A stretch of DNA of 64,000 bases from Streptomyces sp. NBC_01439 (GTDB taxonomy: Bacteria > Actinomycetota > Actinomycetes > Streptomycetales > Streptomycetaceae). Made by a program: the position numbers and the translations under genes. This document shows, piece after piece, positions 1 through 64,000 of this stretch. A model generated the notes under the pieces. The model was not told where the DNA came from, made no database searches, and worked only from the letters and a program-made list of their open reading frames with translations. The stretch's first letter is position 1. Each line of letters starts with the position of its first letter. The stretch lies in contig NZ_CP109487.1 in the NCBI RefSeq assembly GCF_036227605.1, positions 186,001 through 250,000 of the forward strand. Reading direction: 5' to 3'.

Positions 1-232
1 CGGGGTGGTCGTCGCGGGCGGCGTACAGGTCGTCGCAGAGCGGTGCGGTGGTCAGGGACAGTTCGGTGTCGAGCCGGTGGAGGCGGCTCAGTAGGTCCCG
101 GAAGGCGGCTGCGGCGGGGGGCTGGGCCGGCTGGGCGAGCACGGTGGCGCGGGCCAGCGCGTAGGGCGCGGACCGTACCCGGTAGCCGTCGGTGCCGGGG
201 GTGAAGTGCGGCTGCGACTGCAACTGCGGCAT
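1..232 (-). CDS. lazB: Lactazole-type split LanB dehydratase, N-terminal part (partial)
   Basis: The reading frame starts at an ATG (232-230) and runs off the left edge after 77 codons. It contains TDGYRVRSAPYALARA near residue 15, the usual opening of LanB lantibiotic dehydratases, where the first strand reads roughly YRLRSAP. It lies directly downstream of two lactazole-like precursor genes on the same strand. In lactazole-type thiopeptide clusters the gene after the precursor encodes the tRNA-Glu-dependent enzyme that glutamylates Ser residues before elimination to dehydroalanine. The family call rests on this short N-terminus plus context, and the catalytic part is outside the window. Confidence 0.72.
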   Translation of the reverse strand, partial: MPQLQSQPHFTPGTDGYRVRSAPYALARATVLAQPAQPPAAAAFRDLLSRLHRLDTELSLTTAPLCDDLYAARDDHP

Positions 233-265
233 GGGTTCCCGTCCTGTGGGTGGGGGCGGCGCGCG

Positions 266-299
266 GCTTCCCGCCGCGCGCAGGGGCGCGGCGGGAAGC
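266..299 (-). terminator. Hairpin between precursor 2 and the dehydratase gene
   Basis: A perfect 14-bp inverted repeat (266-279 with 286-299, 6-nt loop 280-285) lies in the 157-bp gap between the second precursor and the dehydratase start. No T-tract follows, as is common for Streptomyces terminators. Its position suggests a partial terminator or RNA-stabilising hairpin that gives more precursor than enzyme transcript. That role is inferred. Confidence 0.6.
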
Positions 300-389
300 G
301 TCTGGCGAGCGGTCATGCGGTGGCGCCGTGGTGCGGTGGTGCCGTGGTGCAATGGCGCCGTGCTGCGGTGGTGCGGTGGTGTTCCCCGG

Positions 390-572
390 TTACAGGGGGA
401 GTTCGGGCAGCTGCGGGTGGGCGCAGGAGGACGAGCCGCAGGAACAGGAGCTGCCGCCGTTGGACGCGCCTCCCTCGGGCAGCGCGACCGTGTCCCGCAT
501 GGAGGTCACGGTGAGTTCACCGAGGTCGAGGTCGTCGAGGTCGAAACCGGCGGACTGCGTGGCGTCGTTCAT
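390..572 (-). CDS. lazA: Lactazole-like thiopeptide precursor, variant core (copy 2)
   Basis: A 60-residue peptide starting at ATG 572-570, preceded by GAGAGG at good spacing and ending in TAA. The acidic leader (FDLDDLDLGELTVTSMRDT, then VALPEGGA) is nearly the same as that of its upstream neighbour and matches the lactazole precursor as I remember it. The predicted core begins at Ser37: SNGGSSCSCGSSSCAHPQ followed by LPELPL. Compared with copy 1 it lacks the Trp at core position 2, has two extra residues before the SCSC block and one fewer after it. Ser37 to Ser49, the likely pyridine-forming pair, are 12 residues apart instead of 11. Product: a cryptic thiopeptide with thiazoles from Cys43, 45 and 50. 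Confidence 0.85.
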   Translation of the reverse strand: MNDATQSAGFDLDDLDLGELTVTSMRDTVALPEGGASNGGSSCSCGSSSCAHPQLPELPL

Positions 573-594
573 GGGATACCTCTCGTGTAGGGGG

Positions 595-783
595 TCAGAC
601 CTCGAGGGCGGTGACGTCCTGCGGCTGGGCGCAGGACGAGGACCCTTGGCAGGAGCATGAGCCCCAGGACGCCCCGCCCTCGGGCAGCGCGGCGGTGTCC
701 CGCATCGAGGTGACGGTGAGGTCGCCGAGGTCGAGCTCCAGGTCGTGGAGTTCGGCCTCGGGAGCGCGTGCGGTGTCGGACAT
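595..783 (-). CDS. lazA: Lactazole-like thiopeptide precursor (copy 1)
   Basis: A 62-residue peptide starting at ATG 783-781 with GGGAG upstream, ending in TGA. The leader is rich in Asp, Glu and Leu (LELDLGDLTVTSMRDT, then AALPEGGA). The core from Ser39 reads SWGSCSCQGSSSCAQPQDV, then TALEV. It differs from the lactazole core I recall (SWGSCSCQASSSCAQPQDM) at position 9 and in a longer tail. Lactazole-type maturation would make azoles from Cys and selected Ser, dehydrate other Ser, and close the macrocycle through a pyridine from Ser39 and Ser50. It is the first gene of the leftward cluster, 22 bp before copy 2. Confidence 0.9.
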   Translation of the reverse strand: MSDTARAPEAELHDLELDLGDLTVTSMRDTAALPEGGASWGSCSCQGSSSCAQPQDVTALEV

Positions 784-1322
784 ACGTGTCTCCCGGAATG
801 TGGAAGCGGAAAGCCGAAAGTGCACTGGATGTCGGTCGGCCGGACCGTTCGGCGAGTATTGCGATGCCGTCGGGTCGGCATCAAGTGCCCGAGGGTTACG
901 CGCGCTACCTGTCCAAGTCCGGTTCTGATCGGTGGTGTCGTCGTCGGCCGAAACCAGCCGCGAGGGATTCCATCCGCTTTCCCGGCGGGGCGCGGAATGC
1001 CCGGCGTGCGGGCCGTCCGCGCCAGATGCCGTGCACCGGTGCCGCCCGGCGGGTTCCGGCAGGGCGGAAAGCAGTGCTCCGCAGCCGGGACCCGCCCCGG
1101 TGGACGCGGCCGCACAAGGGCGATTCACGCCGCACCGGAATCCTCTCCCCCTCTTTCGCCCGCGGGTGTCTTCCCGTCACACGACAGCAGGGCTGGCGGC
1201 TACTTCTCGCCATTTTGGGAATGCCCTCGATCGGATTCATTCGTCATACATTCATTGCGTGTCAGCATGTGGCGGATGAGATGAACCGTCCGATTCGGAC
1301 ACCGACATGACGGAGTATTTTC
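784..1322. other. Intergenic region with promoter of the thiopeptide cluster
   Basis: About 540 bp between the divergent thiopeptide precursor operon and the phospholipase gene. No coding frame has a plausible start, ribosome site or family resemblance. The right third (about 1200-1310) is noticeably richer in A and T, as expected for a promoter of the rightward phospholipase. The leftward operon promoter should also lie here, but I cannot assign -35 and -10 elements with confidence. Confidence 0.5.
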
Positions 1323-2312
1323 TTGACCAGTTACCTCAAACGTGGTTTCCGCCCGCGGATGCTCCTGGCGCTGATCGCGGCCCTGTGTGCCCTCACCGCT
1401 ACTACCGCGCTCGGTGCGGCTCCGGCAGCAGCAGCCGATCAGCGTCACCCGATCTACGCCATAGCGCACCGCGTCGACACCCTGGGCGGTGTGGACGCCG
1501 CGCTCCAGCACGGCGCGAACAGCATCGAGATAGACGTGTGCGCCTGGTGGAACCCGAACGAATGGCGGGCCTATCACGACTGCTCCTCCGCCGGTGACAA
1601 CCGGCTGGGGCCCAGCTTCGACAGCATGATCGACCGCATTCTCTCGCACGCCGGCGCAGGACGCCGGCTGGCGCTGGTCTGGCTGGACATCAAGGACCCG
1701 AACTACTGCGGGGAGCGGGAGAACCGCGGGTGCAGCGTCGCCGGGCTGCGCGACAAGGCGCAGCGGTTGACGGATGCAGGGATCCAGGTGCTCTACGGGT
1801 TCTACGAGTACCACGGTGGAAGCACACCGGACGTCGGTGGCAGGGGCTGGAAGAGCCTGGAGGGCAGGCTCGGTGCGTTGGAGGGCATCACGACGACCGG
1901 AACTCGCGACCGGGTGCGGGGCGCGTTCGACCGGTCCGGTTCCGGGTTCCCGACCGGTCGTCGAGTGATGGACTACGGCGACAGTGACATCACCAAGGGG
2001 TTCGGGAACTGTACGGAGGCGACGTACTACACGTGCGCGGAGCTGAAGAAGGGCGCCGCGGACCGCGATGCCGGGCAGCTCGCGGCCACCTTGTCCTGGA
2101 CGACCACCTACAACGATCCCTGGTACGTCGACAAGCTCTTGGGCGACGGGCGCGTGGACGGCATCATTGCGGGCTACGGGGCGTTCACCGGAGTGCGGGA
2201 GTACGACGACAGTTGGCAGTGCGCCAATTCCATCTCTCTCATCCGTGACTGGGTGAACCGTCACAGCACGACCCATCGCATGGCCGCCCCCGGTGACCGT
2301 CTGTTCAGGTAG
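1323..2312 (+). CDS. Secreted phospholipase D, sphingomyelinase-D-like
   Basis: A 329-residue protein from a TTG start with GGAG 7 bases upstream. Residues 1-38 form a Sec signal peptide (KRGFRPRM, a hydrophobic stretch, then PAAAA). The mature part begins with IYAIAHRVDTLGGVDAAL, GANSIEIDVCAWW and LVWLDIKD. These match the metal and catalytic set of the TIM-barrel sphingomyelinase D / phospholipase D family of spider venoms and Streptomyces: His49 and His85 as catalytic histidines, Glu69, Asp71 and Asp124 as Mg ligands. It would release the head group from choline or other phospholipids outside the cell, often forming cyclic phosphates in this family. It is transcribed alone, with a strong hairpin at 2437-2471 downstream. 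Confidence 0.88.
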   Translation: MTSYLKRGFRPRMLLALIAALCALTATTALGAAPAAAADQRHPIYAIAHRVDTLGGVDAALQHGANSIEIDVCAWWNPNEWRAYHDCSSAGDNRLGPSFDSMIDRILSHAGAGRRLALVWLDIKDPNYCGERENRGCSVAGLRDKAQRLTDAGIQVLYGFYEYHGGSTPDVGGRGWKSLEGRLGALEGITTTGTRDRVRGAFDRSGSGFPTGRRVMDYGDSDITKGFGNCTEATYYTCAELKKGAADRDAGQLAATLSWTTTYNDPWYVDKLLGDGRVDGIIAGYGAFTGVREYDDSWQCANSISLIRDWVNRHSTTHRMAAPGDRLFR

Positions 2313-2436
2313 GGCGCGGGCGCCGTCCAGGAGGGGTGCAGGTGCCGTCCAGGTCGGGCCGGTTCGGGTGTGCCCCTTCCGTTGTGTGCGTGACCTTCTG
2401 TGGTCGGGGTCGTTGAACGGGTAGGTCAGCGAAGTA

Positions 2437-2471
2437 CACGAAGGCCCCGGGTCGATGCCGGGGCCTTCGTG
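2437..2471 (+). terminator. Terminator hairpin, possibly bidirectional
   Basis: A perfect 14-bp GC-rich inverted repeat (2437-2450 with 2458-2471, loop 2451-2457) lies between the convergent phospholipase and phosphatase genes and can serve both strands. Confidence 0.75.
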
Positions 2472-2587
2472 GTGTGCGGCTCTTGACGGCCGCGGGGCCT
2501 GTGCTCGTGCGGCGTTGATGTGGGGCGGGCTGCCGGTGTCCGGCGGCAGGAGTGGTGGCGCGGGGCGCGCGAGGTGTGTCAGCTGTG

Positions 2588-3784
2588 TCAGGTGCGGCTG
2601 TGTGGGGCGATCGCGAGCATCGCGACGTCGTCGTGGAGGTTGCGGGTGTGGCGGGGGAGGTCGGTGTTGAGGAAGTCGACGACGTCGGCGGGTCCGGGTG
2701 CCGGGCGGCCTTCGAAGCGGTGGCGCAGCCGTTCCACGAGGGGGTAGAAGGCGCCGCCGGTGTCGCGGGCCTCCACCAGGCCGTCCGTGACCAGCAATAG
2801 TACGTCGCCCCGGGTGAACCGGTGGCTGCACGGCACCGGTCTGTCCGTCTGGGCCAATTGGCCCAGACCGAGGGGTAGGGCTGGCGGACCATCCAGTGTG
2901 CGCACCTCGCCGCGGGAGATCAACACCGGTTCCACGTGCCCGTGGTTGGTGACCGTCACCCGGTGGGCCAGGCTGTCGTACTCGATGAGCACGGCGGTCG
3001 CGAACAGTTCGGCGTCCCGGATTTCCTCGGCCTCGCGGACCAGGCCCCGTTCCAGGCGGGCGGCGACGGCCGGCAGGTCGTGTGCCTCGCACGCGGCTTC
3101 GCGGAAGCTGCCCAGGATCGCTGCGACCGTGCGGACCGCCGGGAGCCCTTTGCCGCGGACGTCGCCGATGATGGCGCGCTCCCCCGCCCGGGTGGCGCGG
3201 ATGTCGAAGAGGTCGCCGCCCACCATGGTCCCGACTTCGCTCGGCCGGTACAGGCAGGCTGCGAGTACGTTCCCAACCTGGTGCGGCACCGGTCGTAGAA
3301 GGGCCCGCATCAGGGCCTCGGCGACGGAGTTGGCGTCGACGAGGTGGCGTTCTTGGCTGCGGCGGTGCGCGGCGAGTGCGGTCGCGAGGATGCCGACGAC
3401 GGCGGTGGCGATGTCGGCGGTGACGTGGTGGGTCTCGCCGAGATGGTGGGAGATTGCGGTGAGGCAGCCTTCCAGGAGGATCGCGAGGACGGTGAACGCG
3501 GCCACGGCGAGGGGGCCGAAGGCGTATGCGGCGATGGCGGGCAGGGCGATGAGGAAGAAGCTGACCGCCCACTCCTGCTGCTGGGCGGCTTCCAGGAGGA
3601 GGACGAAGGCGATGTAGACGAAGGGCAGCCACCGCGTCCATGCCGGCGGCGGGACCGGCCGGAAGCCGTCGTCGGCGGCAGCCGTGAGGGGCGCGTCCGG
3701 GCGGGCGCCTCTCACCGCCCGTCTCCGGGGGTGGTACGGAGTGCCGCGCACCCACGGGACCTGTGCACACGGGCCTCCTGACAT
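2588..3784 (-). CDS. Membrane PP2C-type (SpoIIE-like) serine/threonine phosphatase
   Basis: A 398-residue protein from ATG 3784. Residues about 48-140 hold three to four hydrophobic segments (WLPFVYIAFVLLLEAAQQ and following). A short linker then leads to a SpoIIE/RsbU-type PP2C domain at about 170-395 with the metal-binding GGDLFDI and GDVRGKG motifs and the closing TDGLVEARD and HDDVAMLAI motifs. This common Streptomyces family dephosphorylates anti-sigma-factor antagonists in partner-switching pathways. The N-terminal membrane part is the likely sensor. No kinase or antagonist gene is adjacent, so the target is unknown. Confidence 0.9.
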   Translation of the reverse strand: MSGGPCAQVPWVRGTPYHPRRRAVRGARPDAPLTAAADDGFRPVPPPAWTRWLPFVYIAFVLLLEAAQQQEWAVSFFLIALPAIAAYAFGPLAVAAFTVLAILLEGCLTAISHHLGETHHVTADIATAVVGILATALAAHRRSQERHLVDANSVAEALMRALLRPVPHQVGNVLAACLYRPSEVGTMVGGDLFDIRATRAGERAIIGDVRGKGLPAVRTVAAILGSFREAACEAHDLPAVAARLERGLVREAEEIRDAELFATAVLIEYDSLAHRVTVTNHGHVEPVLISRGEVRTLDGPPALPLGLGQLAQTDRPVPCSHRFTRGDVLLLVTDGLVEARDTGGAFYPLVERLRHRFEGRPAPGPADVVDFLNTDLPRHTRNLHDDVAMLAIAPHSRT

Positions 3785-4039
3785 GAGCGTGATCGACTGT
3801 CACAGCGTGAGGAGGAAGTCGGGTCGAACCGTCGATTACGCCGAACGCGGCATGTTGCCTGTCTCACCTTCTGGGTGGACTCGAACGGGCAAACCGGTCG
3901 TTCGTAGGATCGGCGGAGCCCAGGGGCTCCGAGTACGGGGCGTTGCTCGATCGCTGCGCAAGACAACCTCGGCGAGATCGTCTGTGGGACGGATGTGACG
4001 ACGAGCTAGCGGAGGGCAACCGTTCCCGAGAGCTGCGCC
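3785..4039. other. Intergenic region, nothing recognised
   Basis: About 250 bp upstream of the phosphatase gene without a credible coding frame. It precedes the IS110 relic and may hold the phosphatase promoter. Confidence 0.4.
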
Positions 4040-4230
4040 TGACTGGACATCGACAAGAGGCACCACCACACGGTGGTGCTGAACGCCGGCAGTAGACGGC
4101 TGCTGTCCCGCCGCATCCTGAAGACCGACGCCCGCGACGCCATCGCCATCGCCATCGCCATCGCCATCGCCATCGCCATCGCCGACCAGGCTCGCATCCG
4201 CCGAGACGTCAGCAGGCCCGGCTCCCGGAG
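4040..4230 (+). pseudogene. IS110-family transposase relic with internal deletion
   Basis: One frame reads LDIDKRHHHTVVLNAGSRR, then LLSRRILKTDARDA, a run of Ala-Ile, and ADQARIRRDV. The first part matches the N-terminus of IS110 transposases (D-I-G-K-x-H-H-H-x-V-V-L) and the second the KTDAKDA...IADQARxRRDL segment that normally lies roughly 60 residues further on. The middle, including part of the RuvC-like core, is therefore deleted in frame. No full start or 3' part remains. The region also carries the microsatellite at 4139-4182. Confidence 0.65.
4139..4182. repeat. Hexanucleotide microsatellite, seven tandem copies
   Basis: Seven perfect copies of CATCGC (4141-4182), flanked by a partial unit. 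Within the IS110 relic it encodes an Ala-Ile dipeptide run between KTDARD and ADQAR, where intact family members have only a short Ala/Ile/Val stretch. This points to slippage expansion after the element lost function. Confidence 0.9.
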
Positions 4231-4304
4231 CTGCACCGGCCCTGGAACGGGCGGCCCCATCCGAGGTGACGCCGTTCGTCCCCTCGGATGGGAGCGCTGT
4301 GGGA

Positions 4305-4994
4305 CTACTCGCCGCGCAGCGCGGCCAGGCGTTGCTCGAAGGACACCGTCGTGAATCCGTGGGTCGGGTCCACCGAGGTGATCGCCCCGGTCGATGAACG
4401 GGGCGCGATCGCAGCAGCGGTATCGACGTCGAGGGCCGCGTCCGGAACGGTGTCGAGGACCGTGCCGCGAATGGTGTTGGGGGTGGTGGGGCGCATGGAG
4501 CGGGCCAGTTCCGTGCCCGCGCGGGTGATCCGCCGCGCCAGGCCCGCTTCTCCCCAGTCCTGCGAGGCCGCGTACACGGCGGTGGGCAGGACCAGTGCGC
4601 GCAGGTGGGTGAAGAGCGGGCGCATGGCGTGCTCGGTGACCAGGCTGTGTCGGGCGGTGCCGCCTGTCGCACCGAGGAGGACGGGGGTGCCGGTGAGGGC
4701 GTCCTTGTCGATGAGGTCGAAGAACGACTTGAACAGGCCGCTGTAGGAGGCTGCGAAGACCGGCGTGACGGCGATCAGGCCGTCCGCGCCCGCCACCGCG
4801 TCGAGTGCGGCGGCCAGTGGGGCGGGCGGGAAGCCGGTGACGAGGTGTTGGGCGATCTGGGTCGCCAGTTCCCGCACTTCGATGACCTCGGGTTCGGCGT
4901 CCAGGTGGCCGAGGGTCTCGGCCGTGAGCCGGTCGGCGAGCAGGCGCGTGGAGGAGGGTGAGCTCAGTCCTGCCGATACGACGACGAGTTTCAT
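4305..4994 (-). CDS. NADPH-dependent FMN reductase (CE1759-type)
   Basis: A 229-residue flavodoxin-fold protein from ATG 4994. It opens with MKLVVVSAGLSSPSSTRLLA, the phosphate-binding loop of NADPH:FMN reductases. GLIAVTPVFAASYSGLFKSF matches the conserved P-x-Y/F-x-x-S-x-x-x-x-K-x-F motif, and LLGATGG follows. The start overlaps the stop of the upstream luciferase-like monooxygenase by 4 bp, so the two are translationally coupled. The reductase most likely supplies reduced FMN to that partner. This two-gene arrangement is common in actinobacteria. Confidence 0.88.
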   Translation of the reverse strand: MKLVVVSAGLSSPSSTRLLADRLTAETLGHLDAEPEVIEVRELATQIAQHLVTGFPPAPLAAALDAVAGADGLIAVTPVFAASYSGLFKSFFDLIDKDALTGTPVLLGATGGTARHSLVTEHAMRPLFTHLRALVLPTAVYAASQDWGEAGLARRITRAGTELARSMRPTTPNTIRGTVLDTVPDAALDVDTAAAIAPRSSTGAITSVDPTHGFTTVSFEQRLAALRGE

Positions 4995-6091
4995 GCCTGC
5001 GTCTCCTGCTGGGGGGCCTGTCGGGCGGCCGCCACACGGTCGGGGTGAGTCGGGGCGTCCGGTACGCCGGCCGGGCGCAGGTTCGCGAACTCCTTGCGCA
5101 GGACGGGTACGACCTCTTCGCCAAGGAGGTCGAGCTGTTCCAAGACGGTCTTCAGGGGCAGGCCCGCGTGGTCCATCAGGAACAGTTGGCGCTGGTAGTC
5201 GCCGGCGTAGTCACGGAAGGACAGGGTGCGTTCGATGACCTGCTGGGGCGAGCCGACGGTCAGAGGTGTCTGGGAGGTGAACTCTTCCAGGGAGGGGCCG
5301 TGACCGTACACGGGCGCGTTGTCGAAGTAGGGGCGGAACTCGCTTACTGCTTCCTGGGAGTTCTTGCGCATGAACACCTGGCCGCCGAGTCCGACGATGG
5401 CCTGCTCGGGGGTGCCGTGTCCGTAGTGGGCGTAGCGCTCCCGGTACAGGTTGATCATCTGCTCGGTGTGGGAAGCGGGCCAGAAGATGTTGTTGTGGAA
5501 GAAGCCGTCGCCGTAGTAGGCGGCTTGTTCGGCTATCTCCGGGGAGCGGATGGAGCCGTGCCAGACGAAGGGCGCGACGCCGTCGAGGGGGCGCGGAGTG
5601 GAGGTGAAGGACTGGAGTGGGGTGCGGAATTTACCCTTCCAGGTGACGGTGTCCTCGTCCCACAGGCGGCGCAGCAGGGCGTAGTTCTCGATGGCGAGGT
5701 CGATGCCGTCGCGGATGTCCTTGCCGAACCAGGGGTAGACCGGTCCGGTGTTACCGCGGCCCATCATGAGGTCGACGCGACCGTCCGCGACGTGCTGGAG
5801 CATCGCGAAGTCCTCGGCGATCTTCACCGGGTCGTTGGTGGTGATCAGCGTCGTCGAGGTGGACAGGATCAGGTTCTCGGTGCGTGCGGCGATGTAGCCG
5901 AGCATCGTGGTCGGCGAGGAGGGGACGAACGGCGGGTTGTGGTGCTCTCCGGTGGCGAAGACGTCGAGGCCGACTTCTTCGGCCTTCTGCGCGATGGCGA
6001 GCATCGCCTTGATGCGCTCGTGCTCGCCCGGCACGCGTCCGGTCGTCGGGTCGGCCGTAACGTCACCGACGGTGAAGATCCCGAACTGCAT
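4991..6091 (-). CDS. Luciferase-like FMN-dependent monooxygenase (CE1758-type)
   Basis: A 366-residue TIM-barrel flavin monooxygenase from ATG 6091. Family hallmarks are MQFGIFTVGD at the start, FATGEHHNPPF near residue 45, STSTTLITTNDPVKIAEDFA, and GRVDLMMGRGNTGPVYPWFG. It oxygenates a small organic substrate using reduced FMN from the coupled reductase downstream. The substrate cannot be told from sequence. A palindromic site just upstream (6113-6132) suggests control by a MarR-type repressor, but no such gene lies next to it. Confidence 0.9.
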   Translation of the reverse strand: MQFGIFTVGDVTADPTTGRVPGEHERIKAMLAIAQKAEEVGLDVFATGEHHNPPFVPSSPTTMLGYIAARTENLILSTSTTLITTNDPVKIAEDFAMLQHVADGRVDLMMGRGNTGPVYPWFGKDIRDGIDLAIENYALLRRLWDEDTVTWKGKFRTPLQSFTSTPRPLDGVAPFVWHGSIRSPEIAEQAAYYGDGFFHNNIFWPASHTEQMINLYRERYAHYGHGTPEQAIVGLGGQVFMRKNSQEAVSEFRPYFDNAPVYGHGPSLEEFTSQTPLTVGSPQQVIERTLSFRDYAGDYQRQLFLMDHAGLPLKTVLEQLDLLGEEVVPVLRKEFANLRPAGVPDAPTHPDRVAAARQAPQQETQA

Positions 6092-6112
6092 GACTTCCCA
6101 TCCCCTTCCAAG

Positions 6113-6132
6113 ATTGTTTACTGTTCAACTAT
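6113..6132 (-). promoter_or_regulatory. Imperfect palindrome in the monooxygenase promoter
   Basis: The 20-bp sequence ATTGTTTACTGTTCAACTAT is AT-rich against its surroundings and matches its own reverse complement at 12 of 20 positions (ATnGTTnA....TnAACnAT). It lies 22 bases before the start codon, as an operator overlapping the promoter would. Confidence 0.45.
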
Positions 6133-6214
6133 ACCAGGAACGGGGGGTGCGTCCGGGATATTCCCGGGCAGCACGAAGCCGCCCCCGCCGCGCCCGGCGG
6201 TACGAGCCGGGCAT

Positions 6215-6328
6215 GGCGGGGGCGGAGTCGGAGAGTCAGGGCCAGGAGCCCCGGGGCCCGAAGGCCCCGGAGCCGGGGCCTCGGGCCTGGGGCCTGGGGG
6301 CCGGAGCCTGGGGTCGGTGCCTGGAGTG
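6215..6328 (-). terminator. Clustered GC-rich hairpins downstream of phospholipase D
   Basis: Several overlapping inverted repeats made of CCCCGG and GGGGCC blocks directly follow the phospholipase stop on the minus strand. They probably act as its terminator and separate it from the monooxygenase promoter. Confidence 0.5.
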
Positions 6329-7936
6329 TCAGCCCTGGCAAATTCCGCGGGCGTAGTCGTACGTCGCGGTGGCCTGGGAGTAGCGCCACTGCGGATCCAG
6401 CAGGTCGCTCTTGATCTGTCCGGCCGCGGCCGGGCTCTCGACGACGTACCCGAAGTCCTGGAGCCAGGACGGGTACAGGTTCTTGGAGCCGATGTAGAAC
6501 GCCGATCCGTCGACCGAGACCAGCTTGTGGTGCTGGGCGTAGGGCTTTCCGTCCGCCCAGGTCGGCCGGTCGGACGCACGGAACGTGGCCAACTGGAGGT
6601 TCTCGCACATCGCCGTCCGCGCCCGGCCGCCGTCGCCGGTCAGGGCCGCCACGCGGCCGCGCAGGGCGTCGCTCACCTCGGAGAGCGACTTGATCTGCGA
6701 GTAGCCGCCGCTGCCGATCGTGCCGCGGTTGGCCGGGTCGCTGACGACGATGCGGACCTTCACGCCGGAGACGAGCTTGGCGGCGAGGGCGTCGTAGAGG
6801 CGCACGTCGTAGCGGGGCAACGGCGGGCAGGTGGCGTGCACGTCCTGTTGGGAGATCTCGATGTGCGAGGTCGCACTGGAGACCAGGGCGCGCAGGGCGC
6901 TCTCCTCCGGATTGACGGTGTCGTAGTCGCGGTCGGCGTTGGTGTTGTCGTGGACCCCGATCCCGCACTTGGTGTCGCCGGCCGTGGGCAGGACCGGACG
7001 GAAGGAGGAGGTCGGGTCGCTCTGGCGAATGCCCACGCCGAGGCCACCGACGGCGAGCGCGGGCACGTCCCCGCCGCCCGCCGGGGCAGCGGGCCTGGGC
7101 AGGGAGGGCATGCAGTCCGCGCCGGGCGAGGCGGCGAACCAAACCGAGGCCCAGTTGCTCTTGTTGCGGCAGGTCCAGTCCCACAGGGAGTCCAGATAGC
7201 GGCCCGCGGAGCCCGCGGCGGGCCCGGTCAGCGCGAGGTCGACGTCGGCAACCGGGTGCGAGGTCTCCAGGTAGTCGTCCTTCCAGCTGTTGATACCACC
7301 GGTGATCACCGAGGTACCGTCCACGACGACCAACTTGGAGTGGTTCCAGGAGAACGCGGTCTTGGAAGTGGTCATCGAGGCCACGTTGAGGGTAATGGCG
7401 CCCGCGGCCGCCGGGCCCAGCTTCGCGAGGAGCTCGTCGCGGTAGGACGAAGGGATCACCGTGGAGTGGTAGATCGGCGCGGCGCCCACCATGACGCGCA
7501 CCTTCAGCCGGTTGCCCTTTTGAGCGGCTTCCTTCAGGCCCGCGACGATCGCCTCCTGGTAGCCGCCGTTGGGGAAGGGCGCCAGCGTCGATATGTCCAC
7601 CGTTTCCCGGGCACCGGCGATGTCCTGGCGCATTTTCTCCAGGAGGCGGCGCGATCCGGGTCGCTCCGCGCACGTGGCGTCACCCCAGCAGCCGGGGGTC
7701 TGGAGCAGCCAGTCAGCGCCGCCGGGGACGGAGGAGCCGAGCTGATTGCCGGCAGTGCGCTCCCACACCGAGCCCTCCAGGCCCGGCGAGACCTGACGCA
7801 GGGTCTGCTCGACCGAGTCCAGGTGCGGCGTGGGGGCGCCCGCGGCAGACGCGGGGGCTGCGGCGCCGAGGAGGGAGAGGCTGAGTGCGAGTGCCGTGAC
7901 GGGGACGAGGGCCGTCGTACGGACGGTACGTGCCAA
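6329..7936 (-). CDS. pld: Secreted phospholipase D, HKD superfamily
   Basis: A 535-residue protein from TTG 7936 with AAGGAA upstream. Residues 1-33 form a signal peptide ([20 protein letters not shown], cut after ASAA). The two HxKxxxxD catalytic motifs are HSKLVVVDG (His199) and HHKLVSVDG (His470), each followed by the usual Gly-Gly-x-N or Gly-S-x-N signature (GGINSW, GSKNLY). Length and layout match secreted Streptomyces phospholipase D enzymes of about 530-560 residues, which hydrolyse and transphosphatidylate phosphatidylcholine. It appears monocistronic. Its fold is unrelated to the sphingomyelinase-D-like enzyme about 4 kb to the left. Confidence 0.95.
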
Positions 7937-8974
7937 TGTGGTTCCTTGACTGAGGAGGGGGGTGGCTCCGGCCGGGAGCGTGGTCGACCGCACCCCGACC
8001 TTGATCAACTCGCGTAAGTTACCAGCATGTAGCCCCTCATTCCCCCACCCCAGGCGAGTTCCGGCCACACGCGACCCAAAGCACCCACCACGCGGAGCGG
8101 AGGGCGGCGGGTGGCGGGTGGCGGGTGGCGGGTGGCGGGTGGCGGCCTGAGCCGCCTGGTCCGACCGTGCCGGTCGGGCGCCGGTCGCGGAGGCCCGCCG
8201 ATGTCGGCAGCGGCCGCATCGGCGGGAAGACGGAAAGAGATGGAAGACGAGGGTGCCCTGCTGCACCGGCGCCGGTGACGTTCCGGGCGGCCCCGGTGTT
8301 GATCCGGGCATGTGACGAGACCCTGGATCTACTGGACGCCGTTCCATGACGGAGCCGCGGCTGAAGCTCATCAGCACGGACGAGGGGCGGGCCCTGGTGG
8401 TGTTCCTCGGGCTGCACGACGAGGACGGACAGCGTTGAGGATGTCCTCGGGCCGGCGGCCGACCTGAGGTTCCGGTTCGGTTCGCGGCGCCCCGCATCGA
8501 CCACCGAAAGCCCACCCAGCCGGCCCCGACGATGCCGACGCGAGCTCCGTGCAGTTGCACATCGCGGGGCCAGTGGTCCTGAGCCGGCGAATGCCAGCGG
8601 TCTGCCTGGGCCTCGCTGAGCCCTGAGACGCCCTGGCCCACCTCACTGCGCGTTTCAGAGGAGCAGCTGTCCTGCGGAATCCGCCGGCGCCACTCGACCC
8701 GGTGGAGATGGCAGCAGGCGTCGACTTCACGGTTCCCGCGTATTGGCACCTGATCAACCGCCCGCGCCCGCGCCCGTCACCTGCTCCGCAAGCGACCGGT
8801 AGGCGCTCCAGCGCGATGGAACATCCCGAACACAGGGCCGGCCGAAGCCGGCCAGTGCAGCGCATTGCCGCCAATCCCCGGCGATCTGGTCACAGCGGCG
8901 CTGACCTCCCGCTACACAAGGACAGGGGCTGTCGTCCACTGCCCCGTACTGCTTCGGACGAGGGGACTGGGCGC
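7937..8974. other. 1-kb region without a convincing gene
   Basis: Contains the pld promoter, a G-rich heptamer repeat (8106-8140) and no frame with both a ribosome site and a recognisable protein. A 30-codon frame (8346-8438, [20 protein letters not shown]...) has protein-like composition but no support. The region may be the eroded flank of a mobile element, given the nuclease, tRNA-like and IS relics to its right. Confidence 0.4.
8106..8140 (+). repeat. Five tandem GGCGGGT heptamers
   Basis: Five perfect heptamer units followed by a degenerate one. The plus strand has enough regularly spaced GG/GGG tracts to form a G-quadruplex. Confidence 0.85.
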
Positions 8975-9184
8975 TTGCTCACGATCAACATGGCGGTGCT
9001 CCTGGCGTTCATCGTCTTCCTGAGGCTGCGCCGCCGCACCGAGGCCCGGAGCCGGTCCGACGAGAAGATGACCGTGGTCATCGTCCTGGCCTTGGGCATC
9101 GTCCTTGCCCCCACCGACGTCGGCCAGGGCATCGCCAGCTTCCTCGGCCAGCTGGTCAGCGGCGCTTCCCAGGCCGGCCAGTGA
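8975..9184 (+). CDS. Small membrane protein upstream of Mrr-like nuclease
   Basis: A 69-residue protein. I chose TTG 8975 because GAGGGGA lies 8 bases before it; ATG 8990 is the alternative. It has a first membrane segment (MAVLLAFIVFLRL), a basic loop (RRRTEARSRSDEK), a second hydrophobic segment (MTVVIVLALGIVLAPT) and an amphipathic tail. Its stop overlaps the nuclease start (GTGA), so the two are coupled. Small two-helix proteins of this kind occur in actinobacterial integrative elements, but the function is unknown. Confidence 0.65.
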   Translation: MLTINMAVLLAFIVFLRLRRRTEARSRSDEKMTVVIVLALGIVLAPTDVGQGIASFLGQLVSGASQAGQ

Positions 9185-9891
9185 CCGGCAGCCGCCGCCC
9201 TACCCGGCGTGCCAGCCGCCGCCCCAGCAGCTCCCGGCGGCGGAAGAACCAGCACCTGGAGCAAGTGGTCCTCGCCGCGCTCGCAGCCACGGTCGTGCTC
9301 AGCCTGGCGGCAGCAGCCTTGCGGTGGCTGGCCGCCCACCCCTGGGTCGTGGTCCTCACGTTGCTGGCCGCTTCCGCCGCGGCGGCGGCCTGGTGGCGGC
9401 GCCGCAGTGACGCGACACGGTCGGAGCGGGCCAGGGCACAGGGGCTGCGGTACGCGGTCGGCCAGCTGGATCGTCTGCATCATCGGCAGTTCGAGTTCGC
9501 GGTGCGCGACCTCATGCAGCGCGACGGCTACCAGGACGCGCAGCAGGTCGGCGGCTGCGGAGACAACGGAGCCGACGTGAAAGCCACGGACCCCTACGGG
9601 CGCCGGTGGGTGATCCAGTGCAAGCACCGCAGGGACGGCTGGGCCGGAAAGCCGGTCGGCACGCCCGATCTTCATGTCCTCAACGGGACCGGCCGTCAGG
9701 TCCATGGCGGTGATGTGCTGGTCATGCTGACCAACGGCCGGATCACGAGCAACGCGGTCGACTTCGCGAAGTCGCAGCGCCTGCACCTGGTGGACCGCAG
9801 GCTCCTCGCCGAATGGGCCGCCGGCTCCCGCCCCCTGTGGGAACTGCTGCGTCAGGTCCCCCCGCCCCGCAAACCGTCCGCGCTGTCCTGA
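9181..9891 (+). CDS. Membrane-anchored Mrr-like restriction endonuclease
   Basis: A 236-residue protein from GTG 9181, overlapping the stop of the preceding gene. Residues 1-22 are basic, and residues 25-73 hold two hydrophobic segments ending in WWRRRSD. The C-terminal half is a restriction-endonuclease (Mrr_cat) fold: FEFAVRDLMQRDGY, then GADVKATDPYGR with the catalytic Asp, and WVIQCKHR with the Q-x-K motif. Mrr-type enzymes cut modified or foreign DNA. The membrane anchor suggests action on DNA entering the cell. Nearby transposase relics and a tRNA-like gene fit a former mobile element. Confidence 0.8.
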   Translation: MTGSRRPTRRASRRPSSSRRRKNQHLEQVVLAALAATVVLSLAAAALRWLAAHPWVVVLTLLAASAAAAAWWRRRSDATRSERARAQGLRYAVGQLDRLHHRQFEFAVRDLMQRDGYQDAQQVGGCGDNGADVKATDPYGRRWVIQCKHRRDGWAGKPVGTPDLHVLNGTGRQVHGGDVLVMLTNGRITSNAVDFAKSQRLHLVDRRLLAEWAAGSRPLWELLRQVPPPRKPSALS

Positions 9892-10221
9892 GTCGCACCT
9901 CACGCGAGTGAGCCACGGGGCTGAGGCTGGGTCATACGAGGAGTCGGTACGGAGGTCATGACGGATCCGACGGCTCTGGGCGCTCTGCTGCGCCCGACCT
10001 CCTGGGTCCGACACCCCTACTTGGCGCTTGGGGCGCTGGTCCGCGTTCAGTGGAAGGTGCTCCCGTACGGCCGTCAACAACCGCAGCTCAGCACCTCCGC
10101 GGCTGCCCGCGCTAAAGGGCGGCCACCGAGCGGGGTGTACCGGCCCGACGTCGAACACCACCGACCTCCGAACACCACCCACCAACCACCGAGCAGCACC
10201 GGCTACGATCTCGAAACGGGC
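9892..10221. other. Intergenic region before the tRNA-like gene
   Basis: About 330 bp with no supported frame. A TACGATC element at 10203-10209, just before the tRNA-like sequence, could be a -10 box. No attachment-site duplication was found by eye. Confidence 0.4.
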
Positions 10222-10296
10222 GGAGCCGTAGCGCAGAGGTCGACGCGCGCGGTCTCCAACATCGCGAGGACACCGGTTCGATTCCGGTCGGCTCCG
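10222..10296 (+). tRNA. tRNA-Trp(CCA)-like cloverleaf, atypical
   Basis: Folds as a cloverleaf: a perfect 7-bp acceptor stem (10222-10228 with 10289-10295), a 4-bp D stem, and an anticodon stem 10249-10253 with 10261-10265. The loop is CTCCAAC (U33, anticodon CCA at 10256-10258). The T stem is 5 bp around TTCGATT, and the discriminator is G, as in bacterial tRNA-Trp. Oddities: no base is left between D and anticodon stems (position 26), the base at 21 is not A, and the acceptor stem can extend by 4 further pairs into 10218-10221 and 10296-10299. It may be a second divergent tRNA-Trp, a pseudo-tRNA or a tRNA-like element. Confidence 0.6.
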
Positions 10297-10406
10297 CCCG
10301 CCCCAAAGTCTCCAGCCCGCCCGAATCCTGGAAGCACAGGCCACAGAAACGATCCGCCCGGCGAGTACCGATCCCCCACGGCTCCCCTCCCTGTCAGGAT
10401 GGGACC

Positions 10407-10781
10407 GTGACCACATCTCGCGCGTGGACGGACTCGCGGTGCCGCAGCAACGGCTCCTACCTATCCCTCTGGTCGAAAGACTCGGTGCTGTCGATCGGCT
10501 CCGTGGGATCGGTACTTTCAATCGGCTCTGTGGGCTCGGTACTGTCCATCGGCTCCGTGGGCTGCGCGCTCTCCGCCGCCTCCATCGGCTCCTCCCTGTC
10601 CATGCTCTCCACCGCTTCCTGGCTCAGCACAGGCTCGCTACTATCCGCGCAATCCCGCTGGTCAGTACTGTCCTGGAACTCGCGCAACGGCTTCATGGCG
10701 GCCGGCGTCGCCGCCGCGACGACCGCCGGACTCGCCACCGCCGGGCTCGCCCTGCACCTCGGCAAGCGCCGCCGCCGCTAA
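10407..10781 (+). CDS. Serine-rich repeat protein with C-terminal membrane helix
   Basis: A 124-residue protein from GTG 10407. Residues 25-53 hold three near-perfect copies of a nine-residue unit, SVLSIGSVG, which decay into a looser Ser/Leu/Gly pattern (SSLSMLSTASWLSTGSLLSA) up to about residue 88. The spacing of Ser and small or aliphatic residues suggests a stacked beta-solenoid. The C-terminus is a hydrophobic helix (about 96-117) capped by KRRRR, so the solenoid would be membrane-anchored. I recognise the pattern from uncharacterised Streptomyces proteins but know of no function. Confidence 0.7.
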   Translation: MTTSRAWTDSRCRSNGSYLSLWSKDSVLSIGSVGSVLSIGSVGSVLSIGSVGCALSAASIGSSLSMLSTASWLSTGSLLSAQSRWSVLSWNSRNGFMAAGVAAATTAGLATAGLALHLGKRRRR

Positions 10782-10867
10782 GAGGCCCTACTGAGGTTGA
10801 GTTCCTGGTGTCATAGGGGCTGGCGGCTGGCCATTGGCTGCGGCATCACCGCGACGTGCAGCATCCA

Positions 10868-11070
10868 CAACCCCGGGCTGACCGCCGAACGGCACTAGCT
10901 CCGCGAGGGGTTACGGCTTCAGGCTGCGGAACGGTTCGCGCTGGGTGAGGCAAGCGCGTTGATCGCCAAGGAGCTGCGGGTCAGCGTCCGGTCGGTGCAG
11001 CGGTGGCTGCAGACATGGAGCGAGGGCAGTCTTCGAGCTCTTCGGTCGCGGATGCCTGCATCCCCCGCTA
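10868..11070 (+). pseudogene. IS630-family transposase N-terminal relic
   Basis: One frame reads GLTAERH, stop, LREGLRLQAAERFALGE, ASALIAKELRVSVRSVQRWL, QTWSEGSLRALRSRMPAS. This is the helix-turn-helix N-terminus of IS630-type transposases (usually RVRLQAAERFARG...VAKELRVSVRSVERWRRAW). It has an in-frame TAG and no catalytic part, since the sequence diverges after about 60 codons. Confidence 0.7.
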
Positions 11071-11089
11071 CGAACCCGGCCAACGGTCC

Positions 11090-11643
11090 CGGGCGAAGAT
11101 CGGCAGTTCCGCCAGCGTGTCGGGGATCTCCCGCTCCCGCTCATGCGGAAGGACAGCCAGCAGCCTCGGCGTCGCCGCCCGCGGACCCGGCATCGTCGGT
11201 ACTGATCCGGTCGCACCGGCCCGGGGTGGGCGGCTCGATGCTCTCGGCGCGGCAGCGCGCCAGCAGCTCCAACCGGACCTGCTCGGGCCTGCGTTCCTTG
11301 TGCGCGACATGCTCGGCCAGATATGCGGTCAGCGTCTCCGCTTCCGCGGCGCTGCACTCGCGGAAGACGAGGTGCTCCCGGATCTGAGCGCGGTGTACTC
11401 GAACGTGCGGACCGTCCACTCGTAGAAACCGAGCTCCGAGGCAGGAACCTGCACCTGCCGGGCAACGAACTCCACCGCCTGTCGCGGCAGTACGGCCGGT
11501 TCGGGTGAACCGGCCGTCGCCCCGCGTTTGCCGGACACGAGTGCCTGCTCGTCCTTCAGTAGCGTCCAGTGCTCGACGAGCTCATCCGGATCCCACGGAG
11601 TACGGGCCACGGTCGTCGGTCGTCCGCCCGGGACTTCACACAC
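11090..11643 (-). pseudogene. Tn3-family transposase N-terminal (DUF4158) relic, frameshifted
   Basis: Frame 1 (11643 to about 11396) reads WTLLKDEQALVSGKRGAT, then RQAVEFVARQVQVPASELG, FYEWTVRTFEY. It continues in another frame as HRAQIREHLVFRECSAAEAE and later VRLELLARCRAESIEPP. Together this is the N-terminal region of Tn3-like transposases. The junction fits one lost base in TACCAC. The segment after AESIEPP is degenerate and the catalytic DDE part is missing. Confidence 0.7.
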
Positions 11644-11801
11644 CGCAGCCGTAGCGCCCCGGACTCACCCACCCGGGTGGCGCCCCGCGAGATCACCGCC
11701 GTTTACGGCTGGTGGCACGGTTCTCGCCGACACCCCAAGGACCGGCCCGTCAGGCACTCCCGGAAGCCGCCCGACACACGCCTCACCCACAGGCAGTGGC
11801 A

Positions 11802-12332
11802 TCAGGTGGTGGGCGGGGTCCAGTCGGCAGGCAGGCCGGACTGGGCGAGGACGGTGGCCAGGCTGTAGTGATCCTGATCAGAAGCGATCCGGCAGTGATT
11901 CTCGTCCAAGACGAGCTCCGTGGTCATCGGCACGGCGAAGGGCTTGGGCGCACCCTTGAGATGACCGGAATACACGGCCCGAACCGTGATGCGGTCGCCA
12001 TCGAGACGGGTCGTACGGATGGTGACATGGACGTTGTCGATGAGAGCGTCAGCACGAGCCTTCCACCCCGCGATCTCCTTGCGCCCACGGAAAGTGGCAC
12101 CGACGGCTTCGTCGGAATAGGTGCCATCAACGGTGAACAGGGCACCCAAAGCCTGGGGGTCACTACCGTTCCAAGCGCGGGCCCAAGCAACCGCGACACC
12201 CGACATGCGCCGACCATCATCCTGCCCAGCAGCAGAAGCAGCGGGAGCAGCAATAGCGGCGGTGGCAGCGGTGGCGCAGAGGGTAGCGGTGGCGGTCAAC
12301 ACAGTGAGGGTACGCAGCGCGCGGGACGTCAT
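11802..12332 (-). CDS. Secreted NTF2/SnoaL-like protein
   Basis: A 176-residue protein. I chose ATG 12332 because TTTGGAG precedes it and a clear signal peptide follows (MTSRALRTLTVLTATATLCA ... APAASAAGQ). The mature part is an NTF2-like alpha+beta barrel: AVAWARAWNGSDPQALGALF, TVDGTYSDEAVGATFRGRKE, a basic turn, then two long strands. Members of this fold bind small molecules or act as isomerases, and the secreted ones are mostly uncharacterised. It stands alone with no informative neighbours. Confidence 0.75.
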   Translation of the reverse strand: MTSRALRTLTVLTATATLCATAATAAIAAPAASAAGQDDGRRMSGVAVAWARAWNGSDPQALGALFTVDGTYSDEAVGATFRGRKEIAGWKARADALIDNVHVTIRTTRLDGDRITVRAVYSGHLKGAPKPFAVPMTTELVLDENHCRIASDQDHYSLATVLAQSGLPADWTPPTT

Positions 12333-12615
12333 GATGGATGCTCCAAAGAAGGCGGGTCCGGTCGTGTCGGCCGCCGGTGTGAGCGCGGCCTCCATGGAGC
12401 ACAGACTCACGTCGAGCAGTGTCCACTCACCAGGCCTTACAGAGTGGGTGACTGTCCAACCCTGCCCACGCCTGTCCACCGGAGCCCGGCGACCGGGAGC
12501 CGGGGCCGGGCTGGCGTGGCGGTGAGCGGTCCGGCGGGCCGCAGACCCCGGACGCCGGGCCCTGCAATCACTCCTCACCGTCCCCCTCACCCTCATCTTC
12601 GTCTTCGTCTTCGGG

Positions 12616-13068
12616 TTATCTGACGAACCGGAGGTCGAGGGTGCACTGCTCGGGGACGGGGTTTCGCTCCCAGGCCTGACCGATCTGGTCGGCGGTCCAG
12701 TCGATGTCGATCCGGCGAAGGGTTTCGGCGTAGGAGGTCGCGGTGGCCACACGCCCCGCCCACGAGGCGTGCCCTTCTTACACACCGGGGCGGGGCAGCG
12801 TCATCCCTCCAGCAGGTCCGCAGGTGAGTTGGCCGACCACCAAGATCCCGGTCCGGGATTCAATTTCCACCGGGCGGACCCCCTCCACATCGGCTGATGG
12901 TTGCCGAGCGGCGTCCCAGACCCGGATGGCCACCTCAATGCTCACATTGGGCTGCAGGCCGTACAGGTACAGGTGGTAGCTGTTTCCGTCAACGACGTGC
13001 TGGCGGGTCAGGTCAACGGCCGCGCTATCGGTGAGATGGGCGTCGGCCGGCTGCGGACGCGGACGCAA
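12616..13068 (-). pseudogene. Hypothetical gene interrupted by an in-frame TAA
   Basis: From about 13068 (TTG; true start unsure) one frame gives RQHVVDGNSYHLYLYGLQPN, VSIEVAIRVWDAARQPSADV, GILVVGQLTCGPAGGMTLPR PGV, then TAA at 12780-12778. The same frame continues as EGHASWAGRVATATSYAETL, RRIDIDWTADQIGQAWERNP, VPEQCTLDLRFVR and a second stop at 12618-12616. Composition stays protein-like across the stop, so the gene seems to have lost a sense codon (TAC or TAT) there. Total about 150 residues; function unknown. Confidence 0.6.
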
Positions 13069-13103
13069 GAACGCCCGGCCGGGGAGTCCGGGCCGGGCGT
13101 TCT
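13068..13103 (-). terminator. Terminator of the transglycosylase gene
   Basis: A perfect 13-bp inverted repeat (13068-13080 with 13091-13103) lies 27 bases after the transglycosylase stop codon on the minus strand. Confidence 0.75.
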
Positions 13104-13129
13104 CGTCAGTATGGTTGTCCGCTGGTGGC

Positions 13130-13534
13130 TTAGTACCAGTGGTTGGCGGACCAGAAGTTCCAGGCGCCGACCGGGCTGCCGTAGCGGTCGTTCATGTAGT
13201 CCAGGCCCCACTTGATCTGGGTGGCCGGGTTGGTCTTCCAGTCCGCACCCGCGGAGGCCATCTTCGACGCCGGCAGGGCCTGGGCCAGGCCGTACGCGCC
13301 GGAGGAGGGGTTGGTCGCGGTGTGGTTCCAGCCGCTCTCGTGAGAGATGATCTTGTCGAAGGCGGCGAACTGGGCCGGGTCCTTGATCATCTGCTGCGCG
13401 ATCGCCTTGGCGCTCACCGGGGCCGCCTGGGCGGGAACCGTGGCGAGCATGGAACCGGCGACACCCAGGGCGACGACGGTGCCCGCGAGGGCCTTCTTCG
13501 AAAGGGCGATGCGGCGAATGATGGCGTTGGACAC
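13130..13534 (-). CDS. Secreted lytic transglycosylase (SLT domain)
   Basis: A 134-residue protein from GTG 13534 with GGAAGG upstream. An extended signal peptide (residues 1-36, NAIIRRIALSKKALAGTVVA ... ATVPAQAA) is followed by a compact SLT domain. The catalytic Glu lies in IISHESGWN, then NPSSGAYGLAQALPASKMA and IKWGLDYMNDRYGSPVGAW. It cleaves peptidoglycan glycan strands and resembles the resuscitation-promoting-factor-adjacent SLT proteins of Streptomyces. The transcript leader holds several stable hairpins (13561-13655). Confidence 0.92.
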   Translation of the reverse strand: MSNAIIRRIALSKKALAGTVVALGVAGSMLATVPAQAAPVSAKAIAQQMIKDPAQFAAFDKIISHESGWNHTATNPSSGAYGLAQALPASKMASAGADWKTNPATQIKWGLDYMNDRYGSPVGAWNFWSANHWY

Positions 13535-13560
13535 GGAGAAAACCTTCCACAGGGAACAAG

Positions 13561-13655
13561 GGCGGTCGCAAACATGTCGAAGACATGCGTGAGCCACTCA
13601 CGCGGTGGAGAGGGGTTCGTCGGCGGCGGGTGAAGCACCCGTGCCGCCTGGCGAC
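13561..13655 (-). promoter_or_regulatory. Structured leader of the transglycosylase mRNA
   Basis: On the minus strand three consecutive hairpins can form: GGCGG...CCGCC with an inner CGGGTG/CACCCG stem, GCGTGAG-TGG-CTCACGC, and CATGTC-TTC-GACATG. Many Streptomyces cell-wall hydrolase genes have a c-di-AMP riboswitch here, but I could not match its conserved sequence blocks, so the class is left open. Confidence 0.4.
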
Positions 13656-14339
13656 TCATCCAGTTCTACAGACGCCCCGACCCCCTGGCAACGACCCCTC
13701 TTACTAACGACCCTCGCAGCCAACAACCACCAGCCCCCGACAGCACGGCAAACATCCGCGCAGGTGAAAGGCCACTCCTAGGGCCGATACGGGGGCCTGT
13801 CAGGGACTACTACCCCGGTTCGTATGTGACGTGGACCCTATGGGGCGGGTCACCCCCGAGACACCCGAATCTCACCGACCGTGATCGCCCGCGCCCCCTC
13901 CGAAACAGCCGGCCGGGTACCGAAGCCGCCCGATAACCGAAGGGAGACCCGAGCCTGTGCCCATCTAGGCAAGCCAGGCACGGCCGGCGAGGCAGGTCGG
14001 GCGGACCGGCGTTCTGCGTTTCGGGCACGTCCGGACCGCTCCCGACATCGACGTGCACCGGACCCGGCTCACCAGCGCCGACCAGCAGAGTCACCACACC
14101 CCCCGGGTGCGCGTCCCAGCCCATCAGCACACCGCCCTTTGGCACGCCCCCGCCGACAGCCCGACCGGCCGACCGGATCGCGACTGCGGCCTTGCGCCGG
14201 CCGTGCACCCCCACACCCGGGCGATCCCGACGAACCAGTGCGGCTGGATACCGTGCTTCGAATCTGGGAGTGGGTTCCGGGGCTCGTCCGGTCGATCGTG
14301 TTCGGAGCCAGGTGGTGAGGGTTGCGGGAGCGGCAGTGC
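13656..14339. other. Region without a recognised gene
   Basis: About 680 bp between the transglycosylase promoter and an IS5-like relic. Long open frames exist on both strands, but they lack ribosome sites and resemble no known family. They are likely products of high GC. Confidence 0.4.
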
Positions 14340-14592
14340 CTAGGTGGACGTGGCGGCATTCGTCGTAGCCGGTGGCGTTTGGACAGGTGGGCGGCCTGTC
14401 GGCCTTCTCGGGGATGGTGTGCCGGATACCGCGTCTTCGCAGGTACTCGTGGCAGGGGCCGTTGCCGTAGGGCTTGTCGGCCGGGATGCTGCCCAGCGTC
14501 TTGCGGGGCCTGCCCGGCCCGCGCTCCAGGACGGGGATCTTCTCCGGAAGGTGCTTGAACTGTGTGTAGTCGGCACGCCGGCCCAGTGTCAC
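14340..14592 (-). pseudogene. IS5-like transposase fragment
   Basis: The frame reads RRADYTQFKHLPEKIPVLER, GPGRPRKTLGSIPADKPYGN and HEYLRRRGIRHTIPEKAD. This resembles the central part of IS5-type transposases, with the target Asp region (A-D-K-x-Y) and the R-R-R-G-I-x-x-x-I-P-E-K motif. Both ends are missing. Confidence 0.6.
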
Positions 14593-14662
14593 GATCCCAC
14601 GTCACGTCACCCTAGGGTCACCTCCACGAAGCGGGCCGCCTGGGAAGTGCCCGACCCTGGGT

Positions 14663-15652
14663 TCAGGCCACCCGGGTGTCCGCCGGCCCAGCGGTGCGTC
14701 GAAGCGCCGCCGGTTCCACGCCGAGCGCCGCCAACAGCCGGACACTGCGGTTTCCCGGCTCGCCGAGCAACCGGTCCAGCAGATCGGAGGTGCCGCTGGC
14801 CATCGTGTCCTTGAGGAGCTCGCGCGGCGGCACCGTGTCCCGGCCGAAGTCCGTACCCTCCATCGCAGCACGCACCCGTACGTGGTCCACCCCGGCCTCG
14901 ACCAGGACCCGGCCCCCGTCGTAGTCCCCCTTCACCCCGCCCGTCATGTGTGGGTAGGCCTGCGCGACCGCATAGGTCCGCAGCATGCCCAGGAGGACAT
15001 CGTCGGTACGGACCTTCCTACGGTGCTGACCGGCAAGTTCCCCGGCCTCCAGGCGCGCCCACAGCACCGGGTGCGCCGCGGCGTTCATCGGCATCGCCCT
15101 GACCAACATCGACGTCCAGAACTGCCCCAGCTCACGGGGCTTGTAGCGGCGACGGCCCACCAGGGCGTCGCGGGTGGAGCGCAGCTCCGGCGGGACAGGA
15201 TCCTCCACGTCAGGGACCCGTCCCGACCACACGGCCCGTTGCAGCGCAACGACGTCCACCCCGCATCCGCTCAGGTAGCTCACCGCACCGCAGGAGGGGT
15301 CGTCCAGGAGGGCTGCCAGCAGATCGGTCGGCGAGCGCTCGACGCCCTGACCACCGGTCACGGACGGTTGTGCCCGGCACCGGGCGAACGCCGCTGCCCC
15401 GGCAGTGCTGAGCGTGAGCGAGCGGCCCTCCTGCTCGGCCAACGCGATCTCAACCTTTCCGGGTTCCTCGTCCATCCCCCCGACGCCCTGGCGAATCACT
15501 TGTGTCGTGAGGTCGTACGAGGCGAGGAACTCCTGGACCCGGTCGTCCTTGCTGATGCAGGCCAGCAGGAGGTGCGTGCTGACGTGGCGCCTTGCGCAAA
15601 CCGGGCCGAGCGCAGTGAGCAGGGCCTGGTCGGCGCGGAAGTCTGAGGTCAT
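14663..15652 (-). CDS. Clp N-terminal-domain protein, stand-alone
   Basis: A 329-residue protein. ATG 15652 is taken as start (ATG 15688 is the alternative). It carries repeats of the Clp-N helical bundle: CARRHVSTHLLLACISKDDR, SPTDLLAALLDDPSCGAVSY, VRTDDVLLGMLRTYAVAQAY and GTSDLLDRLLGEPGN. The pattern of H-L-L-x-A-L-L with a downstream Leu-Leu is typical of ClpA/ClpC substrate-binding domains. No AAA+ ATPase domain is present. Such proteins may act as adaptors or decoys for Clp proteases, but no partner is nearby and the role is inferred. Confidence 0.7.
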   Translation of the reverse strand: MTSDFRADQALLTALGPVCARRHVSTHLLLACISKDDRVQEFLASYDLTTQVIRQGVGGMDEEPGKVEIALAEQEGRSLTLSTAGAAAFARCRAQPSVTGGQGVERSPTDLLAALLDDPSCGAVSYLSGCGVDVVALQRAVWSGRVPDVEDPVPPELRSTRDALVGRRRYKPRELGQFWTSMLVRAMPMNAAAHPVLWARLEAGELAGQHRRKVRTDDVLLGMLRTYAVAQAYPHMTGGVKGDYDGGRVLVEAGVDHVRVRAAMEGTDFGRDTVPPRELLKDTMASGTSDLLDRLLGEPGNRSVRLLAALGVEPAALRRTAGPADTRVA

Positions 15653-16064
15653 GCGGAAGATCCTGGCCGAGGTGCAGGAGCGTTGCATCAGCCCACGGAC
15701 GGAAACCGATGCGAAGAATGTCGGAAACCGGCGCGACGAAAGTCGAAAGCCCGCGCGACGAAGGAGGGAATCAAGATGCAGGCTTCGCCAAGAACTTCGC
15801 GGCTGCTCGGGCCTCCTACCCCGAACACGGCGGGCTCACCGCGATCGACCCCGACGGGAACCCGCACGAGCCTTGGCGGACAGTGGACATGGACAGTGGA
15901 TGGTGGACCGGCAGCAGCAGCACTACGCCTACCTGGAGCACGTCGCCGACACTTTCGTGCTGCGCCCGGCACCGGGAAGACGACCGCGGCTCGACCCACT
16001 CCGGCGATCCGCCCCACCTCCGCCCGCGGAGGAGAACGGCAGCCGGTCCGGACGTTAATGACTG
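15653..16064. other. Gap with a possible gene fragment
   Basis: On the plus strand around 15770-15980 protein-like fragments appear in different frames (FAKNFAAARASYPEHGGLTA and VDRQQQHYAYLEHVADTFVL). They suggest a decayed gene, but I cannot name its family. Confidence 0.35.
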
Positions 16065-16067
16065 CCC

Positions 16068-16236
16068 GTCAGTCCACCAGCGGCCGGACGGCGGGGAGCA
16101 GCGCGACCTCCTGGGCGAAGTTGAGCCGCACCGTGCTCCACCCGCCCTGTCGCTCGTTGTCGATCTCCACCGTGCCGGCCGGGGAGCGGAACCCGAGCCG
16201 AGCCGCGGTGTCGAAGTCGCCCCTGCGGACCGCTGG
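16068..16236 (-). pseudogene. C-terminal fragment of an unidentified gene
   Basis: A minus-strand frame ends RRGDFDTAARLGFRSPAGTV, EIDNERQGGWSTVRLNFAQE, VALLPAVRPLVD, stop. It reads like real protein but has no start or ribosome site within its frame, so it is probably a 5'-truncated remnant. Family unknown. Confidence 0.35.
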
Positions 16237-16451
16237 GGCGGCCCGATCGGGTTTGAGGGGGGAAGTTCATGTCCGGCTTGCTGGCCGCTGCCCTTGCCGT
16301 TCTCGCCCCCGTGCCGCCGGCGGAACTTGGTCGAGGTCCGCTCCGGCGCGTAGCGGCACCCACGCGCGTACCGGGCACGGTTGGTGCAGGAACCATGGCG
16401 CGCCGTCGTCCGGTGGATCGGCAGTGGTGACGGCCGGTCGGGTTGGAGCGC

Positions 16452-17351
16452 TCACGTCACCAGGCGCAGCGACGTTCCCGCGATGCCGACCCGTAGGCTC
16501 TGGCCCCAGGTCAGCTCTAGGGCGTCGCTCTCCACCCCGTCGCCGAAGACCACGATCCGGTCCGACTCCACGGTGAGCTGCAACCCCTGCCCCCGCCCCA
16601 GCTCACCGGCGACCTTCGTCGTTCCGGTCGTGGGAGAGGGCCAGGCCTCGCGCACGAACCACAGGAGCCGCCGGTCGCAGGGTGCGGGCAGCCCCGCGGA
16701 GCTGCCTCGCTCCAGCCACAGGGAACGTAGCCAGCCGGTCGCGCCCGTGCCGGTGCCCACCAGCACCCCGGAGGATGCCTGGGCCTCGCCCGGGCCCTTG
16801 TCGCCGTCGGATCCGAGGCGGTAACGGGCCGTCTGGTGACCGGGCGAGCCCACGTAGATCTCGTTCAGCGCGAGAAGGCGCTGGGTGTCGTCGGCGACGG
16901 CCTCGACCATGGTCAGCTCCTCCACCCGGCCTCCGGCGGCGGTCGCCGCACGCAGCAGGGCGGCCGTGTCGGCGCAGCGGTGACGGACCAGGACCCCCGG
17001 GTTGCGCCCCGGGTCGGTGTCGATGCCCACCACCGGCTGTCCGCGCAGATACTTCGCGGTGTTGGCGACGAGGCCGTCCTGGCCGACCACGACCACCACG
17101 TCCTCCGGGGCGAACAGGAAGCGGTCCAGATCGGCCCGCTCCACCCGGGAGTTGCGCCAGGTGAGCGGTACCGCCGCCGCCACTTCCCGCAGCGCCTGGC
17201 GCGTGCGCTCGTGGCGGCGGACCACCTCGTCGATCGACCGGCCCCGACTGGAAAGGAAGAACGCGGCCTGCCCGTGCGTCCCGTGCCGGGCGAGCAGTTC
17301 CTCGTACTCGGTCCTGCGGTGCACGAGCACCGCCCGCGGGGCCAGGCTCAC
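16452..17351 (-). CDS. NAD kinase-like protein paired with SPFH protein
   Basis: A 299-residue protein from ATG 17351, overlapping the SPFH gene stop by 4 bp. The N-terminal half has VVVVVGQDGLVANTAKYLRG, corresponding to the GGDGT-type nucleotide loop of NAD kinases with GQDG in place of GGDG. The C-terminal half has the GTGTGATGWLRSLW loop. The fold is therefore that of NAD/diacylglycerol kinases, possibly with altered substrate use because the first Gly is replaced. Coupling to a membrane scaffold protein suggests action at the membrane or in NAD metabolism there. Confidence 0.75.
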   Translation of the reverse strand: MSLAPRAVLVHRRTEYEELLARHGTHGQAAFFLSSRGRSIDEVVRRHERTRQALREVAAAVPLTWRNSRVERADLDRFLFAPEDVVVVVGQDGLVANTAKYLRGQPVVGIDTDPGRNPGVLVRHRCADTAALLRAATAAGGRVEELTMVEAVADDTQRLLALNEIYVGSPGHQTARYRLGSDGDKGPGEAQASSGVLVGTGTGATGWLRSLWLERGSSAGLPAPCDRRLLWFVREAWPSPTTGTTKVAGELGRGQGLQLTVESDRIVVFGDGVESDALELTWGQSLRVGIAGTSLRLVT

Positions 17352-18361
17352 TCGCCCGTTCCGCCTTCCGGACGCCCGAGCCTGGTGAGGAGCCCGGTGA
17401 GGACGTCCGGAGAGACCGTGATGCTCTCGATCCGCGGCAGGTTCTCCGCCAGCCGGGTCGCGGCCAGGGCGTGCAGCGTGCCCGGGCCGGCTTCGTCGTG
17501 CACGCGCAGCCAGGCAGCCTGGGCCTCGGCGCGTGCCGCGCCCGTCTCGCGCGCCGCCTCGGCGTCCGCGCGGGCCAGGCGGACCTTGCGGGCCGCTTCG
17601 GTTTCGGTGCGTATGCCGTCCGCCGCCGCCTTCTCCTCGGCCTCGCGGCGGGTGTTGGTGCCGCGCTGGTCGATCAGCTGCTCCTCGCGCCTGGCCAGCT
17701 CGATCTGACTGGCCAGCTCGTTCTCGGCGATGGCACGCTCGCGCTCGACGGCGACGGCTCGCCGTTCGTAGGTGGCCCTGTCCGCCTCCTGCTGGATCTG
17801 CTCGCGGGCCGGGGTGCGCAGGGCGCGCTCCACCTCGGCCTCGGGGCGGATCGCCACGACCCGTACGGCCACCACATCGATGCCGGTGGCCGGGAGCCTG
17901 GGCTCGGCGGCGAGGCCTGCGGCGACCCGTTCCCGCACGGAGGCGACGCCGTCCACCAAGGCGGCGGCCAGCGGAGTCCGGGCCAGTACGTCGAGCGTGT
18001 GCTGCTGCGCGGTCTCGGTGAGGAGGGTGGCGATCTGCTCCAAGGGAGCGCCGCGCCAGCTCCCGCTGTCCGGGTCGACGGAGAAGTCGAGCCGGTCCGC
18101 GGCCTCGGCCGGGTCACTGATCCGGTAGGTGACGGTGGCCTGCACGGCGACGTCCTGGAAGTCGGACGTACGGGCGTGGAACGCCATGGCCAGCTCCCGG
18201 TCGTCGACCGGCACTTCGGAAAGCGCTGCCGAAAGCGACCGGTACCAGAAACTGAGCCCCCGCCCGTCGTGGACGAGTCGGCCGCGCTTGTGGTGGCGGA
18301 TGTGGGCATTGGGCGCGGAGCGCAGATGACGCCAGCCGAAGCGCCTGGTGATGTCGGCCAT
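17348..18361 (-). CDS. SPFH/band 7 domain protein
   Basis: A 337-residue protein from ATG 18361. The N-terminal two thirds is an SPFH domain (GLSFWYRSLSAALSEVPVDD, VQATVTYRISDPAEAADRLD, GIDVVAVRVVAIRPEAEVER). It continues into a long Glu/Arg/Ala coiled coil (about 205-290) of the flotillin type, and ends with LPRIESITVSPDVLTGLLTR. No transmembrane segment precedes it. Stomatin/flotillin relatives oligomerise into membrane scaffolds. It forms a two-gene operon with the NAD-kinase-like gene. Confidence 0.85.
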   Translation of the reverse strand: MADITRRFGWRHLRSAPNAHIRHHKRGRLVHDGRGLSFWYRSLSAALSEVPVDDRELAMAFHARTSDFQDVAVQATVTYRISDPAEAADRLDFSVDPDSGSWRGAPLEQIATLLTETAQQHTLDVLARTPLAAALVDGVASVRERVAAGLAAEPRLPATGIDVVAVRVVAIRPEAEVERALRTPAREQIQQEADRATYERRAVAVERERAIAENELASQIELARREEQLIDQRGTNTRREAEEKAAADGIRTETEAARKVRLARADAEAARETGAARAEAQAAWLRVHDEAGPGTLHALAATRLAENLPRIESITVSPDVLTGLLTRLGRPEGGTGE

Positions 18362-18376
18362 GGCGAACCCCCTTCA

Positions 18377-18428
18377 TTTCGTCAGTGAGACGATAACGAG
18401 ACGCACCTATATCGTCAAGGGGACGAAA
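18377..18428 (-). promoter_or_regulatory. Nested inverted repeats upstream of the SPFH operon
   Basis: TTTCGTC (18377-18383) pairs with GACGAAA (18422-18428), and GACGATA (18389-18395) pairs with TATCGTC (18410-18416). They are centred on the same point in an AT-richer stretch 16-67 bases before the start. This looks like a double operator for a dimeric or tetrameric regulator. Confidence 0.55.
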
Positions 18429-19155
18429 ACAATGCTTCCGGGGCACCCCGGCAGCAACGGGAGCCGCTCGAACGGCTCCTCGGCCTGAGGGACGGACCAC
18501 CCCTGAACAGCTTCATGCTTCGTGCGTCCGCTCCGACCCTGCTCACAGAGGAAGCCCGCTGCCGTCCGATGGTCGGACAGGGCGTCAAGGACTGCAGGAC
18601 GGGGGGGCTGCTCGCTCCTTGGTCCGTACCCCTCAGGGCAGCTCGGGGCGCGTCCGTCGCGGGGCCCCCGCAGCGCCGTTCGGCCTGAACGTCAACAAGA
18701 AGGAATCGTTTGCGCAGGAGGGCGAATCCGGTACGGCCGAACATCTGGCGCGGGGTGGTGGTTGATGCTCGTCGGCGCGGGTCCGATCGTAGCCAGCGAC
18801 CGCGGGCGGGCGCCGCGCAGGCTCGGGGTCGGGCGAGGACGTTTCGTGGCGGAAGTGGTGGGGTCGGGCGGTCCGGTGGTCGCGGCGATCCTCAGGGCCA
18901 CTCCGCTGCGGGCACCCGCCGTCCCGGCAGAGCCTGCCGCCGCCGGTGCTCTGCCGCACGCACGCGGACCGAGCATCGGCTCCGAGCGAGGATCGCCCGG
19001 TCCAGGCCCTGTGCCCGCATAGCCAAGGCAGCTCAGCCGACCAAGGCGTACGGGCGTCCCCGTACTCGCCTCAGCCGAGATCTGCACCACCCGTCCACAA
19101 CCTACGGGGTCAGAACCTCCGGGGACCGTCTCTTGGATTCGTCCATGAGATCGTC
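18429..19155. other. Region without a recognised gene
   Basis: About 700 bp upstream of the SPFH operon and before the Imm1-like gene. No frame has convincing start signals or family resemblance on either strand. Confidence 0.4.
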
Positions 19156-19539
19156 GTGCTCGTGATCGAGTCCTGGGTGATCAATGACGACAGTCCTGTC
19201 CATGTGTCGTCCGCGGTGGTGCTGGAGTCTCTTCGGTCGAGGATCAACAGCGGGCAACTTGAGACGTGGCTGACCAGTTCGTACGGACGGTCGCTGGCCT
19301 TCGTGACGAACACCGAGCGCGCGATGGTGATGCTGTTCGACGACGAGTGCGATCCTGGCGAGCATGCCGTGCACCCGGGAGCTGAGGGGTCGAGCGACGG
19401 GTACGTCCTCTCCAACGGGCAGGACGACGAGTACCTGGATGAGGACACCGTCTCCCTCCGTGAGGCGTTCAGGCTCGTGGAGCACATCGTTGGCACAGGC
19501 TCTTGGCCTGCGGACGCGCGTTGGGCGGTCGATCGTTGA
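19156..19539 (+). CDS. Imm1-like immunity protein, orphan
   Basis: About 127 residues. GTG 19156 or 19162 is the likely start, and no strong ribosome site is seen. The sequence LVIESWVINDDSPVHVSSAV, LESLRSRINSGQLETWLTSS, SLAFVTNTERAMVMLFDDEC and VSLREAFRLVEHIVGTGSWP follows the order of Imm1 proteins: an N-terminal strand with a Val-Ser-Ser turn, a central strand pair and a C-terminal helix. These neutralise polymorphic toxins. No toxin gene is adjacent, so it is an orphan immunity gene or a remnant of a toxin locus. Confidence 0.6.
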   Translation: MLVIESWVINDDSPVHVSSAVVLESLRSRINSGQLETWLTSSYGRSLAFVTNTERAMVMLFDDECDPGEHAVHPGAEGSSDGYVLSNGQDDEYLDEDTVSLREAFRLVEHIVGTGSWPADARWAVDR

Positions 19540-19799
19540 CAGCGGTCCGTGCCTGGCCCCGATAGAGCCCGGTGGGCGGTGGCGAGCTCGTCCGTTCGCA
19601 TGGCCGACCCGCGCTAGGGATCGCACCCGTTGAGGCAGCTTTCGACTGAGTTGCGCTGCTCGTAGGCCTCGGCGTCCAAGGCGGGCATTCGAACTTCGAC
19701 GCGCCCTCGCCGCAGACGGTGGCCGATCTGGTCGGCGGGCTAGGGGATGGCAGCGCGGATGCAGCGTGGCGGACGTGACTCCGCATCGCGCGGAACGAC

Positions 19800-20368
19800 T
19801 ACGCGCACTCCGCCAGGACGGCATCGGGGCGAGGCGGGGCGAGGCGGGTCAGGTTCTCGGTCTTCCGGGTCCGCTTCGCAGAACACGGATGGCGGCCATG
19901 ACGCCCTCGAAGGCCGGGGTGTTGCCCGCCTGCCTGCAGTGACGCGAAGGGCCAGGGGCGTACATGGCGTCGTACCTGGCCGTCGCCTGCGAGGTGGACG
20001 TGCTCAGGCCCGCCTCGGGAGCGGCCACGCGTGTGGCCGTCGGGCTCGGCCCAGCCTGGGCCCCTTTTCGCAGACTCCGTTGGCGTGCTGGTGAGCTCGG
20101 CGGACGGTGGAATCCGCCAACATGGTCCATCCGATGTCGTCAGCACCCTCGGCCTCTGCCGGGACGGCGGCAAAGACCTCGTGGGCGGTCTGGAATCCGG
20201 CCGAGCTCGTCCGGCAGGTCCCGCCACGGCGAGCAGGTGCGGTATTTCCAAGTGATGCCTCCACACGGTTCGGCGGGCCGGCCCACCGCCCACCGCCCAC
20301 CGCCGACCGCCGACCGGACCGGCCGGCATCAACGGCTCGATCCGGTCCCACATCGCATCGGTGATCAC
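19800..20368 (-). pseudogene. IS5-family transposase relic in several frames
   Basis: Starting at 20368 the minus strand reads MITDAMWDRIEPLMPA, the usual IS5 (IS427 group) N-terminus. It then continues in another frame as NTAPARRGGTCRTSSAGFQT and WTMLADSTVRRAHQHANGVC, the first catalytic Asp segment (D-S-T-x-x-R-A-H-Q-H). The 3' part holds fragments only. Several frameshifts make it non-functional. Confidence 0.75.
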
Positions 20369-20420
20369 TGATCGGACGGAGACATCCGATCAACTGACCG
20401 ACCCGTCGGAGAGACACGCT

Positions 20421-20978
20421 CTACGGGGATTCCCGGTCGGGGTCGTGGGCGGTGTACAGCGAGACGAGGACACCGTGCACCGGTTCGCCCTCCGGAGCCT
20501 GTTCGGCCTCGTCGACCAAGCGGGCGAGGGTTTCGCCGAGTTCGCGGGCGGCGGCCGGGGTCAGCCGCAGGTGGCGCAGGCGCAGCAGGTGGTCGGTCGG
20601 GGAACGGTCGATCTCCTGGGCGAAGGCGCTGAACAGGGCGGCGGTGCCGACCGCCTGCGGCTCGGCGACGAGCAGCTTGCGTGCCGTCCGCCGGTAGTAC
20701 CGTTCGGTGCCGCCGCGCACCGTGCGGGTGCCGGCGATCCCGATCAGTCCGGCATCGCTCAACACCTTGAGGTGGTGGGCGAGGTTGCCCTTCTTCGCGT
20801 CGAGAAGCACTGCGAGCTGGCTGACCGTGGCCGCACGTTGGGTCAGGGCGAACAGCAGTCGCTGGCGCAGCGGGTGGGCCAGGGCCGCGTACTGCTCGGG
20901 CGCGCCGATGTGCTGGACTTCCTCCTGGGGCTCCCAGGCCACTTCGTCCCCGCCGGTGTCAGCGTCGTCGTACGTCAT
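20421..20978 (-). CDS. ArsR-like winged-helix regulator
   Basis: A 185-residue protein from ATG 20978. The DNA-binding domain is at about 27-95: YAALAHPLRQRLLFALTQRA, TVSQLAVLLDAKKGNLAHHL, KVLSDAGLIGIAGTRTVRGG, TERYYRR. This is the ArsR/HTH_20 pattern without the metal-binding cysteine motif. The C-terminal half is helical (SAFAQEIDRSPTDHLLRLRH). It is transcribed divergently from the S41 peptidase 57 bp away and most likely controls it and itself. Confidence 0.88.
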   Translation of the reverse strand: MTYDDADTGGDEVAWEPQEEVQHIGAPEQYAALAHPLRQRLLFALTQRAATVSQLAVLLDAKKGNLAHHLKVLSDAGLIGIAGTRTVRGGTERYYRRTARKLLVAEPQAVGTAALFSAFAQEIDRSPTDHLLRLRHLRLTPAAARELGETLARLVDEAEQAPEGEPVHGVLVSLYTAHDPDRESP

Positions 20979-21035
20979 GACGTAAGTGTCTAACTCTCTT
21001 GACTCTTTCGCAAGGCCGGTGGTCTACTCCTCGCC
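20979..21035. promoter_or_regulatory. Divergent promoter between regulator and S41 peptidase
   Basis: This 57-bp interval is AT-rich compared with its surroundings and contains CTAACTCTCTTGACTCT, a pair of related ACTCT half-sites. It must hold both promoters and is the likely operator of the winged-helix protein. Confidence 0.5.
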
Positions 21036-21947
21036 ATGCCGACTCTGACATCCCTTCAGCCCGCCCCCGTCGTCGAGGAACTGGCCCGGCTGCTCGCCGC
21101 GCACTACGTCTTCCCCGAACTCGGCCAAGAGCTCGCCGGCCTGGTCCGGGAGCGCCTGGCCGACGGCGCCTATGACGTCGCCACCGCCGAAGAGCTGGGC
21201 CGGGTCGTCACCGCCGATCTCCAGTCCCGCAACGGCGACCTGCACCTGCGGCTGAAGTACCACGCCGACCGCGTGCCCGAGGAGCAGGGCGCGGCGATGC
21301 TCGCCGCGATGCGGCGCGACTTCGAGGCGTCGCTGGGCGGCGTAACGCGCCTGGAGATGCTGGACGGCGGGGTGGCCGTGCTGGAGCTGACGCCGAACCT
21401 CTTCCCGCTGGAGTGGGCCGCCGAGCCGCTCGGGGCCGCGCTGGCGGTGGCGTCCCGGGCCCGGGCGTTGATCCTGGATCTGCGGCGCAACCTCGGCGGC
21501 TCGCCCGACACGGTCGCCTTCGTGTGCGGCCACCTGCTGGACGAGCGCACCCTGCTGAACACCATGCGCTGGCGCGAGGGCGACCGTCGCGAGCAGTCCT
21601 GGTCGCCGGCGTATGTCCCCGGCCCGCGCTTCGGGGGTGAGAAGCCGGTGTACGTGCTGACCAGCCCGCGCACCTTCTCCGCCGCCGAGGAACTCGCGTA
21701 CGACCTCCAGCAACTCGGCCGGGCGGTCGTGGTGGGAGAGACCACGAGGGGCGGGGCGCACCCGAGGGAGGGCTGGACCCTGCATCCGCACCTCGAGGCG
21801 TCGATCCCGGTGGGCCGGTCGGTCAATCCGGTCTCGGGGACCAACTGGGAGGGCACCGGAGTCGTCCCGGACCTCCCGTGCCCGACCGACGACGCCCTGA
21901 CCCTCGCCCACGAGCGGGCCCTCGCCCGCCTGGAACGATCGGCCTAA
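21036..21947 (+). CDS. S41-family serine peptidase, IRBP-like
   Basis: A 303-residue protein from ATG 21036. An N-terminal three-helix region (PVVEELARLLAAHYVFPELG) is followed by the tail-specific protease core: RALILDLRRNLGGSPDTVAF, VYVLTSPRTFSAAEELAYDL with the nucleophilic Ser, and AVVVGETTRGGAHP. It lacks a PDZ domain and a signal peptide, like the retinoid-binding-protein-like members of S41, which act on peptides in the cytoplasm. Natural substrate unknown. It is divergent from, and probably repressed by, the adjacent regulator. Confidence 0.88.
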   Translation: MPTLTSLQPAPVVEELARLLAAHYVFPELGQELAGLVRERLADGAYDVATAEELGRVVTADLQSRNGDLHLRLKYHADRVPEEQGAAMLAAMRRDFEASLGGVTRLEMLDGGVAVLELTPNLFPLEWAAEPLGAALAVASRARALILDLRRNLGGSPDTVAFVCGHLLDERTLLNTMRWREGDRREQSWSPAYVPGPRFGGEKPVYVLTSPRTFSAAEELAYDLQQLGRAVVVGETTRGGAHPREGWTLHPHLEASIPVGRSVNPVSGTNWEGTGVVPDLPCPTDDALTLAHERALARLERSA

Positions 21948-22005
21948 CCCTCCTACTACCGGAGTCGCCTTCGCGGATCTGGCGCATGCGGGTCGCCAGG
22001 AACGG

Positions 22006-22197
22006 TCACTGGCGGGCCCCGACGAGCAGGCCCGGCTGCTCGGGGAGGGCTTCCTCGACCGCCGTCACGATCGCGGGGCCGACGTCGTCGACGCCGACCG
22101 CCCGCGACGGCACGGCCGGCGGGTCGGGCCCGTCCATGACGCGGCGCACCAGAGTGGTGCGGCTCGCCGTAGGTGGCTCGTCCGTTCCTGGTTGCAT
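22006..22197 (-). CDS. Small protein of unknown function (63 residues)
   Basis: ATG 22197 is preceded by AAAAGGAG at ideal spacing, which strongly supports translation. The peptide MQPGTDEPPTASRTTLVRRV ... VDDVGPAIVTAVEEALPEQP ... LLVGARQ has no membrane segment or cysteine. I do not recognise the family. It could be a short regulatory protein or the remnant of a larger gene. It lies in the gap between the S41 peptidase and the serine hydrolase, on the opposite strand. Confidence 0.5.
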   Translation of the reverse strand: MQPGTDEPPTASRTTLVRRVMDGPDPPAVPSRAVGVDDVGPAIVTAVEEALPEQPGLLVGARQ

Positions 22198-22443
22198 GTC
22201 ATTCTCCTTTTCCCTGGCGCGGGGTGAACCATGAGCAGCGCTCTGTCCAGCCGATGGGGGACGGTAAGACTGAGGGTGAGGGTGCGGGCGAACGAAGCGG
22301 TCGCACCCTCGCGCTCTCGCTGCGCTCGCGCCCGGCGGCGGCGTGGCAGAGCCCGACCACCGCCTCGCCGTACTGCTCAGGTCGCAGTGCCGACGACCGG
22401 AAATCATCATCAGGGGGCACCTGCCGCACGCGGGGGTGCCACC

Positions 22444-23508
22444 ATGATGTCCGTCATGGCACAAGAACTCGCAACGCTCACCCAGCAAACCGCGGACCGG
22501 CTGGCCGAACAACACGTCGGCGTGGTGGTGGCCGCGGTGGCGGATGACGTCGTGGAGATACGTGGTGCCGGAACCACCGGTACGAACCACAGACGTGTCC
22601 CCGGCCCCGATACCCTGTTCGAGATCGGCTCGGTGACCAAGGTGTTCACCGCCCTCGCCCTGGCACACCTGGCATCCGTCGGTACCGTGAGCCTGGACGA
22701 GCCGCTCGGTGATTTACTGCCCGCCGGAACGGCCGTTCCGTCACGAGCCGGCCAGCCGATCTCCCTGCAACATCTGGCCACTCACACCTCCGGCCTGCCG
22801 CGACTGCCGAAGGGCATGCTGCTTCAGGCCCTGCTGCGCCCGTCGAAGCCGGATCCGTACGCCGACTGTACGGCCGATGTCCTGCTGTCCGGGCTGGCCG
22901 GGACCCGTCTGGGGGCCACTCCGGGGAAGCGGTTCCGCTACTCCAACCTCGGAGCCGGGCTGCTGGGGCTGGCCCTCGCCCGCCAGGCGGGCACCGAGTA
23001 CGAGACCCTCATCACGCATGGGATCTGTGCCCCCTTGGGCATGACCGACACGGTGGTGACGGTGGACGCCACCCGCTCGGAACGCTCCGCGCAGGGCCAC
23101 GTGCGCCGCGGCCGACCCGCCGCACCCTGGCACCTCGCCGACCTGGCGGGAGCAGGAGGCCTGCATTCGACCGCGACCGACCTGGTGGCCTTCGTACGGG
23201 CCCAGTTGGACGGCGGCCCCGCAGGGCTCGCCGAGGCGATCCGCCTCAGCCGTGCGGTCGAGTACCGCAGGAGCCCCTTCGCCCGGGTGCACCTCGGCTG
23301 GATGGCACACCGCCTACACCCCCGTCAGGGCGCCCACCTCCAGATCTGGCACAACGGAGGAACAGGGGGTTTCGCCTCCTTCGTGGGGTTCGATCCGGAA
23401 AAGCGGCTCGCCGTCATCGCCCTCGGCAACACCCGACGCCCCGTGGACGGCCCGGCCTTCGACCTCCTGCGCACCCTGCAAGCAGAGCGTGCGGCCACGT
23501 CGAACTGA
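22444..23508 (+). CDS. Beta-lactamase-family serine hydrolase
   Basis: A 354-residue protein from ATG 22444 (ATG 22447 and 22456 are also possible). It has the three class C/penicillin-binding motifs: SVTK in FEIGSVTKVFTALALAHLA, YSN in FRYSNLGAGLLGLALARQAG, and HNGGTGGF near the C-terminus in place of KTG. There is no signal peptide, so it is probably a cytoplasmic esterase or peptidase rather than a drug-resistance beta-lactamase. It appears monocistronic. Confidence 0.9.
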   Translation: MMSVMAQELATLTQQTADRLAEQHVGVVVAAVADDVVEIRGAGTTGTNHRRVPGPDTLFEIGSVTKVFTALALAHLASVGTVSLDEPLGDLLPAGTAVPSRAGQPISLQHLATHTSGLPRLPKGMLLQALLRPSKPDPYADCTADVLLSGLAGTRLGATPGKRFRYSNLGAGLLGLALARQAGTEYETLITHGICAPLGMTDTVVTVDATRSERSAQGHVRRGRPAAPWHLADLAGAGGLHSTATDLVAFVRAQLDGGPAGLAEAIRLSRAVEYRRSPFARVHLGWMAHRLHPRQGAHLQIWHNGGTGGFASFVGFDPEKRLAVIALGNTRRPVDGPAFDLLRTLQAERAATSN

Positions 23509-23759
23509 CACGGCCCGGGGCCCGCCAAAGGTGTTGCCACTGCGCACGAGGGCGGCGGCCGCGATGACCGGCATGCTGCTCCCCGCGTTCACGGATCCAG
23601 GGCGACGGCTCTCACCGTCCTACCTGTCGTTTGGTTTGCTTGCAGCTCTGCAAGGGTGCACACTTGCGCGAACTCCGGTCGGGCGCAGCGTCGCACCCTC
23701 ATGACGGATGTGCCCGGAACCGACGCCCGGGTCATCAGCAAGCCACACGGGAGCACGTG
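23509..23759. other. Upstream region of the sigma-lectin gene
   Basis: About 250 bp with an early GC-rich hairpin (CGGCCCGGGGCCCG near 23514) that may terminate the hydrolase transcript. The promoter of the next gene should follow. No gene seen. Confidence 0.4.
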
Positions 23760-25388
23760 TTGAGCACACCAGGTACGGCCCGTCAGCAGCATCTCCGAAG
23801 CCTCAGCGACGGGGAGCTCTGCGCCCTGCTCCGTGGGCACGCCTCGGAATCCGACGCGGGGGTCAGCGACGTGATGGACGAGGTGTTCGCCCGTCACCAT
23901 CCCTCGGTGCTGGCCTACGCCCGCACGTGCTGCCGGGACCTGTCCACCGCGCAGGACCTCGCCGCCGAGGCCTTCGCCCGCACCTACCGGGCCATTGCCT
24001 GGGGTGCCGGACCCGAGTACGCGTGGCGGCCGTACCTGCTGACCTGTGTGCGCCGTCTGGCGGCCGCATGGGCGCAGAATGCCGCCCGTACACGGCTGTC
24101 CGACGATTTCGAGGAATGGGCCGCCCAGCTCTCGGACGGCCAGGACACCGAGGACGCCGTCTTCTCGGCGGAAGAGGGATCGTTGGTCCTACGTGCCTAC
24201 CGGTCGCTGCCGGAGCGCTGGCAAGCCGTGCTGTGGCACTCCGTCGTCGAGCACGAGCCGGCGGCCGAGACCGCAGCGCGCCTCGGCATATCGGCCGGAG
24301 GCGTCGGCTCACTGGTCGCGCGTGCGCGGGAAGGCTTGCGGGAGGCGTATTTGCTCGCCCACCTGAAACAGGCCGCGAGTGAGGAGTGCCGGCACTACGG
24401 GAGACAGATCGCCGCGAAACTGCGCCGACCGGGCAAGCGCCTCAACCGGGACCTGGGCCGCCACCTTCAGGGGTGCGCCGGCTGTGCACGGGCCGAGCGC
24501 GACCTGCGCGATGTCAATGGCCGTATGGGTGTCCTGCTGCTGGGTGGAATCCTCCTGTGGAACCCCGCCTCCTTCCTATCGGCCCTGGGCGGGGGCGGCG
24601 CGCAGCTCGCCTCGAGCACGCTGAACGGGACACAGCTCGCCGGAACCAAGGTCGGCGCCGTGAAATGGGCCGCTGCCGCAGCCGCTGTGGGAACGGCGGC
24701 CACCGTGGTCGTCCTGCTGCCGGCCGACTCCGAGAACAACGGGTCCGTCCAAGCAGCCGCTCCCGCCAGGACGTACGCGGCCCCGGGCGGCCCGCTCCCG
24801 GAAATCACACCGGTCACGGTCATCGGCCCGGCGGCTTTTGCCACTGCTCCCGCCACGCCCCTCCCTTCCGCCTCCTCGTCCGCCTCTCCGTCCGCCTCGG
24901 CCTCGGCCTCCGCCCCGCCGACTGCTCCGACGCCCTCGACCGGTCAGACCGGCGCCGCCCTGGTCAACGTGGCCTCGGGGCTGTGCGTCGGCCTTGGCGG
25001 CTCAGGTTCCGGCGGCCGTTTGCAGCTCGAAAGGTGCACCGGGCAGGCCAGCCAGGGCTGGCAGCAGCTACCTGCCCAGCAGAACACGTACCAACTCCGC
25101 AACGCGGACACCGGTACCTGCCTCGACGGCGGAAATCTCGTCGTGGTCACCCTCCGCGCCTGCCGGACCGGCGCGAACCGCGCGACGCAACTCTGGCGGT
25201 TCGAGCCGGACGCACGGCCCGGTGCGTACCGCATCTGGTTCGTTCCGAAGGTCCGGTACACCGACTACGCCGACCATCTGCTGGGCCCGCGGAACTGGCC
25301 GAAGGCCGACCCGCCGCGTCCGGGATCAGAGATGGTGCACCTGCCCAACTACTACAACTCGGTCAACATGCTCTTCGCCCTGAGGTGA
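23760..25388 (+). CDS. ECF sigma factor fused to zinc anti-sigma-like, membrane and ricin-lectin domains
   Basis: About 542 residues. TTG 23760 (GGGAG 6 bases upstream) or GTG 23757 is the start. Order: sigma-70 region 2 (VMDEVFARHHPSVLAYARTC, DLAAEAFARTYRAI), region 4 (YRSLPERWQAVLWHSVVEHE, ETAARLGISAGGVGSLVARA), a zinc-finger segment (HLQGCAGC, an H-x3-C-x2-C motif), hydrophobic segments near residues 260 and 300-320, a Ser/Ala/Pro linker, and a ricin-type beta-trefoil domain (VNVASGLCVGLGGSGSGGRL, NADTGTCLDGG, ATQLWRF). The lectin part would lie outside the cell, so one polypeptide may link carbohydrate sensing to transcription. Release of the sigma part would need proteolysis, which is inferred. 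Confidence 0.85.
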   Translation: MSTPGTARQQHLRSLSDGELCALLRGHASESDAGVSDVMDEVFARHHPSVLAYARTCCRDLSTAQDLAAEAFARTYRAIAWGAGPEYAWRPYLLTCVRRLAAAWAQNAARTRLSDDFEEWAAQLSDGQDTEDAVFSAEEGSLVLRAYRSLPERWQAVLWHSVVEHEPAAETAARLGISAGGVGSLVARAREGLREAYLLAHLKQAASEECRHYGRQIAAKLRRPGKRLNRDLGRHLQGCAGCARAERDLRDVNGRMGVLLLGGILLWNPASFLSALGGGGAQLASSTLNGTQLAGTKVGAVKWAAAAAAVGTAATVVVLLPADSENNGSVQAAAPARTYAAPGGPLPEITPVTVIGPAAFATAPATPLPSASSSASPSASASASAPPTAPTPSTGQTGAALVNVASGLCVGLGGSGSGGRLQLERCTGQASQGWQQLPAQQNTYQLRNADTGTCLDGGNLVVVTLRACRTGANRATQLWRFEPDARPGAYRIWFVPKVRYTDYADHLLGPRNWPKADPPRPGSEMVHLPNYYNSVNMLFALR

Positions 25389-25564
25389 GCTGCAGCGCGC
25401 GGGCTCGTGCACGTCTTCTCGCTCGGTGTCGAGACCAGCCTCCGGCACACGACGTGCCGGATCACATGGCCATCGGCGTCCAACTCGAAGGAGAACCAGA
25501 CGGATTCCTCGTCCCAGAAGCAGCCAACCCGGGTCGTCACGGGTTCACCGCGTCGAAGGGACAC
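25352..25564 (-). pseudogene. Fragment of a small conserved protein
   Basis: A minus-strand frame reads TRVGCFWDEESVWFSFELDA, DGHVIRHVVCRRL, then unrelated sequence overlapping the end of the sigma-lectin gene. The motif W-F-x-F-E-L-D-x-D-G is typical of a family of small Streptomyces proteins of unknown role. Only this central block remains. Confidence 0.4.
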
Positions 25565-25795
25565 TGACAGGCGGGGAGTGAGGCAGTCCCTCTGCTGCTT
25601 CGACCGGCAGTCGGGGACGGTTTCGCCGGTGGGGCGGGGTGAACAGGCCGATGAGAGCGACGACTTCGGGGTGCGCGGCCGGTTCGGCCCGGGCGTCGGC
25701 GAGGCGGTTCAGGTAGCAGCCGATGGTCTCGCGCAGCACCGGGCGGGAAGGCGGCTCGGTGTCCCTGGGGGTCTGCTCAGTGGCGCGCCTGCGTG

Positions 25796-26686
25796 TCACT
25801 CGGGGCGGCTGAAACGGTGGGCGGCCCAGAGCAGGGCCGTGACGCCGCCGGCCACGAGGAGGCCGCCTTCGAGGAGTAGGGGAGGTTGCCAGCCGAACCA
25901 CTCGATGCCCACGGTGGCTGCCTGGTCCGGTACCCGTAGCGCGATGCAGCGGCGCAGCAGGTCCACTCCGTAGGCCAGCGGGTTGGCGGCGGCCAGTACG
26001 TGGGCCCAGCCCGGCAGGTTTTGGATCGGGAAGAAGCCGCCGGAGAGGAACAGCAGCGGCATCATCACCAGGCCGAGCAGCATGTGGAAGACCTCGGGCC
26101 GGCCCAGGCTCACGGCGAGGGCGAGGGACAGGGCCGTGATGGTGAAGGAGGTCAGCATCATGCCGCCGAGGAGGAGCACCAGCAGGAGCGGGTCGTAGGG
26201 CAGGCCGACGGCGCCGGCCAGGCCGAGCAGGACGGCGCCCTGCACCGTGGAGACGATGGTGCCGCCGGCGCAGCATCCGAGGAGCAGGGTGGAGCGGCGG
26301 ACCGGGGCCATCAGGAGTTCGCGCAGGTAGCCGCTCTGCCGGTCGGTGATCAGACGGATGCCGACCATGATGGCCGGCGTCTGTACCGTCATCATCAGCA
26401 TGCCCGGGAAGAGGTAGGTCTGGTAGCCGACGCCCAGTGAGGAGTTCGGGATCAGGGCGGCCAGACCACCCCCCAGGACGAAGAGGTAGAGCACCGGCTG
26501 GATCAGCATCAGGGCGGTGTGCGTGGGCTGGGCGGACAGGCGCAGCAGATCGCGGTAGACCAGGCCGTGGATGGCGCGCAGTTCGTGGCGCAGGCGGGGC
26601 CCCGGCTCACGGCCGGTGCCGTCGTGGGCGCCGGGGGCATCCGGGGTACGGGAGGCGTCCGGGGCCGGGAGGGCGGGTGCGGTCAT
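25796..26686 (-). CDS. venH: ABC-2 type permease of the class IV lanthipeptide cluster
   Basis: A 296-residue membrane protein from ATG 26686, overlapping the ATPase gene by 4 bp. After a 35-residue hydrophilic N-terminus it has six hydrophobic segments (LMLIQPVLYLFVLGGGLAAL, a long central pair, LLGLVMMPLLFLSGGFFPI and a C-terminal helix). The ABC-2 signature region is GGFFPIQNLPGWAHVLAAAN PLAYGVDLLR. With the ATPase it forms a DrrAB-like exporter, the expected transporter for the matured venezuelin-like peptide. Confidence 0.9.
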   Translation of the reverse strand: MTAPALPAPDASRTPDAPGAHDGTGREPGPRLRHELRAIHGLVYRDLLRLSAQPTHTALMLIQPVLYLFVLGGGLAALIPNSSLGVGYQTYLFPGMLMMTVQTPAIMVGIRLITDRQSGYLRELLMAPVRRSTLLLGCCAGGTIVSTVQGAVLLGLAGAVGLPYDPLLLVLLLGGMMLTSFTITALSLALAVSLGRPEVFHMLLGLVMMPLLFLSGGFFPIQNLPGWAHVLAAANPLAYGVDLLRRCIALRVPDQAATVGIEWFGWQPPLLLEGGLLVAGGVTALLWAAHRFSRPE

Positions 26687-27795
26687 GGGGCCTCCTCGGG
26701 CGCTGCCGCGGTGCCGTCCGGGGCCGGGGCGGCCGGTGTGCGGTGCGGCCGGGGGGTGTGGATGCTGCGGCCGGTGTGGTGGAAGAAGACGTCGTCGAGC
26801 GTCGGTGCGGTAGCGGACGCGGCGTGCACCGCGATGCCGTGGGCTTCCAGTGCCGCGCACAGGCGGGGGATCCACGCACTGCCGTTGGGTAGCCGCAGGG
26901 ACACCCCGTCGCTTTCCAGGGTGATGGCGAGGTCCGACGGAACGGTCCGGCCCACGACCTGTCGTGCTGCTGCGTCGTCGCTGGTGCGCAGCACCACCCG
27001 GTCGTCCCCGATCGCGGTCTTCAGCGCGAGGGGCGTGCCCTGGGCCACGATTCGGCCGTGGTCGATGATGCCGAGGCGATCGCAGTTCTCCGCCTCTTCC
27101 AGGTAGTGGGTGGTGACGAAGAGCGTGCTGCCGTGGTGGTCGCGCAAGTCGCGCAGGTGCTCCCAGACCTGGGCACGGGCGTGCGGGTCGAGTCCGGTGG
27201 TCGGCTCGTCGAGGAACAGGATCCGGGGTGCGTGCAGCAAGCCGCGGGCGAGCTCCAGTCGGCGGCGCATGCCTCCGGACAGGGTCCGTACCAGGGAACG
27301 CCGCCGGTCGGTGAGGCCGACCACTTCGAGCATCTCGGTGGTGCGTACGCGGGCGTGGCGGCGGCGCAGTCCGTAGAGGCGCGCGTGGATGTGCAGGTTC
27401 TGTTCGGCCGTCAGATCCGGGTCCAGGGCGCTGTGCTGGAAGAGCATTCCCACCAGTCTTCGTACCTGGTCCGGTCGGCTGAGCACGTCGACACCCGCCA
27501 CCGTGGCCTGTCCGGCGGTGGGGCGGGCCAGGGCGCACAGCAGGGCGAGGGTGGTGGACTTCCCCGCTCCGTTGGGGCCGAGGAAGGCGAAGGTCTCTCC
27601 TTGGAGGACGTCCAGGTCCAGGCCGCGAACCGCATGGGTGGTGGTGCCGTCCGGGCGGGGGTAGCTCTTGACCAGGCCGCGCGTGCTGATGGCGTGGACC
27701 GGCTGGGCGGCGGACCGCGTGGCGTCCGGGTTCGTCGGGGCGGTGGTCACGAGGGTTGCCCGGGGGCGAGTGTCGTCACCGGCATGTGGCTGCAT
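26683..27795 (-). CDS. venT: ABC transporter ATPase of the class IV lanthipeptide cluster
   Basis: A 370-residue protein from ATG 27795. It has Walker A GPNGAGKST, Q-loop MLFQHSALDPDLTAEQNL, signature LSGGMRRRLELARGL, Walker B ILFLDEPTTGLDP and switch His in LFVTTHYLEEAENCD. The C-terminal third resembles the DrrA extension. It is coupled to the downstream permease and separated from the precursor gene by a strong hairpin, so its level is probably lower than that of the precursor. Confidence 0.93.
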   Translation of the reverse strand: MQPHAGDDTRPRATLVTTAPTNPDATRSAAQPVHAISTRGLVKSYPRPDGTTTHAVRGLDLDVLQGETFAFLGPNGAGKSTTLALLCALARPTAGQATVAGVDVLSRPDQVRRLVGMLFQHSALDPDLTAEQNLHIHARLYGLRRRHARVRTTEMLEVVGLTDRRRSLVRTLSGGMRRRLELARGLLHAPRILFLDEPTTGLDPHARAQVWEHLRDLRDHHGSTLFVTTHYLEEAENCDRLGIIDHGRIVAQGTPLALKTAIGDDRVVLRTSDDAAARQVVGRTVPSDLAITLESDGVSLRLPNGSAWIPRLCAALEAHGIAVHAASATAPTLDDVFFHHTGRSIHTPRPHRTPAAPAPDGTAAAPEEAP

Positions 27796-27854
27796 GGTCA
27801 GGTCCTCGTCGACGGGGTGTCCTTGCGCGGGCCTGCCGGCCGCACCGGTCGTGG

Positions 27855-27895
27855 CTCCGGCCGGTGGCTGCCTGGGGGACAGCCACCGGCCGGAG
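27855..27895 (-). terminator. Hairpin between lanthipeptide precursor and transporter genes
   Basis: A perfect 15-bp inverted repeat (27855-27869 with 27881-27895, 11-nt loop) starts 7 bases after the precursor stop. It likely acts as an attenuating terminator, letting precursor transcripts exceed transporter transcripts. Confidence 0.8.
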
Positions 27896-27902
27896 TGCTT
27901 GG

Positions 27903-28061
27903 TCAGCCGGCGCAGCTAATGCCGATACAGACGGTGTTGAGGAGCGTCAGCAGGCCGACGCACTCACAGGTCGCGGCGAACGGCGCTCCGTCGACGCCGA
28001 CCGGGTCGGTCTCCGGAAGGGCGTGCAGGTGAGCCAGCAGTTCGAGTTCGCGGTTCTCCAT
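27903..28061 (-). CDS. venA: Venezuelin-like class IV lanthipeptide precursor
   Basis: A 52-residue peptide from ATG 28061 with AAGGAG 7-8 bases upstream. The leader MENRELELLAHLHALPETDP is hydrophobic-helical, as in class III and IV precursors. The core region after about residue 28 contains TCECVGLLTLLNTVCIGISC, then Ala-Gly. Four Thr/Ser (31, 39, 43, 49) and four Cys (32, 34, 45, 50) allow four thioether rings. The core is essentially that of venezuelin as I recall it, with an added C-terminal Gly. It lies 44 bp downstream of the LanL gene. Confidence 0.93.
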   Translation of the reverse strand: MENRELELLAHLHALPETDPVGVDGAPFAATCECVGLLTLLNTVCIGISCAG

Positions 28062-28105
28062 GACTTTCTCCTTCTCTCTGAGGTTGCGACAGGGGTTCCC
28101 GTCGC

Positions 28106-30784
28106 TCAACCCGACTGCTGGATCATCCAGTGTCGGGAGTCTGTGTGGTGGGTCCGCAGGAGGAACGCCAGGATTCCTGCGGACCCGTCGCTCCAGCTCG
28201 TCGAGACGTCCCCGTACTCGTTGGGGAAGACGACGTGGCCGGCACGGTGGGCCCGTTCGGAGGCGATGAGGCGGGCCAGGTCCTGGGCCATCGCACGGTA
28301 GGCGGGGTCCCCGGTGGCGTCGGCCATGTCGAGGAGGAAGTCACCGTTGCCCGCCAGCCCGTGACACTGGGCGAGAGCGGCACGGGACGCACGCTCGACG
28401 ACGGCGTGGGCGGCGCCGCGGGCGAGGTCGCCGAACCTCTTGTCCCCGGTCCGCTGCCAGAGACGGATGAGGAAGGAGCCGATGCCCGCCGAGCCGTGGC
28501 ACCAGTACGGGGCCGTGGGTACGTTCGAGGTCTGGGCCGGCCACTGGGCGGCGTGGCCGACCGTCACGGCGTGGGCCACCAGGAGTTCGCCCGCCGCGAC
28601 GGCCAGCTCCAGGTGTTCGGAGCGGCGGGAGACGGCCTCGGCGGCGAGGAGGAAGCAGCCGATGCCCGATGTTCCGTGCGCGAAGCCCAGATAGCGTTTG
28701 CCGGCCTCTTCGGAAACGGCTTCGGCGGGAACGGGCCAACTCGCGCCGGACGGTTCGGGCTGTGCGGCGGCAGCCAGCCGGTCGGCTGCGTCGACGACCA
28801 GTTCGGCCAGGCGCGGGTCACCGGTACGGTGCCACAGGTGGGCGGCGGCGAGGCCGCTGCCCGCGGAGCCGTGGGTGATGTCGTGGCTGGGTGTCGACTC
28901 CAGCGGGGCCAGGGCCAGGGCCATCGCGTGGCCGGTGAGGGCGTGGTCGTCGACGGCGCATCCGGCTTCGTACAGCGCCCAGGCGGTTCCGCGGCCTCCG
29001 AAGTGCAGCCCAGGGCGTATGGAGCGGGTGTCGGTCCGGGCGGCGATCCAGTGGCCGGCGGTGGAGATCACCTCGGGCAGCCGCGGGTCGCCGGTGAGCT
29101 CGAAGTACCGTGTCAGGACGGCCAGAACACCTGCTGCACCTTGCTGCACGGTGCAGGGGTCGGTCTCTCCGGCCAGGGTGGACACGGGCCACAGCCACTG
29201 GTCGTCGGCCGGGGTCATCGTATCGACGAGGTGGTTCACCATCCCGGTGACGGCGGCCTGCGTCGTGGGGTGCGGGTCGGCTGTCGGCAGCGGCCCCCCG
29301 GCGGGTCGCGTCGGCCGCGCCGGCTCCGCCCCGCGAAGTGCCTCGCGCGCCCGGGCAGGGTCCCAGCGCTCGTCGGGATCGTCCTTCATCAGGCCGCGGA
29401 TCATCTCCGGCACGCCGTCCGGCAACCGCAGCGTTCCGGCGCAGGCGCTCAGCCACTCGGCGAACCGCTGCTCGGCGGGCCGGGTGGCCGGCTCCTCGGG
29501 CAGCAGGTTCGGTACCTTTCCGGCGAGGACGAAGCACACGGTGGCGCCGAGGCTGTAGTAGTCCGCGGTCGGGGACACGGGAGCACCCACCAGGCGCTCG
29601 GGGGCGCTGAAGCCGGGGGTCCCCACTTGGGTCGGGAGCGGGGCGTCGTCCTGGAGGACGGCGAGCTCGAGGTCGATGAGGCGCAGTTCTCCGTCGGGGC
29701 GGACCATGACGTTGCCGGGGGTGAAGTCCCTCAGTACGCAGCCGTGGGCGTGGGCCGCGGCGACCAGATCCACCAGACGTCCGATCTGGGCCAGCGCGTC
29801 CGCTCGGTAGCGTTCGCTTCCGACGTCGCGGAAGCGTTCGGCGACCCAGGTGCGCAGGGGCACGCCCGGTACTTCCTCCTGGGCGAGGAACAGGTGCCCG
29901 CCCGTTTCGAACATCGCGAGCGGTTCCGGCGCCAGTCCGGTGCCCTTGAGCTTCTCCAGCGTTCTGGCCTCGGCCCGCAGCCAGTCGCGGACGTCGGATC
30001 CGGATGCGTCGCCCTCGACGTGCGGCCGGGTCTCCTTGATCACCACGGGGGCGTCGGTGGTGACGTCCGTGCCCCGGTAGACGCCGCCCTTGTTGGTGTG
30101 GCGGATCGCTTCCCGTACCGAGAATCTACCGTTGAGCAGCACGGGGCCGCTCGCCTTCTTCTCCTGTTGCGGCGGAAGCGGTACCGAGGCGGGGAAGGGG
30201 CTGACCGCCCAGGAGGGCGGGGAGTACTGGCCGGTGCGCTTGTCTTCTACGGGATTGCCGTCGGGGTCTTCGATGCACCAGACCAGCAGGCCCTGTTCCG
30301 ACAGCTGCCGGCGGCCGACGAAGGCGCCGTAGCGATAGTGCACGAGGCTGTACGGGGCGTACGGCTGGTCGGACAGGATCCGGGGGCCGGCGAGTCCGGC
30401 CGTGGCCCTGTGCAGCTCGAGGGCTATTCGGGCCGCGTCGTCGTCGGAAGCCGGGTAGACGGTGATGAACTTGCCCGAACTTCCCCGGGGCGTGGCACGG
30501 GAGTTGAGCGCGCTCACCTGCTCGAGGAAGCGGACGAACTTGAATCCCGACTCCTCGCGCAGCAGCACGTCGAGAGCCTTCGCGAGGACTTCCGGTGCGG
30601 AGGCGGCCGTCGCGGACACGTGCAGTTTCCAGCCCTGCCGGCGTCGTGCACCCGACTCCGACTCACGTGTGAGGCGGCACCACATATCGTCCGCGTTGAT
30701 CGTCCAACGCGTGTCCGTGCCCGTGTCCTGTAGCGCCTGGCGGAGCTGAATTTCGAGGTCGACTTCGGTCGATTGGCTCGTCAT
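28106..30784 (-). CDS. venL: Class IV lanthipeptide synthetase (LanL, VenL-like)
   Basis: An 892-residue protein from ATG 30784 with GAGAGGG upstream. Domains in order: an N-terminal phosphoserine/phosphothreonine lyase-type region (about 1-215), a Ser/Thr kinase domain (about 225-520; LRDFTPGNVMVRPDGELRLI with catalytic Asp, then DLELA), and a LanC-like cyclase (about 550-892). The cyclase keeps Zn ligands in YWCHGSAGIG and QCHGLAGNG, which separates class IV from class III. It phosphorylates, eliminates and cyclises the adjacent precursor. First gene of the four-gene leftward cluster. Confidence 0.95.
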   Translation of the reverse strand: MTSQSTEVDLEIQLRQALQDTGTDTRWTINADDMWCRLTRESESGARRRQGWKLHVSATAASAPEVLAKALDVLLREESGFKFVRFLEQVSALNSRATPRGSSGKFITVYPASDDDAARIALELHRATAGLAGPRILSDQPYAPYSLVHYRYGAFVGRRQLSEQGLLVWCIEDPDGNPVEDKRTGQYSPPSWAVSPFPASVPLPPQQEKKASGPVLLNGRFSVREAIRHTNKGGVYRGTDVTTDAPVVIKETRPHVEGDASGSDVRDWLRAEARTLEKLKGTGLAPEPLAMFETGGHLFLAQEEVPGVPLRTWVAERFRDVGSERYRADALAQIGRLVDLVAAAHAHGCVLRDFTPGNVMVRPDGELRLIDLELAVLQDDAPLPTQVGTPGFSAPERLVGAPVSPTADYYSLGATVCFVLAGKVPNLLPEEPATRPAEQRFAEWLSACAGTLRLPDGVPEMIRGLMKDDPDERWDPARAREALRGAEPARPTRPAGGPLPTADPHPTTQAAVTGMVNHLVDTMTPADDQWLWPVSTLAGETDPCTVQQGAAGVLAVLTRYFELTGDPRLPEVISTAGHWIAARTDTRSIRPGLHFGGRGTAWALYEAGCAVDDHALTGHAMALALAPLESTPSHDITHGSAGSGLAAAHLWHRTGDPRLAELVVDAADRLAAAAQPEPSGASWPVPAEAVSEEAGKRYLGFAHGTSGIGCFLLAAEAVSRRSEHLELAVAAGELLVAHAVTVGHAAQWPAQTSNVPTAPYWCHGSAGIGSFLIRLWQRTGDKRFGDLARGAAHAVVERASRAALAQCHGLAGNGDFLLDMADATGDPAYRAMAQDLARLIASERAHRAGHVVFPNEYGDVSTSWSDGSAGILAFLLRTHHTDSRHWMIQQSG

Positions 30785-31640
30785 GCGCGTCCCTCTCAAC
30801 GGCGAGAACCGCTGGTCGAAATATGTCTTCGGCAGGAAGAAACGTACACCGCACCCTCGACGGAAGTTGCCTGGTTCCACGAGCGCATGGTGTTGTTGCG
30901 ACGAATTTTGGTGCAGTCCGGCGCAATGTGAGGCGCGCAGCTATCAACGAGCCCGAAATGCTCTACACGTTCGACAGAATGGCTGGTTTCACCAGAGGGA
31001 CAGTTGATTCGTTGCGAATCACGCAGGGCTTTCTGTATCGATTCAGGCGAACTGCAAGAACACTGACCCCACCTCCCCCAGCAGCCTCTTCACTTTCGAC
31101 GACCGGTGGAGCTACGGCCACCATAGCCACTCGCGACCCCCCAATTTGGGTCGAACGAAAAATTGACCACGAGCCACTCCTGCGACCACGGCGAAAGCTA
31201 CCGGCCCGAACTTCCGCCGTACAGCCTCCCCATCCACCACGCCGTGGAAAAGAGTTCGATTCCGCCATGATTCCAACCGACGAAGGGGTGCGATTCACCG
31301 CGTCAACACCTCCGCGATCAGCAACGTGAGCTGCATCGACTCGCAATATTTAATGCTCAACGATCTTTCGGAGGTCGCCGGATAATGACTCAATTGGCGA
31401 ATATAGGCTTCCCGGGTTCACTGATGCATCCGGCGACCTCTGTTGTGCCCGATGCGGGCGGGGCATGCGGTGCCGGGCATGCCGGCCCGGGTCGAGCGCG
31501 TAGGGGCACCGGCGCACAACGGCGAACGCACGCCCGGTCGCGTGCGCCTGCGCGGCGGTGGGAGCGCGGCCACCGCGGGCCGGATCAGCGGGCCGGACCC
31601 CTCCGTGGGGTGCCCGTGCTTTCGCGCCCGGCCCGCCGCG
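30785..31640. other. Upstream region of the lanthipeptide cluster
   Basis: About 850 bp with clearly higher A/T content from 30830 to 31390 than elsewhere in the window. It should hold the LanL promoter. Open frames on the plus strand (for example at 31385) lack ribosome sites and family resemblance. The base composition suggests older insertion or regulatory DNA. Confidence 0.45.
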
Positions 31641-33041
31641 TCAGACCCTGACCCGGCGCACGAGCACCGCCAGTGCCACCGCCCCGAGCAACGAGAGCAG
31701 GGCGGCGGCGCGAAGGACCGATTCGATGGCGGGGCCGTCGGAGGCCGCACTGCCTGCGGAACCGCTGACCACTTCCAGCACGGTGGAGGCCACGGCCACC
31801 GCCACGGCCCCGAGCAGCACCAGCGAGGTCAGGACGAGGCCGGAAGCGGCGGCGAGCCGGTTCGCGGGTACGTAGGATTGGGTGGCCACATTGGTCAGTG
31901 CCCAGCCGAGGCCCACGCCGAGGCCGACCACGGCGAAGATCGCAGTGTAGAGGGCGAGCGAGGTGGCCCAAGTGAGGGCGAGCAGGCTGACGCCGCAGAG
32001 CAACATCCCGGCGGCCATCAGCGCTTCGGGGCGCGCGTGTTGTGCGAGGTGCCCCGCCCCGTAGCTAGCGGACCCGGCTCCGACGGACAGGGAGAGGAAG
32101 ACCAGTCCGGAGTCGAGCGGGGAGAGCCCGCGGGCTTGCTGGAGGTAGAGCGCGGACAGCACCGCGACCAGGCAGTAGACGATGTTGGACAGAGAGCCGG
32201 CCAGCGTGACGACGACGAACGGGCGGTTGCGCAGCAGCCCGAGGTCGAGGAGGGGTTCGGGGGTCCGCCGCTCCAGTCGTACGAACACGGCCAGGAGCGC
32301 GGCTCCGCCGACGAAGCAGGACAGGGTGGCGGGCGAACTCCAGCCCCAGTGCTGGCCCTGGTCCACCCCGATCATGACCGCGCTCAGCCCGGCCGCGAGC
32401 AAGATGACCCCGGGGAGGTCCAGGCCCCGGGCGGCCTCCTCGTCCCGGGTCTCGGGGACGTACCGCAGCATGAGTACGGTGGCGGCGACGCAGAAGGGCA
32501 CGTTCAGCAGGAACACGGCACGCCAGCTGACGTGTTCGGCGAAGGCGCCGCCGATGAAGGGGCCCAGGGCGGTACCGATGGCGCTGAAGGCGAGGACGGT
32601 GGCGACGGCCCGGCCCTGGCGGGCGTCGCGGAAGTAGGCCGTGACCACCGCGACGGAGACGGGGAAGATCAGGGCGGCGGTGCATCCCTGGACGACCCGC
32701 CCTGCGGTGAGCCACGCGGTGTTCTGGGCGGCGGCGCACACGGCGGAAACGGCGCCGAAGCCGAGCAGCCCGGTAACGAGGACGCGGCGCCGGCCGAGCA
32801 GGTCGGCAGCCCGACCACCCGTGATCATGAGGGCGCCGAGCGCGAGCATGTAGCCGCTGACCAGCCACTGGAGGTCGGTGGTGGGGGTGTCGAAGTCGCG
32901 GGCGATGACGGGGAGCATGAGGTTGAGGGCGAACCAGTCCATCTGCACCAGCAGCATGGAAATGGCCGCTGCCGCGATCACCGCCCGGTCGCGCCGGGAA
33001 AAGAGCCCCCGGCCCGGATCCGCCTGTGCGGATGCACTCAT
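31641..33041 (-). CDS. MFS drug-efflux transporter (DHA2-like)
   Basis: A 466-residue protein from ATG 33041. It has twelve or more hydrophobic segments with MFS motif A (GGRAADLLGRRRVLVTGLLG) between helices 2 and 3, the motif near helix 1 (LLVQMDWFALNLMLPVIARD) and the antiporter motif C-like GTALGPFIGGAFAE in helix 5. This fits proton-coupled multidrug exporters. It is monocistronic. It lies upstream of the lanthipeptide cluster and on the same strand, but 860 bp apart, so a link is not shown. Confidence 0.92.
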   Translation of the reverse strand: MSASAQADPGRGLFSRRDRAVIAAAAISMLLVQMDWFALNLMLPVIARDFDTPTTDLQWLVSGYMLALGALMITGGRAADLLGRRRVLVTGLLGFGAVSAVCAAAQNTAWLTAGRVVQGCTAALIFPVSVAVVTAYFRDARQGRAVATVLAFSAIGTALGPFIGGAFAEHVSWRAVFLLNVPFCVAATVLMLRYVPETRDEEAARGLDLPGVILLAAGLSAVMIGVDQGQHWGWSSPATLSCFVGGAALLAVFVRLERRTPEPLLDLGLLRNRPFVVVTLAGSLSNIVYCLVAVLSALYLQQARGLSPLDSGLVFLSLSVGAGSASYGAGHLAQHARPEALMAAGMLLCGVSLLALTWATSLALYTAIFAVVGLGVGLGWALTNVATQSYVPANRLAAASGLVLTSLVLLGAVAVAVASTVLEVVSGSAGSAASDGPAIESVLRAAALLSLLGAVALAVLVRRVRV

Positions 33042-33192
33042 GCCACCGCCCGTCTTCGATCTCTCCGACCATCGTGGCACCGGCCGGCGCGCCCGACGTG
33101 CTCGCAGGCCCGGGTAGCCGGTGCAGTACCCACGATCGGCCGCCGCGGCGGGCCCGCCGTGGGTGCGTTCGTCCACCTGGGCATGTCGTCGG

Positions 33193-33215
33193 GGCGGCCC
33201 GGTCGCCGGGCCGCC
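33193..33215 (-). terminator. Terminator after the alpha/beta hydrolase gene
   Basis: A perfect 10-bp GC-only inverted repeat with a 3-nt loop (33193-33202 with 33206-33215), in the gap downstream of the minus-strand hydrolase. Confidence 0.6.
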
Positions 33216-33340
33216 GGGCGCCGTGCCGCCGGGCCGCCGTGCGCCGTTGGTGTCCCCGAGCCCGCGGCGGCTTCCACTGACGCCGGACCCGGGCCGGGAA
33301 GGACCAGTGGCCGGTTCCGACGAGGAGACCCGCCTCCTGC

Positions 33341-34216
33341 TCAGCAGCAGAGTCCGGCCACCTGCTCCAGTTCGTCCGCCAGCAGCGCCGGATCGCGGGG
33401 GCCGATGTGCGGGGCGGCCAGGGACCGTACGCGGAATCGGTTGTCCGGGGTCGTCTCGTCAGCCTCCCTGATCATCAGGTCCTGGAGTGCCAGTGGGAGG
33501 GTACGGTCTTCGGTGAACCGCACGAACGTGCGCGGGATTCCGCCCCACTTGTGCACCAGACCGCGACCGTCGGCCACCCCGATCGCGGCCGATTCGTCCG
33601 GTTCGAGAATGTTGAGCATGGCCCTCACCTCGGCGTCGGAGTACTCGGCCGCCATCGCCTCCTTGGCAATCCGGAAGAAGGTCGGATCGCCGCTCCGCCA
33701 ATTGACCCGGGTGACCCCGAGCTCCGGAGGGGTCGGGACAGGGGCCATCTTGAATATGTGGCTCGTGGCTGCTTCCGGCGTCGCCATCAGCTCGCTCACC
33801 GAGGCCCGCTTCGACGGGCACAGGGCGGAGACGTACACCAGGTGCGAGATGAGCTCGGGCACCAGGTCGGCCGCCGCGTTCACGGTGACACCGCCCAGAC
33901 TCTGGCCGGCCAGGACCACCGGGCCGTTGCGGTGTGCCCGCCGCACCACCGCGGCCACATGTGCGGCGCAGTCGGCCAGGGTCGTCCCGGCGATCGGGGA
34001 GGGCTCCGTGCGCAGCCGCTCCAGGTCTTGCGGCGCCTGGTACGAGAGCGGGAGGTAGGCGCCGGGGCCGTGGCCGGGCAGGTCGACCGCGACCACCCGG
34101 TGCCCTCGCAGGCCCAGTTCGGCCGCTACGGGAGACCAGCCGTACGCATTGCTGCCCGATCCGTGGACCAGGACGAAAGTGACCGTCGAATCGGCCACAC
34201 CCATTAAGTTACTCAT
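33341..34216 (-). CDS. Alpha/beta hydrolase
   Basis: A 291-residue protein from ATG 34216 (ATG 34204 is possible). It has the oxyanion motif LVHGSGSNAYGW, the nucleophile elbow LAGQSLGG (Ser) and a helical cap. The segment FTEDRTLPLALQDLMIREAD precedes the C-terminal histidine region (APHIGPRDPALLADELEQVA). This resembles the esterase/salicylate-esterase-like group that includes plant hydroxynitrile lyase relatives. Substrate unknown; monocistronic. Confidence 0.85.
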   Translation of the reverse strand: MSNLMGVADSTVTFVLVHGSGSNAYGWSPVAAELGLRGHRVVAVDLPGHGPGAYLPLSYQAPQDLERLRTEPSPIAGTTLADCAAHVAAVVRRAHRNGPVVLAGQSLGGVTVNAAADLVPELISHLVYVSALCPSKRASVSELMATPEAATSHIFKMAPVPTPPELGVTRVNWRSGDPTFFRIAKEAMAAEYSDAEVRAMLNILEPDESAAIGVADGRGLVHKWGGIPRTFVRFTEDRTLPLALQDLMIREADETTPDNRFRVRSLAAPHIGPRDPALLADELEQVAGLCC

Positions 34217-34337
34217 GAGTACACCCTATGTCCACAGCCCCTCCGGGGACGATGCCCGTCCGCCACGCCTCCGCGACCAACTCCCCATGACGCGCCGCTA
34301 CATCCTCTGGCGGAACAAGCACGCCCAGGACGAGCGC

Positions 34338-35123
34338 CTACGCAAGGTCGTGTACGGGTCGAACGTCGTCCGAGGCGGCCGCACCCCGACGGAACAACGC
34401 CGTCCACAGGAAGGTGACGCCGAACAGTGCTGACTCAGGGGGCTGCTCCCGCATGCGGCGCAGTTCCACCTCCACCAGGTCAGAGAAGATCCATCGCAGC
34501 GATCCGGGTGTGTAGGCGAGGCCGCCCCGCAACTCGCGTTCTCGGTAGAGGTCCGCGTCGGTCAGTTCCGTGCCCATCCCCGCCTCGCCGGCGGCGAAGC
34601 TGGTGAGCGCGAGATGGCCGCCAGGGGCGAGGACCCGGTCGAGGAGGGCCAGGTAGCTGACCCGGCGGTGCGGCGGCAGATGATGGAAGCACCCTGAGTC
34701 GACGACCAGGTCGTACGGGCCGCTCAACTCGGCAGCGGGGAGAGCGAAAGCGTCACCGCACAGGAAACGCACGTCGACTCCAGCCTCGTGAGCCCGGTCC
34801 TCACCCCAGGCGACAGCCACCGGGGAGAGATCGACGGCGTCCACCTCGAAGCCGTGCGAGGCGAGGTACAGGGCGTTGCGGCCGGGTCCGCATCCCAGGT
34901 CCAGGGCCCGGCCGGGAGCGATCAGGCCCTGGTCGAGGTAGGCGGCCAGATTCTCGTCCGGCTTCGCCGCGAAGAACGGGACCGGCCTCGACCGGTCGGC
35001 ATAGAAGCGGTCCCAGAAGTCCTTGCCGTCACCCGTGGCCAAGCGGCCGGCCTCGGATTCAGCTGCGAAGAGCCCGTCCAGAAGCGCAAGGACGTCCTCG
35101 ACGGTACGTACGGTCCGGTCCAT
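34338..35123 (-). CDS. SAM-dependent class I methyltransferase
   Basis: A 261-residue protein from ATG 35123, preceded by a run of nine G on the coding strand that includes the ribosome site. Motif I is ALDLGCGPGRNALYLASHGF, followed by VDAVDLSPVAVAWGEDRA and the post-II region YDLVVDSGCFHHLPPHRRVS. The layout resembles tellurite-resistance TehB-like and thiopurine-like small-molecule methyltransferases. The target is not predictable. Confidence 0.88.
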   Translation of the reverse strand: MDRTVRTVEDVLALLDGLFAAESEAGRLATGDGKDFWDRFYADRSRPVPFFAAKPDENLAAYLDQGLIAPGRALDLGCGPGRNALYLASHGFEVDAVDLSPVAVAWGEDRAHEAGVDVRFLCGDAFALPAAELSGPYDLVVDSGCFHHLPPHRRVSYLALLDRVLAPGGHLALTSFAAGEAGMGTELTDADLYRERELRGGLAYTPGSLRWIFSDLVEVELRRMREQPPESALFGVTFLWTALFRRGAAASDDVRPVHDLA

Positions 35124-35497
35124 CCGGCCCCCCCCCTTTCCACCGATGTCGATCATCGGAGCGGGAATGGCAAAAGACCAGCTCGGGCGGCGCGTGGAGA
35201 GGGCTGGAAACGGCTGTTGCGAGCCCCTGAGGTCACCGGCGAGCAACCCACTCCCGTCCCCGACTCGGCGTCCGCCCAGCCAGCTACCAAGGGCCGGAAC
35301 GGGGCCGTCCAGGGCTGCGGCGGAGACACTATTCTGACGAGTTTTCCAGCGGTGCCACACGACCAACGCTGTCCGATGCGGCACTGATCCGTTCTTCCGA
35401 TGGCAGGGTTGCTGCCAAAAATGGCCTGCTCCCTGGGGGTGGCCCGACTACTGTCCGTCTGAGTGACGAGTGACAGGTGACAGGTGACAAGGGTCTG
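35124..35497. other. Divergent upstream region
   Basis: About 370 bp between the divergent methyltransferase and the next gene. Just before the latter lie tandem GTGAC-containing units (35463-35488). No gene seen. Confidence 0.4.
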
Positions 35498-35944
35498 ATG
35501 ATGACGACAGCATGGGAGGAGGCGCTCGCCCGGCTGTGTGCCGTACACGTGCCGGAGCGGGATGACGCCGATCTTCCGGATGAGCTCTTCGACCGTGTGG
35601 ACGATCTCATTGACGCCTACGGTGCCGACGACGTTGCCGGTATCGTCGCCGAGGCTGTGGAGGCCGGCCGGGCGACGCTGGAGCAGGCGATCGTGTTCCT
35701 GAACGTGGCAGCCTGGTCGGGTACGGACAACGGGGCCTCCATGACGCTCACTCTCGACGAGTGGGTGCGGAAGGCGGACGACACTCTTCGCCTGGGCATC
35801 GCACTGCACCACGAGTACTACCCCTTGAGTACAAGTACGGAGATGCTGGCAAAACTTACTGAGATCGCCCTGCGCTTCCCTGAGCACCGGGCGATCTGCG
35901 AGCGTCGCATCGCCGACCGTCCCGCGGACCAACCCCGCAGTTGA
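35498..35944 (+). CDS. Hypothetical protein
   Basis: A 148-residue acidic protein from ATG 35498 (or 35501), with AAGGG upstream. It is all-helical by composition (WEEALARLCAVHVPERDDAD, DRVDDLIDAYGADDVAGIVA, EAVEAGRATLEQAIVFLNVA) with no membrane segment. Such small acidic proteins often belong to immunity or effector loci, but nothing nearby supports that. Family not recognised. Confidence 0.65.
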   Translation: MMTTAWEEALARLCAVHVPERDDADLPDELFDRVDDLIDAYGADDVAGIVAEAVEAGRATLEQAIVFLNVAAWSGTDNGASMTLTLDEWVRKADDTLRLGIALHHEYYPLSTSTEMLAKLTEIALRFPEHRAICERRIADRPADQPRS

Positions 35945-36061
35945 CCCTCGGGGGTTCCTACCGGCACCGGGACCACTGAGTTGCGCATGACGTTGCGTCC
36001 AATGCCACCTGCAGCCTCGAGTGGCAACGAGGAGAACGGGTAGCCCGCCGCCCGGATCCGC

Positions 36062-36766
36062 TCAGGCCAGGACGTTCACGGCCCTGGCGACGACGAGTCC
36101 CAGGATCATGAGCGAAAGGACGGACTGGAGGGTCATGACGCTCTTGGCCCAGGGAGCGAGTGGCATGACGTCGGTCGGACTCAGCGCGGTGGAATTGGTG
36201 AACCCGAGGTAGAGGTAGTCGATGTAGTGGGGGCGCCAGTGCGGGGCGTTGAGTTCGGGGCTGAGCTGCTGGGGAAAGGCGAGCGCCGGAGTGCGGGGCA
36301 TGTGGTGGGCCCGGGCGGCCGGCCCGCCGCTGTCGAGTTCGAAGTACAGCAGGGAGAAGGCGAGAACGGTCGAGGACCAGACGCTGCCGCCAGCCAGCAG
36401 GAGGGCATTGGCGGAGCTGGTCTCGTGCCCGCCGTGGATGAGATCGTCGATCAGCTGGACGGTCGACCAGATGGCGCTGCCCACGAGCACGACGACCAGG
36501 GCGATCGCCACTGAGCGCAGGACAGTGGAACGGCGGCTGATCCGACCGGGGTCTCCCGAGACCAGCGCCACCAGCAGGACGCCTTCGGCGAGCGGAAGCG
36601 CCCATCGGGGCCCAAGACGCAGGTCGTCGGGCAGGAGCAAGGTGAGCACGGCCGAAGCGATGACCGCTGCCGCCATCGGCCAGCGGCTCTCCGTGTGGAC
36701 GGCGGACCGCGGATGCGGCTCGCTCGGGCTCCTACGGTCCGTGTCGGACGTGTTCTGTCCGGTCAC
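36062..36766 (-). CDS. Ion-channel-like membrane protein with degenerate filter
   Basis: A 234-residue protein from GTG 36766 with GGGAGG upstream. It has two N-terminal segments (AAAVIASAVLTLLLPDDLRL, ALPLAEGVLLVALVS), then SVAIALVVVLVGSAIWSTVQ, a segment near residue 125, and a C-terminal unit YIDYLYLGFTNSTALSPTDV, MPLAPWAKSVMTLQSVLSLM, ILGLVVARAV. The last unit has the shape of a two-helix potassium-channel pore (T-x-x-T-x-x-x-x-D-x-x-P-x-x-x-x-K-x-x-x), but the TVGYG filter is replaced. A related family exists in Streptomyces with no known function. Confidence 0.7.
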   Translation of the reverse strand: MTGQNTSDTDRRSPSEPHPRSAVHTESRWPMAAAVIASAVLTLLLPDDLRLGPRWALPLAEGVLLVALVSGDPGRISRRSTVLRSVAIALVVVLVGSAIWSTVQLIDDLIHGGHETSSANALLLAGGSVWSSTVLAFSLLYFELDSGGPAARAHHMPRTPALAFPQQLSPELNAPHWRPHYIDYLYLGFTNSTALSPTDVMPLAPWAKSVMTLQSVLSLMILGLVVARAVNVLA

Positions 36767-37185
36767 GGCCGATCACCTCCCGGGACCGGTGCCGGTGGCA
36801 GCTCAGATCGCATGTGCCGTCAGGGTCGTACGGCGTCGGGCGTCGCGGATGGTGCCGGGCGCCCGTGACTTCGGGTTCATGCGCCGCTCCTCGCAGGTGA
36901 AGGCGTACGGGGCCGCAGCTGTGACCACCTCGACCACCTCGACGACCGCACCTGGGACGCACGCTCGGGATGACGCGGCGCTGGACCGTGGTTCCACCGT
37001 AGACCCGGGTGAACGCGGCCCGCGGCCGACACGCTCCGCATTCACGCGCCTGCCGAAGCGGCAACCCGACGGCGTACGGCAACGCGTCGGCAGATCGGTC
37101 GGGGCTTCGTCCGATACAGCGGAGCGGTTCGCCGCCATCATCTCCGTGCTGGTCAGCAGCTGCGCCTACGGGACATGATGGCCCC
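36767..37185. other. Region without a recognised gene
   Basis: About 420 bp between divergent genes. No supported coding frame, RNA gene or repeat of note, apart from a short direct repeat of CCACCTCGA near 36927-36943. Confidence 0.4.
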
Positions 37186-37911
37186 GTGACGAGCAACCCA
37201 CCCACACCCCCGGCTCGGATCCCCGGCTATGACGGGGGTCCCTTCCACCACCAGCCCGGCCTTCTGGACGAGCACCTGTTCTGGGTGGGCCACCTGCACA
37301 ACTACTACTCAGAGAGCGAGGGGGCCGAAGACCTCGTAGATGACACGGACGCACAAGACGCCGGCGATCTGCAGTCCCAACTGCTGGCAGGCGACACCTG
37401 GCCCGTCTTCACGGTGCCGCTCCACGGCGACCACCGCCTTTACGTGGTGTACCGCGCCTTCGATGGGGACGAGGGCATCGACTACCTCCTGCACCACCCG
37501 GACTGGGATGCGGCCGAGCGTCTGGCACAAGACGAAGGCCATTTCGTGGGCCCCGGGCTGTCCTGGGCTGAGCTGACCGCCGCCGCGGACAACCACCTGC
37601 CCGGCGGCAGCACCACTGACCCCCAGGCCCGGCTTCTGCTTCTACTGCCCGCGTTCGGCGACGACGACCTGCCGGACGGCGCCGTCGAGCGCCTGGCCGC
37701 GGCACTGCGCGCCCGCACTCGCGTCAAGGCACCTGAGCGGCTCGCCACGATGCTCCTTGAGGATCAAGGGCCTTGCGGCCCCGCGCGCTGGGCAACAGCC
37801 GAAGGCGACCACCAGATCAACGATGGTGGCTACTCGTTCCGCAACCCCACCAACCCTTTCGCCTGGTCGACCTCACGTCTGGCCCGGGTCAGTAGCGCAC
37901 TGGCTCCCTGA
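37186..37911 (+). CDS. Hypothetical protein
   Basis: A 241-residue protein from GTG 37186; the ribosome site is weak. It contains LDEHLFWVGHLHNYYSESEG, RLYVVYRAFDGDEGIDYLLH, HPDWDAAERLAQDEGHFVGP and a C-terminal helical part (VERLAAALRARTRVKAPERL). Composition and length recall small Streptomyces immunity or uncharacterised cytosolic proteins. No signal peptide or membrane segment. Function unknown. Confidence 0.65.
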   Translation: MTSNPPTPPARIPGYDGGPFHHQPGLLDEHLFWVGHLHNYYSESEGAEDLVDDTDAQDAGDLQSQLLAGDTWPVFTVPLHGDHRLYVVYRAFDGDEGIDYLLHHPDWDAAERLAQDEGHFVGPGLSWAELTAAADNHLPGGSTTDPQARLLLLLPAFGDDDLPDGAVERLAAALRARTRVKAPERLATMLLEDQGPCGPARWATAEGDHQINDGGYSFRNPTNPFAWSTSRLARVSSALAP

Positions 37912-38098
37912 CAGCGGTCGAGGAGTGCAGAGAAGATCAACACGCGGTCGCGTCCCGTTGGCGGACCGGGCGCTGGTCGTCGCAGCGTACTGGCGCACGA
38001 ACCGCGCGCCCCGTCACGCCAGCGAGGCGAGGCCGTCTCTCCAAGGGAACGGGCGTACCCGCCGGCCCGGACGGAACCGTCCACGCCCTGTGCGCACC

Positions 38099-39478
38099 TC
38101 AGTCCCGGCTCCGCTCCTCACCCTCCAGTAGGAGCCGCTTCTGCGGCTTCCCCATGGCGTTGCGCGGCACCGCCTCGATGAAACGGACCTCACGCGGACG
38201 CTTGTGGACCGACAGGCGCGCCGCGACGAAATCGGTGAGCTCACCGCCGCTGACGCCCTCGGCCACGACGAACGCCACGATCCGCTGGCCCAGATCGGCA
38301 TCGGGGACACCCACCACCGCCGCCTCCCGCACTCGGGGATGGTCCAGGAGCGCGTTCTCCACCTCACCCGCCCCGATCCGGTACCCCCCGGACTTGATCA
38401 TGTCGGTGGAGGCGCGCCCCACGATCCGGTGCACGCCCTCCCCGTCGACAGCCGCGATGTCACCCGTGCGGAACCATCCGTCCTCCGTGTACGCGGCCGT
38501 CGTCGCCTCCGGCCGGCCAAGATAGCCCGAGAACAGCGTCGGCCCCTTCACCTGGAGCTCACCGATGTCCGCCCCCGGCTCGGCCACGACCCGTGTGGCG
38601 ACACCCTCCAGCGCGGTTCCGACCGTACCGGGAGCCGCCTCACCCCCCGCGCGCCCACTCACCGTGATCAGCGTCTCCGTCATCCCGTACCGTTCCACGA
38701 CCTGGTGCCCCGTCAGCCGCTCCAGGTCGTGGAAGACCGGCGTCGGCAGCGCCGCGCTTCCAGACACCAGCAGCCGGGCCCCTGATAGTGCCGCGGCCGC
38801 CCCCGGCACCGCCGCGATCCGCGACCACACGGTCGGCACACCGAAGTACAGGCTCCCGCCCGCCGCCGCAGCCGCCGCGTACGCCTCCGGCGTCGGCCGG
38901 CCCGTATGTACAAGTCGGCTCCCCGTCCGGAGAGCCCCGAGCACACCCAGTACCAGCCCATGGACGTGGAACAACGGCAGCCCGTGCACCAGAACGTCCT
39001 GCGCACTCCATTCCCATGCCCCGGCCAGCGCGTCCAGGTCCGCGACGATCGCCCCCCTGCTCAGCACCACGCCCTTGGGCACACCCGTCGTGCCCGACGT
39101 GTACAGGATCAACGCCGGGTCCCCCTCCCCCGTCGCACCCGCCGGCGGTCGGAGAACGGGCGAGGGAGCACGGCGGGCGAAATCCACCTCCAGCAGCCGG
39201 GCACCCGAATCCCGCAGGATGTGACCGCGCTCCACCGGACCCGCGTCAGGCGGCACCGGCACACAGGGCACACCCGCCAACAGACCGCCCACCACCGCGG
39301 CGACCGTCTCCAACGAAGCAGTCGCGGTCACCGCGAACGCCGGAACCGGCCCCCACCCGGCAAGATCTGCGGCCACCGCCCCCGCAGCACCCAGAACGTC
39401 CTCATACGACGCGGCACGACCCGCGACCGAGACGGCATCCCCCCGGTCCCCGAAAACCCCGGTAAGAGCAGTCAGCAC
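38099..39478 (-). CDS. Acyl-CoA/malonyl-CoA synthetase (MatB-like)
   Basis: A 459-residue ANL-superfamily enzyme from GTG 39478. Core motifs are ILYTSGTTGVPKGVVLSRGA (P-loop), VVERYGMTETLITVSG, WFRTGDIAAVDGEGVHRIVG and the catalytic-Lys region KRPREVRFIEAVPRNAMGKP. RASTDMIKSGGYRIGAGEVE resembles malonyl-CoA synthetases (R-x-x-x-D-x-I-K-x-x-G-x-K/R-I). The short length (under 500 residues) also fits MatB-type enzymes. It may provide extender units for polyketide synthesis, but there is no such cluster in view. Confidence 0.88.
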   Translation of the reverse strand: MLTALTGVFGDRGDAVSVAGRAASYEDVLGAAGAVAADLAGWGPVPAFAVTATASLETVAAVVGGLLAGVPCVPVPPDAGPVERGHILRDSGARLLEVDFARRAPSPVLRPPAGATGEGDPALILYTSGTTGVPKGVVLSRGAIVADLDALAGAWEWSAQDVLVHGLPLFHVHGLVLGVLGALRTGSRLVHTGRPTPEAYAAAAAAGGSLYFGVPTVWSRIAAVPGAAAALSGARLLVSGSAALPTPVFHDLERLTGHQVVERYGMTETLITVSGRAGGEAAPGTVGTALEGVATRVVAEPGADIGELQVKGPTLFSGYLGRPEATTAAYTEDGWFRTGDIAAVDGEGVHRIVGRASTDMIKSGGYRIGAGEVENALLDHPRVREAAVVGVPDADLGQRIVAFVVAEGVSGGELTDFVAARLSVHKRPREVRFIEAVPRNAMGKPQKRLLLEGEERSRD

Positions 39479-39844
39479 GACAACACCCCCCAAGAACAAG
39501 AACAACAACAGGAAGAAACAACCTCACCACACCACAGGGCCACACACACCACTCCCCCCTTATGATCAGCCGAACCCCGTACCACCGCACGGCACGACCC
39601 GGCACACCCCGCCCGGCACAACCGCCAGGCCCGGCACCGCACGGCCCTGCACAGCACGACCCGCCGGCCTTCGCACGGCCCTCCACGGCCTCGACGGTCG
39701 CCAGACACGGCCCAGCACCACCACGGGCCCGGTCGTGGCGCGGGCAACCGGCCGCCCCGGAACGACCCGGCACCGCACGGCCGCCCGCCCCGCAGGCCCG
39801 CACGGCTCCCGGGCACCGACCGGAACACCACGGAAAGGAACCTC
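39479..39844. other. Low-complexity intergenic region
   Basis: About 365 bp between divergent genes, dominated by imperfect repeats of CGGCACGAC/CCGGCACCG type. It holds two promoters by position, but none can be assigned. Confidence 0.4.
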
Positions 39845-40342
39845 GTGGAAACCGCACGAACCTTAGTCCTGATCGCCGCAACCATCACCGCCGGACTCAT
39901 CAGCGGCCTCTTCTACGCATTCACCGTCGCCGTCATGCCCGGCCTCGCCCGCAGCACCGACAAGACCACCGTCGAAACCATGCAGAACATCAACAAGGCC
40001 ATTCTCAACGGCTGGTTCATGCTCGCCTACCTCGGCGCACCCCTGTTCATCACCGCCGCCCTCGTCCTCCACGCCACCGACCCCGACACGCGAAACGCCG
40101 TACCCCCACTCGCCGCTGCGCTCGGCACCTGCCTCGCAGCCATGATCATCACCGCCCGCGTGAACATCCCCCTCAACAACGCCCTCGAAGAAGCCGGGCC
40201 CCCCGAACACCACACCGACCCCACCACCACCCACACCACCCGCACGACGTACGAAACCCCCTGGAACAGGGCCAACACCTGGCGCACCGTCCTGACCACC
40301 CTCACCCTCGCCCTCCTCGCCTACACCCTCGTCCTCGACTAG
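39845..40342 (+). CDS. DUF1772-family membrane protein
   Basis: A 165-residue protein from GTG 39845 with AAAGGA upstream. It has four hydrophobic segments (LVLIAATITAGLISGLFYAF, LAYLGAPLFITAALVL, a third, and VLTTLTLALLAYTLVLD). The conserved DUF1772 residues are present: G-x-F-Y-x-F at the first helix, MQNINKAI in the first loop, and TARVNIPLNNALEE with the N-x-P-x-N motif. The family is related to anthrone-oxygenase-like proteins, and its role here is unknown. Confidence 0.88.
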   Translation: METARTLVLIAATITAGLISGLFYAFTVAVMPGLARSTDKTTVETMQNINKAILNGWFMLAYLGAPLFITAALVLHATDPDTRNAVPPLAAALGTCLAAMIITARVNIPLNNALEEAGPPEHHTDPTTTHTTRTTYETPWNRANTWRTVLTTLTLALLAYTLVLD

Positions 40343-41276
40343 GCCGTGTCCGACGGTTCCTGTGACTCACCTTGCGCTGGATCGTTGCGGTCGGCGTGGG
40401 GCGAGGTGATCTTTCAGATGACGAGTGGATTCGACTGGAGCGGCATCTGCCGCGTAACCGCGGCCGGGGCGGGCGTTGGCAGTGCCACCGCCGGGTGATC
40501 AACGGGATTCACTTTCGGCAACGACCCGGCCTGCCCTGGAGGGATCTGCCGCCGCAGTTCGGCAAGTGGAAGACGATTCACGATCGTCATCGCAGATGGT
40601 CGGCGGACGGCACGTGGGAGAAGATCTTGCGGGCCGTCCAAGCCGACGCTGATGCGGAGGGCCGGATCGACTGGAGCATGGTGAGCGTCGACTCGACGTC
40701 CTGCCGAGCACACCAGCACGCAGCCGGTGCCCTCACCCGCGCGCCACGAATTCCGGGCCGGCGCAGCCGCCCAGCCCGACACCGTTCAGACGAGGGTCTG
40801 GGCCGCTCCCGGGGAGGGCTGAACTGCAAAATCCACCTGGCCAGCGAGGGCGGTCGTCGCCCGTTGGCCTTCATCATCACGCCCGGACAGTGGGGTAACG
40901 CCCCGCAGTTCATACCTGTGCTCGAACAAATCAAAGTCCCAAGGCCGGGTGGCGGACGCCCACGCACCGACCAGACCACGTTGGAGGCGACAAAGCGTAT
41001 TCCTCGCGCCGAAACCGCCGGTACCTGCGGCGCCGGCAGATCAAGCACACGATCCCTGAGCCCAGGGACCAGCGAGCCAACCGCCAACGGCGGGGCAGCA
41101 AGGGCGGCCGGCCCACCGGCTTCGACACGACGGTCTACCGGCGCCGCAATGAGGTCGAGCGCACCATCAACCGGCTCAAGACGTTCCGCGCGGTCGCCAC
41201 GCGCTACGACAAGAGGGCGTATGTCTTCCAAGGGACGGTCACGGTCGCGGCGATCCGATTGTGGCTCCGCCCGTGA
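40341..41276 (+). mobile_element. IS5-family insertion sequence, right end missing
   Basis: The left end is probably at about 40341, starting GGCCGTGTCCGACGG right after the DUF1772 stop codon. The transposase gene fills the rest. The matching inverted repeat (CCGTCGGACACGGCC) was not found downstream of the transposase stop, so the right end seems lost. Confidence 0.55.
40396..41276 (+). pseudogene. IS5-family (IS427 group) transposase, frameshifted
   Basis: Frame 1 from GTG 40396 reads GRGDLSDDEWIRLERHLPRN, INGIHFRQRPGLPWRDLPPQ, SMVSVDSTSCRAHQHAAG (first catalytic Asp) to about 40967. It resumes in the +1 frame as RPDHVGGDKAYSSRRNRRYL (second Asp), IKHTIPEPRDQRANRQRRGS and NEVERTINRLKTFRAVATRY (Glu), ending at 41276. 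Loss of one C in CGCACCCGACC would explain the shift. Programmed frameshifting occurs in this IS group, but the site here is not a slippery sequence. Confidence 0.85.
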
Positions 41277-41291
41277 CTTCCATGTCCTCGA

Positions 41292-41825
41292 CTATTGGTC
41301 TTCCGGGACCAGGACGCCGAGCTCGACTTCCTCGAAAACGCGTGACCACCAGGCTTCGTTGTCCTCGAACACCACCGGATCGCTCTGCCGGGCCCGCTCA
41401 AGCACGTCTTCGATGTAGTCCTCGTAGTCGTCGTCCACATCGCTCCGTCCCGACCAGGCGAACGCCTCCCAGACCTCCAGGACGTTCTGCAGACCAGCAA
41501 CCGAGGAGTTGACCAGCCCGTACTGCTGGTCCCCATCGCTGTCATAGCCGCGGACCATCCAGACTTCGCCGCTGTCGATCAGCAGCCAGTAGGTGTTGAC
41601 GCCGTCCTCGAACGCGCCGAGGAACGCAGCCCGACCCGGCGGAAGGTCACGCACCTCCAGCTCCCGACCGGAGTCCCGCACGAACATGCGGTTGCAGTCG
41701 GCCGGCAACCCTCGCTTGCCCAGCCCAAACACCGCCTCACGGCCCACACCCAGGCCCGCGAGAGCACTCGCGTCATATGGCAGCCACAGCACGCTCGGCA
41801 ACCGGCACCCCCTACTCGATTCCAA
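41292..41825 (-). CDS. SUKH-4-like immunity protein
   Basis: A 177-residue protein from TTG 41825 with GAGAGGA 8 bases upstream; no better start exists in frame. It contains FGLGKRGLPADCNRMFVRDS, FLGAFEDGVNTYWLLIDSGE, VWMVRGYDSDGDQQYGLVNS and VLEVWEAFAWSGRSDVDDDY, in the strand and helix order of SUKH-4 immunity proteins, with the Y-x-L/I-D-x-x-G-x-V-W motif. These protect against contact-dependent or polymorphic toxins. No toxin gene is next to it; both sides are IS relics, so the locus may be horizontally acquired. Confidence 0.65.
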   Translation of the reverse strand: MESSRGCRLPSVLWLPYDASALAGLGVGREAVFGLGKRGLPADCNRMFVRDSGRELEVRDLPPGRAAFLGAFEDGVNTYWLLIDSGEVWMVRGYDSDGDQQYGLVNSSVAGLQNVLEVWEAFAWSGRSDVDDDYEDYIEDVLERARQSDPVVFEDNEAWWSRVFEEVELGVLVPEDQ

Positions 41826-41884
41826 CCATCCGATCCTCTCAGACCACGTAGACGACCCATCGGACAGGACCTAGACCGTTTCGT

Positions 41885-41995
41885 TCGAATCACCTCGCGG
41901 ACCAGCTGAAGAGGGCAGCGAGGTAGATGGTGGCGGTCTTGTCGTAGCGGGTGGCCGGGCCGCGCCATTGCATGATCTTGCTGATGCAGCCATCG
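41885..41995 (-). pseudogene. IS5-type transposase C-terminal fragment
   Basis: The minus strand reads ISKIMQWRGPATRYDKTATI YLAALFSWSAR, stop. R-G-x-A-T-R-Y-D-K-x-A is the C-terminal signature of IS5 transposases. Only about 35 codons remain. Confidence 0.65.
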
Positions 41996-42049
41996 TCCCT
42001 TCAGTCGCGGGGAGGGGTCACCCGACTGCCTCGTGCTCGGTCCACCGCC

Positions 42050-42236
42050 GAACAGTCCGAGGGCATGCTGATGCGGCTCATTCTCGAGAGCTCCCTCTAC
42101 CGCGCACCTGGTTCCGGACGATCCGCGCTGACCTTCCCCGACCCGGCCCCGGCAGTGTTGGAGGCGATGCTCGATGGGTGGGCCACTCAGCAAAGGGCGC
42201 GGTTCCTCAAGGCGCACACGATCCGGGCGAGGGTCG
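42050..42236 (+). pseudogene. Tyrosine recombinase N-terminal fragment
   Basis: The frame reads SSLYRAPGSGRSALTFPDPA, PAVLEAMLDGWATQQRARFL, KAHTIRARVD. L-x-G-W-x-x-Q-Q-x-x-R-x-L-K-x-x-T-I is the N-terminal SAM-like DNA-binding pattern of Streptomyces integrases. It is cut off where the IS110 fragment begins, and the catalytic domain is absent. Confidence 0.5.
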
Positions 42237-43181
42237 ATGTGGCTGACGATGCGGCGGATCGCCGACCTCTACCCCGGTGAGGCCAAGACCGACGCGAAGG
42301 ACGCGTTCATCATCGCGGACGCCGCCCGCACGATGCCCCACACGCTGCGGGCCATCGACGGCGAGGACGAGACCATCGCCGAACTGGAAATGATCGTCGG
42401 CTTCGACGACGACCTCGCCGGCGAGGCCACCCGGGTCGCCAACCGCCTGCACGGCCCTTTGACCCAGATCCACCCGTCACTGGAACGGGTCCTGGGGCCC
42501 CGGTTGCAACACCCGGCCGTCCTCACGCTGCTGGAGCGGTTCGGCTCCCCGGCCCAGATACGCAAGGCAGGCCGACGGCGGTTGATCACCCTGCTGAAGC
42601 CGAAGGCCCCGCGGATGGCCGAGCGGCTCGTCGAGGACATCTTCGCCGCATTGGACGAGCAGACCGTCACCGTTCCGGGGACCGAGGCGGCCGCACTGAT
42701 CGTCCCAAGCCTAGCCGGATCCCTGACCGCAGCCCTTGACCAGCGCAAACTCCTGGACGGGCGGATTGAAGAACTCCTGGACGCCCACCCTCTTTCGGAG
42801 GTCCTGACGTCGATGCCGGGAATCGGCGTCAGGACCGGAGCCCGCATCTTGATCGAGGTCGGCGACGGCAGCACCTTCCCGACCGCCGGCCACCTCGCCG
42901 CCTACCCCGGGCTCGCCCCCGCGACCCGCAGCTCAGGCTCATCGATCCGCGGCGAACAACCCTCCAGACGAGGAAACAAGCAGCTCAAACGGGCCTTCTT
43001 CCTCTCCGCGTTCGCGGCCCTGGCCAACCCCGCATCGCGGACCTACTACGACAGGAAGATCGCCCAGGGCAAGCACCACACCCAAGCCCTGCTCTGCCTC
43101 GCACGACGCCGCGCCGACGTCCTCTTCGCCATGCTCCGCGACGGAACCTTCTACGAACCCCGGCCAGCCTCAGCCGGCTGA
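42237..43181 (+). pseudogene. IS110-family transposase, 5'-truncated
   Basis: Homology starts at about LTMRRIADLYPGEAKTDAKD (codon near 42243) and continues to the C-terminus. FIIADAARTMPHTLRAIDGE ends the RuvC-like part, and LTSMPGIGVRTGARILIEVG, FPTAGHLAAYPGLAPATRSS and RGNKQLKRAFFLSAFAALAN form the transposase-20 domain with its Ser nucleophile region. About 90 N-terminal residues, including the first Asp and Glu of the DEDD core, are missing, replaced by an integrase fragment. The rest is well preserved, suggesting recent truncation. Confidence 0.85.
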
Positions 43182-43312
43182 TCCTCAGCGGCCTCGCCGC
43201 ACACAGGGCAGTCCCGCTCATCGACCGAGTCCATCACGACCGGATGACCGCAAAAGTCGCACGGCCGCCTGCTCTCGCCCGCCGACTCTCGAACAGGCAC
43301 GTCATCACTCAT
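43151..43312 (-). CDS. Small zinc-ribbon protein
   Basis: A 53-residue protein from ATG 43312 that overlaps the 3' end of the IS110 transposase by 31 bp on the opposite strand. It has two Cys pairs, CDFC and CPVC, 18 residues apart (PCDFCGHPVVMDSVDERDCP, VCGEAA), forming a zinc ribbon. Function unknown. It may be an accessory gene of the IS110 element or a chance neighbour. Confidence 0.5.
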   Translation of the reverse strand: MSDDVPVRESAGESRRPCDFCGHPVVMDSVDERDCPVCGEAAEDQPAEAGRGS

Positions 43313-43511
43313 GACAGCCACACTGCCACCCGACCACCTTGACCAAAGACATAGGGGCCCCCGAGAACGTGGGCTGCATCGAGGCACAGCGCGACGCGGT
43401 CCTCGCTGCCTACCGCTCGCTCCTTGATCGTCAGGACTGGCGCGAACCGGCCCGCGTCGGTCTTGCCGCGCAGGACAACCGGCGGCAATGGCTCGCGGGT
43501 TCGGGGTCAGG

Positions 43512-44021
43512 TCAAGTCAGGTCCGTCCTCGGGTCCACGGACCAGTGGTTGGTCTTGAAGATCCGCCCGGCGAAGGTCACGTCGGTCTCGGAGACGAAGC
43601 GGAAGCCGACCGAGCGGCAGATGCCGTTCGAAGCGGCGTTGCTCGTCGCCGGGAAGGCGTGCACGACTCCCCAGCGGTTCTCGTCCCGGGCTTGGCCCAA
43701 GAGAGCACGGACGGCGCGCTTGCCCAGCCCTTGTCCTTGGAAAGGGGGCAACACCATCCAGCCGATCTCGGAGATCGGGCCGTCATCGGTGTGGTGGGAC
43801 CAGAGGGTGACCGTCCCCGCCACCACCTCGGGGGCGGCAGGGTCGGGGACGATCATCTTGAACCAAGCAAGGTCCGCGGCTGCCTGCTCGGCATCCCGGC
43901 GCACCTTGGCCACCATCTCCTCACGCGGCTGGGGGCCGCCGAGGTCAGCCATCATGTCGGGATCGCACCGCATCCGGACATAGGCATCGACATCGTCCGG
44001 CGATACGTTGCGCAACTGCAC
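43512..44021 (-). CDS. GNAT-family N-acetyltransferase
   Basis: A 169-residue protein from GTG 44021 with GAGGAGG 5 bases upstream. RimJ/RimL-like GNAT features: VSPDDVDAYVRMRCDPDMMA at the start, SEIGWMVLPPFQGQGLGKRA with the acetyl-CoA pyrophosphate loop (Q-G-Q-G-L-G-K), then FPATSNAASNGICRSVGFRF. It transfers acetyl groups to an amine on a small molecule or protein N-terminus. Monocistronic. Confidence 0.88.
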   Translation of the reverse strand: MQLRNVSPDDVDAYVRMRCDPDMMADLGGPQPREEMVAKVRRDAEQAAADLAWFKMIVPDPAAPEVVAGTVTLWSHHTDDGPISEIGWMVLPPFQGQGLGKRAVRALLGQARDENRWGVVHAFPATSNAASNGICRSVGFRFVSETDVTFAGRIFKTNHWSVDPRTDLT

Positions 44022-44372
44022 CGGCTCCTCCTCGTGTTCGTCAAGGATCCTTGCACAGCATCGATCACGCACAACGGGAACGCCCGTGCTGCCGCGGCGA
44101 GGGTCAGCTCGATCCATGAGACCGGCGCCCACCCCCACCTCGCACGAACAGACAGTGGCCCGGTCCGCGAGCCGGGGCATGTGCACGTACGGATGCGGAG
44201 GGCGGAGCCGGCCGGGTCTGCTGCCGGATCGTCTCCGTGGCCTCGAGCTCTTCGTCCGACCACCAGCAGCCCGCACCACCGGCGGGTCGGGTGAGCCCCC
44301 TCTGCGTCCTCGCGAACCTCCGCGAATGCAGCTGGCCCGCCCGACCCGGCCGAGTGCAGCGTGATCGTCGGA

Positions 44373-46136
<1,764 letters not shown>

Positions 46137-46618
46137 TCAGGTTGCGGTTGCGGAGCCCTTCCCGAGTCGTCGGGCGAACGTCCGGGCGGCGATCAGGTCG
46201 TTCTCGTCGGGACGCTGTTTGTTGATTCCGCCGACCAGCCGGAACGGCATCCACGTGTCGAGCGCGCGGCAGGTGAAGGTGTCCACCACCTCGAAGCCCC
46301 TGCCTTCGAGCAGGCGCACGAGCGGACGGGTGAACGGTGCGAACGCCAACTCCGGCAGGCCACTCGTGGCGAAGACGAAAGCCCGCCCCGTCGACGCCTC
46401 CGACGCCGTGGCACGGCCCGGACGAACCCGAGCAGGTCCCGGTGCATCCGCTGCGTGAAGACGCCGGAGCCGAAGCCCACGAGGTCGTATCCCGGCAGGT
46501 TCAAAACCTCCACTTCATCGGGTGCGACCACCCGGGCATCGAGCACTTCGGCCATCGCTTGCGCCACGCGCCGGGTGTTGCCGTGGGATACCGACGTGCA
46601 TACGAGCAGAGTCTTCAT
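46137..46618 (-). pseudogene. Flavodoxin-family gene with compensating-looking frameshifts
   Basis: From ATG 46618 the frame gives MKTLLVCTSVSHGNTRRVAQ (FMN phosphate loop S-x-S-x-G-N-T), VLNLPGYDLVGFGSGVFTQR and LLGFVRAVP, and then becomes arginine-rich. The expected continuation FVFATSGLPELAFAPFTRPL, VRLLEGRGFEVVDTFTCRAL, MPFRLVGGINKQRPDENDLI lies in another frame and ends at 46137. Two extra bases, one near each end of the Arg run (about 46394-46414), would restore an intact protein of about 160 residues. True pseudogene or sequence error cannot be told apart here. Confidence 0.75.
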
Positions 46619-46711
46619 CAGCGTTCCCTTCATCTGTTGCCTCCCCACAGAAACCGAAGGGTCATGCCGAATGTGACAACGCCGTCCGGGACGAAGGGCC
46701 GGTGCGGAGCG

Positions 46712-47134
46712 CTATCGTGCCTCGCTCGTAGGCGTGCGCAAGCCTGCGAGGATGTGGTGCGCGTACTCATCCTCAGGCGCCAGGAGCTCAACCGCTCGAC
46801 AGGCTTCCTGTGGTCGACCTGCCCCGTGCAGCCACCTCACCAGGTGATACAGGGCTCCGCGGTCGCCATCACCAGCGCGGTTGCGCAGCTCGGTCTCCAT
46901 TCCGCGCTCGTAGAGCGCTCTGTTGAGTCTCCGACATGCGTGGACGTCGGAGACCGCGAGTTCGGTGAGTTGGTCGAACCGCTCTGCACGGACGAGCAGA
47001 TCCATGTGCCACAGGTGATTGTCGTGCGCGGAGTAGTCGGCGGAGAAGCACTCGGCACGAGCGCTCACCAGCGAGATGGCCGTGTCCCAATCGCCTACCT
47101 GTTCTGCTGCCTGCGCCTGCTTGTACCACTGCAT
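46712..47134 (-). CDS. Hypothetical helical-repeat protein
   Basis: A 140-residue protein from ATG 47134. It is all-helical with TPR-like spacing: MQWYKQAQAAEQVGDWDTAI, SLVSARAECFSADYSAHDNH, LVRAERFDQLTELAVSDVHA, RNRAGDGDRGALYHLVRWLH. Similar short proteins are widespread in Streptomyces and may serve as protein-binding scaffolds or immunity proteins. No partner is visible. Confidence 0.7.
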   Translation of the reverse strand: MQWYKQAQAAEQVGDWDTAISLVSARAECFSADYSAHDNHLWHMDLLVRAERFDQLTELAVSDVHACRRLNRALYERGMETELRNRAGDGDRGALYHLVRWLHGAGRPQEACRAVELLAPEDEYAHHILAGLRTPTSEAR

Positions 47135-47241
47135 AGGGCAAGTGTCGCGCGACTCGTCCGCCACCGGCCACCGGTTTCCGGCACCCCAGTGAGGCACCTG
47201 AGGAAGAGGTGCCGGCCACCGTCGTGATCTCGGCTAGCGGC

Positions 47242-48372
47242 TCATTCTCCCTTCTGGGTGATCATGTCGATCAGGCCGTGGGCCGTGTTGTCACCCGAGA
47301 AGATTTCGGAGAGTTCGACGCCTTCGAAAGTGACGGGGGCGGCGCTGCGGAGGAACATGGCCTGCTCGTACTCGGTGAGCGCGGCCTCGATGTCGTCGGG
47401 GTGTGCGGCTATTGCCTCGCCGAGTTCGGCGCCGTCGAGGAGGGCCAGGTTGGCGCCTTCGCCGTTCGGGGGCGCGAGGTGCGCCGCGTCACCGACCAGA
47501 GTCACTCCCGGTACCCGGTCCCACCGGTGCCCGGTCGGCAGGGCGTAGTGGGGGCGGAGGACCGGCGCCGTGTCGCCGTCGGTGATCAGGGCGGTGAGTT
47601 CCGGTGCCCAGCCGTCGAACTCGGCCGCGATCCGCGCGGTGGCGGCGGCGGCATCGGTGAAGTCGATGGCGGCGAACCAGTCCTGCGGCCTGGCCAGCGC
47701 CACGTAGGTGTGCAGGGTGTCGCCGCTTTCGCGGTGAGCGAAGATCTCCCTCCCCGGCGCGGGCGCGATCAGCATCCCGCCGCCCACCGCCTTCGCGGCG
47801 GCCGGGTGCCGGGTGTCGGCGTCGAACAGGTACGTCTCGACGAACGACGTGCCGGCGTACGCGGGTGTCGCGGTGGAGAGCAACGGCCGGATCCGTGACC
47901 ACGCGCCGTCCGCACCGACCAGCAGGCTGGTGGAGACGGTGCCGCCGTCGGCGAACGTCACCTCGTAGCGGCCCTCGCCGAGAGCCCGGGTACTGCTGGC
48001 CTTGTTCCCCCACCGGACGGTGCCGGCCGGGAGCGAGTCGAGCAGGATCCGGCGCAGTTCGCTGCGCTGCACCTCGGGGCGTCCGCCGGTGCCGTCGTCG
48101 GCCTTGTCGAGCAGGACGTTCCCGTCCGGGTCGAGGACCCGCATCGCCTGGCGGCCCTCGAGGACGATGGCGTGGAACTCGTTCATCAGGCCGGCTGCTT
48201 TGATGGCGAGTTGCCCGTTGTAGTCGTGGATGTCGAGCATCCCGCCCTGGGTGCGCGCCGCCGGGGAGGGCTCCGCCTCGTGGACCGTGACCGGGATTCC
48301 GTGGACGTGGAGGACGCGGGCCAGCGCGAGTCCGCCGAGTCCCGCGCCGATGATCGTGACGGGCGTGTGCAT
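47242..48372 (-). CDS. FAD-dependent monooxygenase, TetX-like
   Basis: A 376-residue class A flavoprotein from ATG 48372. It has the dinucleotide-binding motif TIIGAGLGGLALARVLHVHG, then EAEPSPAARTQGGMLDIHDY, the DG motif LLVGADGAWSRIRPLLS and the FAD ribityl motif TLVGDAAHLAPPNGEGANLA. The GGMLDIH segment and overall length resemble TetX-type tetracycline hydroxylases and related actinobacterial enzymes. It hydroxylates an aromatic or polyketide-like substrate with NADPH and oxygen. Resistance activity is possible but not shown. Confidence 0.88.
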   Translation of the reverse strand: MHTPVTIIGAGLGGLALARVLHVHGIPVTVHEAEPSPAARTQGGMLDIHDYNGQLAIKAAGLMNEFHAIVLEGRQAMRVLDPDGNVLLDKADDGTGGRPEVQRSELRRILLDSLPAGTVRWGNKASSTRALGEGRYEVTFADGGTVSTSLLVGADGAWSRIRPLLSTATPAYAGTSFVETYLFDADTRHPAAAKAVGGGMLIAPAPGREIFAHRESGDTLHTYVALARPQDWFAAIDFTDAAAATARIAAEFDGWAPELTALITDGDTAPVLRPHYALPTGHRWDRVPGVTLVGDAAHLAPPNGEGANLALLDGAELGEAIAAHPDDIEAALTEYEQAMFLRSAAPVTFEGVELSEIFSGDNTAHGLIDMITQKGE

Positions 48373-48826
48373 GATGGCTCCTTCGGGATCGGGCCGCCCG
48401 GCGTGCTCCGGGCGGCCGTCCCTCGAAAGGTGCCGGGCCCCGCCAACGAACTGCCGACATGTGACCGACAGCCCCCGATAGACGGCCGACACCGCGGCTC
48501 CGCCGCACGATCTGACGCGGATGTTCCGCGGGGTCCGAGGTGGCCGCGTGCGGCACGAACGGTGGCCCCGGTCCGCACCGCCGCCCTAGGGGGCCCGACG
48601 GCGACCGCCGCGGCGGGCTGGGGGCCGACTCGGAGCAGCGACCCGGTTCGCCACTGCCGGGTGGTCAGGAGCGGGCACTCGGCCGAGCCACACGGGTTCG
48701 CCGCGTCGATACGACGCGACTGCGCAGACCATCCCTTATCTTGCATTTTGTCGGGCAGGCTGGTTCGCGTCAGGCGCGTCAGCGCGCGGTCGGCTCGGCG
48801 GGCCCTCGACAGGCAGGAGCAGAGTC
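48373..48826. other. Divergent region before the oxidase operon
   Basis: About 450 bp between the divergent monooxygenase and the catalase-oxidase operon. An AT-richer stretch near 48733-48748 (CCCTTATCTTGCATTTTG) is the best candidate for the oxidase promoter. No gene seen. Confidence 0.45.
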
Positions 48827-51800
48827 ATGGCGGAGCGCCCCGAGGTGTCCGACGGCCCCGCGCAGCCACCTCCGCGCGACTGCGTCAACGAGCCGATCGC
48901 CGGGATCGTGGCCGAGTTCGTGGGCGAGCGGATGGGGGACCGCGTGGCCCAGGGGCAGGACCCCCTCCTGCGCCCGGTCTTCGCCAAGTTCCACGGTGCG
49001 GCCCGCGGCGTGCTGACGGTCGCCCCCGACCTGCCGCCCGAGCTCCGCATCGGTTTCCTCGAAGCCGCGGCGGACCAAGGCGGGCTGACCGCCTGGGTGC
49101 GCGTCTCCAGCGACACCCAGCCGGAGCGGCCGGACCTACGCAGGACCGTTGGGTGGGGCATCAAGCTGTTCGGCGTGCCCGGGCCGAAGCTGCTGCAGGA
49201 CGACACCCGGGCCGACACCCAGGACCTCGTGCTGCAGAACCATGACGTCTTCTTCGTCGACACGGCCCGGGACATGTGCGAGTTCCAGCTGGACCCGGCC
49301 GTGTACCAGCAACAACACCCCCTCACCCGGCAGATCCTCACGGACATGCGCAAGCCCGTCGAGAGCACGCTCACGTCGACGTACTGGGGCGTGCTGCCGT
49401 ACTCGTTCGGACCGGACCGGCACGTGAAGTACAAGCTCGCCCCGGCCGGCTGCGCGGACGGCGACCCCCGGGCGACACCGCCGGACGAAGACCCCTCCTT
49501 CCTGCGCGGGGACCTGCACCACCGGCTGGCCGCCGGCCCGGCCGCCTTCGACCTGCTGCTCCAGTTCCGGACGGACCCGGACCGGATGCCGCTGGACCGG
49601 GCCACCGTGCGCTGGGAGGAGGGCGAGAGCGCGCCCGTGAAGGTGGCGACGCTGACCCTGCATCAGCAGGACACGACCGCACGGGGGCAGGAGGAGTACG
49701 GGGACAACCTCGCTTTCAACCCCTGGCACGGCCTGTCGGAACACCGGCCCGTCGGCAGCATCGCGGAGGCCCGCAAGGTCGTCTACCACGCGGCGGCGGC
49801 CCGGCGGCGCGACGCCAACGGCACTCCGGCGGCCGAACCCGGTCCCGCACGGCCGGCGGGTACCGAACCGCACGGACGCGACACCCGGATCGTACGGGCC
49901 GCCGTGCACCCGGCGATCGGGGTGGCCAGGGTCGGCGACAGCGCGGAGGAGTTCTTCCTCGCCCCGGAGGTCGACGGGGCTCCCCCACCAGCCACCGGCA
50001 CGTACAAGGACGCGAGGGGCGCGCTCAAGCGGCAGGCCGTCCGGTTCCGGGTGTACGGCTACAACGCCGCGGGCGAGGCGGTTGCCGAGCTGACGGCGGA
50101 CAACGCCGACCTGCGCTGGACCGTGGAGGTGGCCAACAAGAAGGCCGCCTGGTACCAGTTCCAGCTGGCACTGGACATCCCCGAGGCGGCACAGGCCCCC
50201 GCGACCACGCTGCGCAACCTCACCACGGTGCCCGCCGGGGAGCGACACCGGCTGGCCATCACACCCGGGCGCCGCTCGATCCGGGGCCGCGACCGCGCGG
50301 GGAAGCCCGAGTACGCCTTCGACTCGGGCACGTTCCTTGGGCACCCCGTCTACCTGGGCGAGCTGCGCACCGATGGCGCCGGCCGCCTGCTCTTCCTCGG
50401 CGGACGCGGCGTGTCCGCCTCGTACCCCACCGCCCAGGCGACGCACTTCGCCAACAACGACGGCTGGCACGACGACACCTGCGACGGCCCGGTCACCGCG
50501 CAGGTCCGCATCGACGGCAGGGACGTCCCGGTCGATCCGGCCTGGGTGGTGGTCGCTCCCCCGAACTTCGCACCGGAGCTGAAGTCGGTGCGCACGATGT
50601 ACGACCTGATGTACGACACCTTCGTGGGTGCGGGCATGCTGGCACCCCCGGAGCGGGTCTCGTTCACCCACGACGTGCTACCGGTGCTGCGCCGCCTGTG
50701 CGAGCTGCAGTGGGTCAACCGCGGCATCGCGGCCCTGTTCGGGCACGGTGGGCGCGAGCACTTCCTGGCCCCCGAGCGACTGGCGGAGCTGGCCGGCCAC
50801 GGCGCCCGGCGCGACGAACTGCGCCGGCAGATCTGGGCGATGATGCGGGATCCCGACCGCGACGGGCTCTCCCCCGTGCCCTGGCCGCCGATCTACGGCG
50901 ACTCGATGAGCGTGCGACCGGTCTCCGCCCGGCAGCACCTGGCGCTCTCCCCGTTGCAGTACGGCATGCTCGCCCGCTGGGCCGCCGGGGACTTCGACGC
51001 CGACCACGATCCACGGGCCGCACCGCCCGCGGCGCTCGACGGCCTACCGCTCGCGCAGCGCCCCGCGGCCCTCGACCGGGCCGCCCTGTCCTACTGCCTG
51101 GCCGACGCCTTCCACCCCGGCTGCGAGCTCACCTGGCCGATGCGTCACGCCACCTTGTACTCCGCACCCTTCCGCGTGCGCCACCGCGACCCCGCCCGGC
51201 CCGAACCCGATTACGGCTCCACGCTCACCCCGCAGACGGCGCTCGGCCTCGACGGTCCGGTGTACGCCCAGGAGCCGGGCGGTCTGACCCGCTGGATGGC
51301 CGTGCCCTGGCAGACCGACACCGCCCGCTGCCGCTCCGGTTACTACTTGGGCTTCGGGCCGCGGTACGACCCGTACCTGCCCACCTTCTGGCCGGCACGG
51401 GTGCCCAACCACGTGTTGACGGAGGAGAACTACCGGACCGCCATCGACCCGGCCGCCGACCCCGAGGACCGTCGCACCGCCTTCGAGGACAGGGCGGTGT
51501 GGGACAGGTGGCTGCCGTCCGACCGCATCGCCCAGATGAACGCCATGGTCAAGGACTTCGGCAAGCTCGGCATCGTCGCACGGCGGGAGGGCCCGGCCGC
51601 CGACGACGGTAGTGACTCCGGCTCAAGCGACGGCTCAAGCGACGGCTCCGGCCCCAGTGACGTGGTGAGTCTCCCCGCAACGATGCTGGTGGAGTCAGAG
51701 GTGAGCTTCCATCCCGAACAGGCTCCGCCCCCGCTGCGGAACCTCGTGTGCCTGCACGTGCCCGAGGCCGCCGATCCCGCGGTGCGGGAGGAAGCGGTGG

Positions 51801-51889
51801 CCGCCGCCATCGCCGCTGCCGGCCGGCCGGACGGGGAGGTGCTGGCGGGGTACTTCGAGAAGGTCGCCCGCTTCCCGGAGGCGCCGTGA
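48827..51889 (+). CDS. lodA: Catalase-related domain fused to LodA-type CTQ amino-acid oxidase
   Basis: A 1020-residue protein from ATG 48827. Residues about 20-330 are a catalase-related haem domain: RPVFAKFHGAARGVL with the distal His56, GWGIKLFGVPGPKLL, TQDLVLQNHDVFFV, NPWHGLSEHRPVGSIAEARK and VVYHAA with proximal Tyr320. After a Pro/Gly linker, residues about 355-1020 match LodA/GoxA quinoproteins (VRAAVHPAIGVARVGDSAEE at the start, HPGCELTWPMRHATLYSAPF, LTRWMAVPWQTDTARCRSGY). Cys766 and Trp828 are the likely cysteine tryptophylquinone pair. LodA relatives oxidise the epsilon-amine of Lys or the alpha-amine of Gly, releasing ammonia and hydrogen peroxide. The fused domain probably handles that peroxide. 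No signal peptide is seen. Confidence 0.9.
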   Translation: MAERPEVSDGPAQPPPRDCVNEPIAGIVAEFVGERMGDRVAQGQDPLLRPVFAKFHGAARGVLTVAPDLPPELRIGFLEAAADQGGLTAWVRVSSDTQPERPDLRRTVGWGIKLFGVPGPKLLQDDTRADTQDLVLQNHDVFFVDTARDMCEFQLDPAVYQQQHPLTRQILTDMRKPVESTLTSTYWGVLPYSFGPDRHVKYKLAPAGCADGDPRATPPDEDPSFLRGDLHHRLAAGPAAFDLLLQFRTDPDRMPLDRATVRWEEGESAPVKVATLTLHQQDTTARGQEEYGDNLAFNPWHGLSEHRPVGSIAEARKVVYHAAAARRRDANGTPAAEPGPARPAGTEPHGRDTRIVRAAVHPAIGVARVGDSAEEFFLAPEVDGAPPPATGTYKDARGALKRQAVRFRVYGYNAAGEAVAELTADNADLRWTVEVANKKAAWYQFQLALDIPEAAQAPATTLRNLTTVPAGERHRLAITPGRRSIRGRDRAGKPEYAFDSGTFLGHPVYLGELRTDGAGRLLFLGGRGVSASYPTAQATHFANNDGWHDDTCDGPVTAQVRIDGRDVPVDPAWVVVAPPNFAPELKSVRTMYDLMYDTFVGAGMLAPPERVSFTHDVLPVLRRLCELQWVNRGIAALFGHGGREHFLAPERLAELAGHGARRDELRRQIWAMMRDPDRDGLSPVPWPPIYGDSMSVRPVSARQHLALSPLQYGMLARWAAGDFDADHDPRAAPPAALDGLPLAQRPAALDRAALSYCLADAFHPGCELTWPMRHATLYSAPFRVRHRDPARPEPDYGSTLTPQTALGLDGPVYAQEPGGLTRWMAVPWQTDTARCRSGYYLGFGPRYDPYLPTFWPARVPNHVLTEENYRTAIDPAADPEDRRTAFEDRAVWDRWLPSDRIAQMNAMVKDFGKLGIVARREGPAADDGSDSGSSDGSSDGSGPSDVVSLPATMLVESEVSFHPEQAPPPLRNLVCLHVPEAADPAVREEAVAAAIAAAGRPDGEVLAGYFEKVARFPEAP

Positions 51890-53031
51890 CCGCTCGGACC
51901 GGCCCGGTTCCCCTCACCGGGCGGTTCGAGGCCGTCGTGGCCGGGGGCGGCCCGGCCGGGGCCGTCGCCGCTCTGGTCCTGGCCCGGGCCGGCCGACACG
52001 TCCTGCTGGTGGACGGGGGCCCGTCGGGCGCGGCCTCCGCCGCCTTCACGATCGGCGAGACCCTGCCGCCCGCGGCCCGGCCGCTCCTGCACGATCTGGG
52101 GCTCTCGTCCGCCTTCGCCTCCGACGCGCACCTGAGCTGCCCGGGTACCGAGGCGTCCTGGGGATCCGTCCAGTTGCACGGCCACAGCCACCTGTTCGAC
52201 CCGCACGGCCACGGTTGGCACCTCGACCGTGCCCGTTTCGACGCCTCGCTGCGCGAGGCCGCGGTGGCCGCGGGCGCACTGATCCGGCGGGCCGTCGTGA
52301 TCGGCCACTGCAGCGCGGTCGGGGAGCAGCACCTTCTGGTACGGGAGCGGGGCGGCAGCGTGCGGGAGGTGCGTTCCCGTTGGGTCGTGGACGCGACCGG
52401 CCGCCGGGCCCTGATCGGCCGCCGTCTGGCCCGGCGCCGCCGGCAGGACCGCCTCGTGGCCGCGTTCGCGCTGCTCGGCGCGTGCGGGGCGGACGGTCAC
52501 CCCGGAGACCTGGAACTGCGCACCCTCGTCGAGGCGGTGCCCGAGGGCTGGTGGTACACCGCCAGGGTCCCCGCCGGGCGGGTGGTCGCCCATCTCACCG
52601 ACGCCGACCTCGCCCCTGCCGGGCTGCGCACCGCGGACGGGTTCCGGTGCGCGGCGGCCCGTACCCGGCACGTACGGGACCGCCTGAGCGGGTACGACCC
52701 GGCCGACTCCCCCGCGCCGCACTGGACGGCCGCCCACGGACTGCGGCTGTCCCCGCCGGTCGGCCCCGGATGGGTCGCCGCCGGGGACGCCGCGATCGCC
52801 TTCGACCCCCTGTCCTCCCAGGGCATCCTCACGGCCCTGCACGCCGGGGCCCGCGCCGGCCGGGCCGTCGACCGGTGCCTGGCCGGCGACACGGGCGCCC
52901 TCGCGTCCTACGTCTCGTTCCTGGACGGCGTCGCGGACGCCTACCACCACCATCACGCGCAGTCCTACGCCGAGGAGCGGCGGTGGCCGGCGCACCCGTT
53001 CTGGCGCCGCCGGAACGGGTGGCGGCACTGA
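51886..53031 (+). CDS. lodB: LodB-like FAD protein required for CTQ formation
   Basis: A 381-residue flavoprotein from GTG 51886, overlapping the LodA stop (GTGA). It has FEAVVAGGGPAGAVAALVLA (FAD pyrophosphate loop), TIGETLPPAARPLLHDLGL, VVDATGRRALIGRRLAR and the second FAD motif GWVAAGDAAIAFDPLSSQGI. This is the tryptophan-halogenase/geranylgeranyl-reductase-like family to which LodB belongs. LodB is needed to hydroxylate the Trp that becomes the cysteine tryptophylquinone cofactor of its LodA, so tight coupling fits its maturation role. Confidence 0.9.
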   Translation: MTARTGPVPLTGRFEAVVAGGGPAGAVAALVLARAGRHVLLVDGGPSGAASAAFTIGETLPPAARPLLHDLGLSSAFASDAHLSCPGTEASWGSVQLHGHSHLFDPHGHGWHLDRARFDASLREAAVAAGALIRRAVVIGHCSAVGEQHLLVRERGGSVREVRSRWVVDATGRRALIGRRLARRRRQDRLVAAFALLGACGADGHPGDLELRTLVEAVPEGWWYTARVPAGRVVAHLTDADLAPAGLRTADGFRCAAARTRHVRDRLSGYDPADSPAPHWTAAHGLRLSPPVGPGWVAAGDAAIAFDPLSSQGILTALHAGARAGRAVDRCLAGDTGALASYVSFLDGVADAYHHHHAQSYAEERRWPAHPFWRRRNGWRH

Positions 53032-53125
53032 CCCGGAGGGCGACGGTCGGGGTCCGCGCGACGTTCCGTGCGCATCGGCACTCCCGGTGCTCACGGAAAC
53101 CGGCGAGGTGACACCATGCGGTGTC

Positions 53126-53677
53126 ATGGCAGAGGACAACACCCATGCGTTTCAGGCGGGCCAGACGGGGCTCATCGTTCGGATCCCGGAGGCGGAGCCG
53201 TCCGTCCGCAGGTGGCGTGAGCGGCTCGACCCCTCGGCCCGGGCCGGGGTTCCGGCCCATGTCACCGTGCTCTTCCCGTTCCTCCACGAGAGCCGCGTGG
53301 ACGGGCTCGTCCACTGCGCCCTCGCGGACGTGCTGGGCCGGCAGCCCGCCTTCGACCTGCGGTTCGAGAAGTGTGGGCGGCTCCCGGACGTGCTGTATCT
53401 CGTACCTGAGCCGGACACGCAGTTGCGTCGGCTCACGGAGGCGATCGCCGGTCGTTGGCCCGAGGCTCCTCCGTACGGCGGCCGATTTGCCGAGGTCGTG
53501 CCGCACCTGACCATTGCTCAAGGCCAGGAAGACAGCCTCCTGGAGGAGATCGAGACCGACCTCGCGGTCAGACTCCCGTTCACCTCCCGCGTCTCCTCGG
53601 TCGAGCTCATGGTGCACGACGGGACGAAGTGGCAGGAACGGGCGTCGTTCGCGCTCGGAGAACGACGCCGGCCCTGA
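53126..53677 (+). CDS. 2'-5' RNA ligase-like 2H phosphoesterase
   Basis: A 183-residue protein. ATG 53126 is taken; GTG 53108 is possible. The paired HxT/Sx motifs of the 2H superfamily are present: PAHVTVLFPFLHESRVDG and PHLTIAQGQEDSLLEEIETD. Between them lies DLRFEKCGRLPDVLYLVPEP, as in the YjcG/ThpR-like two-lobed fold. It acts on 2',5'- or cyclic phosphodiesters of RNA or nucleotides. Physiological substrate unknown; no RNA-repair partner nearby. Confidence 0.85.
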   Translation: MAEDNTHAFQAGQTGLIVRIPEAEPSVRRWRERLDPSARAGVPAHVTVLFPFLHESRVDGLVHCALADVLGRQPAFDLRFEKCGRLPDVLYLVPEPDTQLRRLTEAIAGRWPEAPPYGGRFAEVVPHLTIAQGQEDSLLEEIETDLAVRLPFTSRVSSVELMVHDGTKWQERASFALGERRRP

Positions 53678-53693
53678 GGTCCGGCCGAACCGC

Positions 53694-54536
53694 CTACGGC
53701 CGCTCGAAGAGCTGCAGCACCCCGCCGAACGAGAAACACAGTGCACCGGTCAGCGTCCCCCAGTTGGCGATGTCGACGTTGACCAGGCTTCCGGTCGCGG
53801 GGCGGGTGAAGGCAGCCAGCGCGGAGACCATGAAGAGGATCGAACCGAGCTGGTTCACCGCCACGACCCACCACCCGAGACTGCGGGAGCGGACGCACGG
53901 CCAGGGTCGATGGCAGATCTCGACGAAGGCGAGGTGCCCCGACACGAGGAACAGCACGCACCCGATGACGTCCGGAGTCCAGATCAGCCGATTGACCTGC
54001 CTGACGGTGAGGCCCTCCAGGAAGGAGTCCAGCAGGTTGACGCCGAACACGAGCGTTCCGGCGAACAGGACGAACGTACTCAGCCAGTCCAGCCGCATCG
54101 GCTCGTACCCCCACCACCGCCAGCCGGCGGTGACCTGGAAACCGCCACCCCGGGCGTGCCGGGGCGCGTTCAATACCTGCAGGACCGAGACGTAGCCCCC
54201 GGTGCTGAAGAACAGCCCCCCGACGAGGTACACCCATGCGCTGACCAGCGGATCACCGGAACCGAACTGCGAGACCGCGGCGCCGACGGCGAACAACGCC
54301 CCGCCGATGACGAACGCACCGGAAGCCACGACGTTGACCCTGCGCAGACGGCGCAATGCGCCGGGCTCGGCGGTCGAGACCCGGCCGGCCGGGTCCCCCG
54401 GGCCCCGGACCAGCAGCGTGCCGCGCTTGCGCGCCAGCCGCGAATCCCAGACCACCGTGTCCCCCTCGGGACGCCGCCAGGTGCGCCGGGTGACGAACGG
54501 TCCTGCGCCTTCGACGCTCTCCAGAGGCTGTCCCAC
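53694..54536 (-). CDS. YrhK-domain membrane protein
   Basis: A 280-residue protein from GTG 54536. It has a basic N-terminal 60 residues and then about six hydrophobic segments (VNVVASGAFVIGGALFAVGA, AWVYLVGGLFFSTGGYVSVL, WLSTFVLFAGTLVFGVNLLD, and others). FFSTGGYVSVLQVLNAPR and the final ALCFSFGGVLQLFERP resemble the YrhK-like pair of helices. The function of the family is unknown. It is convergent with the 2H phosphoesterase gene. Confidence 0.75.
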   Translation of the reverse strand: MGQPLESVEGAGPFVTRRTWRRPEGDTVVWDSRLARKRGTLLVRGPGDPAGRVSTAEPGALRRLRRVNVVASGAFVIGGALFAVGAAVSQFGSGDPLVSAWVYLVGGLFFSTGGYVSVLQVLNAPRHARGGGFQVTAGWRWWGYEPMRLDWLSTFVLFAGTLVFGVNLLDSFLEGLTVRQVNRLIWTPDVIGCVLFLVSGHLAFVEICHRPWPCVRSRSLGWWVVAVNQLGSILFMVSALAAFTRPATGSLVNVDIANWGTLTGALCFSFGGVLQLFERP

Positions 54537-54843
54537 GATCTGAGACTAGTCCCGAGGACGACACCCGACCGTCAGCGAAACGACCCCCATCGACCGCCCG
54601 GCCGGCCGAGATGCGCGCGTCCCGTCCCCGTGCCGTGACCCGGTTGGCGGAGTCCCGGGCGCCGGATCCGCGGTGAACGCGCACAGTGGGTGCTCAGGGC
54701 GCTGCGACCGAACGGAACGGAAGTGCGGCGAACGGCCTCAGGCACGCCCGTACACCTCGTACGAGTCGGACTCGGGCGGATGGATACCGGTCCCGTACCT
54801 CGGCCACGGAGCGCCCCGGCGCCGACGCGTGAGGATGCCCGCC

Positions 54844-56322
54844 ATGACCGAGCCCACCCAGTCCGCGCAGGCCACCCGGTCCGTGCAGGCCGCCGAGTCG
54901 ATCCCGTCCGACCACGTCATCGTCCTCTTCGGCGCTACGGGAGACCTGGCCCGGCGCAAACTGCTGCCCGGCCTGTTCCATCTCGCCAAGGCGGGGCTGA
55001 TGCCGCCGCGCTACCGCATCGTCGGCTCCGCCCCGGCGGCCGAGGCCCTGAGCGACCAGGATTTCCGCTCCCACGCCCGGCAGGCCGTGGCGGAGTTCGG
55101 GCGCTCGCGCCCCGAGGGCCCCGTTTGGCAGGAGTTCGAGTCCGCCCTGTCCTTCGGTGCGGCCGATCCGGAGGCCCCCGAGCCGCTGGTGGCGGCGGTG
55201 CGCGCGGCCGAGCAGGCCGTCGGCGGCACTCCGCGGCGGCTGTTCCACCTGGCCGTCCCGCCCGTCGCGTTCACCTCGATGGTCGAACTCCTCGGCGCCA
55301 CGGGCCTCGCCCAGGACGCCCGTGTCATCGTCGAGAAGCCCTTCGGGACCGACCTCGCGTCCGCCCGCGCGCTCAACGCGGCCATCCACGCCGTGTTCGA
55401 CGAGTCCCGCGTGTTCCGCATCGACCACTTCCTCGGCAAGGAGGCGGTGGACAACATCCTCGCCCTCCGGTTCGCCAACGGCCTCTTCGAACCCCTCTGG
55501 AACCGCGAGCACATCAGCCACGTGCAGATCGACGTGCCCGAGCAGATCGACATCCAGGGCCGCGCGCACTTCTTCGAGGGCACCGGAACCTTCCGCGACA
55601 TGATCGTCACCCATCTCTTCCAGCTGCTCGGGTTCGTCGCGATGGAACCGCCGGTCGTGCTCGACGCGCAGTCGCTCCGGGACGAGCAGGTCAAGGTCTT
55701 CCGCAGCCTGCGGCCGCTGGATCCCGGGCACGTCGTCCGCGGACAGTACACGGGCTACCGCGCCGTGCCCGGGGTCGATCCGGCCTCGGACACCGAGACC
55801 TTCGCCGCCCTGCGCGTCGAGATCGACAACTGGCGCTGGGCCGGCGTCCCCTTCCTCCTGCGCTCCGGCAAGGCACTGGCCGAGGGCCGGCACGTCGTCA
55901 CCCTGGGCTTGCGCGAACCCGTCCTCGGCATGTTCCCCCTGAACGCGCGTGCCGCCGTCGACGGCCGGGGCAACGAGCTCGTGATCGACTTCGCCGATCC
56001 CGGCTCCATCACCGCCCGGTTCCTCGTCAAAGAGCCCGGCCCGTCGATGTGCTTGGCGGAGGCCGACATGGTCTTCGGCTACCGGAGCTCCTTCACCGCC
56101 GACAACTCCCTGGAGGGCTACGAGCACCTCCTCCTGGAAGCCATGCTCGGCGACCAGTCCTTCTTCACCCGCTCCGACGGCATCGAACGCCTGTGGGAGG
56201 TCTCGGCCCCGCTGCTGGACGCACCCCCGCCCGTGGAACCGTACGCCCCGGGAACCTGGGGGCCCGACAGCATCGACGCACTCGTGGCCCCGCACCGCTG
56301 GCACCTTCCCGACCGACGTTGA
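54844..56322 (+). CDS. zwf: Glucose-6-phosphate dehydrogenase
   Basis: A 492-residue enzyme. ATG 54844 is chosen over ATG 54835 because GAGG lies at proper spacing only for the former. It has the NADP loop VIVLFGATGDLARRKLLPGL, the active-site signature RIDHFLGKEAVDNILALRFA with Lys, and the substrate region FRDMIVTHLFQLLGFVAMEP. HFLGKE replaces the common HYLGKE, a mild change. It makes 6-phosphogluconolactone and NADPH. It stands alone rather than in the usual tal-zwf-opcA-pgl operon, so it is probably a secondary paralogue. Confidence 0.93.
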   Translation: MTEPTQSAQATRSVQAAESIPSDHVIVLFGATGDLARRKLLPGLFHLAKAGLMPPRYRIVGSAPAAEALSDQDFRSHARQAVAEFGRSRPEGPVWQEFESALSFGAADPEAPEPLVAAVRAAEQAVGGTPRRLFHLAVPPVAFTSMVELLGATGLAQDARVIVEKPFGTDLASARALNAAIHAVFDESRVFRIDHFLGKEAVDNILALRFANGLFEPLWNREHISHVQIDVPEQIDIQGRAHFFEGTGTFRDMIVTHLFQLLGFVAMEPPVVLDAQSLRDEQVKVFRSLRPLDPGHVVRGQYTGYRAVPGVDPASDTETFAALRVEIDNWRWAGVPFLLRSGKALAEGRHVVTLGLREPVLGMFPLNARAAVDGRGNELVIDFADPGSITARFLVKEPGPSMCLAEADMVFGYRSSFTADNSLEGYEHLLLEAMLGDQSFFTRSDGIERLWEVSAPLLDAPPPVEPYAPGTWGPDSIDALVAPHRWHLPDRR

Positions 56323-56503
56323 GGGGACGGGCTCCGGTCGGGTTCCGGCTCCGCCGGGCGGCGGCCGGGCGGGCCCGTTCGGCGGCGCAGGCGCAGCCCG
56401 ACGCATGGGCCACCTGGGTGAGGGGGCCCCGGACGTCCTCGCCCCGCAGCCAGAACTTCACGGCGCGGGGCGAGGGTCGGGGCCGCTTCTACCGGGACCG
56501 CTT

Positions 56504-57406
56504 CTACTTCGCGTACGGGGCGGCGGGGTGGAAGTTGATGCGCTCGCGGACCACGGGGAAGCCGGCCTTGGCGAAGTTCGCAGCCATGGGGAAGTTGCCC
56601 CGGTCCGTGGCTCCGGTCACGGCCTCGGCGCCGTGCTCCACCAGGAAGTGGGTGCACTCCGCGAGGAGGTCGTAGGCGTAGCCTCGGCCGCGGTGTTCCG
56701 GGAGGACGCCGATGAAGCCGATGGTCGGTCCGGAGGGGTTGTGTGCGGGAATGTGGATGCCGGCCAGGTCGCCGTCGGGTGTGCGGGCGACCTGCCACCA
56801 CTCCCTCGGGGACGGGCACCAGTGGAAGAAGTCGAGCTCCTCCTGCGCGGCCTGGTCGAGGCCGCCCTCCGCTATGGCCTTCAGCGCGTGGGCGTCCAGG
56901 GTGGCCGCATGGATGCGGCGCAGTGCGTCGAAGAAGACCGCGTCGTCGGGTTCGGCGCCGAAGACGAGGCGGCCGGGCCGTTCGGGGAGTCCGCGCTCCG
57001 GGGTCCAGCGGTAGAGGAAGCGTTCCACCAGGAGTTCGTAGCCGGCCGCCCGGGCGGCGGCGAAGCGCGTCTGGGCGGCGGCGGTCAGGTCGGGGTGGTC
57101 GCGCCAGTCGCCGGGGAGGTTGATTTCGAGCTCGACCTGCCAGGGTGCGGAGCGCAGGAGTTCGGCCCCCGCCTCCACCTCGCCCTCGGCGACGTCGAAC
57201 CAGTTGACGTTGACGGGTGCCTCGTCGTCGGTGCCGCCCCACCAGGCGCCGCGGGCGACGACCGTGCCGTCGCGCAGGGCCACCCGCTTCCAGTCGGGGC
57301 GGTGCGTGGTGCGCTCGTGGGCGGCACGGGCGTTCAGCGGATCGGGGTGTGCGTCGAACAGCTGGGCGTCGCTCTCGTCGAGCGCGCGGATGACCAGATC
57401 GGTCAT
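56504..57406 (-). CDS. GNAT-family acetyltransferase with leader reading frame
   Basis: A 300-residue protein from ATG 57406 with GGAGG upstream. The C-terminal half is a GNAT domain: GPTIGFIGVLPEHRGRGYAY with the acetyl-CoA loop (R-G-R-G-Y), LVEHGAEAVTGATDRGNFPM and AANFAKAGFPVVRERINFHP. The N-terminal half (about 1-150) is a divergent GNAT-like lobe, as in the tandem-GNAT aminoglycoside-2'-acetyltransferase-like and mycothiol-synthase-like families. Substrate unknown. A short leader frame with a consensus ribosome site lies just upstream. Confidence 0.85.
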   Translation of the reverse strand: MTDLVIRALDESDAQLFDAHPDPLNARAAHERTTHRPDWKRVALRDGTVVARGAWWGGTDDEAPVNVNWFDVAEGEVEAGAELLRSAPWQVELEINLPGDWRDHPDLTAAAQTRFAAARAAGYELLVERFLYRWTPERGLPERPGRLVFGAEPDDAVFFDALRRIHAATLDAHALKAIAEGGLDQAAQEELDFFHWCPSPREWWQVARTPDGDLAGIHIPAHNPSGPTIGFIGVLPEHRGRGYAYDLLAECTHFLVEHGAEAVTGATDRGNFPMAANFAKAGFPVVRERINFHPAAPYAK

Positions 57407-57452
57407 GGATTCCTCCGGGACGTGTACTGCGTGGTGCACTCCCGGCCTCGGA

Positions 57453-57509
57453 TCAGACGAACCACATCGGGGTAACGAGGAGGGAGCGCTGGATGGTTGT
57501 GAACTGCAC
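57453..57509 (-). CDS. 18-residue leader peptide upstream of the GNAT gene
   Basis: GTG 57509 is preceded by AAGGAGG at 8-base spacing, a near-perfect ribosome site. The frame encodes MQFTTIQRSLLVTPMWFV and stops at 57453, 46 bases before the GNAT start. No transcript evidence exists here. The strong initiation signal and position suggest a regulatory upstream frame that senses translation status or an inhibitor. Confidence 0.5.
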   Translation of the reverse strand: MQFTTIQRSLLVTPMWFV

Positions 57510-57624
57510 GGCACTCGCCTCCTTCCGTTCGTCTCGCGCGACGTGGTCCGGAGTCGGACGATACTTGATCACCGGCAGGCCGTCCACGCACATTTAGGGC
57601 TCCTGGGGCTTGTGACTCGTCTCG

Positions 57625-57966
57625 TCAGAGGTCGATGCGGTGCTCGGCAGCGGATGGGTCATCGGCGGAGCCGTAGCGCAGGACAACGTGCGCCGGCCGG
57701 AACGGCAGGTCGTTCAGGATGGGTGCCATGACAGCGAAGAGTGCGTCGGCGTCCGGTCCGTCGGCGTAGAGGACCACCTCACCGCCTCCGTACTCGTTTC
57801 CGTCGAACTCGCCGACGTCAGCTTGCTCGATCACGTCGGTCAGCAGGGACTGGGCCTGGCGGACGACCTCCCGTTGGCTTGGCTCGCCAAGGCCAGCGTC
57901 GGCCAGTCGATAGCGAGCGATGACGGCATGCTCGACGTCGGTTTCTGCTTCGTCTGTTTCGGCCAT
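57625..57966 (-). CDS. Conserved hypothetical protein
   Basis: A 113-residue acidic protein from ATG 57966. VEHAVIARYRLADAGLGEPS, VRQAQSLLTDVIEQADVGEF, DGNEYGGGEVVLYADGPDAD, ALFAVMAPILNDLPFRPAHV and VLRYGSADDPSAAEHRIDL resemble a family of small actinobacterial proteins with the D-G-x-E-x-G-G-G-E-x-x-L-Y-x-x-G-P-D-A-D motif. It probably has an alpha+beta ferredoxin-like fold. Function unknown. Confidence 0.75.
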   Translation of the reverse strand: MAETDEAETDVEHAVIARYRLADAGLGEPSQREVVRQAQSLLTDVIEQADVGEFDGNEYGGGEVVLYADGPDADALFAVMAPILNDLPFRPAHVVLRYGSADDPSAAEHRIDL

Positions 57967-58306
57967 GCGGGAAACGATCTCATCCCGGACCGACACCGGC
58001 TCTCCGGAACACGGTCCTGGGTGATCGTGGGCTTGGCAGGCTTGTCGGTCGGGTTCTTGCGGCGCTTGTTCGGGCGGTAGCCGCGGTACGCGGTGACCGG
58101 TGGCGTGTGGAGGGACGAGGACCGGTGCGGGTTGTGCATCCGCTTCGGGCAGCCCGCACACGTCGAGTCCCTCACCTGTGCGCCTGCAGTCCGGTTCGCG
58201 GCGAAGGGTCCGCCGCCGCCCCGACCGCGCCCCGGCGGGCCTACGCGCAACAGCCGCACACCGTGTGAAGATCACTTAATCGATGCCGGAGTTGAGGAGG
58301 GGGCGC
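57967..58306. other. Intergenic region with a Cys-containing fragment
   Basis: About 340 bp. A minus-strand frame (about 58210-57990) contains STCAGCPKRMHNPHRS and a basic stretch, which looks like a degraded small gene. It has no ribosome site and was not called. Confidence 0.35.
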
Positions 58307-58987
58307 ATGGCCGCTGTGGTACTCGTCCACGGCCTGTATCACCGTCCTGAGCACTTTGCCGAAGTGGCGGAGCAGGTGAGGGCTTCCGGAACCGAGGTCG
58401 TGGTTCCCGAGCTCCACCGGGGTTCGTTGCTCGCCGATACCGCCGCGGTCCAGGCCGCCGTCGACGCGCTGCGGGAGCCTGCGATCCTGCTCGGCCACTC
58501 CTACGGCGGTTCGGTGATCACCGGGGTGAGCGGAGCAGGGCACTTGGTGTACCTGGCGGCCTTCGTGCCGGATGCCGGTGAGAGCGCGGCCGGTCTGGGT
58601 GGGGCGTCCTCGCGGCTCAAGGCGGCGATCCGCCCCGGGCCCGGTGGCTCGACCAGTCTGTGCCCCGATCTGGCTACCGCCGCCCTCTACGACGACTGTC
58701 CCGAACCGTTCGCCGCCCGCGCGGTCGACCTCCTGCGGGCCCAAGCACCCGGCTGTGGGCGAGGAGTTCCGGAGCGCCAGAGTTGGAAGGACACCCCCTC
58801 CACCTACGTGGTCTGCGCCCGGGACCGGGCCGTCGACCCGGGCCTACAGCGGAGGATGGCCTCGCGCTGCACCGACGTGCGCGAGTGGCAGACCGGCCAC
58901 TCGCCCTTCGTGGGACGGCCCCGGCTCGTCGTCGGACTCCTGCGGGAACTGCTCGCATCCGACTTCTGGCGCAATGCGCACACATGA
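58307..58987 (+). CDS. Alpha/beta hydrolase
   Basis: A 226-residue protein from ATG 58307 with GAGGAGGGGG upstream. It has the oxyanion segment VVLVHGLYHRPEHF, nucleophile elbow LLGHSYGGSVITGV (Ser), YLAAFVPDAGES and the C-terminal catalytic His in WQTGHSPFVGRP. It belongs to the small esterase group close to salicylate-binding protein 2-like and RsbQ-like hydrolases. Substrate unknown. Confidence 0.87.
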   Translation: MAAVVLVHGLYHRPEHFAEVAEQVRASGTEVVVPELHRGSLLADTAAVQAAVDALREPAILLGHSYGGSVITGVSGAGHLVYLAAFVPDAGESAAGLGGASSRLKAAIRPGPGGSTSLCPDLATAALYDDCPEPFAARAVDLLRAQAPGCGRGVPERQSWKDTPSTYVVCARDRAVDPGLQRRMASRCTDVREWQTGHSPFVGRPRLVVGLLRELLASDFWRNAHT

Positions 58988-59045
58988 GACCGCGGTGCCG
59001 TGAATTCGGATGGCCTGCGGGGCGTTGACCTGCGACCATCTGCGC

Positions 59046-59831
59046 ATGCTCATCCTTGCCGACGATCTCGGCCACCTCTCCTACAGCGTCACCGGCGACG
59101 GTCCGCCCGTGGTGCTCGTACACGCCGGCGTCGCGGACCACACCATGTGGGACGCGGTCGTACCCGCCCTCGCGGAGCAGAACACCGTCATCCGGTACGA
59201 CCTGCGCGGCTTCGGCGAGTCCGCGCCCCCGACCGGGCCGTTCGCCGAGACCGACGACCTGTGCCGGCTCCTGGACCACCTCGGTCACGAGAGCGTCCGG
59301 CTCGTCGGCGCGTCCTGGGGCGGCCGGGTGGCCGTGAACTTCGCCCTCGCCCACCCCGGCCGGGTCCAGTCCCTGACGCTGCTCTCCCCGCCGTGGCCCG
59401 GCTACGACTGGTCGGCGGACATGGTGGCTTACGACGAGGCCGAGACGGCGGCCCTGGCTTCGGGCGACCTGGACGGCGCGGTCGGCGTGAACCTGGACAT
59501 GTGGCTGCGCGGGCCCGGCCGCGGCTGGGAGGACGTCGCTCCGGGGCTGGCCGAACGGCTCCGTACCCCCGTACGGACGTCGCTGGTGAACCAGGAGGCG
59601 GTCGGGGAACACTCCCGGGGTGGCCCGGCGGGCGACATCACGACGATCGCCGTTCCCACACTGGTCGGGATCGGTCTGCTCGACGTCGCCGACTTCCAGG
59701 ACATCGCCCGCCGGTACGCCGCCGAGATCCCCGGCGCCGCTCTGGTCGAGTTCCCCGCTGCGGCCCACCTCATCGCACTCGACGCCCCCACCGAACTCGT
59801 CGCGGCGCTGCGGCCGTTCCTCGCCCGCTGA
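59046..59831 (+). CDS. Alpha/beta hydrolase
   Basis: A 261-residue protein from ATG 59046. It has VVLVHAGVADHTMWDAVVPA at the oxyanion region (His-Ala-Gly in place of His-Gly-Gly), YDLRGFGESAPP, the nucleophile in VGASWGGRVAVNFALAHPGR and the C-terminal His in FPAAAHLIALDAP. It resembles haloalkane-dehalogenase/3-oxoadipate-enol-lactonase-like proteins. It lies 58 bp after another hydrolase gene but is distinct in sequence. Confidence 0.88.
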   Translation: MLILADDLGHLSYSVTGDGPPVVLVHAGVADHTMWDAVVPALAEQNTVIRYDLRGFGESAPPTGPFAETDDLCRLLDHLGHESVRLVGASWGGRVAVNFALAHPGRVQSLTLLSPPWPGYDWSADMVAYDEAETAALASGDLDGAVGVNLDMWLRGPGRGWEDVAPGLAERLRTPVRTSLVNQEAVGEHSRGGPAGDITTIAVPTLVGIGLLDVADFQDIARRYAAEIPGAALVEFPAAAHLIALDAPTELVAALRPFLAR

Positions 59832-59896
59832 CGCGGGGACGCGGACGGGTCGAAACCCAAGTGCCGTCGGGCCCCGGGGCGGTGCAGGATCTACCC

Positions 59897-60466
59897 ATGG
59901 ACAACGTGCACAACATGGACGACAAGGTCGTGGCACGGCTCGCGGAGGCACTGTCGTCAGGTGCTCTGGTCCGCGTCCACCGGTCGGCGATCCGGGGCGC
60001 GGACCGGCTCGACGGTTTCGTCGTGGGCACGAGCGCGGCGTGGACGCTGATGGCCCTGTGCAGTGACGTCCAGCTCGACGGTTGGGCGGCGGTACGCACC
60101 GCGGACGTCACCAAGGTCGGGTGGCGGGGCGGCATGGACTGCCTCACCGTCCGGGCACTGCGGCGCCGTGGGCGCTGGCCGGCCCGGGCGCCCGAGCCGG
60201 AACTCGCCCTAAACGGACTGGCGGACCTGGCGGAGGGCGCCTCCCGGGCCTTCGGGCTGGTCTCCCTGCACGTCGAGCGGGACGCGCCGGATTCCTGCTG
60301 GATCGGCGAGGTGGCCGCCGTACGGCCGAAGTCGTTGCGGCTGCGGGAGATCGACACCGAGGCGCGGTGGCACCCTCGGCTGTCGAAGTTCCCGTTCGAG
60401 GACGTCACCCGGGTGGGCTTCGGCGGGCGGTACGAGCGGACGCTGCTGGAGTTCGCCCGGCCGTAG
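59897..60466 (+). CDS. Hypothetical protein
   Basis: A 189-residue protein from ATG 59897 with AGGA upstream. It has two similar halves of beta-rich sequence: RVHRSAIRGADRLDGFVVGT, LMALCSDVQLDGWAAVRTAD, VTKVGWRGG and then SLHVERDAPDSCWIGEVAAV, LRLREIDTEARWHPRLSKFP, FEDVTRVGFGG. The repeated (D/E)-V-T-K/R-V-G-(W/F) pattern suggests a tandem Sm- or PRC-like barrel. I know of no function. Confidence 0.7.
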   Translation: MDNVHNMDDKVVARLAEALSSGALVRVHRSAIRGADRLDGFVVGTSAAWTLMALCSDVQLDGWAAVRTADVTKVGWRGGMDCLTVRALRRRGRWPARAPEPELALNGLADLAEGASRAFGLVSLHVERDAPDSCWIGEVAAVRPKSLRLREIDTEARWHPRLSKFPFEDVTRVGFGGRYERTLLEFARP

Positions 60467-60484
60467 CGCTGACCGTGGACGCCC

Positions 60485-61084
60485 TCAGTGGCCCTCCGGC
60501 CGGCGTGCGGGTGCGGGTGCGGTGATCCGGCGGACGGATTCCACCACCGCCGCACGGTGCTCGGCGCGCCGTTCGGCGGCCCAGCCGGTGCCCGCCGCAT
60601 CCGCCGCCGGACCGCCCACGGCGCCGAACCAGGCCTGTGACAGGCCCATGACCAGTGTCAGCACGTCCGCCGCGGGCACCGCGGCATCGATGCGGCCCGC
60701 TTCCTGCGCCCGCCGAACCGCCTCGATCTTGCCGTCGTAGGAAGCGGACTCCGCGTCCGTGGATCCCGGGCGCTCCAGTTGCTTCCACAGCACGAGGCGC
60801 ATCAGCGCCGGCCGCTCGACGAGGTGGTCGAAGACCGCCCCCGCGTAGCCGGGCAGGTCCTCCACGTCGAAGGGCACGGACTCCGATCCCGTCGCGAGGG
60901 CCCGCTGGAGCACGGCGTCGAAGAGCTGCTCCTTGTTGCCGTAATAGACGTAGATGAGCCGCTTGTTCGCCTGCGCCGCCTCGGCGATGCGGTCGACGCG
61001 CGCACCCGCGATGCCGTACGTCGCGAACTCGGTGAAGGCGGCGTCGAGCAGGCGCGCCTTCGTCGCGTTGGAATCCCGTGCCAT
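60485..61084 (-). CDS. TetR-family repressor
   Basis: A 199-residue protein from ATG 61084. The N-terminal helix-turn-helix is TKARLLDAAFTEFATYGIAG, ARVDRIAEAAQANKRLIYVY, YGNKEQLFDAVLQRAL. A ligand-binding helical domain follows (PFDVEDLPGYAGAVFDHLVE, TLVMGLSQAWFGAVGG). It is divergent from an aldo/keto reductase with paired inverted sites in the 102-bp gap, so it most likely represses itself and the reductase until an aldehyde- or quinone-like ligand binds. Confidence 0.93.
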   Translation of the reverse strand: MARDSNATKARLLDAAFTEFATYGIAGARVDRIAEAAQANKRLIYVYYGNKEQLFDAVLQRALATGSESVPFDVEDLPGYAGAVFDHLVERPALMRLVLWKQLERPGSTDAESASYDGKIEAVRRAQEAGRIDAAVPAADVLTLVMGLSQAWFGAVGGPAADAAGTGWAAERRAEHRAAVVESVRRITAPAPARRPEGH

Positions 61085-61099
61085 GGGCTGCAGCCTAGC

Positions 61100-61168
61100 A
61101 AGTAACTATCTGGTTATTGACAAGCGAGGTCACTGCGTCGCAGACTCGAACTATCCAGTTAGTTACTT
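61100..61168. promoter_or_regulatory. Paired TetR-type operator half-sites
   Basis: AAGTAACTATCTGG (61100-61113) and CCAGTTAGTTACTT (61155-61168) are inverted copies matching at 13 of 14 positions. They flank the divergent promoters. Each contains the inner AGTAACTA element, so two repressor dimers may bind. Confidence 0.75.
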
Positions 61169-61186
61169 TCTTGTGAGGAGCACACC

Positions 61187-62170
61187 ATGGAGATCCGCGC
61201 ACTGGGCGGCCAGGGACTGGAGGTCGGCGCCGAGGGCCTCGGTCTGATGGGCATGAGCGCCCACTACGGCGCCACCGACGAGACCGAGTCCCTCGCCACC
61301 ATCGACCGCGCCCTGGAGCTGGGCGTCACCCTCCTCGACACCGCCGAGGGCTACGGCCCCTTCCGCAACGAGCAGCTGCTCGGCAAGGCCCTGGCCGGGC
61401 GCCGCGAGGCCGCCGTCGTGGCCACGAAGACCGGGATCGAGTTCAGCGACGGGGGCGCGTTCCTCGGCCACAACGGGAGCCCCGAGTACATCCGCCGCTC
61501 GGCCGACCGCTCCCTGCGCCACCTGGGCACCGACCACATCGACCTCTACTACCTGCACCGCGTCGACCCGAACGTGCCCATCGAGGAGAGCGTGGGAGCC
61601 CTGGCCGAGCTGGTCGAGGCCGGCAAGGTCCGCCACATCGGGCTGTGCGAGGTCTCCCCCGCCACGATCACCCGCGCCCACGCGGTACACCCGCTGGCCG
61701 CCGTACAGACCGAGTACAGCCTCTTCGAGCGCGGCATCGAACACGACGGCGTACGGGACACCCTCCGCGAGCTCGGCATCGGGCTCGTCGCCTACTCCCC
61801 GCTCGGACGCGGATTCCTCTCCGGTGCCATCAGCAGCCCGGACGACTTCGCCGCGGACGACTTCCGGCGCACCGACCCGCGGTTCCAGGGAGAGAACTTC
61901 CACCGCAACCTGGCCGTCGTCGACCAGGTCCGCCGGCTCGCCGCCGAGAAGGGCGTCACCCCCTCGCAGCTCGCCCTGGCCTGGACCCTCCACCAGGGTG
62001 CCGTCCCCATCCCGGGCACCAAGCGGCGCCGCTACCTGGAGGAGAACATCGCCGCCACCGCCGTGACGATCACCCCGGCGGAGCTGGCCGCCCTCGACGC
62101 CGTGGCGCCGCACGGAGTGGCCTCGGGCGAGCGCTACGCACCCGAGCTGATGACCTCCTTGAACGGCTGA
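61187..62170 (+). CDS. Aldo/keto reductase
   Basis: A 327-residue TIM-barrel enzyme from ATG 61187. It has the catalytic tetrad: Asp and Tyr in [20 protein letters not shown], Lys in [12 protein letters not shown] and His in [21 protein letters not shown]-binding residues lie in [14 protein letters not shown] near the C-terminus. It belongs to the YhdN/AKR13-like group that reduces aldehydes and dicarbonyls. Expression is probably induced through the divergent TetR repressor. Confidence 0.94.
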
Positions 62171-62194
62171 CCCTGTGGAGGACCCCTGGCCAGC

Positions 62195-63613
62195 TCACAG
62201 CATGACGTGCTTGACCTGCGTGTAGTCCAGGAGGCCCGCCATCGAGAGGTCACTGCCGTAGCCCGAGTGCCTGACCCCGCCGTGGGGCATTTCGGAGACG
62301 GTGGTGCCGTGGGTGTTCACCCAGACGATGCCGGTGTGCAGGGCCCGGGTCGCGCGCATGGCGCGGTCGTGGTCCCTCGTCCACACGCTGGCGGCGAGGC
62401 CGTGGCGGACGTCGTTGGCCAGGTGCAGGGCCTCCGCCTCGTCCGCGAAGGGCTGGACGGTCACGACGGGGCCGAAGATCTCCTCCTGCACGATCTCGTC
62501 GTCCTGGCGCACGCCGGCGACGACGGTGGGTTCGTGGAAGAAGCCCGGCCGTGGGAGGCGGGCGCCGCCGGTGACGAGCTCGGCGCGCCGCGGCAGTCGC
62601 TCGAGCAGGGACCGTACCGAAGCCAGCTGGGCCGCGTTGTTCAGCGGGCCGAAGTCCGCGTCCGGCTCGTCCGGGGCGCCGGTGCGCAGTTTGGCCGTCT
62701 CCGCCGCGAAGGACGCGAGGAACGCGTCGTGCACCCGGTGGTGGACCAGTAGCCGGGTGGGCGCGGTGCAGTCCTGGCCCGCGTTGTAGTAGGCGACCGC
62801 GGCGAGGGCGGCGGCGGTCGCCACGACGTCCACGTCGTCGTGGACGAGCACCGGGGCGTTGCCGCCGAGCTCCAGGTGGACCCGTTTGAGGTCGGCGGCC
62901 GCGGCGGCGGCGATCTGTCGGCCGGCGCGCACGCTGCCGGTGACCGCGATGAGGGCGACGTCGGGGTGGGCGGTGAGCGCACGGCCCGTGTCGCGGTCGC
63001 CGCAGACCACGTTGAGCACGCCCGGCGGCAGGTGCTCGGCCGCGACGCGGGCCAGCAGCGCGGACGAGGCGGGAGTGGTGTCGGCGGGCTTGAGCACGGT
63101 CGTGTTGCCCGCGGCGACGGCCGGGGCGATCTTCCACACCGCCATCATCAGCGGGTAGTTCCACGGGGTGATCTGGGCGCAGACCCCGACCGGTTCGCGC
63201 CGCAGTACGGAGGTGCGGCCCTCGGCGTACTCGGCGGCCGCGAGACCCGGCAGGTTGCGCGCGGCTCCGGCGAAGAAGCGCAGGGTGTCGACGATCGCGG
63301 GCAGTTCCTCGGCCTCGAACTGCCGGGGCGGCTTGCCGGTGTCGCCGGTCTCGGCGGCCGTGAAGGCCTCGGCGTGCTCCTCGATCGCGTCGGCGATGCC
63401 GAGCAGGGCGCGCTGACGCACGGCCGGTGTGGTCCGGGACCAGTGCGGGTACGCGGCTGCGGCTGCCGCGCAGGCGGCGTCCGTGTCGGCCCTGCCGGAA
63501 CGCGGGGCGTGGCCGTGCACCCGGCCGGTGGCGGGGTCGACGAGCTCCATCGTCTCTCCCGAGGCGGCGGGCCGGTCCACGCCCGCCAGGTGGTTGAGCA
63601 CGGGGTCAGCCAC
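62195..63613 (-). CDS. Aldehyde dehydrogenase, aminobutyraldehyde type
   Basis: A 472-residue enzyme. GTG 63613 (GGAGAGG 9 bases upstream) is preferred; ATG 63637 is possible. It has the NAD loop CAQITPWNYPLMMAVWKIAP, VTGSVRAGRQIA, general base Glu in VHLELGGNAPVLV and catalytic Cys in YYNAGQDCTAPTRLL, then EEIFGPVVTVQPF. The closest known group is gamma-aminobutyraldehyde dehydrogenase of putrescine catabolism. It overlaps the stop of the upstream amine oxidase by 8 bp, so the product of that enzyme is its likely substrate. Confidence 0.9.
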   Translation of the reverse strand: MADPVLNHLAGVDRPAASGETMELVDPATGRVHGHAPRSGRADTDAACAAAAAAYPHWSRTTPAVRQRALLGIADAIEEHAEAFTAAETGDTGKPPRQFEAEELPAIVDTLRFFAGAARNLPGLAAAEYAEGRTSVLRREPVGVCAQITPWNYPLMMAVWKIAPAVAAGNTTVLKPADTTPASSALLARVAAEHLPPGVLNVVCGDRDTGRALTAHPDVALIAVTGSVRAGRQIAAAAAADLKRVHLELGGNAPVLVHDDVDVVATAAALAAVAYYNAGQDCTAPTRLLVHHRVHDAFLASFAAETAKLRTGAPDEPDADFGPLNNAAQLASVRSLLERLPRRAELVTGGARLPRPGFFHEPTVVAGVRQDDEIVQEEIFGPVVTVQPFADEAEALHLANDVRHGLAASVWTRDHDRAMRATRALHTGIVWVNTHGTTVSEMPHGGVRHSGYGSDLSMAGLLDYTQVKHVML

Positions 63614-64000
63614 GGCGCAGCGCCTCTCCGGCGGCATCGCGTCCGGTGCGTACGGCGCCTTCCATGTAGCCGGCCACCCACTGGTCGGACCCGCAGACGT
63701 AGAAGGGGGGTTCGTGGGTGCCGTGGCGGGGGCCGACGGCCATGACGTCGCCGGGCGTCCACTGGGTGACGTACCCCTGCGTCCACGGGTCGGTGCCCCA
63801 CGTCCGGACGTAGGTGGCGAGCGGCCGGTGGGCCTCGTCGCCGTAGAGGCGGGCGATGTCGGCGAGGAGTTCGCGAGTGCGCAGCGCGGCGGGTGTGCCG
63901 AGCAGGACGCCGAGCCGCTCGGGCGGTACCAGGGCGGACAGGATGCCGTCGCTCTGCGGCCAGGTGCTGCCGAGGACCCCTTCGGATTCGGAGAGGCCGC
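63606..64000 (-). CDS. Flavin amine oxidase, C-terminal part (partial)
   Basis: 131 C-terminal residues; the rest lies beyond the right edge. TYVRTWGTDPWTQGYVTQWT, PGDVMAVGPRHGTHEPPFYV, CGSDQWVAGYMEGAVRTGRD match the end of monoamine/putrescine-oxidase-type flavoproteins: the W-x-x-D-P-W/Y-x-x-G segment, and the FAD-binding C-G-x-x-x-x-x-x-x-G-x-M-E-G-A-V. It would oxidise a primary amine to an aldehyde, ammonia and peroxide, feeding the coupled aldehyde dehydrogenase. Confidence 0.88.
   Translation of the reverse strand, partial: GLSESEGVLGSTWPQSDGILSALVPPERLGVLLGTPAALRTRELLADIARLYGDEAHRPLATYVRTWGTDPWTQGYVTQWTPGDVMAVGPRHGTHEPPFYVCGSDQWVAGYMEGAVRTGRDAAGEALRRG

Follow-up and report, generated by a model that had tools for sequence, protein, structure and literature searches.

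A catalase-related domain with an altered predicted haem site paired with a LodA/GoxA-type quinoprotein oxidase in Streptomyces and other bacteria

Introduction

Fusions of a catalase-related domain (pfam00199) to a LodA-like oxidase are not new. The architecture has been in print since 2015, when 21 such proteins, described as uncharacterised and including Streptomyces afghaniensis STAFG_1983 and S. purpureus StrpuDRAFT_3616, were tabulated by Campillo-Brocal et al. (PMC4417212, Table 3, group III). A literature search found no characterised member of this fusion family since 2015. A preliminary description of the locus examined here knew of no characterised fusion of the kind; the fusion itself had already been described, as an uncharacterised one.

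For the oxidase part, the closest described proteins are LodA, a lysine epsilon-oxidase (2ymw/3weu), and GoxA, a glycine oxidase (6byw). They have in common with the protein examined here their sequence kinship, the positions of the Cys and Trp of the cysteine tryptophylquinone (CTQ), an active-site Asp and a flavin maturase, but their matches leave out its catalase-related domain. For the haem part, the solved chain 3e4w, which we take to be MAP-2744c, and the coral allene oxide synthase (cAOS; 1u5u, 3dy5) are likewise small catalase-related haem proteins. The coral lipoxygenases are peroxide makers fused to a catalase-related domain, and cAOS sits ahead of the lipoxygenase (PMC5617202) just as the haem domain sits ahead of the oxidase here. 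The partners differ in that the cAOS system involves a lipid hydroperoxide, whereas the amine oxidase would be expected to release H2O2.

The fusion gene and its product

The window is a 64,000 nt stretch of Streptomyces sp. NBC_01439 (NZ_CP109487.1); all coordinates are positions in this window and all features are on the forward strand. One open frame (48827–51889), preceded by a ribosome-binding-like AGGAG (48815–48819) that 7 bases separate from the ATG at 48827, encodes a protein of 1020 aa that carries both parts, as the preliminary description had claimed, and its make-up is indicated by Pfam matches, PDB matches and relatives. The catalase-related haem domain is N-terminal (approximately residues 1–345, 48827–49861), delimited by the match to 3e4w and by profile alignment to catalases and to catalase-related proteins from Acinetobacter. 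The LodA/GoxA-type oxidase follows, with a LodA_N region (PF17990; residues 361–576, 49907–50554) and a LodA_C region (PF18417; residues 693–839, 50903–51343) that score 278.5 and 134.8 bits, respectively, against Pfam cut-offs of 26.3 and 25 bits. The domain order, the size (~1000 aa) and the family are those of the fusions of Campillo-Brocal et al. (PMC4417212). As the N terminus includes no strong hydrophobic stretch (best 12-residue mean of 1.2), export of the fusion protein via a signal peptide is unlikely.

The oxidase stop codon and the GTG start codon of a gene for a 381 aa GoxB/LodB-like flavoprotein maturase (51886–53031) are joined in a 4-base overlap, GTGA, at 51886. The product matches GoxB, LodB and QhpG models, the best score being 262.3 bits, and the coupled maturase noted earlier is thus borne out. 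The scores against the GoxB and LodB maturase equivalogs (262.3 and 179.1 bits) are under the cut-off of 400 for each, but assignment as a maturase, which rests on the position beside the oxidase and on resemblance, holds as a prediction despite these scores. The fusion protein is also under the cut-offs of the GoxA glycine oxidase equivalog NF038173 (429.7 bits, cut-off 750) and the LodA lysine oxidase equivalog NF038172 (197.5 bits, cut-off 600).

The quinone site

In the alignment with LodA, Cys516 and Trp581, the CTQ residues, correspond to Cys835 (51329–51331) and Trp855 (51389–51391), each of which is found in 80 of the 81 readable rows of 84, and Asp678 of GoxA, named in PMC7876137, aligns with Asp831 (51317–51319). 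C835 and W855 are thus the CTQ pair of the oxidase domain by alignment, and the quinone itself is predicted. Cys766 and Trp828, proposed earlier as the tryptophylquinone pair, were both misassigned, as the LodA residues align elsewhere. The C766 column is not constant, with Ile in 8 of the 78 readable oxidase rows, and its counterpart in GoxA is V586 (position counted by hand from the printed alignment ends).

The haem site

The N-terminal 348 aa match 3e4w (E 1.9e-6), and PF00199 (threshold 25 bits) was not reported for residues 1–345 at E values up to 10, nor for the whole protein. Conservation was examined in a clade of haem domains delimited by a score line of 330 bits, set after a gap in the scores was seen, with rows of fewer than 220 aligned columns dropped. 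Because the rows were fetched with clade sequences, what defines the clade is resemblance to proteins that already carry F52 and D96. Rows from three genome samples, together with Acinetobacter proteins, L080 and short proteins, served as the outgroup.

The residues predicted to bind haem are retained, namely R49, R92, R327, Y320, R316, N138 and S94. The proximal ligand Tyr320 (49784–49786; 301 of 301 clade rows) is preceded by Arg316 at four residues and followed by Arg327 at seven; it is covered by the alignments to the outgroup and to 3e4w, the alignment to true catalases ending ahead of it. Tyr320 had been named in the preliminary description and fits, being present in 118 of the 118 full-length fused relatives (121 rows). 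The Tyr with an Arg four residues before it, the three propionate Arg (R49, R92 and R327) and the distal Asn of monofunctional catalases, here Asn138 (49238–49240; 306/309 clade rows, the exceptions being P0172, P0212 and P0195), are all present, as are the distal Ser94 (297/307) and the channel phenylalanines F142 (309/309) and F143 (80 of 80 readable rows). The R, Y, N and S are of the kinds named for catalase and cAOS (PMC9687031, PMC5617202). Thr107 (300/308) and Gln137 (306/309) are also conserved. The conservation of these residues, like that of the quinone site, is observed directly, and from it haem binding is predicted.

Two positions set the domain apart from monofunctional catalases, which have the distal His and a channel Val where it has Phe and Asp. 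Alignments to 3e4w and to catalases place Phe52 (48980–48982) at the distal His position, and the residue is F in all 304 distinct haem-clade sequences with a letter there, versus His in 52 and F in one of 59 catalase-related outgroup rows. The distal His is kept in 3e4w (RALH) and in cAOS (H67; PMC5617202). The cAOS pair T66-H67 is not found in the window domain, which has V51-F52 there by the catalase alignment, the printed match to cAOS itself beginning downstream of the distal motif; N138, the counterpart of cAOS N137, is present. At the position of the main-channel valine, profile alignment places Asp96 (49112–49114), which is D in 306 of 307 clade rows, P0205 having Glu, versus 3 of 60 outgroup rows.

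His56 (48992–48994), earlier taken for the distal His, sits instead in a separate conserved KxHG motif (H in 299/304 clade rows; absent from P0233, P0209, P0196, P0203 and P0219). When the Acinetobacter proteins were aligned directly by profile to catalases, the alignment began past their RxxH motif and put the KAHG His on a catalase tyrosine, which fits this assignment without itself placing the Acinetobacter RxxH. Two outgroup rows, L142 and L143, have D96 yet also the distal His, and P0126, which was counted in the outgroup although both F and D are present, probably belongs to the clade as a truncated sequence. The altered site suggests that the domain has a role other than simple peroxide destruction.

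Pairing of the haem unit and the oxidase

Of the best 80 loci (out of 157), which span ten phyla, 79 carry the haem unit either joined to the oxidase in one protein or encoded beside it. The same is true of 11 of 11 high-scoring places in the three genome samples, three of which are the sample centres, picked for having the pair; scoring of these samples took the best few candidates per genome. The pair was found in none of 76 low-scoring loci examined with flanks of ~1.5 kb, which represent part of the low-scoring places, are in some cases short (down to 1769 bases) and include genes that are not all distinct. In the ten split operons, the two genes lie side by side, and the first candidate start is 9 to 261 bases away. 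Maturase matches accompany 77 of the 80 loci, and the remaining three (L039, L050 and L053) run to a contig end. The loci were used unmended, L046 and L061 being frame-broken and L060 having the oxidase in two frames. In L086 (Streptomyces CB02009) there are haem and maturase matches and no oxidase match.

An obligatory pair is ruled out by three related oxidases, L234, L235 and L238, which have no haem unit alongside. Among the best few candidates per genome, no haem-unit match was listed for the L234 and L235 genomes, and the L238 genome gave nothing beyond low-scoring matches (up to 68.7 bits). Oxidases lacking the haem unit still keep C835, W855 and a maturase, and it follows from L234, L235 and L238 that the oxidase can do without the haem unit. 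The pairing is strong, yet not obligatory.

A conserved pathway context was also rejected, as no further neighbour is common to the loci: no Pfam family occurred in more than two of the 65 co-directional neighbours scanned. These were most of the plus-strand frames in a set of 166, which a longest-frame rule rather than a gene caller had selected at 43 of the 80 loci.

Phylogeny

Quick trees, in which long branches were flagged by the program, were built for the haem domains (with 20 hand-chosen outgroup rows; L046, L060, L061 and L086 left out) and for the oxidases (L039, L046, L050, L060 and L061 left out; no row for L086). A supported branch has the haem domains on a single side of it, whereas according to PMC4417212 the fusions do not group together within any subgroup of its oxidase tree. 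The available part of that paper neither analyses the haem site nor mentions a split operon, both of which are covered here. S. afghaniensis 772 (L087) and another strain of S. purpureus (L053) are among our loci and lie near the window protein in the haem tree. In the oxidase tree, a few unpartnered oxidases are nested among partnered ones. The split genes of Bacteroidota are nested among the fused ones in the haem tree, but the oxidase tree places them, together with L238, outside the fused ones, and because the two trees disagree fission is not claimed for all splits. The split pair of Moorena (L063) is the only one placed inside the fused cyanobacteria in both.

Possible roles of the haem domain

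The reading that we favour, though we give it slightly less than an even chance, is that the haem domain uses up the peroxide of the oxidase at a site that is peroxidase- or peroxygenase-like rather than that of a catalase. The maturase would make the C835-W855 cysteine tryptophylquinone in the C-terminal domain, which would then oxidise a primary amine, probably that of an amino acid, and give off hydrogen peroxide; the N-terminal catalase-fold domain, with its tyrosine-ligated haem, would consume this peroxide, though not as an ordinary catalase. With Phe52 replacing the distal His and Asp96 the channel valine, peroxide activation would need another acid-base group, either the substrate itself or Asp96, possibly assisted by His56; the proposal assumes that Asp96 or His56 may reach the haem. 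A second substrate would then be oxidised in a peroxidase- or peroxygenase-like manner. In favour are the retained haem-binding residues, F52 (304/304) and D96 (306/307) with their rarity in the outgroup, the pairing (79/80, and 11/11 against 0/76), the adjacency of the split pairs, the lack of any other shared neighbour and the fusion of catalase-related domains to peroxide makers of other kinds; against are L234, L235 and L238, which lack the haem unit, and the lack of conserved pathway genes pointing to a second reaction. A narrower and rather unlikely version is a self-fuelled peroxygenase, devoid of catalase activity after loss of the distal His, in which Asp96 and His56 would form an acid-base pair and the H2O2 of the fused quinone oxidase would be spent on the amine, its imine/keto product or another small molecule, giving a two-step oxidation by one protein in ten bacterial phyla.

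The fold of unspecific peroxygenases is unrelated to that of catalases, and we know of no tyrosine-ligated peroxygenase with a catalase fold. Unspecific peroxygenases employ an acidic distal residue and a basic one nearby (PMC13394420), and the window domain may, by analogy only, do likewise; their cysteine-ligated haem with a PCP motif (PMC13394420) was not found, the aligned ligand being Tyr320.

On-site detoxification, possible but on the unlikely side, would have the haem domain still dismute H2O2, at a rate below that of a true catalase and with His56 or Asp96 replacing the distal His, and so shield the oxidase inside the cell from the peroxide that it makes. The pairing with a probable peroxide maker, the improbability of signal-peptide export and the retention of F142 and F143 are all consistent with this. 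However, the distal His, essential in catalases (PMC9687031), is absent in 304 of 304 sequences, cAOS does not scavenge H2O2 even with its distal His (PMC5617202), and three full-length catalases and one catalase fragment are already encoded in the genome. Loss of the aligned distal His likewise weakens the earlier suggestion that an ordinary catalase detoxifies the peroxide on the spot. The same loss, together with the 79/80 pairing and the ten phyla, lends support to the central idea of the preliminary description, that a peroxide-making oxidase and a catalase-related haem domain act together and that chemistry other than that of a catalase is conceivable.

A haem domain that binds haem and serves as a structural, assembly or sensing module, with no peroxide chemistry, appears improbable. 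It would accord with loss of the canonical catalytic His and with absence of the whole unit from some related oxidases, but Asn138, Ser94, Asp96, Thr107 and Gln137 are nearly as conserved as Tyr320, which is more than a scaffold seems to need. Quite improbable is a part in making or tuning the quinone, or in taking electrons from it. The di-haem protein MauG, which has such a part for TTQ (PMC7876137), provides a precedent and the haem and quinone sites lie in one chain, but a maturase match accompanies 77 of the 80 loci, the other three being at a contig end, and relatives lacking the haem unit keep C835, W855 and the maturase.

If the altered distal pocket does work with H2O2, it would illustrate how a catalase fold can be redirected from removing peroxide to exploiting it, the oxidant being supplied by the same polypeptide. 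Catalase-related domains fused to animal-haem-peroxidase and lipoxygenase domains were also seen here. The haem half of the fusion is easily overlooked, as the precomputed Pfam annotation of the 120 relatives listed (of 1643 found) shows oxidase domains only. The name catalase has been given to a few of those listed (P0013, P0028).

Fusion gene and maturase gene

The fusion is real. A frame of 1020 residues (48827–51889, + strand) opens with an ATG that lies seven bases after an AGGAG, and its LodA_N (residues 361–576) and LodA_C (residues 693–839) domains both score far above the Pfam cut-offs. The first 345 residues gave nothing meaningful in Pfam, and residues 1–348 match a chain of known structure, 3e4w (E 1.9e-6; MAP-2744c of Mycobacterium avium). 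With a profile of 21 relatives, matches extend to catalases and the allene oxide synthase of corals. The linker to the oxidase is short (approximately residues 340–358). The maturase gene (51886–53031, 381 aa) starts with a GTG and has four bases in common with the oxidase gene at the stop of the latter; its product resembles GoxB, LodB and QhpG, with scores below their equivalog cut-offs. The window corresponds to positions 186001–250000 of a 9.58 Mb contig, and the best protein match to the fusion protein is from Streptomyces sp. NPDC001552 (95 % identity).

Upstream of the fusion gene, 47242–48492 (- strand) encodes an FAD monooxygenase for which Tet(X) is the best NCBIfam model, an identity that was rejected as 134.4 bits is far under the cut-off of 750. 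A 2'-5' RNA ligase family protein (PF13563, 96.5 bits) is encoded after the maturase gene at 53087–53677 (+ strand).

Fusions of this type are already published. Campillo-Brocal et al. (2015; PMC4417212) list 21 LodA-like proteins, approximately 960–1070 aa long, that begin with a pfam00199/cd08152 domain. All of them belong to group III, at that time a group without any characterised protein to those authors' knowledge. No later description of the fusion was found among titles and abstract openings of the open-access papers searched, though later work may exist, and catalase is unmentioned in the main text of PMC4699246 and PMC12605379. The fusion is uncharacterised as far as the literature searched shows. 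As far as our searches show, what is new is the predicted CTQ residues as corrected here for the window protein, the His-to-Phe and Val-to-Asp exchanges of the haem pocket, the operons with separate haem and oxidase genes, and the grouping of partnered haem domains in one clade.

The predicted quinone site

A CTQ site had been proposed in the preliminary description, and its presence is upheld by alignment, at C835 and W855. The pair originally named, C766–W828, is wrong because LodA C516, in FFNC516TIQT (3weu numbering, counted from the end of the printed alignment), aligns with TARC835RSG of the window protein by way of a relative (L104), LodA W581 in YWWPP aligns with TFW855PA, and C766 is kept in only 73 of 82 rows. 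C835 and W855 are each kept in 80 of the 81 readable rows (84 in total), the exceptions being among L046 and L060, two relatives with broken frames. GoxA Asp678 aligns with Asp831.

Pairing of the haem unit and the oxidase

A scan with the haem profile, using one genome per species, confirmed 157 stretches, and the best 80, among which ten phyla are named, were classified by reading their frames. The haem unit is fused and followed by a maturase gene in 64 of these 80 (including L060, where the oxidase lies in two frames), and is fused in three more that reach a contig end. Ten have a separate haem gene directly ahead of the oxidase gene, then the maturase gene (eight Bacteroidota, Herpetosiphon and Moorena). 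Two, L046 and L061, are frame-broken, and one, L086, lacks an oxidase match. In three whole-genome samples (398 Pseudomonadota, 244 of the phylum of Moorena and 297 of the window's family), the best-domain scores left a gap from 259.2 to 398.9 bits. An oxidase was present at 11 of the 11 places above this gap, three of them being the sample centres, versus none within approximately 1.5 kb at the 76 low-scoring loci. In the haem tree, 77 partnered domains are split from 20 outgroup rows by a branch with SH-aLRT 99.

At L239, above the gap, the order is oxidase, maturase, haem. The haem unit there (4192–6105) is extended at its C terminus by nearly 300 aa and is followed by an NPP1-family gene.

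Searching 299 Pseudomonadota genomes with LodA_N returned nine positive genomes. The oxidases at L234 and L235 were placed among the partnered oxidases in the tree and that at L238, on a long branch, beside the Bacteroidota group; none of the three has an adjoining haem unit. Hence, the haem unit can be absent or lost. Directly upstream of two more distant LodA-like oxidases is a PF12902 ferritin-like gene (L236:5363–6877 and L237:2681–4051), and pfam14518 fusions are reported in PMC4417212. Metal partners of other types therefore recur around CTQ oxidases, which is compatible with, and not proof of, a partner that handles oxygen or peroxide.

The putative haem site and its possible use of peroxide

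Haem-site residues were placed using HMMER against 3e4w and bacterial catalases, and by profile-profile alignment to 20 true catalases of the window's genome and relatives (E 7.9e-9) and to the catalase-related proteins encoded next to Acinetobacter loci (E 4.4e-49). In both HMMER and profile-profile alignments, the RxxH histidine of catalases falls on F52 of R49-P-V-F52, and not on His56, earlier taken to be the distal histidine. The Acinetobacter proteins carry the RxxH histidine plus a second, four residues later in KAHG, that matches His56, which is therefore a different residue. The 309 distinct sequences of the clade were compared with 61 relatives of lower score, counting rows with a letter at the position. 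Residue 52 is F in 304/304 of the clade versus H in 52/59 of the relatives, and residue 96 is D in 306/307 versus 3/60; Thr107, Phe115, Gln137, Met174, Asp257 and Tyr291 likewise distinguish the clade. Position 96 aligns with the V of RFSTV, a catalase motif; by its numbering, this valine is presumably the one that faces the channel gate. A catalase valine facing the gate phenylalanine is described in PMC9687031. As the clade keeps Tyr320, Asn138 and Ser94 along with the haem arginines and channel phenylalanines, the alignments argue for a haem site that lacks only its catalytic base and has gained an acidic residue nearby.

Characterised LodA-like members yield H2O2 and a deaminated product (PMC4417212). 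The window oxidase would form the same, and its H2O2 would be encountered by the haem domain. A catalase cycle appears unlikely there because the distal histidine is missing. This, together with the three full-length catalases in the genome, favours a peroxidase- or peroxygenase-like use of peroxide, a reading that we hold tentatively, at slightly less than an even chance. Asp96, perhaps helped by His56, may be the acid-base group for such use, by analogy with unspecific peroxygenases and their Glu-His pair (PMC13394420), though a specific Asp96–His56 peroxygenase is rather improbable.

Other catalase-related genes

A gene of Streptomyces roseoverticillatus (L080:4854–7790), directly upstream of a catalase-related–LodA fusion gene, encodes a catalase-related domain fused to an animal haem peroxidase (PF03098, 326.4 bits). 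L208, L210 and L212, from members of the window's family, encode similar proteins, and these short loci show no oxidase. Eight Acinetobacter loci (L020, L025, L026, L027, L030, L031, L045 and L082) carry a second catalase-related gene after the maturase gene, at 12211–13353 in L025; its product has a lipoprotein-like start and the RxxH and KxHG histidines. The catalase-related domains of L203, L204 and L185 have Asn in place of the distal histidine, and in L203 and L204 they follow an open-frame stretch of approximately 450–500 residues that matches no Pfam family. One frame from the phylum of Moorena (L190:1123–3597) combines a weak catalase-related match (46 bits) with a lipoxygenase match (PF00305, 42.8 bits).
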